DNA of 30,417 nt from a virus. Location: IMG/VR virus record IMGVR_UViG_3300020172_002861, positions 1 to 30,417 of that record, one strand, 5' to 3'. Shown piece after piece: positions 1 to 30,417 of the stretch; position 1 is the first letter of the stretch, and each line of letters begins with the position of its first letter. The position numbers and the translations under genes are program-made. The notes beneath the pieces were generated by a model. The model worked only from the letters and a program-made list of their open reading frames with translations. It did no database searches and was not told the origin of the DNA.

Positions 1-143
1 ATGTAAAATGGTATTTTCCAAAAATGAAGAATGGTCAGCTACTATCAACACCACTAACGACTGGTTCTAAACCACCATGTGCATACTTCGTAAAAGAAGT
101 ATCAAGACAGAGCGAAATAATTCACCTTGATAAGTTAACATAA
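1..143 (+). CDS. C-terminal fragment of an unidentified phage protein
   Basis: The frame is open from the window edge (first complete codon at 3) to a TAA at 141-143, leaving about 46 C-terminal residues rich in Lys, Ser and Pro and ending HLDKLT. Only 22 bases separate it from the clamp-loader gene, so it is probably the upstream member of the same replication operon. In T4 the sliding-clamp loader large subunit lies next to gp62, but the fragment is too short for me to recognise. It is truncated by the window, not broken. Confidence 0.6.
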   Translation, partial: VKWYFPKMKNGQLLSTPLTTGSKPPCAYFVKEVSRQSEIIHLDKLT

Positions 144-165
144 ACATAATATAATAGGGACATAC

Positions 166-654
166 ATGGGAAAGAATGCACACGTAGATTTGTTTAAAGA
201 CATGATACCAGCCGTTGATTTAGCAATAATGGAATTATGGGATGCATCAACCGATGATGGTCGTAAAGATATCATCGGTGATTTGTGGAACCTAAACAGA
301 TACATCAGTAATGTAAAAATAAAAAATAAAGAAGTACAGGAACATTATGTACTATCTGTGAATGAATTTTATAATAAAAATTGGAATGTAATACAAAAAC
401 ATCCAAAACTTTTATGGTTTTTATTGTGTATTTGTAGTTATGATAAAAAAACAACATTTTATCATGAATGGATTGGAAACAAAAAGAAAGAAAATAATGA
501 TAACAAGAAAGTAAAATTCTTGGCAGATGTTTACAAAAACAAAAAAATGGATGAAATTGAATTGATGGCTAGTATAATGAGTAATAAAGAAATTAAAGAA
601 CTAGCAATCGAATGTGGATTTTCAGACACCGAAATACATAAAATATTAAAATAA
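166..654 (+). CDS. 62: Clamp-loader small subunit, gp62-like
   Basis: A 162-residue all-alpha protein. It resembles the clamp-loader subunit A of marine T4-like phages: an N-terminal segment LFKDMIPAVD, then NRYISNVK, QEHYVLSVNEFYNK and KHPKLLWFLL, then FYHEWIG followed by a basic stretch. In T4, gp62 joins the gp44 AAA+ ATPase to load the gp45 sliding clamp onto primed DNA. The family diverges fast and the call rests on remembered motifs, not on a search. The T4-type primase and helicase downstream support a replication role. The ATG follows AATAGGGACATAC, a modest Shine-Dalgarno. Confidence 0.6.
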   Translation: MGKNAHVDLFKDMIPAVDLAIMELWDASTDDGRKDIIGDLWNLNRYISNVKIKNKEVQEHYVLSVNEFYNKNWNVIQKHPKLLWFLLCICSYDKKTTFYHEWIGNKKKENNDNKKVKFLADVYKNKKMDEIELMASIMSNKEIKELAIECGFSDTEIHKILK

Positions 655-679
655 TGTTATTTACTTAGTAATTTATTTA

Positions 680-1390
680 ATGCATAATGAAGATAAAAAA
701 CATATGGAAACTTCCTCTGAAAATAAGTGCTTATATTGTAATAAAGTATTTAAAAAACCACATACATTATTTATTCATGTATGTGAACCAAAACGTAGAG
801 CACTTGCTCAGACTGAAAAACATGTAGTTATTGGATTTGATACGTATCAACGATTTTACAAATTAACTCAAAATGCAAAGCATGAAAAAACATATGATGA
901 ATTTTCAAAAAGCCCATATTACAATGCATTTGTTAAGTTTGGTAGTTTTGTCAGTAATGTAAACCCGTTATATCCGAATCACTTTATTGAATATGTAATT
1001 AAAAGTGGTGTTAAATTAGATCATTGGTGTAGAGATGAATTATATGATAAGTACGTAGTAGAGTTAATACGATCTGAAAACGTAGAAACAGCATTACAGC
1101 GTAGTATAAATCATATGTTAAAATGGGCTGACGATAACAACTCATCATGGGATCATTACTTTTTATATGTTAGTCTTTCAAGGGCTACATATGATATCAA
1201 AGATGGGAAAGTAAGTCCATGGTTAATTTTAAATTCAACAACGGGTAAACAGCTATTAAAAAAATTAAACGATGAACAATTGCAGTTAATAAGCTCAGTC
1301 ATTGATCCACAATTTTGGTTAGTTAAATTTAAACGATTACAATCCGATACCGATATGGTTAAACAAGTAGTTAAGGAATCAAACTTATGA
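680..1390 (+). CDS. Conserved phage protein with N-terminal zinc-finger-like motif
   Basis: A 236-residue protein. Residues 17-35 read C-x2-C-x12-H-x3-C (CLYCNKVF then HTLFIHVC), a C2H2/C-type zinc-finger-like knuckle, followed by a basic KRRA segment and a long helical region with aromatic clusters (YQRFYKL, SPYYNAFVKFG). The family is familiar as an uncharacterised neighbour of replication genes in T4-like marine phages. Nucleic-acid binding is inferred only from the knuckle. Neither ATG 680 nor ATG 704 has a strong Shine-Dalgarno, so the start is uncertain. The TGA overlaps the next ATG (ATGA), indicating translational coupling. Confidence 0.7.
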   Translation: MHNEDKKHMETSSENKCLYCNKVFKKPHTLFIHVCEPKRRALAQTEKHVVIGFDTYQRFYKLTQNAKHEKTYDEFSKSPYYNAFVKFGSFVSNVNPLYPNHFIEYVIKSGVKLDHWCRDELYDKYVVELIRSENVETALQRSINHMLKWADDNNSSWDHYFLYVSLSRATYDIKDGKVSPWLILNSTTGKQLLKKLNDEQLQLISSVIDPQFWLVKFKRLQSDTDMVKQVVKESNL

Positions 1391-1560
1391 AAAATAATGC
1401 AATACCTTTAGATGTACAAGTCTTTATAACAGAAGAAGACGATACCGATATATATGTTAAATTAACAGGTTTTAAATCAGCATATGAAGCTGAATCCTAT
1501 GCAGAATTTTTAGTAAAATACCTACCATTAATGTTATTCGAGTCAGATGTATTACACTAA
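1387..1560 (+). CDS. Small acidic hypothetical protein (57 aa)
   Basis: The 57-codon frame starts in an ATGA overlap with the upstream stop and ends in TAATG, shared with the next start. It is therefore locked into a translationally coupled trio. The protein is acidic (TEEDDTDIY) and I see no known domain. The double overlap and phage-like composition make it credible despite its size. Function unknown. Confidence 0.75.
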   Translation: MKNNAIPLDVQVFITEEDDTDIYVKLTGFKSAYEAESYAEFLVKYLPLMLFESDVLH

Positions 1561-2141
1561 TGGATATTGATATTGATTTTGCAGATAGAAAACATGCTTT
1601 AGAAAAAATAAAGCATGTTGTAGCATCTAGACAAACAGACACAGAACTAGTAGCACACAATACCGGTGTGTATGTTCATACAATTCCTTATAATCCAATA
1701 ACTAATCTTAGTACAATTGATTATAAGGAAGCTACCAACCGAGGGTATTTCAAGATTGATTTCTTGAATGTAAATGTGTATAATGGCATTCGTGATAATG
1801 ACCATTTAATTTCTTTGATGGAGACCGAACCACTATGGGAACTTTTAGAAAAAGACGAGTTTGTGAATCTGTTATTTCATTTGAACGGACACGGCGATAT
1901 TCTGAGACAGACATTGCCGACTTCAGTGGAACAATTAGCTGCCGTCCTAGCAATGATCAGACCAGCGAAACGCTATCTGATTGGGAAAGATTGGCCGACG
2001 ATAATGACCGAAGTATGGGAAAAACCTGCTAATGTCGGGTATTATTTCAAAAAGGCACATTCGCTTAGTTACGCGATGGTAGTAATAGTACAGATGAACT
2101 TATTATGTGAACAATTAGAATCTGGCTTATTAACATTATAG
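1560..2141 (+). CDS. Mini DnaE-like protein (bacterial Pol III alpha palm remnant)
   Basis: A 193-residue protein whose motifs occur in the order seen in the DnaE polymerase core. DIDIDFADR (residues 2-10) matches the PDxDxDF palm motif with its two catalytic aspartates. GYFKIDFLNV (62-71) matches the segment carrying the third aspartate. EQLAAVLAMIRP matches the LVALYRPG-type motif, and YYFKKAHSLSYA matches the GYGFNKSHSAAYA-type motif. DnaE proteins are about 1,100 residues, so the PHP domain, most of the fingers, the beta-binding and OB regions are absent. Similar short proteins occur in T4-like marine phages. Activity is unproven; it could be a polymerase decoy or a structural relic with retained metal ligands. 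Confidence 0.65.
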   Translation: MDIDIDFADRKHALEKIKHVVASRQTDTELVAHNTGVYVHTIPYNPITNLSTIDYKEATNRGYFKIDFLNVNVYNGIRDNDHLISLMETEPLWELLEKDEFVNLLFHLNGHGDILRQTLPTSVEQLAAVLAMIRPAKRYLIGKDWPTIMTEVWEKPANVGYYFKKAHSLSYAMVVIVQMNLLCEQLESGLLTL

Positions 2142-2187
2142 CGTGTGATTTTTGATTTAGTATTTCAGAATTTAATATATAAAAACT

Positions 2188-2562
2188 TTACTTAGATTTT
2201 CTAACAAGAGTAATTGACTTACGTTTTACTCGCTTAATTGTTAATTCCATCAGGTTAACTACTGGACCTAAAATTATGCGAGTATCTTTACTATTGAAAG
2301 TTTTAACTGCATAACTGAATGGCTGTAATTGGGATCGGCAGAATATAGAAATAGGGAATTGTCTATTAGATTCCCACCACCAAATTTCTCCAATTTCTAG
2401 AAATAAGTTTTTTTCCTCTTGGGATTTTATGGTGTTGTAATCATAAAAACTAGTAACGTATTGATCCTGATTTATAATGATCCCGATATACTCATTACCA
2501 CCATAGGTGATTACACTGATAAATGGTAAATTATGTTCTATATTGTCTCTTAATGTTGTCAT
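2188..2562 (-). CDS. Conserved T4-like phage hypothetical protein
   Basis: A 124-residue protein with a beta-rich N-terminus (PFISVITYGGNEYIGIIINQD), a highly aromatic centre (GEIWWWESNRQFPI) and a basic C-terminus ending KRKSITLVRKSK. The WWWESNR block is characteristic of an uncharacterised family common in T4-like marine phages. It is transcribed against its neighbours from a late-type GATAAATA box 25 bp upstream, divergently from the structural gene, which suggests late expression. Function unknown. Confidence 0.75.
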   Translation of the reverse strand: MTTLRDNIEHNLPFISVITYGGNEYIGIIINQDQYVTSFYDYNTIKSQEEKNLFLEIGEIWWWESNRQFPISIFCRSQLQPFSYAVKTFNSKDTRIILGPVVNLMELTIKRVKRKSITLVRKSK

Positions 2563-2586
2563 TTGTATTATCTTAAAAAGTCCAAA

Positions 2587-2594
2587 TATTTATC
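2587..2594 (-). promoter_or_regulatory. T4-type late promoter for the gene at 2188-2562
   Basis: Minus-strand GATAAATA, close to the T4 late consensus TATAAATA read by the gp55 sigma factor. It lies back to back with a plus-strand copy 12 bp away. Confidence 0.55.
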
Positions 2595-2605
2595 ATAACA
2601 TTTCC

Positions 2606-2613
2606 GATAAATA
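2606..2613 (+). promoter_or_regulatory. T4-type late promoter for the structural gene
   Basis: GATAAATA 25 bp before the ATG at 2638, followed by the Shine-Dalgarno TAAGGATG. This agrees with late expression of a virion protein. Confidence 0.6.
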
Positions 2614-2637
2614 CATTAATTATAAGGATGTTGCTAG

Positions 2638-3735
2638 ATGCAAAAAATATCAAGTTATTTATACCCTAATAGAATAGTATTACTTGCTGATCTTGCAGGA
2701 TTCAATGTGGAGTTTACAAACGTGTATCAAAGAAATGTAAAAATTTATAACGGAATCGACAATACGATTGAATTCGATATCAAAAATGCTGATCAAAAAA
2801 GAATAGATTTAACTTCTATAAGCCAAATCAAACTTAATGTAATGGACGCAAGCGGATATGAATTAACTAATAGTCCATATGACGTAACACCCACCGCACT
2901 TAAAGGTATAGCAAGTGTAACTATTCCACAAGATGATTTAGCAGACCTAGATAATCAATATCTAAAATATAGTGTTTCTGCAATTAAAAATGGGAAAGAT
3001 GTCCTACTATATGCAGATGCTAGATTTGGAGCAGTTGGTACCATAGAACTAGTAGGCAATGCAATGCCAAATATAAGACCTGAAAAAACTTATAACACAT
3101 TCACTGCTGAAATAGATTTAAAAGGAGTACCAATTTACCATTCAAGTGCTATCCCTTGTAAATTTTATGAAGCTGTACCAACAGAATACTTGAGTTTTGA
3201 TATTTATGTAACCAACTTTGCAGGTTCTATTTGGTTGGATGCAACTACCAATAGTACTATCAACCTACAAGCATTTCAATCAGCCGGTAAACCATTTGGT
3301 GCATGGAATCAATCATCGGCAGATGGATTATATACCGGTGTGATACCATTTGGTTCCAATATACCAGTAGGAAATTATGAATACTTCAGAGTATCATACC
3401 AATCCCCATCCGTTAATGGTGTAGGTGCCTCATTTGATATAAGACAATCAGGGACTATATATACCGTTGCAATTCATAATTCTGGAACTGGTTATACAGT
3501 TGGCTCAATTATAAAAGTACCAGGATCACAACTTGGTGGAATTGATGGAATAAATGATCTTATTATAACCGTTACCGCAGTTGATGGTGTGAGCTCAACC
3601 GCTCCTTCAAGTTATACTATTAGTTCTATTGCTCATGTGACTTGGATTGGAACTGCAGTAGATAATGGAAATTTTTATCCTGCTTTAACCGGCGCTAATT
3701 TTTCTGGAACTATTGACAAGATCATAGTTTCATAG
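2638..3735 (+). CDS. Virion structural protein (T4-like marine phage family)
   Basis: A 365-residue beta-rich protein. The N-terminal part (ADLAGFNVEFTNVYQRNVKI, then YNGIDNTIEFDIKNADQKR) is typical of a tail/baseplate-associated structural family of T4-like marine phages. The C-terminal half is Gly/Ser/Thr-rich with repeated beta-strand-turn patterns (SGTIYTVAIHNSGTGYTVGS) as in fibre or adhesin-like modules. Expected in the virion, perhaps as a baseplate or neck accessory. It has its own late promoter and Shine-Dalgarno. Its exact place in the particle cannot be read from sequence. Confidence 0.7.
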   Translation: MQKISSYLYPNRIVLLADLAGFNVEFTNVYQRNVKIYNGIDNTIEFDIKNADQKRIDLTSISQIKLNVMDASGYELTNSPYDVTPTALKGIASVTIPQDDLADLDNQYLKYSVSAIKNGKDVLLYADARFGAVGTIELVGNAMPNIRPEKTYNTFTAEIDLKGVPIYHSSAIPCKFYEAVPTEYLSFDIYVTNFAGSIWLDATTNSTINLQAFQSAGKPFGAWNQSSADGLYTGVIPFGSNIPVGNYEYFRVSYQSPSVNGVGASFDIRQSGTIYTVAIHNSGTGYTVGSIIKVPGSQLGGIDGINDLIITVTAVDGVSSTAPSSYTISSIAHVTWIGTAVDNGNFYPALTGANFSGTIDKIIVS

Positions 3736-3748
3736 TATAATAGGCTTT

Positions 3749-4720
3749 ATGAGCCTAATACCAGAAACATTACATTTATACCTACCAGCAAAACGTAAAC
3801 AAACCCCAAGTGGGTGGATAAGTTTTAATGCAGTATGCTGTGCAGATAAAAGACAACGCGGTGGATTCATCGTTAATGAAGGAGATGCGGTGACCTATCA
3901 TTGCTTTCATTGCGGATTCAAAGCAAGTTGGCAACCTGGCAGACAACTTAGTAAAAACATGAAAGCTTTCATGCGACACCTTGGTATCAATGATGATACC
4001 ATAACTAAACTAAGTTTTGAAGCAATAAAATTACTTAATGAACAAACCATGACTTTGGATAATCAAATAATTCCAAAGTTCGACAATAGAGTATTACCAT
4101 TAGATGCTCAACCAATTGTAAGTTATATCAATAACGTACCAGAAAAATTACTACCAGTTTTAACTTATCTTAATAATAGAGGATTATACCTAGAAGATTA
4201 TAACTTTTATTGGACTCCTAGACCAGGATTTAATAATCGTTTAATTATACCATTCTATTATCAAAATAAAATAGTAGGGTATACAGCTAGGGCAGTAAAT
4301 GAAGATAAGACAAGATATCTATCTGAACAACAACCCGGCTATGTATTCAACCTAGATAAACAACATGATGATAGAAAATTTATCATAGTTTGTGAAGGCC
4401 CACTAGATGCCATTAGTATAGATGGATGTGCATTACTTGGATCCGAAATCAAAGATCAACAAAATTACTTACTACAACAAATACATAAACAAATTGTATT
4501 AGTACCAGATAGAGATAAAGCAGGACAAAAAGTTGTAAAACAAGCACTGGAATATGGATGGTCAGTCTCCATGCCAGATTATCCAGACGGAATAAAAGAT
4601 GTCAATGATTGTGTAGTAAAATTAGGACGACTCGCTACCTTGTACTTGATAGTACAATCAATTCAATCAAATCCCCTTAAAATACAATTAAGGGAAAAAC
4701 AATGGTTTAAAGAGATATAA
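3749..4720 (+). CDS. 61: DNA primase, gp61/DnaG-like
   Basis: A 323-residue primase that synthesises RNA primers with the gp41-type helicase at the fork. A zinc-ribbon lies near the N-terminus (C30/C31, H51, C52, C55, G56). A Toprim core follows: FIIVCEGPLDA with E216, LVPDRDKAG with D254 and D256, and a downstream DVND metal-binding segment (285-288). The length is close to that of T4 gp61 (342 aa). It lies 13 bp after the structural gene and 72 bp before the helicase, reproducing the T4 primase-helicase partnership. Confidence 0.85.
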   Translation: MSLIPETLHLYLPAKRKQTPSGWISFNAVCCADKRQRGGFIVNEGDAVTYHCFHCGFKASWQPGRQLSKNMKAFMRHLGINDDTITKLSFEAIKLLNEQTMTLDNQIIPKFDNRVLPLDAQPIVSYINNVPEKLLPVLTYLNNRGLYLEDYNFYWTPRPGFNNRLIIPFYYQNKIVGYTARAVNEDKTRYLSEQQPGYVFNLDKQHDDRKFIIVCEGPLDAISIDGCALLGSEIKDQQNYLLQQIHKQIVLVPDRDKAGQKVVKQALEYGWSVSMPDYPDGIKDVNDCVVKLGRLATLYLIVQSIQSNPLKIQLREKQWFKEI

Positions 4721-4725
4721 ATTTT

Positions 4726-4745
4726 ATTACCAGTTAATTGGTAAT
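4726..4745 (+). terminator. Hairpin with U-rich tail between primase and helicase
   Basis: ATTACCA and TGGTAAT pair over a 6-base loop, followed by AAGTTTTT. It is weak and could attenuate rather than terminate. A second small hairpin (GAGCA, loop AGGA, TGCTC; 4760-4773) precedes the helicase ribosome-binding site TGAGGGA and could modulate its translation. Confidence 0.35.
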
Positions 4746-4792
4746 AAGTTTTTAACTAAGAGCAAGGATGCTCACAACAATAATGAGGGAAC

Positions 4793-5935
4793 ATGAAAAA
4801 AAATATAGATTATGGATATGATATACAAAAACTTTACCTAGAAATGATGATGTCGGATGCATCTACATTCGTAAGATGCCAGTCAATATTCGACCATACA
4901 CTCTTCGATAGAAAATTACAAGTAGCAGCACAATTTCTCAACACCCATGTTGAAGAATACGGAGTTATGCCAACCTACGATATAATTAACGCCGCTACCG
5001 GGGTGTCATTCAAATATCCAGAAAACCTACAAGAAGCAAACTACGATTGGCTACTCGAAGAATTCGAGACCTTCACTAGACATAAAGGACTAGAACGCGC
5101 AATCCTAGAATCAGCCGACGATCTAGAAAAAGGCGAATACGGCACAGTAGAAGATAGAGTTAAAAAAGCCGTCCAAATAGGTCTACAAAAAGACCTAGGA
5201 ACCGATTACTTTGAAAGTCCTAGAAATAGACTTATGAAAATCAAAGATAAAAATGGACAAATATCTACCGGATGGAAAGCAGTAGATGATAAACTTTTCG
5301 GCGGTATGAATCGAGGTGAACTTAATATATTCGCTGGTGGCTCAGGCGCAGGTAAATCTCTATTCCTAGCTAACCTGGGTGTTAACTGGGCTATGCAAGG
5401 ACTTAATGTAATCTACCTTACATTCGAACTTTCTGAAGAACTGGTGTCAATGAGGATCGACTCAATGATGACCGGAGTAGCTACCAAAGATGTATTCAAA
5501 CAATTAGACGAAGTAGAAATGAAAGTTAAAATACTTCAGAAAAAAGCAGGTAGCCTTCAAGTAAAATACATGCCATCAGGTAAAACCGCTAACGATATCA
5601 GAGCATACCTGAAAGAATACGAAATTAAAATCGGACAAAAAGTAGATGTACTACTAGTAGATTACCTAGACCTATTAATGCCTATATCTAAAAAAATTAG
5701 CCCAGCTGATCTCTTTATTAAAGATAAATTCGTATCAGAAGAACTTAGAAACCTGGCTATGGAAAAAAATTGTATATTCGTTACTGCTAGTCAGCTTAAT
5801 AGATGTCTTTCTTTATCTACTAACATAGAAGTTAACGGAAAAATAACTACTATTGATAAAATACAGGTTGGCGATTTTATAACATCTAATACCGAATCGG
5901 TGCAAGTTCTAGAAGTATTGCCTATTGTAAAATAA
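4793..5935 (+). CDS. 41: Replicative helicase N-terminal part fused to start of split intein
   Basis: Residues 1-337 are the N-terminal and most of the RecA-like part of a gp41/DnaB-type helicase: Walker A GGSGAGKS (182-189), Walker B LLVDYLDLL around D290, and TASQLNR at the splice junction. Cys338 (codon 5804-5806) begins an intein: CLSLSTNIEV is block A and KIQVGDF follows, as in the gp41-1 split intein, which sits at the same site. The frame ends at TAA 5933-5935 after only 43 intein residues, in the middle of the usual N-intein. In-frame homology resumes directly after the stop. Helicase function would need trans-splicing to the product at 7234-7743. Confidence 0.85.
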   Translation: MKKNIDYGYDIQKLYLEMMMSDASTFVRCQSIFDHTLFDRKLQVAAQFLNTHVEEYGVMPTYDIINAATGVSFKYPENLQEANYDWLLEEFETFTRHKGLERAILESADDLEKGEYGTVEDRVKKAVQIGLQKDLGTDYFESPRNRLMKIKDKNGQISTGWKAVDDKLFGGMNRGELNIFAGGSGAGKSLFLANLGVNWAMQGLNVIYLTFELSEELVSMRIDSMMTGVATKDVFKQLDEVEMKVKILQKKAGSLQVKYMPSGKTANDIRAYLKEYEIKIGQKVDVLLVDYLDLLMPISKKISPADLFIKDKFVSEELRNLAMEKNCIFVTASQLNRCLSLSTNIEVNGKITTIDKIQVGDFITSNTESVQVLEVLPIVK

Positions 5936-6070
5936 CCGGTGTTTGAAATTACCACCAAATCTGGAAAAAAAATAAAATGCAGTGCTAAACATAAATTTCC
6001 AACCAGTGCTGGATTGCAATCGCTTGAATCTGGATTAAAGATAGGTTCTAAATTAATTATTAAAAAATAA
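5936..6070 (+). other. Detached second part of the N-intein (block B), in frame after the stop
   Basis: These 44 codons continue the N-intein in the same frame across the TAA: FEITTKSGKKIKCSAKHKF is intein block B, followed by GLKIGSKLIIKK and TAA at 6068-6070. The end matches the end of the gp41-1 N-intein (about 88 residues; here 43 + stop + 44). There is no ATG; a GTG at 5939 lies 3 bases after the stop and could allow reinitiation. Alternatives are stop readthrough, a recent C-to-T or A-to-T nonsense mutation, or a sequencing error. No frameshift is needed. Confidence 0.7.
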
Positions 6071-6090
6071 TGTATATTTTGAGTTGCAGT

Positions 6091-6098
6091 GATAAATA
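6091..6098 (+). promoter_or_regulatory. Late promoter for the Vsr-like homing endonuclease
   Basis: GATAAATA 20 bp before the endonuclease ATG, within the gap between the two intein halves. The ribosome-binding site AAGGAAAA follows. The endonuclease would be expressed late, independently of the helicase. Confidence 0.5.
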
Positions 6099-6118
6099 AT
6101 AGTAATCAAGGAAAATAG

Positions 6119-7261
6119 ATGAATACTATATATAATACCACTAAAGCATTAAAAAAATTAAATTTAACACATCAACAAATTGATATGATTAACTCAATAG
6201 AATTTGAAGAATCAAAACGTCAATGGTTGATTACTAAAATTCAACAATATATAAAGCATGAGTACCCATTAAACATATTGGTGGAAAATTATGATAAAAT
6301 ATTATTATTGGGTAAAGATTCATCCAGTATAAAGTCATATATAATTAGATTTGGTGAATTACTGGGTATAGAATTATTTAATAAAAAAACTAAAGCAACG
6401 ACAGTTAATAAAGAACGATTGATACACACATTTGGTGAAGAACGTGCAAAACAAATTGGATATAAAAAAAGTGCTTGCATTGGTGCATATATTGAAAGAT
6501 ATGGCATAGAAATTGGAACACAAAAATGGAATGAATATCTAACAAATAGAAAAACAACATATCAAAATAAACGTGATAATGGCCATGTTTATCCAACGTA
6601 CAACTTGAACTATTATAAAAATTTGCACGGAGACGTGGAAGGAACTGAGCGATATTTAAAAAAAATAAATTCACAACGATATAAGGTCTCAAAGCAATAT
6701 TATATAGAACAATATGGGCCAATAGATGGTCCAATTAGATGTAGAGAAAATAAAGATCATTCTAGTATAAACTATTTTATAAAAAAACATGGTGAAATAG
6801 ATGGACTAGTAAAATATGGTGAACATAAACATAAAATGAAAACTGTTGCTAGTAAAAAAACATATAGTTATTATTCAGAAATGAGTTATATGTTTTTTAA
6901 TTCTATAAAAGAAACAATAACAGATTTGCATTATTATGGCCCTAATGAACTTAAATGGATAGTAAAAACAAACGAATGGATCGACCAAGCATTGGTATGT
7001 CCAGACTTATTTTATAATGGTAAAATTGTTGAATTTAATGGTGATGTTTTTCATGGAAATCCTACATTATTTTTAGATGAAGATTGTCCACATCCATTTA
7101 ACAAAACTATAACAGCTAAACAATTGCAAGAAAATGATAACAATAGATACAAATACTTTAATAACCTTGGATATGAAGTCCTGGTTATTTGGGAAACAGA
7201 TTATAACAACAATAAAGAAAAGGTAATAAATAAATGCATACAATTTTTAATGAGCAAATAA
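6119..7261 (+). CDS. Free-standing Vsr-like (EDxHD-type) homing endonuclease
   Basis: A 380-residue protein. The C-terminal domain has the Vsr-like nuclease pattern: PDLFYNG, KIVEFNGDVFHGNP with E305, D309 and H312, then NNRYKYF and LGYEVLVIWE. The N-terminal and central parts carry repeated IERYGIEIGTQKWNEY / YGPIDGP / HGEIDGLVKYGEHK modules typical of DNA-binding repeats in phage nucleases. This is the family found between the halves of fractured gp41 genes, where it is thought to cleave intein-less alleles and mobilise the insert. Its last 28 bases overlap the C-intein frame. High AT content and poor codon matching to the helicase suggest separate acquisition. Confidence 0.85.
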   Translation: MNTIYNTTKALKKLNLTHQQIDMINSIEFEESKRQWLITKIQQYIKHEYPLNILVENYDKILLLGKDSSSIKSYIIRFGELLGIELFNKKTKATTVNKERLIHTFGEERAKQIGYKKSACIGAYIERYGIEIGTQKWNEYLTNRKTTYQNKRDNGHVYPTYNLNYYKNLHGDVEGTERYLKKINSQRYKVSKQYYIEQYGPIDGPIRCRENKDHSSINYFIKKHGEIDGLVKYGEHKHKMKTVASKKTYSYYSEMSYMFFNSIKETITDLHYYGPNELKWIVKTNEWIDQALVCPDLFYNGKIVEFNGDVFHGNPTLFLDEDCPHPFNKTITAKQLQENDNNRYKYFNNLGYEVLVIWETDYNNNKEKVINKCIQFLMSK

Positions 7262-7743
7262 ACGAATGGGACGAAATAGTATCAATAGAATATATTGGAT
7301 TAGAAGATACAATAGATATTAATGTAAGTGGTGATAAACTATTTTATGCAAATGATATACTTACACATAATTGTGCAGTAGATGAGGTAGAATTCGACCA
7401 CTCCCATATCTCAGGCGGTCTTTCTAAAATTCAAACAGCCGATAACGTATTCGGGATCTTTACCTCCAGAGCAATGCGCGAACGCGGTAGATACCAAATA
7501 CAATTAATGAAAACCCGTAGCTCTTCAGGTGTAGGGCAAAAAATCGACCTGGAATTCAATATAGATTCACTTAGAATTTCAGACTGCGAACAAGAACCAG
7601 AATACGGAAACTCTTCTACACAATCAGCAGGGTCAGCTCTACTTCAAAGCATTAAACAACGCTCAACCATAGAAGAACCTAAACTGACAGCAAATGTTCA
7701 CGGCTCTAAACTTAGAAACCTGTTAAATAACCTACCAGAATAA
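7234..7743 (+). CDS. 41: C-intein fused to helicase C-terminal part
   Basis: Residues 1-46 are the C-intein: DTIDINVSGDKLFYANDIL then THN, with the terminal Asn at residue 46 and the +1 residue Cys47 (codon 7372-7374). gp41-1 uses Ser at +1. Residues 47-169 complete the helicase: AVDEVEFDHSHISGGLSKI, the FTSRAMRERGRYQIQLMKTRS arginine-finger region and a flexible tail. N- and C-exteins together give about 460 residues, close to T4 gp41 (475). The only in-frame start is the ATG inside the endonuclease gene, so translation may be coupled to it or start from an internal site. Confidence 0.85.
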   Translation: MHTIFNEQINEWDEIVSIEYIGLEDTIDINVSGDKLFYANDILTHNCAVDEVEFDHSHISGGLSKIQTADNVFGIFTSRAMRERGRYQIQLMKTRSSSGVGQKIDLEFNIDSLRISDCEQEPEYGNSSTQSAGSALLQSIKQRSTIEEPKLTANVHGSKLRNLLNNLPE

Positions 7744-7753
7744 TATTACATCC

Positions 7754-7786
7754 CTTCCATACCATATGTAAATAATGGTATGGAAG
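7754..7786 (+). promoter_or_regulatory. 12-bp hairpin covering the next start codon
   Basis: CTTCCATACCAT (7754-7765) pairs perfectly with ATGGTATGGAAG (7775-7786) across a 9-base loop. The ATG of the next gene at 7780 lies inside the 3' arm. It could terminate the helicase transcript or hide the start of the next gene until translation or processing opens it. Confidence 0.55.
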
Positions 7787-8001
7787 AATTTCAATACCAC
7801 GCAAAAATACAATGGCCTAAAACCGATATCAATAACCCAAAATCTTGGTTTACAGAAATCTATCACCTAGAAGATTGGCTTAATAACCATATCGGTAACC
7901 ATATGCAACATTGGAAATATATCAATAACTCCGATAACCTCACCATAGCATTCAATAAACCAGAACACAAAACATTTTTCCTAATCGGTTATACTAAATA
8001 A
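7780..8001 (+). CDS. Small hypothetical phage protein (73 aa)
   Basis: A 73-residue protein rich in Trp, His and Asn (IQWPKTD, PKSWFTEIYHLEDWLNNHIG). I recognise no domain. It starts 36 bp after the helicase stop, within a hairpin arm and without a clear Shine-Dalgarno, and ends 4 bp before the next ATG, so it belongs to the operon that runs to 8897. Confidence 0.65.
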   Translation: MEEFQYHAKIQWPKTDINNPKSWFTEIYHLEDWLNNHIGNHMQHWKYINNSDNLTIAFNKPEHKTFFLIGYTK

Positions 8002-8005
8002 TATT

Positions 8006-8593
8006 ATGAAACTTAGAGAACTTACCGGTTATAAAAATGACCCACACTACCAAAAAGCTGTGGAAATATTCAAAAACTATCGACTAACAGTTAAACAAAA
8101 ATTAGAACTATTCTCAACCTATATCCAAGAACAAGGCTTCCATCAACTTGGAAACCCAGGTGTCTCAGGACTGGCTTTCGAACACCCAAACTACCCATGG
8201 GTATTCAAAATCTTTAACGACGATAACGGCTACCTACACTACTTTAACTACGCAAAACAACACCAAAATAATCCACACGTACCAAAAGTAAAAGGTAACC
8301 CACTCAGAATTACACAAGATTCATTCCTGGGAAACGCTTACCTGGTCAGAATAGAAAAACTTCAAGAACTACCACATAACCTAAAAATGAATCCACTCAT
8401 CGGGATAATCACCAGTATAGACTCAAAAGAAGACCTAACACCAGAAGTCATTACTACTCTTAAACGTGTCTTCCCAGATATGATCGAAGTACTAGACGAT
8501 ATCGTTAACTCAGGTTTCTCAGTCGATCTACACCACGGTAACCTAATGATTAGAAAAAATCAAATAGTTATAACCGACCCACTACTAGGATAA
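8006..8593 (+). CDS. Protein-kinase-fold-like phage protein
   Basis: A 195-residue protein with a compact kinase-like signature. GNPGVSG (49-55) resembles a glycine-rich loop, VFKIF with K68 a beta-3 lysine, DLHHGN (174-179) a catalytic loop with Asp and Asn, and VITDP with D191 a DFG-equivalent metal ligand, as in aminoglycoside/fructosamine-kinase-like folds. At 195 residues it lacks a full C-lobe, so it could be a minimal kinase, a phosphotransferase or a pseudokinase. Similar proteins occur in T4-like marine phages. Substrate unknown. It lies in a tight operon with the 8598 gene. Confidence 0.6.
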   Translation: MKLRELTGYKNDPHYQKAVEIFKNYRLTVKQKLELFSTYIQEQGFHQLGNPGVSGLAFEHPNYPWVFKIFNDDNGYLHYFNYAKQHQNNPHVPKVKGNPLRITQDSFLGNAYLVRIEKLQELPHNLKMNPLIGIITSIDSKEDLTPEVITTLKRVFPDMIEVLDDIVNSGFSVDLHHGNLMIRKNQIVITDPLLG

Positions 8594-8597
8594 CAAA

Positions 8598-8897
8598 ATG
8601 AAAATCACAGATCTAATAGATAAAGAAATTCTAGAACAACTTACCTACTTCGGTAGACCTTGTACACAAGACTGCTCAGGACATAAAGCAGGTAGAGATT
8701 GGGAACTTAAACATAATACCGGTTCACAATCCACAACTCCAAGCAATAGCTTTAATAACGGTACAGATATCGCTATCAATCAACGTAACGCAGGTACACA
8801 AAACCAAATCTCAGGCGGCGTTAGAAAGAACGGTAAATTCGCAAAATTTAAACAAATACCAAAATCTCAATATACCTATAACCAACCAAAATCATAA
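8598..8897 (+). CDS. Hypothetical protein with CxxxCSGHxAG motif
   Basis: A 99-residue protein whose GRPCTQDCSGHKAGRDWEL motif (residues 19-37) recurs in phage proteins of unknown role and could bind a metal or be a virion-protein element. The rest is Asn/Gln/Ser/Gly-rich and probably disordered, with a basic C-terminus. It begins 4 bp after the kinase-like gene and is the last gene before a strong hairpin. Confidence 0.65.
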   Translation: MKITDLIDKEILEQLTYFGRPCTQDCSGHKAGRDWELKHNTGSQSTTPSNSFNNGTDIAINQRNAGTQNQISGGVRKNGKFAKFKQIPKSQYTYNQPKS

Positions 8898-8906
8898 CAA
8901 CCCCAT

Positions 8907-8942
8907 TAACGCTCTCATACTACACAAGGTATCAGAGCGTTA
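8907..8942 (+). terminator. Hairpin ending the helicase-downstream operon
   Basis: A 14-bp stem interrupted by one C:C mismatch (TAACGCTC... with ...GAGCGTTA) and an 8-base loop, 9 bases after the last stop. The U-run is distal (ATTTTTT at 8956), so termination may be partial. Confidence 0.5.
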
Positions 8943-9044
8943 TACAGGTTCCATACATTTTTTCCAATACACAAAGAAAAATTTTTCCCCGCAAAAAAAT
9001 CGACCAAGGTACTTAACGATTTAGAGGACTTGCGTTTTAGGGAA

Positions 9045-9052
9045 GATAAATA
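9045..9052 (+). promoter_or_regulatory. Late promoter for the HNH endonuclease at 9113
   Basis: GATAAATA 60 bp before the GTG start, in an otherwise non-coding gap (8943-9112). It is the same motif seen before the other homing endonucleases in this window. Confidence 0.45.
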
Positions 9053-9112
9053 TGATTGTAGTTCACGAAACGCCAATTCCCAACTACTTTAATACTTACA
9101 AGGAGTATCAAC

Positions 9113-9919
9113 GTGAATATTTATCAACCAACTCATAAGCATTGTTATAAATGCAATACCACTAAACCTAACACAGAATTCTATAAAGATAATAGCAGTA
9201 CCGATGGCATTAAAATTCGATGCAAACAGTGTGATGATATCTACCAACGTGAGTATTATACAAAACTTAAAGAGAAAAAACTATTAGAGAAAAAAATAAC
9301 ACTCAATAATAAAACATCAAAGATATGCAAGGTTTGCAACGTGGATAAACCATTTATATATTTTAATAAAACCAATGAAATTAAAGATGGTTATAAAACC
9401 ACCTGTATAGAGTGTAATAACAATTCTATACTAGAACGTAAACAAAAACGTAGAGAACAAACTATTGCTAATATCCCTAATAGAAAAGAAAAAATTAAAA
9501 ACTATATGCGGCTCTATTCCAGAGAACAATGTAAGAAAAACCCATTGTTCAAATTGAAACGCGATATACGTACAATTATTGGAAAGTGCTTACTGACGAA
9601 TGGGTATACTAAACGATCTAAAACATATACTATATTAGGGTGTACATTTGACGATTTCTCAACCTATATAGAAACACAATTTGTCGAAGGAATGTCATGG
9701 GATAATAGAAATGAATGGCATATAGACCATATAGTTCCAATATCATTCGGGATTACAGAAGAAGAAATAATACTAATAAACCATTATACCAATTTAAGAC
9801 CTTTATGGGCAATGGATAATATCATTAAAGGTGATAAACTAACAGATGAAGTTATAAACCATCCTATATATAAATCTATCGTTGATTCCAGATTATCCCA
9901 AAATTTCCAATTACAATAG
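9113..9919 (+). CDS. HNH homing endonuclease with two zinc knuckles
   Basis: A 268-residue protein. Two CxxC...CxxC ribbons (CYKCNTT...CKQC and CKVC...CIEC) precede a linker, a conserved ILGCTFDDFSTYIETQF segment and an HNH core: EWHIDHIVPIS, then NHYTNLRPLWAMDN and KGDK. The GTG start follows AAGGAG with 7-base spacing and matches the N-terminus of the paralogue at 19854 (MNIYQ versus MDIYT). It is inserted at the end of the plus-strand block. Free-standing HNH genes in T4-like phages nick intronless sites and promote marker exclusion; its own target is unknown. Confidence 0.9.
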   Translation: MNIYQPTHKHCYKCNTTKPNTEFYKDNSSTDGIKIRCKQCDDIYQREYYTKLKEKKLLEKKITLNNKTSKICKVCNVDKPFIYFNKTNEIKDGYKTTCIECNNNSILERKQKRREQTIANIPNRKEKIKNYMRLYSREQCKKNPLFKLKRDIRTIIGKCLLTNGYTKRSKTYTILGCTFDDFSTYIETQFVEGMSWDNRNEWHIDHIVPISFGITEEEIILINHYTNLRPLWAMDNIIKGDKLTDEVINHPIYKSIVDSRLSQNFQLQ

Positions 9920-9948
9920 AAAAATTTTTTTCCCGGAAATTTTTGAAA

Positions 9949-9966
9949 CCCCTTTTCTTTAAGGGG
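9949..9966 (+). terminator. Hairpin terminator after HNH endonuclease
   Basis: CCCCTT and AAGGGG pair over a 6-base loop 29 bases after the stop, followed by CAATTTCTTTT. The symmetric stem could act in both directions. Confidence 0.5.
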
Positions 9967-10142
9967 CAATTTCTTTTACCCCCTGTACTATTTCCATATT
10001 CATATGAATATCTATCAGAGTTAATAGGGTCCAGACAAATTTTCAAATCACAGTGAAAAATCTGAGTCCTAGCAAAAGTTGGGGTGAGGTACTTTCCGGC
10101 GAAGGGGCTTGTTTTCCAACATATAAGGGTCTTTTTAGAACA

Positions 10143-10214
10143 GAAAATAAAAAAGAAAATAAAAAAGAAAATAAAAAAGAAAATAAAAAAGAAAATAAAA
10201 AAGAAAATAAAAAA
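10143..10214. repeat. Tandem repeat, six perfect 12-bp units
   Basis: The unit GAAAATAAAAAA occurs six times without a mismatch. Because 12 is a multiple of 3 it creates spurious open frames (repeated Lys-Glu-Asn-Lys) with no start context. It may be a replication-slippage tract. Confidence 0.9.
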
Positions 10215-10260
10215 GTTTTTGCACGGCTCGGCAAAATTTTTTTTCAAAACTTCAAATTAT

Positions 10261-10278
10261 ACACCACCCCCCACCCCC
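10261..10278. repeat. C-rich block 1 of 3
   Basis: ACACC followed by interrupted C-tracts directly after ATTAT. The complementary strand is G-rich (runs of 5 and 6 G) and could form a G-quadruplex. Confidence 0.6.
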
Positions 10279-10351
10279 TTGTCAAGAATTTTTTTTAAAA
10301 AATAAAAATTATTTTTCTTGACAAAAATAATTTTCACGCACCCGCGCAAAG

Positions 10352-10368
10352 TTGGCACGATTTTTGCA
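10352..10368 (+). promoter_or_regulatory. Sigma54-like (-24/-12) promoter
   Basis: TTGGCACGATTTTTGCA matches the RpoN consensus YTGGCACG-N4-TTGCW, with exactly 10 bp between the GG (10354-10355) and GC (10366-10367). Transcription would start in the second C-rich block and run rightward over the 10491-10542 hairpin. No plus-strand gene of normal size follows. A chance match is possible but the fit is unusually complete. Confidence 0.45.
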
Positions 10369-10372
10369 TAAT

Positions 10373-10388
10373 ACACCCCACCCCCCCC
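10373..10388. repeat. C-rich block 2 of 3
   Basis: ACACCCCACCCCCCCC preceded by CATAAT. It has the same layout as blocks 1 and 3, an AT-rich TATA-like string running directly into ACACC and C-tracts. Confidence 0.6.
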
Positions 10389-10478
10389 TATCAGATTTTT
10401 TTATTTTTGTCAAGAAAAAATAAAAAAATATATTATATTATTACGCGACAACATATTGCCAACATAATAATATAATAT

Positions 10479-10495
10479 ACACCCCACCCCCCCCC
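10479..10495. repeat. C-rich block 3 of 3
   Basis: ACACCCCACCCCCCCCC preceded by AATATAATAT. Its last five C residues form the base of the long hairpin that follows. Confidence 0.6.
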
Positions 10496-10542
10496 TCGAT
10501 ATATTCAAAACATATTAGTTTATCTTGAATATATCGAGGGGG
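10491..10542 (-). terminator. 18-bp perfect hairpin at the end of the early minus-strand region
   Basis: The arms 10491-10508 and 10525-10542 (core CTCGATATATTCAA) are perfectly complementary over 18 bp with a 16-base loop. It lies 7 bases beyond the stop of the last minus-strand gene and is the likely end of leftward early transcription. It has no U-run, so it may be an RNA-stabilising or Rho-assisted end. Confidence 0.5.
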
Positions 10543-10548
10543 ATATAC

Positions 10549-10659
10549 TCAAATAATATGATTATGATTATGTTCAAGCCCACCAATGATGAACATAATA
10601 AGGATAATCAATGGTAAAGCATTGATTATAATAAAAAATAAAACACGACATATATTCAT
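10549..10659 (-). CDS. Small membrane protein (36 aa)
   Basis: A 36-residue protein with one long hydrophobic segment (VLFFIIINALPLIILIMFI) and a short His/Asn tail (EHNHNHII). The ATG at 10659 follows GAGGGA with normal spacing. It lies downstream of the gene at 10725 and shares its transcript. Single-span mini-proteins are common in phage early regions; role unknown. Confidence 0.65.
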   Translation of the reverse strand: MNICRVLFFIIINALPLIILIMFIIGGLEHNHNHII

Positions 10660-10724
10660 TTTAATCCCTCTTTGATATAGTTTATTGAAGGCTGGATATA
10701 ATCATTATATCCAGCCAATTTATA

Positions 10725-11000
10725 TTATTTCAGCTTTTTAGCCGAAACTGTAACGACTTCACTCGTCACAGTACATTCAAGCGCGATTTCGGGATACAGT
10801 TCACGAACCATATCACTTTTTATAGTCTGTCTTGATGATTGCGAAACTGTAATCGCTACAGTTTTTCCCAGAAAACTACCGTTTTGCTTAAAAAACGATT
10901 TCAAGCTTTCAGCTTCTACTGAAAGTTGTTTAATCTGTGCATTTAAAGCTAATAACTCTAACGCTTTAATTTCAAGCTGTGCTTTAGTTATTTTTGCCAT
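10725..11000 (-). CDS. Small coiled-coil hypothetical protein (91 aa)
   Basis: A 91-residue protein. The N-terminal half is a likely coiled coil (ITKAQLEIKALELLALNAQI). The C-terminal half is beta-rich, ending SEVVTVSAKKLK. The Shine-Dalgarno AAGGATT precedes the ATG. It has an unusually long leader (about 110 nt) that contains a GC-rich hairpin. No function recognised. Confidence 0.75.
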   Translation of the reverse strand: MAKITKAQLEIKALELLALNAQIKQLSVEAESLKSFFKQNGSFLGKTVAITVSQSSRQTIKSDMVRELYPEIALECTVTSEVVTVSAKKLK

Positions 11001-11040
11001 TGTTTTTAATCCTTTTTTATAAAGTAAAGTAAAAGATAAA

Positions 11041-11062
11041 CCGCGCGTAAAAAACCGCGCGG
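11041..11062 (-). terminator. GC-rich leader hairpin (attenuator-like)
   Basis: CCGCGCG and CGCGCGG pair over an 8-base, T-rich loop and are followed on the minus strand by TTTATCTTTT. It lies between the promoter at 11114 and the ATG at 11000, where it could attenuate transcription. Confidence 0.45.
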
Positions 11063-11113
11063 GAAAAAATAATCCTAATTTTTAAAGAGCGCACCCGACT
11101 GGGTAGGCTTTAA

Positions 11114-11141
11114 ATTCTACCAGCTTAAAAAATTAAATCAA
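11114..11141 (-). promoter_or_regulatory. Promoter for gene 10725
   Basis: TTGATT and TAGAAT with a 16-bp spacer. It is weaker than the other early promoters. Confidence 0.5.
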
Positions 11142-11352
11142 GTTTTATTTTCAATTATTTTTAAGCGCGTTAATGCCTACGCTGGATTTTAAAAAATCGC
11201 GTATAAGGCACGAAACCCGCTTAGGGTATCCAATGGCATTACTAAACAACAAAACCCGCTCAAATCGCCTAAGATTGGCTTTAATCGCCTTTTATATCTG
11301 ATCCTGTACGATTGAACAGAAAACCAGAAAACTAACGACAAATAATGACGTT

Positions 11353-11512
11353 TGCTAATGATTCTCAAATACAAATACAAATGATAATCATTATCAAATA
11401 CAAATGAGAACGATTATCATTCACCAATACAAATGAGAACGATTATCATTAGCGTGGAACATTGTTGTGAATCATTCGCATTTGTATCTGATACAAATGC
11501 GAATGATTCTCA
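11353..11512. repeat. Array of six Fur-box-like 7-1-7 palindromes
   Basis: Six matches to the TGATAAT-N-ATTATCA Fur half-site pair lie at 11353-11367, 11382-11396 (exact), 11405-11419, 11434-11448 (identical to the previous), 11466-11480 and 11498-11512. AAATACAAATG-type spacers separate several of them. The last two lie in a perfect 41-bp palindrome. They sit between the minus-strand genes at 10725 and 11514, with no obvious gene of their own promoter. Together with 11142-11352, where I see no convincing gene, this makes up the gap 11001-11513. Confidence 0.6.
11469..11509 (-). terminator. Perfect 20-1-20 palindrome downstream of gene 11514
   Basis: GAATCATTCGCATTTGTATC is followed by one base and its exact reverse complement. 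In RNA it would form a 20-bp hairpin directly after the stop at 11514. As DNA it contains two Fur-like boxes. Confidence 0.6.
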
Positions 11513-11513
11513 T

Positions 11514-11690
11514 TTAGTATTCTGCCATATCTTCCAGACTTGTAACAAGGCCATCAAAGTCTTCGCTTGATCCCAGCATACTAGCCAATGAGTAGACTTT
11601 TTGAACATCCACGCCAAAATCATCGGCTAGACTGTTTAAATAGTCTTTGCGGCTTTCAAAACCTTGCTCTTGATAGATTGATTGTGCCAT
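11514..11690 (-). CDS. Conserved small phage protein (58 aa)
   Basis: A 58-residue protein with the pattern EQGFESRKDYLNSLADDFGV followed by MLGSSEDFDGLVTSLED. It belongs to a small acidic phage family I recognise by sight but which has no known function. The start is set at the ATG after TATAGGGGTTTTAATC; an upstream in-frame ATG would place the promoter inside the gene. It is preceded by its own promoter at 11737-11764. Confidence 0.8.
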   Translation of the reverse strand: MAQSIYQEQGFESRKDYLNSLADDFGVDVQKVYSLASMLGSSEDFDGLVTSLEDMAEY

Positions 11691-11736
11691 GATTAAAACC
11701 CCTATAAAAAAGAAAAAATAAAACAAGTGAGCCGTC

Positions 11737-11764
11737 ATTATAGCGGCTCTTTTGTTAATGTCAA
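11737..11764 (-). promoter_or_regulatory. Sigma70-type promoter for gene 11514
   Basis: TTGACA and TATAAT, 16-bp spacer; arms GAGCCG/CGGCTC flank the -10. The stop of gene 11761 (TGA) lies inside the -35 box. Confidence 0.85.
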
Positions 11765-11982
11765 GCGATTGTTACAATTGTACCGCCTTCGGGGTTATTT
11801 TGAGCTAGTGCCTTGATCCCTGTAATACGATCAATATCGGCACAAAAGCGATTTGCAATATCATCGCCTAGTGTCCAAAAGAATTCTATTGATGTATTAT
11901 CAGCCGCGATTATTCCATGATCAATCTTGGAAGCTTGGGCAATTAAAATCAAGACTGTTTTAATATCAATTTCAACTTTCAT
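11761..11982 (-). CDS. Hypothetical early protein (73 aa)
   Basis: A 73-residue protein beginning MKVEIDIKTVLILIAQASKI, a likely beta-strand plus helix, and ending GGTIVTIA. The start at 11982 follows GGGGATAGA. Its TGA is part of the TTGACA of the next promoter. No domain recognised. Confidence 0.75.
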   Translation of the reverse strand: MKVEIDIKTVLILIAQASKIDHGIIAADNTSIEFFWTLGDDIANRFCADIDRITGIKALAQNNPEGGTIVTIA

Positions 11983-12015
11983 TCTATCCCCTATCAAGTA
12001 ATTAAGTAAGCCCAT

Positions 12016-12043
12016 ATTATAACGCCTGTATAATTTATGTCAA
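12016..12043 (-). promoter_or_regulatory. Sigma70-type promoter for gene 11761
   Basis: TTGACA and TATAAT with a 16-bp spacer. Confidence 0.85.
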
Positions 12044-12050
12044 GTGATAA

Positions 12051-12072
12051 TGTGCATATCAGTGTTTGCTAA
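12051..12072. repeat. 22-bp gene-end repeat, copy 1
   Basis: It is identical to 12355-12376. Each copy contains the TAG stop of a minus-strand gene plus the following trailer, so both gene ends derive from one duplicated module. Confidence 0.85.
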
Positions 12073-12293
12073 TATGCACAGCTAGCATTATCTAAAATTT
12101 GCCAGCCATATAACTCGGGGCTTGCGTATGGCACGGTTTTATTAAAGAACCATTCGATTTCTTTTGCGGTAGGTTGATCGAACAATGGATGATACCTATT
12201 ATAATTTCGTGACCATTGTTTGCCATCCATTTCAAATGAAACGGTACAAGTTTCACGACGATAAACCGCACTGAAATTAGAAACTTCTCTCAT
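12069..12293 (-). CDS. Hypothetical early protein (74 aa)
   Basis: A 74-residue protein starting MREVSNFSAVYRRETCTVSF. It has a beta-rich N-terminus, an aromatic centre (WSRNYNRYHPLFDQP) and a helix EIEWFFNKT. The ATG at 12293 follows GGATAA. Function unknown. Confidence 0.75.
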   Translation of the reverse strand: MREVSNFSAVYRRETCTVSFEMDGKQWSRNYNRYHPLFDQPTAKEIEWFFNKTVPYASPELYGWQILDNASCAY

Positions 12294-12319
12294 TTTTATT
12301 ATCCAATAAAAAAAATGCA

Positions 12320-12348
12320 ATTATACGTTATCGCCTACGATAACGCAA
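12320..12348 (-). promoter_or_regulatory. Promoter for gene 12069
   Basis: TTGCGT and TATAAT with a 17-bp spacer; arms GTTATCG/CGATAAC lie in the spacer. It is a -35 variant. Confidence 0.6.
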
Positions 12349-12354
12349 GCGATT

Positions 12355-12376
12355 TGTGCATATCAGTGTTTGCTAA
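12355..12376. repeat. 22-bp gene-end repeat, copy 2
   Basis: Second copy of the 12051-12072 sequence, spanning the TAG of gene 12373. Confidence 0.85.
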
Positions 12377-12588
12377 ATCGTAACCAGTGGCGAACCATGC
12401 CCTGATAGATACAACGCGCAAGATGTTCCTTTGCGCGGATCGGATCGTTTTCTGGTAACTGATCGAATACCAAAAGCGCCCGCTTTTTTCGCAAGCCTAG
12501 CACTTGTGAACACTTTAAACCCGTGTTGTGGTACATTCAAGCCAGCCACGAAACCAATTTGAACTAATCCAACAAATCTACGAACCAT
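12373..12588 (-). CDS. Basic hypothetical protein (71 aa)
   Basis: A 71-residue, very basic protein (FTSARLAKKAG, RSVTRKRSDPRKG) with a hydrophobic N-terminus (FVGLVQIGFVAG). The ATG follows a run of five G. Its composition is unlike its acidic neighbours, so the coding call rests mainly on the promoter and ribosome-binding site. Function unknown. Confidence 0.55.
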   Translation of the reverse strand: MVRRFVGLVQIGFVAGLNVPQHGFKVFTSARLAKKAGAFGIRSVTRKRSDPRKGTSCALYLSGHGSPLVTI

Positions 12589-12625
12589 AAAACCCCCAGA
12601 AAAAAATAAACTTCATAAGCCGCCT

Positions 12626-12653
12626 ATTATAGCGGCTTATTTTAGGTTGTCAA
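12626..12653 (-). promoter_or_regulatory. Sigma70-type promoter for gene 12373
   Basis: TTGACA and TATAAT, 16-bp spacer; arms AAGCCGC/GCGGCTT flank the -10. Confidence 0.85.
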
Positions 12654-12659
12654 GCTTTT

Positions 12660-13034
12660 TTAAAAATAACCTTCCAGCTCTTCGTCTTCCTTTGTGGCTT
12701 TAAAATCATCAACACTTTGGCAAGGTTCGCCAACTGTTAAGGCTACCTTATAGGCAAATTCAGGATCAATGCCAAGTGATACCATCAAGGCTTTACCGCA
12801 CTCGCCAAAGTAGTATAATCGAGCGTTACGACCTTCTACCTGATCCGCTAAGCCGTCTTTGTCTTCCAGTGGTAAATCAGCAATAGCACGAAGTAACACT
12901 TCTAAACCAAGCCTTTGCATGGCAATTTGATCATCAGCATCATCACGCGCTGGGTTGATGTAATTCAATTGGCGCTTTAATACTTCACGCGCTTGTTCGA
13001 TGGTTACAAGGTTTTGTTTAGTTGGTCTAGCCAT
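12660..13034 (-). CDS. Hypothetical early protein (124 aa)
   Basis: A 124-residue, mainly helical, acidic protein. The N-terminus is basic (MARPTKQN), then TIEQAREVLKRQLNYINPAR and an acidic tail KEDEELEGYF. The Shine-Dalgarno CGGAGTAG precedes the ATG. No family recognised. Confidence 0.8.
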   Translation of the reverse strand: MARPTKQNLVTIEQAREVLKRQLNYINPARDDADDQIAMQRLGLEVLLRAIADLPLEDKDGLADQVEGRNARLYYFGECGKALMVSLGIDPEFAYKVALTVGEPCQSVDDFKATKEDEELEGYF

Positions 13035-13068
13035 GATACTACTCCGGTGAATCGTTGAAAGAGTGGCT

Positions 13069-13096
13069 AGTATAACAGAAAACTAGCCACCGTCAA
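13069..13096 (-). promoter_or_regulatory. Promoter for gene 12660
   Basis: TTGACG and TATACT, 16-bp spacer; arms GGCTAGT/ACTAGCC span the -10. Confidence 0.75.
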
Positions 13097-13104
13097 AATT
13101 ATTT

Positions 13105-13311
13105 TTATGCTCTTGTTATGTCGATCAAATCAGTTTTGTGCTGATATTGCACATAATACTTGATCCCTTGAAACTTCACCGTTCCAGTATCATCAGTTGC
13201 CGCTAATATTGTTAGATTTGCTGGGGTTGTGTACCATTTAAACAAGTGCTTATTTAAAGCACTTGAAAATTGCCAGCAATCCCGTAGGATTTGAACTAAT
13301 TGATTATTCAC
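13105..13311 (-). CDS. Hypothetical early protein (68 aa)
   Basis: A 68-residue protein with GTG start at 13311, chosen because ACGGAGCA lies 7 bases upstream and no ATG follows in frame near the N-terminus. Helical N-terminus (LVQILRDCWQFSSALNKHLF), then beta strands (GIKYYVQYQHKTDLIDI). Function unknown. Confidence 0.75.
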   Translation of the reverse strand: MNNQLVQILRDCWQFSSALNKHLFKWYTTPANLTILAATDDTGTVKFQGIKYYVQYQHKTDLIDITRA

Positions 13312-13343
13312 GTTATATGCTCCGTGTTAATGAATAAAGGCAC

Positions 13344-13372
13344 ATTATAGGGTTTTATATTGTGCCTGTCAA
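13344..13372 (-). promoter_or_regulatory. Sigma70-type promoter for gene 13105
   Basis: TTGACA and TATAAT, 17-bp spacer; arms AGGCACA/TGTGCCT. Confidence 0.9.
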
Positions 13373-13377
13373 GCTTT

Positions 13378-13626
13378 TTATGCTGTCAATCGTTTTATAT
13401 CGTTTTCCAATTTGGTTGGATTATATGTTTCGAATATAATTCCACCACCAAACTTTTTGTTGTTGTATTTTTTACCACCGATTGACCTTGATCTTTCCAA
13501 TGCCAATGAATACTTTTGACCAATTGATAAATCGTTATCATTACTTTCATTATCGGTCAATAGGTTCAAAAAATGAACCGCGTAACGTGGGTTGCCATGT
13601 GATGATTGTGTTTGTTTATGTAGCAT
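13378..13626 (-). CDS. Hypothetical early protein (82 aa)
   Basis: An 82-residue protein starting MLHKQTQSSHGNPRYAVHFL, with a Lys/Gly-rich turn (GGKKYNNKKFGGG) and a C-terminal helix. The ATG at 13626 follows ACGGAGCA. An in-frame upstream extension would overlap the promoter. Function unknown. Confidence 0.75.
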   Translation of the reverse strand: MLHKQTQSSHGNPRYAVHFLNLLTDNESNDNDLSIGQKYSLALERSRSIGGKKYNNKKFGGGIIFETYNPTKLENDIKRLTA

Positions 13627-13660
13627 GGTGGGTTTGCTCCGTGTTAGTGAATAAAGGCAC

Positions 13661-13689
13661 ATTATAGGGTTTTATATTGTGCCTGTCAA
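13661..13689 (-). promoter_or_regulatory. Sigma70-type promoter for gene 13378
   Basis: TTGACA and TATAAT, 17-bp spacer. It is nearly identical in sequence to the promoter at 13344. Confidence 0.9.
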
Positions 13690-13697
13690 TTTATTTT

Positions 13698-13781
13698 TTA
13701 GTCTAATAGTTCAAGTGTTAAAAACACATAACCAAAAATAAAACCCAATGTTATCACAACAACCGCTATAAATTCAATCAT
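13698..13781 (-). CDS. Single-span membrane mini-protein (27 aa)
   Basis: A 27-residue protein consisting of one hydrophobic span (FIAVVVITLGFIFGYVFL) with a short acidic tail (ELLD). The ATG at 13781 follows ACGGAGCA, which overlaps the stop of gene 13797, so it is the second gene of that transcript. The strong ribosome-binding site makes it credible despite the size. Confidence 0.7.
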   Translation of the reverse strand: MIEFIAVVVITLGFIFGYVFLTLELLD

Positions 13782-13796
13782 TTTCTTTTGCTCCGT

Positions 13797-14069
13797 TTAC
13801 ATTCTTTCGACAATATCCGCACAAGCCATCCACAATAGCCGACTTAAATTTTGATCGTGGTCTAGTAATTCGGTATTAGACCAAGCGCCATATTCTTTTA
13901 AGATCATGGCAACTGTTAATCGATCCAGTTTATTCAACTGTCTTTTTATAGCTGGCTTTTTTCTCAATTCAGCTATATCATGATCGCATGATCCCGAATG
14001 ATAGCCAATTTGACTATCTTGTTTTGTTATATTCAATTCTACTGTACCGCAACCTGACGACCACCACAT
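13797..14069 (-). CDS. Conserved phage/bacterial hypothetical protein (90 aa)
   Basis: A 90-residue protein with MWWSSGCGTVELNITKQD, HSGSCDHDI, LLDHDQNLSRLLWMACADI and YGAW motifs. It belongs to a small conserved family seen in phages and bacteria, with an N-terminal sheet carrying Cys/His residues and a C-terminal helical pair. No function is established that I can name. The ATG follows ACGGAGCA. Confidence 0.85.
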   Translation of the reverse strand: MWWSSGCGTVELNITKQDSQIGYHSGSCDHDIAELRKKPAIKRQLNKLDRLTVAMILKEYGAWSNTELLDHDQNLSRLLWMACADIVERM

Positions 14070-14096
14070 TTTTTTGCTCCGTGTTAAGTTAGGCAC

Positions 14097-14126
14097 ATTA
14101 TACAGCTAGCATAATGTGCCTGTCAA
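14097..14126 (-). promoter_or_regulatory. Promoter for genes 13797 and 13698
   Basis: TTGACA and TATAAT, 18-bp spacer; arms AGGCACATTAT/ATAATGTGCCT around ACAGCTAGC. Confidence 0.85.
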
Positions 14127-14132
14127 GCTTTT

Positions 14133-14318
14133 TTATCTTTGCCAAGCGGTTGTATTAGGATAAAATCGATCTATATCCTTGCTATTGTTTAGCAAGGCTA
14201 CCGCACTAAAAACGCGCACAGTTCCCGCAGTGGTCTTGATAAACAATCGGTCTTGAAATTTGCCTTCGATCAATTCATTTGGCAACTTGTTTTTAAGCTT
14301 TTTAATTACATTGAACAT
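14133..14318 (-). CDS. Basic hypothetical protein (61 aa)
   Basis: A 61-residue protein starting MFNVIKKLKNKLPNELIEGK, then a beta-rich half (RLFIKTTAGTVRVFSAVALL). The ATG at 14318 follows CGGAGCA. Function unknown. Confidence 0.75.
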   Translation of the reverse strand: MFNVIKKLKNKLPNELIEGKFQDRLFIKTTAGTVRVFSAVALLNNSKDIDRFYPNTTAWQR

Positions 14319-14349
14319 TGATTTGCTCCGTATCATTGAAAGAGCCATC

Positions 14350-14378
14350 ATTATAATGGCTCTTGATTAAACTGTCAA
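14350..14378 (-). promoter_or_regulatory. Sigma70-type promoter for gene 14133
   Basis: TTGACA and TATAAT, 17-bp spacer; arms AGAGCCAT/ATGGCTCT flank the -10. The TGA of gene 14375 is inside the -35. Confidence 0.95.
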
Positions 14379-14752
14379 GCGATTTTAATTTTGCCTGTAT
14401 AGTTATAAGGTTTATCATACTTGCCAACCTTAATACTGACATACCAACCCACATCAAAGTAATCTGACATAATATCAGAATTATCATGGTTGCCTTCCAT
14501 CATGGCGGCTTTTAATTCTAACAGACATTCTTTCGCAATGCCGGTATAATGTTCGTGAATCCAATAGGTGTTAATATCCTGATAACCGTAAACATTACCA
14601 TCCGGTAATAAATCAATTTCACCCGCTGAAATGGTAACGCACAAGGTAGAATGATTATCAACCGATATAGAACCTTTAAGGTTATATTTTTTCAATATAG
14701 CCTTGATCGCTGGTGTTAATGCTTTTTTCTTATCTTGGCTCATGTATGCCAT
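14375..14752 (-). CDS. Conserved hypothetical protein (125 aa), plasmid/phage family
   Basis: A 125-residue protein: KKALTPAIKAILKKYNLKGS, SVDNHSTLCVTISAGEIDL, NTYWIHEHYTGIAKECL, DYFDVGWYVSIKVGKYDKPY. This alpha-beta layout is recognisable from plasmid and phage accessory proteins (similar to domains associated with large polyvalent proteins). Function unknown. The ATG at 14752 follows ACGGAGCA. Confidence 0.8.
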   Translation of the reverse strand: MAYMSQDKKKALTPAIKAILKKYNLKGSISVDNHSTLCVTISAGEIDLLPDGNVYGYQDINTYWIHEHYTGIAKECLLELKAAMMEGNHDNSDIMSDYFDVGWYVSIKVGKYDKPYNYTGKIKIA

Positions 14753-14789
14753 TTGAATTGCTCCGTGATTATTCATTGAAAGAGCCATC

Positions 14790-14818
14790 ATTATAATGGC
14801 TCTTGATTAAACTGTCAA
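14790..14818 (-). promoter_or_regulatory. Sigma70-type promoter for gene 14375
   Basis: TTGACA and TATAAT, 17-bp spacer; same AGAGCCAT/ATGGCTCT arms as at 14350. Confidence 0.95.
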
Positions 14819-14821
14819 GCT

Positions 14822-14986
14822 TTAAAGATAACTTTGAAATTTACGTCTAAATGCCAGCTCAGTTGTGAAAGCATCATTATATTCGACTGTCCCTTTTTTA
14901 TATCCTAATTCTAGGATATAGTTTTGAATTGATAAAAACCCAGATTTAGCATTTGAAAATGGTACTGATTTAATTCTATTAGTCAT
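14822..14986 (-). CDS. Hypothetical early protein (54 aa)
   Basis: A 54-residue protein beginning MTNRIKSVPFSNAKSGFLSI, with the ATG at 14986 after ACGGAGCA and a consensus promoter upstream. Mixed basic/aromatic composition, ending RRKFQSYL. No family recognised. Confidence 0.75.
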   Translation of the reverse strand: MTNRIKSVPFSNAKSGFLSIQNYILELGYKKGTVEYNDAFTTELAFRRKFQSYL

Positions 14987-15019
14987 CTTAATTGCTCCGT
15001 TATCATTGAAAGAGCCACC

Positions 15020-15048
15020 ATTATAATGGCTCTTGATTAAACTGTCAA
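15020..15048 (-). promoter_or_regulatory. Sigma70-type promoter for gene 14822
   Basis: TTGACA and TATAAT, 17-bp spacer; AGAGCCA/TGGCTCT arms with one outer mismatch. Confidence 0.95.
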
Positions 15049-15285
15049 CTAATATAAATCAACTATTTCAAGTGGTTTATAAGCCAGATAACGATCCCCG
15101 CCTAGTTTGCGTTTACAGCAATCGCAAGGCTTATGTGAAAAACCCAAATCATCACCACCAAAGAAAACATCTTTTGTGCCTTCGATAATAGCATAATCGA
15201 TCTCTTCGGTGCTGTCAACTGGTAATTCACCATTTGCAATTAAGGCAATACAATCATCACAAACCGCTAATTCGATTATTTCCAT
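15049..15285 (-). CDS. Conserved cysteine-rich phage/bacterial protein (78 aa)
   Basis: A 78-residue protein: MEIIELAVCDDCIALIANGE at the N-terminus and GFSHKPCDCCKRKLGGDRY at the C-terminus. The two CxxC pairs (CDDC, CDCC region) suggest a zinc site. It belongs to a small family I recognise from phages and bacteria but with no assigned role. The ATG at 15285 follows CCGGAGCA. Confidence 0.85.
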   Translation of the reverse strand: MEIIELAVCDDCIALIANGELPVDSTEEIDYAIIEGTKDVFFGGDDLGFSHKPCDCCKRKLGGDRYLAYKPLEIVDLY

Positions 15286-15316
15286 TTTATGCTCCGGTAT
15301 CATTGAAAGAGCCATC

Positions 15317-15345
15317 ATTATAATGGCTCTTGATTTAACTGTCAA
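15317..15345 (-). promoter_or_regulatory. Sigma70-type promoter for gene 15049
   Basis: TTGACA and TATAAT, 17-bp spacer; AGAGCCAT/ATGGCTCT arms. Confidence 0.95.
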
Positions 15346-15349
15346 TCAA

Positions 15350-15769
15350 TTAAAGATAATTTTCATACATTGCCAAGTTAAAAAGCTGGTCTTTGTTATC
15401 ATCAACCAATTTTCTCAACTTGATAAAAAACTTATCAAATGCCTTAATAGCTTTTTTCTCGTCGCCTGTAAACTGTCTAAACCCTGTTTTAAGGCGTTTA
15501 ATGGCAAGATATGAGCCATGATCAGGATGTAAGTCTAAACCGCCCTGTAAGAAGCTGGCTTCCATTTTATCACCATCTAGGAAAATAAGCCACTGGTGGA
15601 ACATCGGATCATTTTGGCGTATCTTTTGTGATACATCATTCAAGTCACCGATCAAGCCAATCGCGATATGGTACTGATACCCACTTAAACCTTTATCAAG
15701 CTTCGCACGAACGTAGCCTTTTGGGAACTGGTTTTTGAAACTTGATTCTATTTGATCTGTGAATGTCAT
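15350..15769 (-). CDS. Hypothetical early protein (139 aa)
   Basis: A 139-residue alpha-beta protein: MTFTDQIESSFKNQFPKGYV, a central HQWLIFLDGDKMEASFLQGG with DLHPDHG, and a C-terminal basic helix region. The ATG at 15769 follows ACGGAGCA. Function unknown. Confidence 0.8.
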   Translation of the reverse strand: MTFTDQIESSFKNQFPKGYVRAKLDKGLSGYQYHIAIGLIGDLNDVSQKIRQNDPMFHQWLIFLDGDKMEASFLQGGLDLHPDHGSYLAIKRLKTGFRQFTGDEKKAIKAFDKFFIKLRKLVDDNKDQLFNLAMYENYL

Positions 15770-15803
15770 TGTTTTTTGCTCCGTACTTAGTGAATAAAGG
15801 CAC

Positions 15804-15832
15804 ATTATAGGGTTTTATAACGTGCCTGTCAA
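15804..15832 (-). promoter_or_regulatory. Sigma70-type promoter for gene 15350
   Basis: TTGACA and TATAAT, 17-bp spacer; arms AGGCAC/GTGCCT. Confidence 0.9.
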
Positions 15833-15840
15833 ATACTTTT

Positions 15841-16158
15841 TTACATCGACCAGCTAATTTGTGACAATTCACCAGTGATGATATTACCACGGGCGAAGTT
15901 TTTGGCTGGGGCTTTCCAACTGGCGGCCTTTAATACATCACCAGCCTTGAATTTGCCACTGTCGGCCTTTACAATGAAACTATGAACAGTTCCATCTTTA
16001 ATCACTTTCAGGTAAGATTTACCGTTATCAACTCGAACACTATCATTGAATCGCTGAATTGAATTACCATCGCTAGAAAAACCCATACGCGCATGAAATT
16101 CAGCATAACTGGTTTTAATGACGTTCAAGTAGTTTTCGATATGGTTTTCAGTAATCAT
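15841..16158 (-). CDS. Conserved plasmid/phage hypothetical protein (105 aa)
   Basis: A 105-residue protein: ENYLNVIKTSYAEFHARMG (helix), YLKVIKDGTVHSFIVKAD, then FKAGDVLKAASWKAPAKNFA. The KAAxWKAPAKNFARG ending is characteristic of a conserved accessory family in phages and plasmids without an established function. The ATG at 16158 follows ACGGAGCA. Confidence 0.85.
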   Translation of the reverse strand: MITENHIENYLNVIKTSYAEFHARMGFSSDGNSIQRFNDSVRVDNGKSYLKVIKDGTVHSFIVKADSGKFKAGDVLKAASWKAPAKNFARGNIITGELSQISWSM

Positions 16159-16195
16159 TTTTATTGCTCCGTGGTTATTGATTGAATGAGCCGCC

Positions 16196-16224
16196 ATTAT
16201 AACGGCTCTTTTTTAATCGGTCAA
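16196..16224 (-). promoter_or_regulatory. Sigma70-type promoter for gene 15841
   Basis: TTGACC and TATAAT, 17-bp spacer; arms GAGCCG/CGGCTC. Confidence 0.9.
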
Positions 16225-16230
16225 GCTTTT

Positions 16231-16554
16231 TTATGCTGTTTCGGTACAGTAGAATTCGTTTGCTTCGGCAATCAAATCATCAAGGTTTTCAATTGCTGAT
16301 TTGTGTTGTAAAATAACACGGTTTTCGGTTACTCGCACCTTTTCACTCATTAGGCGTTTTGAAAAATCTTGATGTACACGGTGGCTAATAAAATCCCCGT
16401 CATGTATCCCAACACTCGCAGAAGTTACAAGATCACCATTATGGCGTTTCATTGTCAAGACATTTAATTGGCGGTTGTTACCCAGTTCAACTGATGTTTC
16501 CATTGTCCATCCACAACGACCTTTATAAACTCTTGATTTTGTTGTTGCGTTCAT
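16231..16554 (-). CDS. Hypothetical early protein (107 aa)
   Basis: A 107-residue beta-rich protein starting MNATTKSRVYKGRCGWTMET and ending with an acidic helix (ENLDDLIAEANEFYCTETA). The ATG at 16554 follows ACGGAGCA. Function unknown. Confidence 0.8.
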   Translation of the reverse strand: MNATTKSRVYKGRCGWTMETSVELGNNRQLNVLTMKRHNGDLVTSASVGIHDGDFISHRVHQDFSKRLMSEKVRVTENRVILQHKSAIENLDDLIAEANEFYCTETA

Positions 16555-16588
16555 TTTTATTGCTCCGTTATTGATTGAATGAGCCGCC

Positions 16589-16617
16589 ATTATAACGGCT
16601 CTTTTTTAATCGGTCAA
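16589..16617 (-). promoter_or_regulatory. Sigma70-type promoter for gene 16231
   Basis: TTGACC and TATAAT, 17-bp spacer; a near-copy of the promoter at 16196. Confidence 0.9.
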
Positions 16618-16621
16618 GCTT

Positions 16622-16768
16622 TTATTTTGATCTTCGATAAACCTTGATCGATGGATTATAGCCATCATGGTCAATCAAGCCTTCTCGCACATCAGCTTGA
16701 TTAGCTGACGGTAAATAAAAAACTGTATTGATCAATCGACCATGCAAATAAACATTCCAAGCGATCAT
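16622..16768 (-). CDS. Small phage protein of the LIDTVFF...DGY type (48 aa)
   Basis: A 48-residue protein: WNVYLHGRLINTVFYLP, VREGLIDHDGYNPSIKV. It shares a pattern (V-x-L-x-G-x-LI-[ND]-TV-[FY] then VR-x-x-LI-x-x-DGY) with the proteins at 29378 and 29851, so three paralogues occur in this window. The family is common in phages. Function unknown. The ATG follows ACGGAGCA. Confidence 0.8.
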   Translation of the reverse strand: MIAWNVYLHGRLINTVFYLPSANQADVREGLIDHDGYNPSIKVYRRSK

Positions 16769-16799
16769 CGTTTTTGCTCCGTTGTTAGTTGATGATTGA

Positions 16800-16827
16800 A
16801 TTATACACCATCAATCACCATTGTCAA
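16800..16827 (-). promoter_or_regulatory. Sigma70-type promoter for gene 16622
   Basis: TTGACA and TATAAT, 16-bp spacer; arms TGATTGA/TCAATCA. Confidence 0.85.
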
Positions 16828-16828
16828 A

Positions 16829-16921
16829 TTAAATTTCAAAGTTCCGGTCTTTACTTGAATACCAATCGATCCCGTCAGTTGACCAATACCACTGCCCAAG
16901 TGCATAAACTATTTTAACCAT
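16829..16921 (-). CDS. Mini-protein (30 aa)
   Basis: A 30-residue Trp/Tyr-rich protein (MVKIVYALGQWYWSTDGIDW then YSSKDRNFEI). The ATG at 16921 follows TTGGAGCT and a dedicated promoter. Function unknown. Confidence 0.65.
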   Translation of the reverse strand: MVKIVYALGQWYWSTDGIDWYSSKDRNFEI

Positions 16922-16948
16922 TTTTTAGCTCCAATTGAATAAAACATC

Positions 16949-16976
16949 ATTCTAACAGATTATCGTCGATTGTCAA
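16949..16976 (-). promoter_or_regulatory. Promoter for gene 16829
   Basis: TTGACA and TAGAAT, 16-bp spacer. Confidence 0.75.
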
Positions 16977-16977
16977 A

Positions 16978-17055
16978 TTATTTCCAAAATTGTTCTGGTG
17001 GGATTTGTCTTCGACCTTCATTAAAGGCATTTTTTATAAACTCAATGATTTTCAT
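16978..17055 (-). CDS. Mini-protein (25 aa), translationally coupled
   Basis: A 25-residue protein (MKIIEFIKNAFNEGRRQIPP, ending EQFWK). Its ATG overlaps the TGA of gene 17052 (ATGA), the usual sign of coupling. An amphipathic helix is likely. Function unknown. Confidence 0.6.
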   Translation of the reverse strand: MKIIEFIKNAFNEGRRQIPPEQFWK

Positions 17056-17246
17056 TCGACTTCTCGCAGTTCAAACATATAGTCAGAACCAATCAATAAA
17101 AATTTCTTGACATTACCAACGTGATTGATACAACGAACTTTGCCTTTGATCGAAAACCAATCCTTTGCTTGTTTTATAGCGGATCGCCATGATGTAGCCG
17201 TGATTTCACGATGCCAAACTTCATCATCACTGAAAAGATAATACAT
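17052..17246 (-). CDS. Hypothetical early protein (64 aa)
   Basis: A 64-residue beta-rich protein: MYYLFSDDEVWHREITATSW, then a helix and KKFLLIGSDYMFELREVE. The ATG at 17246 follows ACGGAGCA; a consensus promoter is upstream. Function unknown. Confidence 0.8.
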   Translation of the reverse strand: MYYLFSDDEVWHREITATSWRSAIKQAKDWFSIKGKVRCINHVGNVKKFLLIGSDYMFELREVE

Positions 17247-17277
17247 TTTATTTGCTCCGTTGTTAGTTGATGATTGA

Positions 17278-17305
17278 ATTATACACCATCAATCATCATT
17301 GTCAA
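17278..17305 (-). promoter_or_regulatory. Sigma70-type promoter for genes 17052 and 16978
   Basis: TTGACA and TATAAT, 16-bp spacer; TGATTGA/TCAATCA arms as at 16800. Confidence 0.85.
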
Positions 17306-17314
17306 ATAGTTTTT

Positions 17315-17521
17315 TTAACAAGCTACCTGAGCATAAAACCCATTCTTATTAACACCAATTTCATATTGGCTTGTTTTTGAACGATAAATTGAAATGCAAA
17401 AATCACCTTCAATAATACTAAATTGAAGATATGTTTCACCTTTCCTTTCAAAGGAAAGAAATTTGCTTGTTGGGAATTTTTCAGCAATGATTAAGAAACC
17501 CAAGAATTCTACGATTTTCAT
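17315..17521 (-). CDS. Hypothetical early protein (68 aa)
   Basis: A 68-residue protein: MKIVEFLGFLIIAEKFPTSK followed by three likely beta strands (ETYLQFSIIEGDFCISIYRS). The ATG at 17521 follows ACGGAGCAGGT. Function unknown. Confidence 0.75.
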   Translation of the reverse strand: MKIVEFLGFLIIAEKFPTSKFLSFERKGETYLQFSIIEGDFCISIYRSKTSQYEIGVNKNGFYAQVAC

Positions 17522-17550
17522 ACCTGCTCCGTTGTTAGTTGATATGGCAC

Positions 17551-17579
17551 ATTATACAGCTAGCATAATGTGCCGTCAA
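17551..17579 (-). promoter_or_regulatory. Promoter for gene 17315
   Basis: TTGACG and TATAAT, 17-bp spacer; arms GGCACATTAT/ATAATGTGCC around ACAGCTAGC. Confidence 0.85.
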
Positions 17580-17582
17580 GCA

Positions 17583-17825
17583 TTATCTAATCAGTAAACC
17601 ACCAATTAAATCTGCTTCCCTTAATTCTTTCAATCTGCTATCATTGTTAATACGATAATCAATCAAAGGCTGCCAAGGTTCGCGATCTTCTAAACTAAAG
17701 AATATCGATGGAAGTGATTTCCCATCCAAGTTGGTAAAGGTCGCCACCCTACCAAATGACATACGTTCTAACTTAACTTTAAAACCAATGGCTTTCAATT
17801 CTTTTCTTAATTCGTTAATAGTCAT
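17583..17825 (-). CDS. Hypothetical early protein (80 aa)
   Basis: An 80-residue protein starting MTINELRKELKAIGFKVKLE, a helix followed by a strand typical of small alpha-beta phage proteins, and ending READLIGGLLIR. The ATG at 17825 follows ACGGAGCA. Function unknown. Confidence 0.8.
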   Translation of the reverse strand: MTINELRKELKAIGFKVKLERMSFGRVATFTNLDGKSLPSIFFSLEDREPWQPLIDYRINNDSRLKELREADLIGGLLIR

Positions 17826-17856
17826 ATTACTTGCTCCGTGATAGTTGATATGGCAC

Positions 17857-17885
17857 ATTATACAGCTAGCATTCTAGCCCGTCAA
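17857..17885 (-). promoter_or_regulatory. Promoter for gene 17583
   Basis: TTGACG and TATAAT, 17-bp spacer; contains ACAGCTAGCAT. Confidence 0.85.
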
Positions 17886-17891
17886 GCGTTT

Positions 17892-18029
17892 TTATTTACG
17901 CGGTTCAATTGACCAAATATAACTTGGTGGATAATTAACACAAATATTAGCAACATAATCATAAGTCCCATATCGCTCAAATGATTGATTGCTATAACCA
18001 TTAAATACCTTTATAACCCACCAGCCCAT
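17892..18029 (-). CDS. Mini-protein (45 aa), coupled to upstream gene
   Basis: A 45-residue, aromatic-rich protein (MGWWVIKVFNGYSNQSFERY then NYPPSYIWSIEPRK). Its start shares TAATG with the stop of gene 18029. The N-terminal WWVIKVFNG pattern resembles the short beta-hairpin opening of the LIDTVFF-type proteins. Function unknown. Confidence 0.7.
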   Translation of the reverse strand: MGWWVIKVFNGYSNQSFERYGTYDYVANICVNYPPSYIWSIEPRK

Positions 18030-18280
18030 TAGTCTATCCCAAAAACTCGTTTAAAGGTAATCTTACTAATATAATGACTCGTTGTCAACCCATTATTTAC
18101 TGGTTTCTTCCGGTACAGTTCCCAACACTCAACAATAGTTCCATCAAAAATCTTGACATTAGCACTGCGAACACCATAATTACGCATGGTATCACCAAAG
18201 AACTTCATTGCCTTACGATCAAAAAAATGGCTGTCTGGATTCACTTCTAAAATTTTATACTTCAATTCTGATGGTGTCAT
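18029..18280 (-). CDS. Conserved phage hypothetical protein (83 aa)
   Basis: An 83-residue protein with DSHFFDRKAMKFFGDTMRNYGVR and CWELYRKKPV. The FFDRxxMKFFGDTMxNYGVR block is a widespread phage family of unknown role. The ATG at 18280 follows AAGGAGCA. Confidence 0.85.
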   Translation of the reverse strand: MTPSELKYKILEVNPDSHFFDRKAMKFFGDTMRNYGVRSANVKIFDGTIVECWELYRKKPVNNGLTTSHYISKITFKRVFGID

Positions 18281-18306
18281 TGGTTGCTCCTTAATAATAT
18301 GATGGC

Positions 18307-18335
18307 ATTATACAGCTAGCATTGCTACTTGTCAA
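18307..18335 (-). promoter_or_regulatory. Sigma70-type promoter for genes 18029 and 17892
   Basis: TTGACA and TATAAT, 17-bp spacer, embedded in the end of gene 18325. Confidence 0.9.
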
Positions 18336-18540
18336 GAACATAGTTCTCTTTATCGGCATCTTGCTGAACTAAAATAACAGAACGCCATTCACCAAAGACC
18401 TCGATATGGTCTAATAACTGTACTCTAAAAACCAAGTCAGTGCCATAACAAACTCGTGTCGATTCGATAATACCTCGATATTGAATACCATGATAACTAC
18501 CACTAATCATTCTTCCCGTTAAATCCCAATTTGCTCTCAT
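18325..18540 (-). CDS. Hypothetical early protein (71 aa)
   Basis: A 71-residue beta-rich protein (GRMISGSYHGIQYRGIIEST, DLVFRVQLLDHIEVFGEWRS). It has the look of a small beta-barrel. The ATG at 18540 follows AGGAGCGGTT. Function unknown. Confidence 0.8.
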   Translation of the reverse strand: MRANWDLTGRMISGSYHGIQYRGIIESTRVCYGTDLVFRVQLLDHIEVFGEWRSVILVQQDADKENYVLDK

Positions 18541-18552
18541 AACCGCTCCTGT

Positions 18553-18855
18553 TTAAGATGGTGTCATCATAGCAGTTTTATTTCGCACTGTCAAATCTTG
18601 TTTCCATAATAACTTGATCGACCACTTTTCAACAATTGGATCTCCATTGGAATCTTGATCCACTACCACATAAGCAACAGTTTTTAAAACCTTGGCATAT
18701 CTGGTTTCACCCAAACAACCAACAGCAATACAATATGGAAAACTAGCAATAGCTCCCCAACTATCCGGCTCTGCTAGTCTAAACTCAAAATACTTGCCAA
18801 ATTCCTTCTCTTGAAACTCACCTAAAACTACTCCACGATCTTGAAACATCGCCAT
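18553..18855 (-). CDS. Conserved phage hypothetical protein (100 aa)
   Basis: A 100-residue protein with EPDSWGAIASFPYCIAVGCL, then GETRYAKVLKTVAYVVVDQD and VEKWSIK. This is a distinct conserved phage family of unknown function. The ATG follows GGGGCAGAATT; the next promoter lies within its 3' end. Confidence 0.85.
   Translation of the reverse strand: MAMFQDRGVVLGEFQEKEFGKYFEFRLAEPDSWGAIASFPYCIAVGCLGETRYAKVLKTVAYVVVDQDSNGDPIVEKWSIKLLWKQDLTVRNKTAMMTPS
18566..18594 (-). promoter_or_regulatory. Promoter for gene 18325
   Basis: TTGACA and TATGAT, 17-bp spacer, inside the 3' end of gene 18553. Confidence 0.8.
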
Positions 18856-18882
18856 AATTCTGCCCCGTATTAGAATGATGTC

Positions 18883-18911
18883 ATCATAGCATTTTCTAAA
18901 TCAATTGTCAA
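18883..18911 (-). promoter_or_regulatory. Promoter for gene 18553
   Basis: TTGACA and TATGAT, 17-bp spacer. Confidence 0.8.
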
Positions 18912-18932
18912 ATAAATTTACTATTCGCCAGA

Positions 18933-19131
18933 CAAAGAAAAGCCTCCAATTAAGGAAGTTATTTTAGAAAATTCTAATTGTCATGTCCTGTTTCTATGGT
19001 CAGCTCCACTCTGATGCCTATAATTGCCTTGATATAACTTCAATCAATCTTCTATCCATTATGTACCACGACTTACTTGTGTGCGTGAATGGTTGTCTGA
19101 TTTCTCTCCATTACATATTTATTTATCATAT
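18933..19131 (-). ncRNA. Orphan transcript of about 200 nt, possible small RNA
   Basis: A consensus-spaced promoter (19138-19166) reads into a stretch with no frame longer than about 13 codons. It ends at a hairpin (CTTCC, loop TTAATT, GGAGG; 18943-18958) followed by CTTTTCTTTG, which looks like an intrinsic terminator. A minus-strand GATAAATA also occurs at 19120-19127. It may be a small RNA or a decayed gene that kept its signals. Confidence 0.45.
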
Positions 19132-19137
19132 TATCAC

Positions 19138-19166
19138 ATATTACAGCTAGCATTCTAGCCTGTCAA
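19138..19166 (-). promoter_or_regulatory. Promoter for the orphan transcript
   Basis: TTGACA and TAATAT, 17-bp spacer, inside the 3' end of gene 19155. Confidence 0.75.
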
Positions 19167-19454
19167 TAGGTTTTTAATACCACAATAACTGTGCTTTACC
19201 ACACAATAGCCGTCCCATAGTAAACTAAACAAGACCAATCCCATCATTGCATATACAATTATGGTCGTTTCAATCGGTAATTGATCGGTATATTGTACCG
19301 GAGCTATGACTTCAATGTGCTTCTTAATGTAATCATCTTGACTATGCTTGATAGTCTTAACTGCCTTTACATTCTTCTCAACTTTCTTTATAACACCATT
19401 ATACACAGGTGGCGTGTTCGCAGGATTTGTGTATAACTCATCTATACTACTCAT
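19155..19454 (-). CDS. Membrane-anchored hypothetical protein (99 aa)
   Basis: A 99-residue protein with a polar, Lys-rich N-terminal two thirds and one transmembrane segment near the C-terminus (TTIIVYAMMGLVLFSLLW). It is likely an inner-membrane protein. The ATG at 19454 follows AGGAGTG. It is the last minus-strand gene before the divergence at about 19510. Confidence 0.75.
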   Translation of the reverse strand: MSSIDELYTNPANTPPVYNGVIKKVEKNVKAVKTIKHSQDDYIKKHIEVIAPVQYTDQLPIETTIIVYAMMGLVLFSLLWDGYCVVKHSYCGIKNLLTG

Positions 19455-19481
19455 AACGCACTCCTAATCAATAATCACTAC

Positions 19482-19510
19482 ATTATACAGCTAGCATTCC
19501 TACATGTCAA
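19482..19510 (-). promoter_or_regulatory. Sigma70-type promoter for gene 19155
   Basis: TTGACA and TATAAT, 17-bp spacer; contains ACAGCTAGCAT. Confidence 0.9.
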
Positions 19511-19567
19511 GCATATTTTTACTGTTGACATTATGTCATAAACGTGCTTCTATTGTGTCGATAAAGG

Positions 19568-19596
19568 TTGACAAAAAATTGCTAAAATAGTATAAT
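19568..19596 (+). promoter_or_regulatory. Perfect-consensus plus-strand promoter
   Basis: TTGACA and TATAAT with a 17-bp spacer, the only such plus-strand promoter in the window. It reads across the DnaA-box-like cluster toward the HNH gene, with a leader of about 250 nt. Confidence 0.85.
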
Positions 19597-19653
19597 AAAA
19601 GGTTTGTTATTGTGAAAATTGGTGTGGTTAAAATAGATACTCCTTCTTGAGAG

Positions 19654-19707
19654 TTATACACAAGCAAATAGGGACTTATCAACAACTTACACACAGGTTT
19701 ATCCCCA
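19654..19707 (+). other. DnaA-box-like cluster, possible replication origin
   Basis: Four sequences resembling TTATNCACA occur within 54 bp: TTATACACA (19654), TTATCAACA (19676), TTACACACA (19687) and TTATCCCCA (19699). They lie just downstream of a strong promoter and between divergent transcription units, a plausible place for transcription-primed initiation. The gap 19511-19853 holds no gene. Confidence 0.35.
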
Positions 19708-19785
19708 AGCATTGATTATTATGACATACCCTATGTACGCCTACTTGAGCGTGTATAATACCCTATACACAGCTAGCATTCTGAT

Positions 19786-19793
19786 GATAAATA
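19786..19793 (+). promoter_or_regulatory. Late promoter for HNH endonuclease at 19854
   Basis: GATAAATA 60 bp before the ATG, the same spacing as in the paralogous HNH gene at 9113. Confidence 0.5.
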
Positions 19794-19853
19794 AAGATAT
19801 AGGTCGCGGTATGGGGATACCCACCTATTCTAATGTCAACAGAGGACACCAGC

Positions 19854-20408
19854 ATGGATATTTATACCATTCAAACTAAGCATTGTACTAAATGTAATAC
19901 AACCAAATCTATAAGTGAATTTCCTAAAAATAAGACTAGAAAATCTGGATATGGTAGCCAATGTAAAGAGTGTAATAGATTGCGTGTTAAAACATATTAC
20001 AATAATAATAAAGAAAAGAAGCACGAATACACTCTACAATACTATCATAAAAATAAAGAAAAACTTAACGCGAAAATAAAAACTAAACGAGAAACTGATC
20101 CATTATTCAAGTTAAGAACATCAATTCGATCACACATAGGTTTAAAATTAAGAAAGAATAATTATACTAAAAAGTCCAGAACCTATGAGATATTGGGGTG
20201 TAGTTATGATGATTTCAAGCGTCATATAGAAAGCCAATTTTTAGAAGGTATGACTTGGGATAATCACGGTGAATGGCATCTTGACCACATCGTACCAGTT
20301 AGTTATGGATTAAATGAAGCTGAGGTTTTAGCTTTAAATCATTATACTAATTTTCAACCATTATGGGCTATTGATAATTGGTCTAATGGAAATAGGTATA
20401 TTGGTTAA
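19854..20408 (+). CDS. HNH homing endonuclease (paralogue of 9113)
   Basis: A 184-residue protein: zinc ribbon CTKCNTT...CKEC, basic linker, ILGCSYDDFKRHIESQFLEG, then the HNH core EWHLDHIVPVS and NHYTNFQPLWAIDN. It matches the gene at 9113 through most of its length but has one zinc ribbon instead of two. I set the start at ATG 19854, 7 bases after AGAGGA, because it aligns with the paralogue's start; an in-frame ATG at 19833 is less likely. It interrupts the minus-strand early region and lies on the opposite strand, as expected for a mobile insertion. Confidence 0.9.
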   Translation: MDIYTIQTKHCTKCNTTKSISEFPKNKTRKSGYGSQCKECNRLRVKTYYNNNKEKKHEYTLQYYHKNKEKLNAKIKTKRETDPLFKLRTSIRSHIGLKLRKNNYTKKSRTYEILGCSYDDFKRHIESQFLEGMTWDNHGEWHLDHIVPVSYGLNEAEVLALNHYTNFQPLWAIDNWSNGNRYIG

Positions 20409-20492
20409 TCATTCTGGTTATTGAATAAATTTAACGGTTGATGCTGGTACATATTTGTTATCGATTTTAACTAAGCAACCGCCTATTAGTTC

Positions 20493-20630
20493 TTAGTTAG
20501 GTTGAAATTTGTTATCCCATTTATTATGGCAATCGATAGCGCCTAATGGGTAAATTAGGATAAAGAAGCAAATGGATGCTATGGTGATTATGATGGTGAA
20601 GACTAAGATATGTTCGATTAGTTCTTTCAT
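20493..20630 (-). CDS. Single-span membrane protein (45 aa)
   Basis: A 45-residue protein with a hydrophobic span (ILVFTIIITIASICFFILIY) and a soluble tail AIDCHNKWDNKFQPN. The ATG at 20630 has only a weak upstream signal. Function unknown. After its TAA a further 24 sense codons stay open in frame but have no start. Confidence 0.6.
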   Translation of the reverse strand: MKELIEHILVFTIIITIASICFFILIYPLGAIDCHNKWDNKFQPN

Positions 20631-20645
20631 AGTCGTGTTTATGCT

Positions 20646-20864
20646 TTAAAAAAGAAAAGTTTTTCTTATTTTACATTCATGGATAGCCATATCGACCAGC
20701 CATTTTAAACCTTGATTATATGAGGCGGTTGGGTTTCTATATTTTTCCATTGCGATATAACGTACAATGTAATAGGGAGTATTACGCCATACGAACCAAC
20801 GCCCTTGTATTCCATTGTAAGTAGCTGGAATGAAGTAATACCAAAAAATAAGGGAATGTTTAAT
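20646..20864 (-). CDS. Aromatic-rich hypothetical protein with no ordinary start codon
   Basis: An open frame encodes WYYFIPATYNGIQGRWFVWR, then NTPYYIVRYIAMEKYRNP and a Lys-rich end. The composition looks like a real protein, but upstream of an internal ATG (20750) there is only ATT (20864) before a stop. It overlaps nothing and directly follows gene 20869 in another frame, so it may be made by frameshifting from that gene, start at ATT, be shortened to 33 residues, or be a damaged gene. Confidence 0.45.
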   Translation of the reverse strand: MKHSLIFWYYFIPATYNGIQGRWFVWRNTPYYIVRYIAMEKYRNPTASYNQGLKWLVDMAIHECKIRKTFLF

Positions 20865-20868
20865 AAAT

Positions 20869-21036
20869 TTAGTCGAATACTACATTGATTAGTTGATTAT
20901 CGTTATTGAATAAGTAGTAGCATTCAGTTTTGTTATAGTTTACGATGATACAGTTATTACCTATTCTAGTTGAGTAATTGGTAATGTTTAGTTTATCCAT
21001 CTCTTGTTTGATAAGTTCGAGTTGAATTGTATTCAT
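20869..21036 (-). CDS. Hypothetical early protein (55 aa)
   Basis: A 55-residue protein starting MNTIQLELIKQEMDKLNITN, with a helical N-terminus then strands (NNCIIVNYNKTECYYLF). The ATG at 21036 follows AAGGATT. It lies 11 bp downstream of gene 21048. Function unknown. Confidence 0.7.
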   Translation of the reverse strand: MNTIQLELIKQEMDKLNITNYSTRIGNNCIIVNYNKTECYYLFNNDNQLINVVFD

Positions 21037-21047
21037 TGTATAATCCT

Positions 21048-21200
21048 TTATAATGTAACTATGATTTCAATATCATTGACATAGTGATATTGTATATTGT
21101 ATGTATTTTCTCTATTTTCAAATGTTAGATGTAATGTTGACAGGTCGATGGGTTTATTTTTTAATTGTTCTAGTATGGTGAATAGTTCTAGTGCGTTCAT
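21048..21200 (-). CDS. Hypothetical early protein (50 aa)
   Basis: A 50-residue protein starting MNALELFTILEQLKNKPIDL, ending in beta strands with IEIIVTL. The ATG at 21200 follows AAGGAGCA and the promoter at 21230. First gene of a small operon with 20869. Function unknown. Confidence 0.75.
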   Translation of the reverse strand: MNALELFTILEQLKNKPIDLSTLHLTFENRENTYNIQYHYVNDIEIIVTL

Positions 21201-21229
21201 TGTGTTTGCTCCTTAGATGGTATAGGGGT

Positions 21230-21258
21230 ATTATTACATAGCCCTATCTTTATGTCAA
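21230..21258 (-). promoter_or_regulatory. Promoter for genes 21048 and 20869
   Basis: TTGACA and AATAAT, 17-bp spacer; imperfect TAGGGGTAT/ATAGCCCTA arms. The TGA of gene 21255 is inside the -35. Confidence 0.8.
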
Positions 21259-21671
21259 GAATTTGTTTTAAGTGCTGAATAGTTGATTAGTTGATAGGTA
21301 TCTTCCCAAGTTGCGCCACACTCATTACATTTGCAAGCTTGGTATACAAGGTTAAAATCGAGTATCACAGATTGATTTTTGTTAATGTCTTTACTGATGC
21401 AATTAGGGCATTGTTGACCTACATGATATAGGTATTGTTCTTGGCTTAGTGGTTCTTTGTTGATATTATTGAAGTATTCGATGATTTCATTTAATGCCAT
21501 TTCGCCTTTAATGGCATTGGAATAGTCTTCAAATTCAACGGTAATACAGTCACCGTGTAAATCGCTATATGTTGATTTCCGTACTGCTTCAAAGAGTCTA
21601 GTTTGAAACTCTTGTGATTGTGTATTGATATGTTGTGGTATTTTTACTTTTACAGTGAAGTCGATTGACAT
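21255..21671 (-). CDS. Zinc-ribbon hypothetical protein (138 aa)
   Basis: A 138-residue protein. The N-terminal half is alpha-beta (IDFTVKVKIPQHI). The C-terminal half is a zinc ribbon: CPNC near residue 90, then CKCNECGATWEDTYQL. The same ribbon with the GA[GT]WxD ending recurs in the protein at 30012. Nucleic-acid or protein binding is inferred. The ATG follows AAGGAGCA. Confidence 0.8.
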   Translation of the reverse strand: MSIDFTVKVKIPQHINTQSQEFQTRLFEAVRKSTYSDLHGDCITVEFEDYSNAIKGEMALNEIIEYFNNINKEPLSQEQYLYHVGQQCPNCISKDINKNQSVILDFNLVYQACKCNECGATWEDTYQLINYSALKTNS

Positions 21672-21700
21672 TTGGGTTGCTCCTTAGTTGGTATAGGGGT

Positions 21701-21729
21701 ATTATTACATACCCCTAGATAGGTGTCAA
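21701..21729 (-). promoter_or_regulatory. Promoter for gene 21255
   Basis: TTGACA and AATAAT, 17-bp spacer; perfect arms TAGGGGTAT/ATACCCCTA. Confidence 0.85.
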
Positions 21730-21733
21730 GGTT

Positions 21734-22120
21734 TTAATCTTCGGTTACTACATCAAAATCGCACCATAACTTCTCATCGGTGTGTTTTGAATCCCAGAAC
21801 AATTGAATACGACCATCGTTATAGACTTTCAGGTTTGCGCCTTGCCAGTTGATTTCGCAGTCATCTGATGTAAATTCTGAACATTCGTAGCGACCAGCCG
21901 TTAGTATAATTGTTTCATTATCTTCGGCAGGTTTTAGAAAAATTGCGTCAGCGACTTCATCTACCCAGTAGAAAACCATATAATCGCCACCTGCTTCTTG
22001 AAGTGCCTTGGTAGCCTTTTCTACGATAGGGTCATAGAATGATTTATTGCCGTGATAGTAATAGGGTGCTGAATCCCATTCTGAACTGCTTGCAACGTGG
22101 TAAACTGTTAATTCTGTCAT
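21734..22120 (-). CDS. Hypothetical early protein (128 aa)
   Basis: A 128-residue acidic alpha-beta protein: MTELTVYHVASSSEWDSAPY, a helix VEKATKALQEAGG, MVFYWVDEVADAIFL and a C-terminal sheet. The ATG at 22120 follows CCGGAGCA. Function unknown. Confidence 0.8.
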   Translation of the reverse strand: MTELTVYHVASSSEWDSAPYYYHGNKSFYDPIVEKATKALQEAGGDYMVFYWVDEVADAIFLKPAEDNETIILTAGRYECSEFTSDDCEINWQGANLKVYNDGRIQLFWDSKHTDEKLWCDFDVVTED

Positions 22121-22152
22121 TTGATTTGCTCCGGTGTGTTTAAGATAGGGCT

Positions 22153-22181
22153 ATTATTACATAGCCCTAGATAGGTGTCAA
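22153..22181 (-). promoter_or_regulatory. Promoter for gene 21734
   Basis: TTGACA and AATAAT, 17-bp spacer; arms TAGGGCTAT/ATAGCCCTA. The TGA of gene 22178 is inside the -35. Confidence 0.85.
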
Positions 22182-22618
22182 GCCATAAATGCAATTGATT
22201 TTCTTATTACTTCGCCATTGATAACATCATCACCTTTAAAATGAGTAGTCCAGCTTTCGCCTTCTTCACCCATCCATTTAATTTTACCTGTTATTAGGTT
22301 GTCGACTGCATTTAAGAACAGTTCTTCTTGTCCGGTCTTGCTATCGTAATCATCGATGGATACATCACCGTTGCCATGTAAGGTACAATCGAACCCCATT
22401 TGTGCTAGGATTTCTTCAACTGAATTACAGGTTTTGTCATAATCGGCATCCATCCAAGAGTACCAATGTTTTGTTTTTACGCCACCAGTCCAGCCACCAC
22501 CATTTTTAAGATGGTTGTTTTCTGGCTTGTTTAGGTCTTTCCAGATTTGTAGGACAGTTTCTTTATTTTCTGCTGGAATGACTGCGGTTGATTTTACGAT
22601 TCTGACATAATAACCCAT
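22178..22618 (-). CDS. Conserved hypothetical protein (146 aa), phage/bacterial family
   Basis: A 146-residue protein: MGYYVRIVKSTAVIPAENKE, HWYSWMDADYDKTCNSVEEI, LAQMGFDC and YDSKTGQEELFL. The family (MGYYxxI start, W[FY]SWM and DSKxGQE motifs) is found in phages and bacterial accessory genes; no established activity. The ATG follows ACGGAGCA. Confidence 0.85.
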   Translation of the reverse strand: MGYYVRIVKSTAVIPAENKETVLQIWKDLNKPENNHLKNGGGWTGGVKTKHWYSWMDADYDKTCNSVEEILAQMGFDCTLHGNGDVSIDDYDSKTGQEELFLNAVDNLITGKIKWMGEEGESWTTHFKGDDVINGEVIRKSIAFMA

Positions 22619-22651
22619 GATATTTGCTCCGTTAGTGTTTAAGATAGGGCT

Positions 22652-22680
22652 ATTATTACATAGCCCTAGATAGGTGTCAA
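22652..22680 (-). promoter_or_regulatory. Promoter for gene 22178
   Basis: TTGACA and AATAAT, 17-bp spacer; arms TAGGGCTAT/ATAGCCCTA. Confidence 0.85.
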
Positions 22681-22685
22681 GGTTT

Positions 22686-23135
22686 TTAATCTTCGGTTGC
22701 TACCATTTCTTCATTGAGTTCACGGAAAATGCGATTGCCAAAGCTAACATACCATTGACCATCATTGCGTAAGATGTAATCATATTCTTCAAATTCCGCT
22801 GATAGACGATACATTTCAAAGTTATCAAAGGTTCTGGCATCGGTATTGTTTTCATCACGGTCACGCCCGTAGAAGGTCGTCATATCACCGTACAGTTCTT
22901 GATACTGGTCATCATCCATAGCACAATCAAGACTTGAAAATGGATGCTTTTCACCGACTGATTTTGCTAGGTTACTAATATCACCCAATGCGATTAGTTC
23001 TTCGAGTTTCACAGGGTCGGAATAATGTTCAAGTAAGATTGCACCATTATGTGCCAAGTAATTATCCCAGTGCGAGTACACCTGTTTAACTGTACCATCT
23101 TTTAGTTCGATTGCGATTGTTGAATGTGTTGCCAT
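22686..23135 (-). CDS. Conserved hypothetical protein (149 aa), phage/bacterial family
   Basis: A 149-residue acidic protein: MATHSTIAIELKDGTVKQVY, SHWDNYLAHNGAILLEHY, TTFYGRDRDEN and EEYDYILRNDGQWYVSFG. The MATHSTIA start and FYGRDR motif mark a widespread accessory family of unknown function. The ATG follows TCGGAGCA. Confidence 0.85.
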   Translation of the reverse strand: MATHSTIAIELKDGTVKQVYSHWDNYLAHNGAILLEHYSDPVKLEELIALGDISNLAKSVGEKHPFSSLDCAMDDDQYQELYGDMTTFYGRDRDENNTDARTFDNFEMYRLSAEFEEYDYILRNDGQWYVSFGNRIFRELNEEMVATED

Positions 23136-23166
23136 GTTGTTTGCTCCGAATGTTTAAGAAGTGCCT

Positions 23167-23195
23167 ATTATTACATAGCCCCAGATAGGTGTCAA
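23167..23195 (-). promoter_or_regulatory. Promoter for gene 22686
   Basis: TTGACA and AATAAT, 17-bp spacer; the arms are degenerate here. Confidence 0.75.
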
Positions 23196-23200
23196 TAACT

Positions 23201-23614
23201 TTATTCGACTTCGTAATCTTCTAGGTCAAAAACAAAACCACAATCGCATGAATCACCAACTTCGGGTTCGCCTTCAATCCATGCTTCACATGATGGGCAT
23301 TGGTGGCTATAAAAATCCTTGACTTCATTGTAATCTTCATTGATTACATCGATAAAGCCATTGGCAGGGACTTCGGTAATGATATAACCTAAACGGTTGA
23401 CAATATGAAAACCACTGGTAACATCAACATTGCCGGTATCAGCCATGACAGTCCAGACAGTGTCAGGGTTGTTTTTAGATGCTTGTTGTACGGCTTCTAA
23501 TTCTTCACCGTAGGTTTCAAACATTAAACCATCATAACTGGCATTGTTATCAACGTGGTTTTTAACTGGTTTATATTGTTGGATAAAGGTATCCCAAGTG
23601 ATTTGTTGTGTCAT
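23201..23614 (-). CDS. Conserved hypothetical protein with C-terminal zinc ribbon (137 aa)
   Basis: A 137-residue acidic protein: SYDGLMFETYGEELEAVQQA, VWTVMADTGN, SGFHIVNRLGYIITE, then CPSC and CDCG near the C-terminus as a zinc ribbon. The MFETxGEELE and SGxHxVNRxGY motifs identify a phage/plasmid accessory family without known role. The promoter has TATAAT. Confidence 0.85.
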   Translation of the reverse strand: MTQQITWDTFIQQYKPVKNHVDNNASYDGLMFETYGEELEAVQQASKNNPDTVWTVMADTGNVDVTSGFHIVNRLGYIITEVPANGFIDVINEDYNEVKDFYSHQCPSCEAWIEGEPEVGDSCDCGFVFDLEDYEVE

Positions 23615-23640
23615 TGTGTTTGTTCCTTAAAAAAAATATG

Positions 23641-23668
23641 ATTATACAGCAGTTAGTTCAGATGTCAA
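23641..23668 (-). promoter_or_regulatory. Sigma70-type promoter for gene 23201
   Basis: TTGACA and TATAAT, 16-bp spacer, within the 3' end of gene 23642. Confidence 0.85.
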
Positions 23669-23872
23669 GCCTACTTTTGGGAAGTAATGCTTTATAACCC
23701 AATCAATAGCTGATTGCGTCATATCTCTATCAATTGGTGAACCTTGTTTACCCGTACTTGAAACTCTCCAAGTGTTTATGTCATAATACCAATAAGTAAC
23801 CTTGGTAGCTCTCCAACTTGGCAGTGTTTCGATTACTTCTAAGATATTACCGTGTAATTTGAATGATAACAT
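23642..23872 (-). CDS. Hypothetical early protein (76 aa)
   Basis: A 76-residue protein with a small sheet (FKLHGNILEVIETL, TYWYYDINTWRVS) and a C-terminal helix (SAIDWVIKHYFPKVG). The ATG follows ACGGAGCA. Function unknown. Confidence 0.75.
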   Translation of the reverse strand: MLSFKLHGNILEVIETLPSWRATKVTYWYYDINTWRVSSTGKQGSPIDRDMTQSAIDWVIKHYFPKVGLTSELTAV

Positions 23873-23902
23873 TTAATGCTCCGTGATGTTTAAGTTGTGT
23901 TC

Positions 23903-23930
23903 ATTATAACCTATTGGTTATGATTGTCAA
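23903..23930 (-). promoter_or_regulatory. Sigma70-type promoter for gene 23642
   Basis: TTGACA and TATAAT, 16-bp spacer; arms ATAACC/GGTTAT. Confidence 0.85.
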
Positions 23931-24282
23931 TAGCATTTTCAAATAAAAAGCCATAACGACTACGGAACGCCTTAGTAGTTCGTGATGGTATCTTACTTGG
24001 GTCAATCTCGACTTTTTTAGCTGATACCAGATACTTAATAATAGCAATCGGTTGGACTTCTTCTTTCATGGTATTGAATTGATTTTCCCATTGTGATGAT
24101 GTCCAATTATCACCGTTATTTCGTACATCATCGCAGATTGGTTTTAACTTGTCAACATCATTTTTGTCTGGTGCTTTTAAGTTGAACATACAAAAATTAA
24201 GCATTACATCAATCTCGTCATGTCTGGTTGCTTTATCAGCATTGATGATACCGCTTACCAATGATTGTAATGTTTTATTCAT
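23911..24282 (-). CDS. Hypothetical early protein (123 aa)
   Basis: A 123-residue helical protein: MNKTLQSLVSGIINADKATR, PICDDVRNNGDNWTSSQWEN, then IAIIKYLVSAKKVE. The ATG follows TGGAGTC. Its 3' end contains the next promoter. Function unknown. Confidence 0.75.
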   Translation of the reverse strand: MNKTLQSLVSGIINADKATRHDEIDVMLNFCMFNLKAPDKNDVDKLKPICDDVRNNGDNWTSSQWENQFNTMKEEVQPIAIIKYLVSAKKVEIDPSKIPSRTTKAFRSRYGFLFENAIDNHNQ

Positions 24283-24312
24283 TTAAGACTCCAATAGTGA
24301 TTGTTATGGTAC

Positions 24313-24341
24313 ATATTACAATTAGAATTTGCTTGTGTCAA
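24313..24341 (-). promoter_or_regulatory. Promoter for gene 23911
   Basis: TTGACA and TAATAT, 17-bp spacer. It overlaps the start of the plus-strand gene at 24341. Confidence 0.75.
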
Positions 24342-24529
24342 TGGTTAAATACATTATGAAAGATTTTACATCAATACACGATAACCATAACTTAGAAGTA
24401 ATAGAATTGGTAAATTCATATCATTATGGAAAAATCCATTGTAACGATTGCAATAAACACGTTGCATTTCTTAGTAGAACAGATTTATCAATGCTATTAA
24501 ACAAAAAGATTAAAAAGAAAAACCCTTGA
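24341..24529 (+). CDS. Small zinc-binding-like protein (62 aa)
   Basis: A 62-residue protein with HYGKIHCNDCNKHVAFLSRT, a CxxC pair in a context I recognise from small phage proteins (H-x-K-[IL]-x-C-x-x-C-x-K-x-x-x-[WF]-LS). ATG 24341 and ATG 24356 are both possible and neither has a Shine-Dalgarno. The C-terminal KKIKKKNP is encoded by the complement of the U-run of the minus-strand hairpin RNA. It is the only early-region plus-strand gene that is not an endonuclease. Confidence 0.5.
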   Translation: MVKYIMKDFTSIHDNHNLEVIELVNSYHYGKIHCNDCNKHVAFLSRTDLSMLLNKKIKKKNP

Positions 24530-24740
24530 TACCATATCGGAGCAGTGATATAATACCAAGGGTTGTATAGATGATAGCGGATCAACATTACATTTCGGAG
24601 CAATGATTTGTAATGTTAGGCTATCTTACCGCTTCACAGCGGGTTATTATCAGCTCAACCATAAGCCATACGGAGCATTGTAGGCTATGGGAGCAGGGCA
24701 TTTGACAATCATCATCGGAGCATTGACAATGATTGTCGAA
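24508..24740 (-). ncRNA. Hairpin-array RNA with repeated anti-Shine-Dalgarno loops
   Basis: Four hairpins (24701-24740, 24653-24694, 24573-24625, 24521-24564) have unrelated stems but the same 10-base loop, CANTGCTCCG on the minus strand. A fifth small hairpin (24629-24642) has a GTGA (GNRA) tetraloop on this strand. The minus strand is favoured because five plus-strand A:C mismatches in the stems become G:U pairs, and because the last hairpin is followed by TTTTTCTTTTT, an intrinsic terminator. TGCTCCG in the loops is complementary to CGGAGCA, the ribosome-binding site of about 20 nearby early genes. It starts 8 bases after the ATPase stop, so it may be a 3' UTR-derived RNA. Confidence 0.65.
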
Positions 24741-24748
24741 TTCAGTTA

Positions 24749-25543
24749 TTAAACTTCTCTGAGCGTCATTTTAGCGACTTTTTTCCACTTATCGCTATCA
24801 GGGAAGGCTTCGGCTAATTCGGCTGTCTTAGACACTGTTCTTAGTGATAACTTGATTTTATCTTTGTTATCCAGAACATAATCAACTACCGCCTGTTTCG
24901 CTTCATCGGTTAAATCTGTATCATCCAGCATACCATCAGAAACGACCTGCTTAATTCTTAAACTTCGCTCTCTAAGCGAGTGAACGGTGAGGTCAAAATA
25001 ATGCGATCTATCTTCAATCGCGTCAAAGTGCGCTCTTAATGCCTTGCTTCTTACATGACGAAAATCAAGATTAGTGATAAAGATTACACCGCCTTTGAAT
25101 TCAAAGGTATTAGGGATACCTTCATCACGCAATGAATGACTATCAAAGTTCCAGCTTAACATACGTTTCTTACTGGTATCTAATGCCGCTTTCAGTAAAT
25201 TCAAGCTTCGTTCTGATTGGAATACATCATCACAATCATCGAATACCACAACATTTTTTGGTTGTCGATATTCGTACATTTTTTTATACATACCAAGTTC
25301 ACCGATTGCACCCTTGACAATTTCATACTTTTTCAATGATTGGTCATTGGCGATTGTAGCGAACATATCATGGTAGCCTAGAACCCTTTCAACACCAAAG
25401 GTCTTGCCAACACCAGCCGCACCGGATACAATCATTGACCGGACTTTGCCACTTTTTACAGCTCTGGTCATATCTTCTAAAAACTCGAATCGTTCCCGTA
25501 AACGTTCCATGATTTCTTCGTCTGTTTCTATTACCTTAGTCAT
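24749..25543 (-). CDS. AAA+-like ATPase of T4-like marine phages
   Basis: A 264-residue protein. Walker A is GAAGVGKT (41-48), Walker B is VVVFDDCDD (around D102/D103), followed by LLKAALDTSKKRMLSWNFDS, GVIFITNLDFRHV (sensor-like) and HSLRERSLRIKQV. The family is common in T4-like marine phages; its partner and role are unknown, and a DNA-remodelling or loader-type function is only inferred. ATG 25543 is chosen because the promoter at 25578-25605 excludes the longer frame. The leader has a weak Shine-Dalgarno (AAGAGC). Confidence 0.8.
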   Translation of the reverse strand: MTKVIETDEEIMERLRERFEFLEDMTRAVKSGKVRSMIVSGAAGVGKTFGVERVLGYHDMFATIANDQSLKKYEIVKGAIGELGMYKKMYEYRQPKNVVVFDDCDDVFQSERSLNLLKAALDTSKKRMLSWNFDSHSLRDEGIPNTFEFKGGVIFITNLDFRHVRSKALRAHFDAIEDRSHYFDLTVHSLRERSLRIKQVVSDGMLDDTDLTDEAKQAVVDYVLDNKDKIKLSLRTVSKTAELAEAFPDSDKWKKVAKMTLREV

Positions 25544-25577
25544 TATAGCTCTTGTGTCAGTTGTTAAAAGAAATTGT

Positions 25578-25605
25578 ATTTTATCATAAAATGAACCAGT
25601 GTCAA
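25578..25605 (-). promoter_or_regulatory. Promoter for the ATPase gene
   Basis: TTGACA and TAAAAT, 16-bp spacer. A TATAATG string overlapping the ATG at 25543 is probably coincidental. Confidence 0.7.
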
Positions 25606-25747
25606 TCATTAAAATCAATTATTTTGATTGATTTTAATGTGCTATTTTTTTCGATACATTTCGGCACATTTTCCAGCAAGTTATTGAATTATACAGGCAC
25701 GTTTGACGATGTTTATGCAACATTGTTAAAATAGCCTTAAAATGTGT

Positions 25748-25772
25748 TAAAAATAGCTACCCAGTAGGGTAG
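25748..25772 (-). terminator. Intrinsic terminator of the tRNA-Arg transcript
   Basis: On the minus strand CTACCC, loop TACT, GGGTAG, then CTATTTTTAA, 52 bases after the tRNA. I see nothing else in the gap 25606-25824. Confidence 0.75.
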
Positions 25773-25824
25773 GATGGGTTTAATGTTAAAACGTGTTTAA
25801 AACGCTTTATTTTGTTAAAATATG

Positions 25825-25896
25825 CGCCCTTAGAAGGAATCGAACCTCCATTCTGGGAGTAGAAATCCCATGTCCTATCCATTAAACGATAAGGGC
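25825..25896 (-). tRNA. tRNA-Arg (UCU)
   Basis: A 72-nt cloverleaf. Acceptor GCCCTTA pairs with TAAGGGC. Anticodon stem TGGGA/TCCCA encloses TTTCTAC, anticodon TCT. The T-loop is TTCGATT. CCA is not encoded. UCU decodes AGA, a codon common in this AT-rich phage and rare in many hosts. It is co-transcribed behind a structured RNA from the promoter at 26050. Confidence 0.9.
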
Positions 25897-25905
25897 ATAA
25901 TTAAC

Positions 25906-26031
25906 CATATATTAAAGAACACTGATACTCTCACAGCCATTGATACCAAAGTTGTACACCTTTGGTTAAGGATTTGAACCTTTCAAGACGGATATTATTA
26001 GTACCCTACTAACAGGGTGCTTTAATATATG
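25906..26031 (-). ncRNA. Structured RNA closed by a 12-bp stem, upstream of tRNA-Arg
   Basis: CATATATTAAAG (25906-25917) and CTTTAATATATG (26020-26031) form a perfect 12-bp closing stem. Inside, on the minus strand, lie ACCCT/AGGGT (loop GTTAGT), AAGG/CCTT around a tRNA-like T-loop TTCAAAT, and CCAAAG/CTTTGG. It resembles a multi-armed, cloverleaf-like RNA but does not fit a standard tRNA. T4 encodes stable RNAs C and D beside its tRNAs, a possible analogy. Confidence 0.5.
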
Positions 26032-26049
26032 TTTCGTTGTTATGTGCTT

Positions 26050-26078
26050 ATTATAAGCTAGTGCTATGTTTCTGTCAA
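26050..26078 (-). promoter_or_regulatory. Sigma70-type promoter for structured RNA and tRNA-Arg
   Basis: TTGACA and TATAAT, 17-bp spacer, with no protein gene between it and the terminator at 25748. Confidence 0.9.
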
Positions 26079-26080
26079 GC

Positions 26081-26088
26081 GATAAATA
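26081..26088 (+). promoter_or_regulatory. Late promoter for HNH endonuclease at 26179
   Basis: GATAAATA 90 bp before the ATG, directly abutting the divergent early promoter. The leader (26092-26150) folds into AGTGG/CCACT enclosing TCAAGAAA/TTTCTTGA and CCCAG/CTGGG hairpins. Confidence 0.5.
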
Positions 26089-26178
26089 AGAGTGGTAATC
26101 AAGAAACTCGCAATTTCTTGAAACCCAGCCTAGAGGAACTGGGCTGTCCCACTAAACTATTTATAACTGGAGGATAAC

Positions 26179-26940
26179 ATGAAAACAAAAATCAGTCAAG
26201 CACATTTAGAATCTAATCGCAAAAATGCTAAACTATATGGTAGTCATATCGGTGGCGCGGCTTATGCTAAGAAAATGGCAGATATAAAAATCATCAAGGT
26301 TGCTGAATATAACCAAAACCCAAAATTATGTAAGCATTGCCAAACACCTATACCATACGATAAAAAAGCTAATAGCTTTTGTAATAGCTCCTGTTCTGCA
26401 TCATTCAATATGATATATCGGGATAAGACAGTTATTGAAAAAATAAAAGACACTTGGAATATAAAAAATCAGCCATTGATTGAAAAGCGAAAAACAGGTA
26501 AATCTAAAAAATTTAAGTATCAAGTAGAACCAAACGCACCGTATTCTAAATTGTTCAATTGTACTTGTCAACATTGTGGGTTTAAAGCGTTATATCGAAT
26601 ACAACAAAAATACTGCAATGATTGTCAACATTTATACAGCCACGATGGTAGAGCTAAATTTTGGTTTACGTTTAATGTTTTTCATTATCCAGAATTATTT
26701 GATTTATCGTTGATTGCTACTTATGGATTTAGGGATAATAAAACCAATCCAAATGGTATTACTAGGGATCATAAAATTTCTGTGAATGATGCTATTAGAT
26801 ATGGCTACGATCCATATTATATCAAGCATCCAGTGAATTGTGAATTGATGTTTTTCAATGAAAACAATAAAAAGAAAACCAATTCATCTATTACCTATGA
26901 GGAATTAGTTAAATTAGTTGATGATTATGATATGAAATAA
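26179..26940 (+). CDS. HNH homing endonuclease (second type)
   Basis: A 253-residue protein. The N-terminus is basic, followed by a zinc ribbon CKHC...CNSSC and a second ribbon CQHCG...CNDC. The C-terminal HNH-like core is NGITRDHKISV, NDAIRYGYDPYYIKHPVNCE and FFNENNKKK. It is a different lineage from the HNH proteins at 9113 and 19854. It sits between two tRNA transcription units on the opposite strand, a common landing area for phage homing genes. The Shine-Dalgarno TGGAGGAT is strong. Confidence 0.85.
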   Translation: MKTKISQAHLESNRKNAKLYGSHIGGAAYAKKMADIKIIKVAEYNQNPKLCKHCQTPIPYDKKANSFCNSSCSASFNMIYRDKTVIEKIKDTWNIKNQPLIEKRKTGKSKKFKYQVEPNAPYSKLFNCTCQHCGFKALYRIQQKYCNDCQHLYSHDGRAKFWFTFNVFHYPELFDLSLIATYGFRDNKTNPNGITRDHKISVNDAIRYGYDPYYIKHPVNCELMFFNENNKKKTNSSITYEELVKLVDDYDMK

Positions 26941-26944
26941 ACAA

Positions 26945-27022
26945 TGGTGGGTCGGGTGGGGTACGATCCCACAATCTCGCAAGTTATGAGCTTGGTGTTG
27001 TAACCAATTCAACTACCGACCC
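26945..27022 (-). tRNA. tRNA-Met (CAU), CCA encoded
   Basis: A 78-nt cloverleaf including ACCA. Acceptor GGGTCGG pairs with CCGACCC; D-stem GTTG/CAAC; anticodon loop CTCATAA with anticodon CAT. Oddities: the top anticodon-stem pair is C:C, and the T-loop is ATCGTAC, where the usual T54-A58 pair is swapped to A54/T58. It could be elongator Met or a TilS-modified Ile2 tRNA; the sequence alone does not decide. It has its own promoter. Confidence 0.8.
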
Positions 27023-27040
27023 ATTGTTTATATGTTATTT

Positions 27041-27068
27041 ATTATACTACATTTTACTACGGTGTCAA
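27041..27068 (-). promoter_or_regulatory. Sigma70-type promoter for tRNA-Met
   Basis: TTGACA and TATAAT, 16-bp spacer. Confidence 0.85.
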
Positions 27069-27171
27069 TCTTTATTTTTAACCCTGTCAGTTTGAGCATA
27101 TTAAATAGAGGCTTGACAGGGTTAATCAATAACAGGGTTGCGCTTCTACGATAGGCGTGTTATTACTAATA

Positions 27172-27198
27172 CCATGCTCTTACCCGACATGGCTTAGG
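27172..27198. repeat. 27-bp hairpin repeat, copy 1
   Basis: It begins CCATGCTCTTACCCGACATG and ends GCTTAGG, identical to 27276-27302. Confidence 0.9.
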
Positions 27199-27275
27199 AG
27201 TTTTATAGTATATGAATAGAAAAATAGAAAAATTCTATTCAATATAATCACTGTCATCAATGGTTATATTGAATG

Positions 27276-27302
27276 CCATGCTCTTACCCGACATGGCTTA
27301 GG
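27276..27302. repeat. 27-bp hairpin repeat, copy 2
   Basis: Exact copy of 27172-27198, 104 bp away; here the stem is one pair longer. Confidence 0.9.
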
Positions 27303-27468
27303 TCAATCTACTTATATGCTATTGATTGTAACAACTTTCTAACAGTATTTCATTTAAAAACCAGTCTAAGTAACTATTAGACTTTAACAAGTGTGTCCGC
27401 ACTTGTTGATCAGGCATTGCTTTACCTGATATAACTTGGTAGGTTTTGCTCTACCAACTTATTCTTCC

Positions 27469-27496
27469 ATTATACCAGTGTTAGGTATAATGTCAA
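27469..27496 (-). promoter_or_regulatory. Sigma70-type promoter for the multi-hairpin RNA
   Basis: TTGACA and TATAAT, 16-bp spacer; arms ATTATACC/GGTATAAT. The TGA of gene 27493 is inside the -35. Confidence 0.9.
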
Positions 27497-27972
27497 GCAA
27501 TTTGTTTTAATCCAAATGCTTGCTCAAATTCATCAATTGTCATTGATTGATAACCAGCTTTCAGTTTATCATAATCAAATTTTCTTTTCAAGTCTGCCAT
27601 GACATTTTTATCATAGCGATTCCAGAACTCTGGATTAGCCATAAGTATCTTAGCTGGCTTTAATTTAGCCGCTGATCCGGTTGGCATCTTTATTGCATCA
27701 CATTCAGATGATGCAATAAAGATCGCCAATGATTCAGGCGATTGAAAGATTTCTTTAATCGCTTCCGGTGCATCGCTAACGACTACACGAATCCCCACTG
27801 GTCTAGCACCTGTACTTTGTCCAGAATTACCGGAAGCTGAATTTGCATATTCTATTAACTCCAATGGCAGTACCATTGTTATTACATCTTTACCATTATG
27901 ATACAAGTTAGGACGAGTCTTAACAAGTTTATGATAATGATTGTAAAATTGTTCAACCGCTTGTGTGTCCAT
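27493..27972 (-). CDS. Hypothetical early protein (159 aa)
   Basis: A 159-residue protein: VEQFYNHYHKLVKTRPNLYH, VITMVLPLELIEYANSASGN, a Gly/Ser linker, GIRVVVSDAPEAIKEIF, and a basic C-terminal third. It looks like an alpha-beta soluble protein; no family recognised. The ATG follows AGGATATACCG. Confidence 0.8.
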   Translation of the reverse strand: MDTQAVEQFYNHYHKLVKTRPNLYHNGKDVITMVLPLELIEYANSASGNSGQSTGARPVGIRVVVSDAPEAIKEIFQSPESLAIFIASSECDAIKMPTGSAAKLKPAKILMANPEFWNRYDKNVMADLKRKFDYDKLKAGYQSMTIDEFEQAFGLKQIA

Positions 27973-28002
27973 CGGTATATCCTAGCTATTTAAGATGGTG
28001 CT

Positions 28003-28031
28003 ATTATCGCACCACAACCAAGCTATGTCAA
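28003..28031 (-). promoter_or_regulatory. Promoter for gene 27493
   Basis: TTGACA and GATAAT, 17-bp spacer; arms GGTGC/GCACC. The TGA of gene 28028 is inside the -35. Confidence 0.85.
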
Positions 28032-28141
28032 GAACTTTTTAATAAAAAGTTATATGCAATTGAAACAATTGCAACTGTTACTAATGTCATAACAATAACA
28101 ATCACCGCATTTTCTAAAAATTCTCTTAGCTTTTCCATCAT
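28028..28141 (-). CDS. Single-span membrane mini-protein (37 aa)
   Basis: A 37-residue protein: MMEKLREFLENAVIVIVMTL, then VTVAIVSIAYNFLLKSS, with one membrane span. It starts in an ATGATG overlapping the stop of gene 28138. Last of a string of coupled tiny membrane-protein genes (28455, 28236, 28138, 28028). Confidence 0.65.
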   Translation of the reverse strand: MMEKLREFLENAVIVIVMTLVTVAIVSIAYNFLLKSS

Positions 28142-28239
28142 TGTAAGATACTATAAAGAACAATTAAAAATGCCATTGTCATAGCAATAGGCGATAAATG
28201 GGCAATGATAACCTTAACGGTTTCCCATGCTTTCATCAT
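28138..28239 (-). CDS. Membrane mini-protein (33 aa)
   Basis: A 33-residue protein: MMKAWETVKVIIAHLSPIAM, then TMAFLIVLYSILQ, probably one span. The ATGATG start overlaps the stop of gene 28236. Function unknown. Confidence 0.6.
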   Translation of the reverse strand: MMKAWETVKVIIAHLSPIAMTMAFLIVLYSILQ

Positions 28240-28445
28240 AGAAAAACCACACACATCATAAACACAAAGCCGATTAAAGGCAACAATACTGCATTGCTCC
28301 AAAATGGGTAGTAATGCACTTCGCTGTCTGGTGTTAATACTCTTTCAGTGGCTTTCATAAAGCCTTCAAAATTCGCGGTTTGTTTAGCTTTTAACTCAGT
28401 TAAATAGTGTCTTCTTAGCATACTGTCCTCTGGGATATTAGTCAT
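28236..28445 (-). CDS. Tail-anchored membrane protein (69 aa)
   Basis: A 69-residue protein with a polar, basic N-terminal region and a C-terminal span (AVLLPLIGFVFMMCVVFL). AGGAAA precedes the ATG. It is coupled to 28138 through overlapping TGA/ATG. Confidence 0.7.
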   Translation of the reverse strand: MTNIPEDSMLRRHYLTELKAKQTANFEGFMKATERVLTPDSEVHYYPFWSNAVLLPLIGFVFMMCVVFL

Positions 28446-28454
28446 TAAAATTTC

Positions 28455-28658
28455 CTAAATTGATTTTACTGGTTGAATGACGTACATTGGTGGTTTCTTA
28501 TCTTCCACTGGCTCATCAATCACTACTTCGTTTTTTGGTACGATAACTGTAACTTTATCGTGGATTTCTTTAATTCCTTCATCATTACCGTATATAAGCA
28601 ATAATGCCGCAAATGCAATAATTGATATTGTTACAATGTTATCCAATACTTGTTTCAT
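28455..28658 (-). CDS. N-anchored membrane protein (67 aa)
   Basis: A 67-residue protein: MKQVLDNIVTISIIAFAALL gives an N-terminal span or signal anchor, followed by a charged, Val/Pro-rich tail (VPKNEVVIDEPVEDKKPP) probably outside the inner membrane. The ATG at 28658 is only 2 bp from the -10 of the promoter at 28660, so it is translated from a longer upstream transcript or is nearly leaderless. Confidence 0.65.
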   Translation of the reverse strand: MKQVLDNIVTISIIAFAALLLIYGNDEGIKEIHDKVTVIVPKNEVVIDEPVEDKKPPMYVIQPVKSI

Positions 28659-28812
28659 AATTATACACATCCTTAATAACATTGTCAATTAGTTTTTTCT
28701 TGTAATCATACCACGCTTGTTGTGGTGTCTTGCCTTTTCCTTGTAAGCCATTGGTATCTTCGCATACCCATACACTTTTGTCAATCTTTATTTTTACTGT
28801 TGGTTTTTGCAC
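28639..28812 (-). CDS. Small basic protein (57 aa), GTG start
   Basis: A 57-residue protein: VWVCEDTNGLQGKGKTPQQA, WYDYKKKLIDNV. The TPQQAWxDYKK motif resembles the C-terminal part of small phage proteins with a short beta-sheet followed by a helix. The GTG at 28812 follows GGAGGAAG with 7-base spacing. It overlaps genes 28781 and 28455, and carries a promoter inside its 3' end. Confidence 0.65.
   Translation of the reverse strand: MQKPTVKIKIDKSVWVCEDTNGLQGKGKTPQQAWYDYKKKLIDNVIKDVYNYETSIG
28660..28688 (-). promoter_or_regulatory. Promoter for the 28455-28028 membrane-protein operon
   Basis: TTGACA and TATAAT, 17-bp spacer, internal to gene 28639. Confidence 0.75.
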
Positions 28813-28987
28813 CCTGTTCTTCCTCCGGCTTATTTATCACCCATTCAGACGGGTTAAAATTATGCCAGTTCTTACTAATCAATACAGCATCACCATTGCT
28901 ATCTAATTTTAATGTTTTACCATTAAATTTATTGACCAATTCTTCACGATCTAGTAATGCCTTAAAAAGTTCTTCATGGTTTTTCAT
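28781..28987 (-). CDS. Hypothetical early protein (68 aa)
   Basis: A 68-residue charged protein: MKNHEELFKALLDREELVNK, GDAVLISKNWHNFNPSEWVI and a disordered tail (KPEEEQGAKTNSKNKD). ATGA coupling with gene 28984. Function unknown. Confidence 0.75.
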   Translation of the reverse strand: MKNHEELFKALLDREELVNKFNGKTLKLDSNGDAVLISKNWHNFNPSEWVINKPEEEQGAKTNSKNKD

Positions 28988-29142
28988 TCCTGTAATCCTT
29001 CTAAGATTTCATCATCTTGGGTATAGATGATCTCAAAACCATCCGCTATGTAATACCACAATCCAGATGCCTTTGCAAATTCTTTTGCCATCTTTAAAAA
29101 TGGAAATAAACTGGTTGTGCCTTCAATGTACACTTGAAACAT
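28984..29142 (-). CDS. Hypothetical early protein (52 aa)
   Basis: A 52-residue protein: MFQVYIEGTTSLFPFLKMAK, FAKASGLWYYIADGFEIIYT, ending in an acidic helix. Compact alpha-beta pattern. The ATG at 29142 follows AAGGGGTT. It lies between 29145 and 28781 in one operon. Confidence 0.75.
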   Translation of the reverse strand: MFQVYIEGTTSLFPFLKMAKEFAKASGLWYYIADGFEIIYTQDDEILEGLQE

Positions 29143-29144
29143 TT

Positions 29145-29378
29145 TTAACCCCTTATCCATTGTCCAATTAAAAAACCAATGATAAACAATCCAATCATGT
29201 AATACATCATGCGACCACCAAATTGAAAAATAACCCTACTAACAATACCACATTTACGGTAATTGATAGTGTGTTGATTGCAATAGTTGTTGTATCTGCT
29301 TTCGTTTTCTTCATCTTTATAGATGTATAAAACGAAAGCAGATACAACAATTGCAACAACATTCCACCAGATACTCAT
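29145..29378 (-). CDS. Two-span membrane protein (77 aa) containing a long inverted repeat
   Basis: A 77-residue protein with two hydrophobic spans (VVAIVVSAFVLYIY and MMYYMIGLFIIGFLIGQW) separated by a polar, Cys-containing loop, probably in the inner membrane. The start shares TAATG with the stop of gene 29378. A 22-bp perfect inverted repeat lies within its first third, so the mRNA would form a strong hairpin in the coding sequence. Confidence 0.7.
   Translation of the reverse strand: MSIWWNVVAIVVSAFVLYIYKDEENESRYNNYCNQHTINYRKCGIVSRVIFQFGGRMMYYMIGLFIIGFLIGQWIRG
29287..29350. repeat. 22-bp perfect inverted repeat inside a coding sequence
   Basis: Arms 29287-29308 and 29329-29350 are exact reverse complements (core GTATCTGCTTTCGTTT) around a 20-base loop. 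Confidence 0.9.
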
Positions 29379-29596
29379 TATTCTACCTCAACCGTGATTT
29401 CACGGGGATAACCATCAACGGCTATCAATTGTCTACGGACTTGCTTTTCATCCATATCATCAGCATAATATACCGTATCAATCAATGAATAGTCAAGAAA
29501 AACTTTCCAAGCTTTTAATTGCTTACCGCTTGGCTTAATTTCTGGTAGTTGTTCTGATGTTTCGTCAATATCATCACTGTCATCATAATCAATCAT
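29378..29596 (-). CDS. LIDTVFF...DGY-type protein with acidic extension (72 aa)
   Basis: A 72-residue protein. An acidic N-terminal tail (MIDYDDSDDIDETSEQLPEI) is fused to the small domain WKVFLDYSLIDTVYYADD, VRRQLIAVDGYPREI, paralogous to proteins at 16622 and 29851. ATGA overlap with gene 29593. Function unknown. Confidence 0.8.
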   Translation of the reverse strand: MIDYDDSDDIDETSEQLPEIKPSGKQLKAWKVFLDYSLIDTVYYADDMDEKQVRRQLIAVDGYPREITVEVE

Positions 29597-29793
29597 AATG
29601 CTTTCTCGGTGTCAAATGGTTTAACAGTTATAACGGCATTTTGTTGACCAGCTTGATATGCTGACAACAATGCACGTTTTATACCCCATACTGAACAATT
29701 GTGGAAGTCTAGGCTATCACTATTACGGGTTTCCAAGGTTTCAATACCTAGTACAGATTGTGCAATATCAGCAACAATTACATTCGGTGTCAT
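29593..29793 (-). CDS. DUF6900-like small protein (66 aa)
   Basis: A 66-residue protein: IAQSVLGIETLETRNSDSLD, FHNCSVWGIKRALLSAYQAG. The ETLETRNSDSLDFH and VWxIxxALxxAYxAG motifs match a domain of unknown function frequent in phages and plasmids; the DUF number is from memory. ACGGAGA precedes the ATG. First gene of an operon extending to 28639. Confidence 0.8.
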   Translation of the reverse strand: MTPNVIVADIAQSVLGIETLETRNSDSLDFHNCSVWGIKRALLSAYQAGQQNAVITVKPFDTEKAL

Positions 29794-29821
29794 TTTTTAA
29801 TCTCCGTTTTAAGATGTAACC

Positions 29822-29849
29822 ATTATAAACCAATGGTTACAATTGTCAA
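29822..29849 (-). promoter_or_regulatory. Sigma70-type promoter for the 29593-28639 operon
   Basis: TTGACA and TATAAT, 16-bp spacer; arms TAACCATT/AATGGTTA flank the -10. Confidence 0.9.
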
Positions 29850-29850
29850 T

Positions 29851-30012
29851 TTATTTTGGTTCTACTTCAAATGTACCACTGTAACCATAGTTCAAAATTA
29901 GTGAACGCTTTATTGATTTTGCATCGAAAGAACGTGGAAAATATACAACGTCAATCAATTGATTTGTTCGTGGGTCGAACACTCGCCACGGAATACGCTT
30001 AATAATCGCCAT
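29851..30012 (-). CDS. LIDTVFF...DGY-type protein (53 aa)
   Basis: A 53-residue protein: WRVFDPRTNQLIDVVYFPRS, IKRSLILNYGYSGTFEV. Third paralogue of the 16622/29378 group. Its start overlaps the stop of gene 30012 (TAATG), so it is coupled to it. Function unknown. Confidence 0.8.
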   Translation of the reverse strand: MAIIKRIPWRVFDPRTNQLIDVVYFPRSFDAKSIKRSLILNYGYSGTFEVEPK

Positions 30013-30215
30013 TAGTTGCCGTCCTCAAGGTTTTCATAACCTTGTAAGGCAGTGGCATATACATCATCCCACCCAGCGCCACAATCAAGGCATTGTACCT
30101 CCTGTGCCAATGTATTTCCATCAAACTCAACTTGACTAGCTTCGATGTGTGTGCTTGAACAGATTGGACATTTACTACCTTTTGTTTCAAGATATTCTTT
30201 GTTTGTTAGTGCCAT
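30012..30215 (-). CDS. Zinc-ribbon protein (67 aa)
   Basis: A 67-residue protein with CPIC and CLDC pairs: CPICSSTHIEASQVEFDG, then QEVQCLDCGAGWDDVYAT. Like the C-terminal domain of gene 21255 it has the ECGAxWxDxY ending of a conserved phage family. Nucleic-acid binding is possible but unproven. Its start shares TAATG with the stop of gene 30215. Confidence 0.85.
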   Translation of the reverse strand: MALTNKEYLETKGSKCPICSSTHIEASQVEFDGNTLAQEVQCLDCGAGWDDVYATALQGYENLEDGN

Positions 30216-30367
30216 TAGTCCACCTCTACGATGTGGTCTAGGGTAAAGATATTGACCTTACCATCAAAATGTAGTAATTCTGCGGTATCTGCTTCGGTCT
30301 TAACGAATTGCTTACCTTGGTCTGTGAATTTATCACCAATTTGAACTTCTGAAAATTGAACTTGCAT
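30215..30367 (-). CDS. Hypothetical early protein (50 aa)
   Basis: A 50-residue protein: MQVQFSEVQIGDKFTDQGKQ, FVKTEADTAELLHFDG, ending LDHIVEVD. It looks like a small beta-barrel; proteins with a similar IGDxFxxxGxxFxK pattern are common in phages. AAGGAA precedes the ATG. Its promoter is probably cut off by the window; a GGGGTAT/ATACCCC palindrome lies at 30396-30416, where the -10 would be expected. Confidence 0.75.
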   Translation of the reverse strand: MQVQFSEVQIGDKFTDQGKQFVKTEADTAELLHFDGKVNIFTLDHIVEVD

Positions 30368-30417
30368 ATTTAATTCCTTGTAATTTGGTTAAGAAAGGGG
30401 TATCGTTAAATACCCCG

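Follow-up and report, generated by a model that had tools for sequence, protein, structure and literature searches.

The array and its neighbouring gene

On the minus strand of the 30,417-nucleotide stretch of viral DNA analysed here (hereafter, the window), four hairpins with unlike stems and a common loop, CANTGCTCCG, occupy positions 24740–24508, as identified from sequence and folding. They lie directly 3′ of the stop codon of a gene for an ATPase of 264 to 289 amino acids. The features of the locus are as follows.

24508–24740, minus strand: predicted antisense array RNA with four hairpins (loop CANTGCTCCG), a fifth CTGCTCCC copy, a GNRA hairpin and a terminator (from sequence, folding and a place kept in relatives)
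24704–24737, minus strand: hairpin 1, 13-bp stem, loop AATGCTCC, core at 24717–24722 (folding)
24690–24695, minus strand: fifth core copy, TGCTCC then C (TGCTCCC), at the edge of hairpin 2 (motif search)
24653–24694, minus strand: hairpin 2, loop AATGCTCC, core at 24672–24677 (folding)
24629–24642, minus strand: spacer hairpin CCGCT-GTGA-AGCGG with a GUGA (GNRA) tetraloop (sequence, folding)
24574–24626, minus strand: hairpin 3, loop ATTGCTCC, core at 24597–24602 (folding)
24508–24564, minus strand: hairpin 4 and U-tract, intrinsic terminator, loop ACTGCTCCG, core at 24539–24544 (terminator search)
24749–25618, minus strand: AAA ATPase, phrog_1250, homologue of T4 NrdC.10, likelier start ATG at 25543 (profile and homology search)
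25578–25605, minus strand: probable sigma-70-type promoter of the ATPase and array, TTGACA-16-TAAAAT (consensus match)

The loops of the four hairpins read CAATGCTCCG, CAATGCTCCG, CATTGCTCCG and CACTGCTCCG on the minus strand and the consensus CANTGCTCCG is exact, which confirms the description of four hairpins with unrelated stems and one loop given by a first-pass annotation of the window. Absent from that annotation was the extra fifth copy of the loop core, CCTGCTCCC, at plus-strand coordinates 24690–24695. The predicted folding energy is −88.6 kcal/mol for the minus strand versus −79.7 kcal/mol for the plus strand, with z-scores against shuffled sequences of −7.3 and −5.0, respectively. 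Hairpin 4 consists of an 18-bp stem followed by TTTTTCTTTTT, and was independently called as a minus-strand intrinsic terminator. The first-pass annotation had taken a GNRA tetraloop and a terminal U-tract as signs of a minus-strand RNA; both are present, in the GUGA hairpin and in hairpin 4. Gene direction, the orientation of terminators (60 of 72 arrays in relatives) and the better folding agree in indicating that the minus strand is the RNA strand.

A near-consensus minus-strand promoter lies approximately 60 bases 5′ of the likely ATPase start codon, whereas we found no strong minus-strand promoter in the window that lies directly 5′ of the array and is comparable to it. It therefore seems more likely that the array is transcribed with the ATPase gene, as its 3′ untranslated region (UTR), than that it is an RNA gene in its own right.

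Elsewhere in the window, a DnaB-like helicase profile (4793–7743) is split over two open reading frames (ORFs), 4793–5935 and 7234–7743, with an unrelated ORF (6119–7261, phrog_22677) between the halves, perhaps reflecting an interrupted gene or an intein- or intron-like insertion. An endonuclease VII/HNH-like ORF lies on the plus strand at 9113–9919. Two other plus-strand ORFs, one HNH-like by eye (19833–20408) and one assigned to phrog_23051 (26179–26940), sit among minus-strand genes and are possibly homing elements. Genes for tRNA-Arg(TCT) (25824–25896) and tRNA-Met(CAT) (26945–27022) are both on the minus strand.

Shine–Dalgarno sites complementary to the loop

The motif CGGAGCA occurs 23 times in the window, compared with 0.95 ± 0.88 matches expected. 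Nineteen of these are on the minus strand, all a few bases 5′ of minus-strand start codons, and the other four are the array loops read on the opposite strand. AGGAGCA serves as the Shine–Dalgarno (SD) sequence of three further genes, bringing the total to approximately 22 target genes. The proposal that TGCTCCG is complementary to an SD shared by about 20 genes therefore holds, with 19 CGGAGCA and 3 AGGAGCA sites. The sites listed below, all on the minus strand, are motif matches before start codons.

23877–23883, minus strand: target SD CGGAGCA
23142–23148, minus strand: target SD CGGAGCA
22625–22631, minus strand: target SD CGGAGCA
22127–22133, minus strand: target SD CGGAGCA
21678–21684, minus strand: target SD AGGAGCA
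21207–21213, minus strand: target SD AGGAGCA
18285–18291, minus strand: target SD AGGAGCA
17832–17838, minus strand: target SD CGGAGCA
17525–17531, minus strand: target SD CGGAGCA
17253–17259, minus strand: target SD CGGAGCA
16775–16781, minus strand: target SD CGGAGCA
16561–16567, minus strand: target SD CGGAGCA
16165–16171, minus strand: target SD CGGAGCA
15777–15783, minus strand: target SD CGGAGCA
15290–15296, minus strand: target SD CGGAGCA
14993–14999, minus strand: target SD CGGAGCA
14759–14765, minus strand: target SD CGGAGCA
14324–14330, minus strand: target SD CGGAGCA
14075–14081, minus strand: target SD CGGAGCA
13789–13795, minus strand: target SD CGGAGCA (weak gene call)
13635–13641, minus strand: target SD CGGAGCA
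13318–13324, minus strand: target SD CGGAGCA (GTG start)

The CGGAGCA sites span 13.3 to 23.9 kb of the window, and the motif is not used by the plus-strand genes of the window or by its minus-strand genes at 10.7–12.7 and 28–30 kb. Duplexes between the array loop and leaders carrying the motif have a mean predicted energy of −13.4 kcal/mol, compared with −6.7 kcal/mol for the other SD-like leaders of the window, whereas the anti-SD of 16S rRNA pairs with both kinds of leader alike (−6.6 kcal/mol).

Wherever the DNA 5′ of a window target gene was inspected, a separate TTGACA/TATAAT-like promoter was present for that gene, with approximately 20 bases of leader before the SD. By consensus match, nearly all targets have their own sigma-70-like promoter, and in relatives a −10 box was found 5′ of 92% of GGAGCGA leaders, as opposed to 17% of shuffled ones. 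Because these promoters are of the host type, we infer that the targets are early genes. In the group of relatives with the loop TCGCTCC, the SD of the ATPase gene itself is GGAGCGA in 39 of the 45 loci having a GGAG SD. The window ATPase has an SD without the target motif and the window targets lie downstream of the array, so autoregulation does not appear to be general.

Many target promoters between 13300 and 23900 also carry an inverted repeat, the 3′ arm of which holds or abuts the −10 box. The arms differ from gene to gene (for example, GGCACATTAT...ATAATGTGCC), and arms of at least 7 bases are found in 46% of TGCTCC-group leaders versus 10% in shuffles.

The array and its code in relatives

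We gathered approximately 250 related loci by ATPase searches and located arrays by local minimum-free-energy folding; a perfect-stem finder missed most of them because the stems are bulged. An array lies 3′ of an NrdC.10-like ATPase gene, on the same strand, in more than 70 uncultured phages. Among 148 distinct loci, the commonest hairpin-loop 5-mers in the 350 bases 3′ of the ATPase gene were TCGCT, CGCTC, GCTCC, TTCGC and ATTCG (56–61 loci each), followed by AAAAA (24 loci). The main class of array has one to three hairpins, usually two, with the loop ATTCGCTCC (123 of 134 unique copies), and the last hairpin is usually a terminator. Of 72 arrays, 60 have a T-tract after the final loop and 3 have an A-tract ahead of the first loop. 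The 131 unique TTCGCTCC hairpins have 13.0 stem pairs, compared with 7.6 when the flanks are shuffled; identity between the flanks of hairpin copies is 28%, close to random, and yet the flanks still pair. The loop is the most conserved part of the array across relatives. Consistent with the earlier suggestion that a constant loop is under selection, relatives keep the loop on near-random stems and, with few exceptions, it changes only with the SD. A 15-mer from one class of hairpin and loop (code A below) is present in at least 120 IMG/VR stretches. Host assignment by contig matching yielded only metagenome bins of mixed phyla.

In another clade, a hairpin with CCGATTCGCTCCCGG lies approximately 0.5–1.2 kb farther downstream of the ATPase gene. 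A group that has GGAGCGA SDs and at first seemed to lack an array was ruled out as a breaker of the rule, as this hairpin lies 0.5–1.2 kb on, after other genes. The array is absent from the annotated relatives PA5oct, Vibrio phage nt-1 and Aeromonas phage B614; in Pseudomonas phage PA5oct (L025, 2986–3604), a putative lncRNA based on RNA-seq is annotated approximately 2 kb before the ATPase homologue. Directly 3′ of the ATPase gene in L223, L236, L241, L244, L249 and L255 is a strong hairpin, its 20–28-base loop made up of CTCTCTCC/CCTCC repeats, with a second, separate hairpin resembling a terminator after it; this is possibly a generic anti-SD mimic in other relatives of the ATPase group. 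A single hairpin with TAGCTCC in or beside its loop lies 3′ of the ATPase gene in L017, L018, L222, L248 and L276. Among the loci gathered, no SD partner was found for either loop class (GGAGCTA for TAGCTCC; GGAGAGAG for (CTCTCTCC)n). Three loci with GGAGCA SDs, in which no array was found, have a conserved sequence in common, TCGCTCCGAAGTCC...GGGGGTAGTGTCCC...GGCAAA, which lies upstream of the ATPase gene (L096, 7793; L104, 6101; L124, 4324) and may be another small RNA.

Loop and SD fall into three matching codes: TTCGCTCC with GGAGCGAA (code A), TTGCTCC with GGAGCAA (code B, that of the window) and TGCCCT with AGGGCA (code C). Phages with code-A loops use the SD AGGAGCGAA, a 9-mer present in 249 copies, and the code-B SD is CGGAGCAA. 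We counted SD densities by loop class over 190 non-redundant loci, a count that replaced a whole-locus loop table made noisy by hairpins in coding regions. Loci with the loop TCGCTCC (n = 68) carried 4.02 GGAGCGA, 0.41 GGAGCAA and 0.22 AGGGCA SDs per 10 kb; those with TTGCTCC (n = 5, the window and its kin) carried 0.49, 9.27 and 0; and those with TGCCCT (n = 8) carried 0, 0.63 and 5.47, respectively. The loop/SD pairing score was 363, compared with 143 ± 18 in permutations, which ignore kinship. The third code surfaced in a search that was not tuned to TGCCCT, in which, locus by locus, the reverse complement of a common SD word was sought in the loops after the ATPase gene. The position before the motif shifts too, from A before GGAGCG in code A to C before GGAGCA in code B, the loops of which continue with G. 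The exceptions are all on fragments: L303 (loop TGCCCT, SDs GGAGCA), L064 and L195 (loop TCGCTCC, mostly GGAGCA SDs) and L201 (loop TTCGCTCC, few GGAGCGA).

In the ATPase tree, the window group (support 100/99) lies inside the TTCGCTCC group (24 rows, 95/97; a subclade of 9 rows within it, holding five TTCGCTCC rows, has 96/87). By this nesting, loop and SD switched together along a single branch, code A giving way to code B. Kinship inflates the counts, and what supports joint change independently is a single clear co-switch (A to B), with code C as a further contrast, rather than dozens of events. Compensatory change of loop and target is seen in three natural codes, with a co-switch on the tree. 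The first-pass annotation had proposed that it would be contradicted by a loop that varies freely or by early genes without the motif; in the relatives, the opposite holds.

Pairing with 16S rRNA is limited to GGAG or AGGAG (−5.8 to −7.7 kcal/mol, versus −12.4 to −13.3 kcal/mol for the cognate loop) and therefore cannot explain the extended SD bases. Mismatched codes pair less well, with −8.9 kcal/mol for a code-A loop on a code-B SD and a milder loss in the reverse combination (−11.5 kcal/mol). Pairing between loop and SD is strongly supported by the sequences compared.

The targets in relatives lie near the array. In code A, of the GGAG-type SDs on the ATPase strand, GGAGCGA makes up 44% within the 12 kb leading to the ATPase stop codon and 17% within the 10 kb beyond; on the opposite strand, it makes up only 2 of approximately 106. 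In records of 356–400 kb, GGAGCGAA sites cluster around the ATPase gene and array, and the scattered others are near chance level. Few targets have names: a GP88-like protein, phrog_1987 proteins and small proteins of unknown function, as well as the ATPase itself in the 39 code-A loci mentioned above. The first-pass annotation had envisaged an RNA that might shut off or time a whole regulon. This reading is supported, but the regulon is a local cluster near the array, not demonstrably all early genes.

A predicted antisense RNA for a local early regulon

We consider it highly probable that the array is an antisense RNA of the 3′-UTR type that keeps ribosomes from the early genes of a local regulon, with its expression and repressive effect deduced from the DNA. 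Most likely, the RNA would be transcribed together with the ATPase gene as its 3′ UTR, end at its own terminator and perhaps be freed by processing. Its hairpins would display four identical anti-SD loops (one to three in relatives), each able to pair over 7–8 bases with the private SD of nearby short early genes that have their own sigma-70-type promoters. Because this pairing is predicted to be far stronger than that of 16S rRNA, the loop would outcompete the rRNA at the SD and block binding of the 30S subunit, and several loops per RNA would allow more mRNAs to be captured. Very probably, the RNA switches off the whole early-gene cluster that bears the matching SD. The ATPase gene and the targets have like promoters, so the RNA and its targets are probably made in the same phase, and the circuit would curb early proteins after a lag: their synthesis would fall as the array RNA accumulates, giving a delayed, self-limiting pulse.

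Alternatively, pairing with the RNA could benefit the early leaders, for example, by stabilizing the mRNAs or keeping them translatable. Co-variation shows pairing and not its sign, and array and targets share a strand and a region. However, the paired bases include the SD itself, for which the RNA would be in competition with the ribosome, and the leaders, with a promoter only about 20 bases before the SD, are by their length too short to leave much room for a blocking structure that needs opening; we regard this as unlikely. It is very unlikely that the loops are a general anti-SD mimic directed against host mRNAs, with the match to phage SDs having another cause. The GGAG core pairs with any SD and the (CTCTCTCC)n loop class looks generic, but the conserved bases past the core (CGAA, CAA) serve the phage SDs and change with them, and the energy of the other window leaders (−6.7 kcal/mol) is that of weak pairing.

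The product could instead be a plus-strand RNA with hairpins showing CGGAGCA, a decoy for ribosomes or for an SD-binding protein like CsrA or RegA. Its loops would display GGA, and hairpin 4 contains a plus-strand promoter match (TTGATA-17-TATAAT). We regard this as extremely improbable: the promoter match is absent from a relative with 93% identity (L009), folding favours the minus strand, 60 of 72 arrays have their terminator oriented for minus-strand transcription, and in the relatives the array follows a gene on its own strand. The CsrA-type GGA sponge offered by the first-pass annotation fails for the same strand reason, as the transcribed loops read CUCC and not GGA. That the hairpins are ordinary terminators or 3′-end stability elements, with SD likeness due to chance or a mobile repeat, is scarcely credible: the last hairpin is a terminator, but constant loops on random stems and the way in which loop and SD vary in step across three codes speak against this explanation, which the counts of SDs per loop class in the main refute.

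The predicted antisense RNA was also compared with known systems. Membership of an Rfam 15 family, including c4 antisense RNA, RNAIII, CsrB/RsmZ and 6C, was rejected, as no covariance model matched the array of the window at gathering score or at E up to 1, or that of L012 at E up to 1. C-rich loops of bacterial small RNAs (sRNAs), such as mycobacterial B11/6C and staphylococcal RsaE and RNAIII, pair with the SDs of several mRNAs. Those RNAs are bacterial, have cellular targets and lack a private SD code, and none matched the array in Rfam. RNAIII had been put forward as the analogue, but the alpha-r14/cuckoo sRNAs, with their multiple anti-SD hairpins, are closer. These sRNAs of alpha-proteobacteria (for example, NfeR1) act in trans and have three hairpins with an identical, ultraconserved unpaired anti-SD motif on highly variable stems (PMC10746234). 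The phage array is built in the same way, its several hairpins having variable stems but the same anti-SD loop. By contrast, their motif is CCUCCUCCC and they are encoded in alpha-proteobacterial chromosomes, whereas the phage loops are TGCTCCG, ATTCGCTCC or TGCCCTC, and the arrays are in virus records, 3′ of an NrdC.10-like gene, varying by lineage together with a private SD.

In position, the closest likeness is to OppZ and CarZ of Vibrio cholerae, sRNAs from the 3′ end of a regulated transcript that base-pair with their own transcripts and inhibit translation in a feedback loop (PMC7398697). The array likewise lies 3′ of an mRNA and ends at the intrinsic terminator of that mRNA, but here one RNA would serve many monocistronic targets through a repeated loop. 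In task, it resembles c4 RNA of phages P1 and P7, the complementary loops of which block a phage ribosome-binding site (PMC12197685), although c4 has one target (ant) and a role in immunity. It also resembles RegA of phage T4, which shuts off translation of approximately 30 phage mRNAs at the initiation region (PMC3014915); RegA is a protein, and the array would do an analogous job with RNA. By the features compared, the array RNA does not appear to belong to any of these four systems (alpha-r14/cuckoo, OppZ/CarZ, c4 and RegA). In the literature searched, which took in few subscription papers, no description of the array RNA was found.

More broadly, these arrays probably represent a phage RNA family with a private translation code, in which a lineage-specific extended SD and a matching anti-SD array in a 3′ UTR change together. 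Shut-off of phage early genes is known mainly through proteins, such as anti-sigma factors, RegA and RegB, and an antisense RNA that reaches multiple targets through a common SD would be a compact alternative. If this is true, the array would be an RNA counterpart to the T4 protein RegA and, within the literature searched, the first phage antisense RNA for a whole regulon that can be recognized from sequence, present in many uncultured phages, including jumbo phages. The three natural loop/SD codes would serve as ready-made compensatory mutants and could provide synthetic biology with a natural, orthogonal part for SD/anti-SD control. As the code can be read from DNA alone, the regulons of uncultured phages could be called from their sequences.
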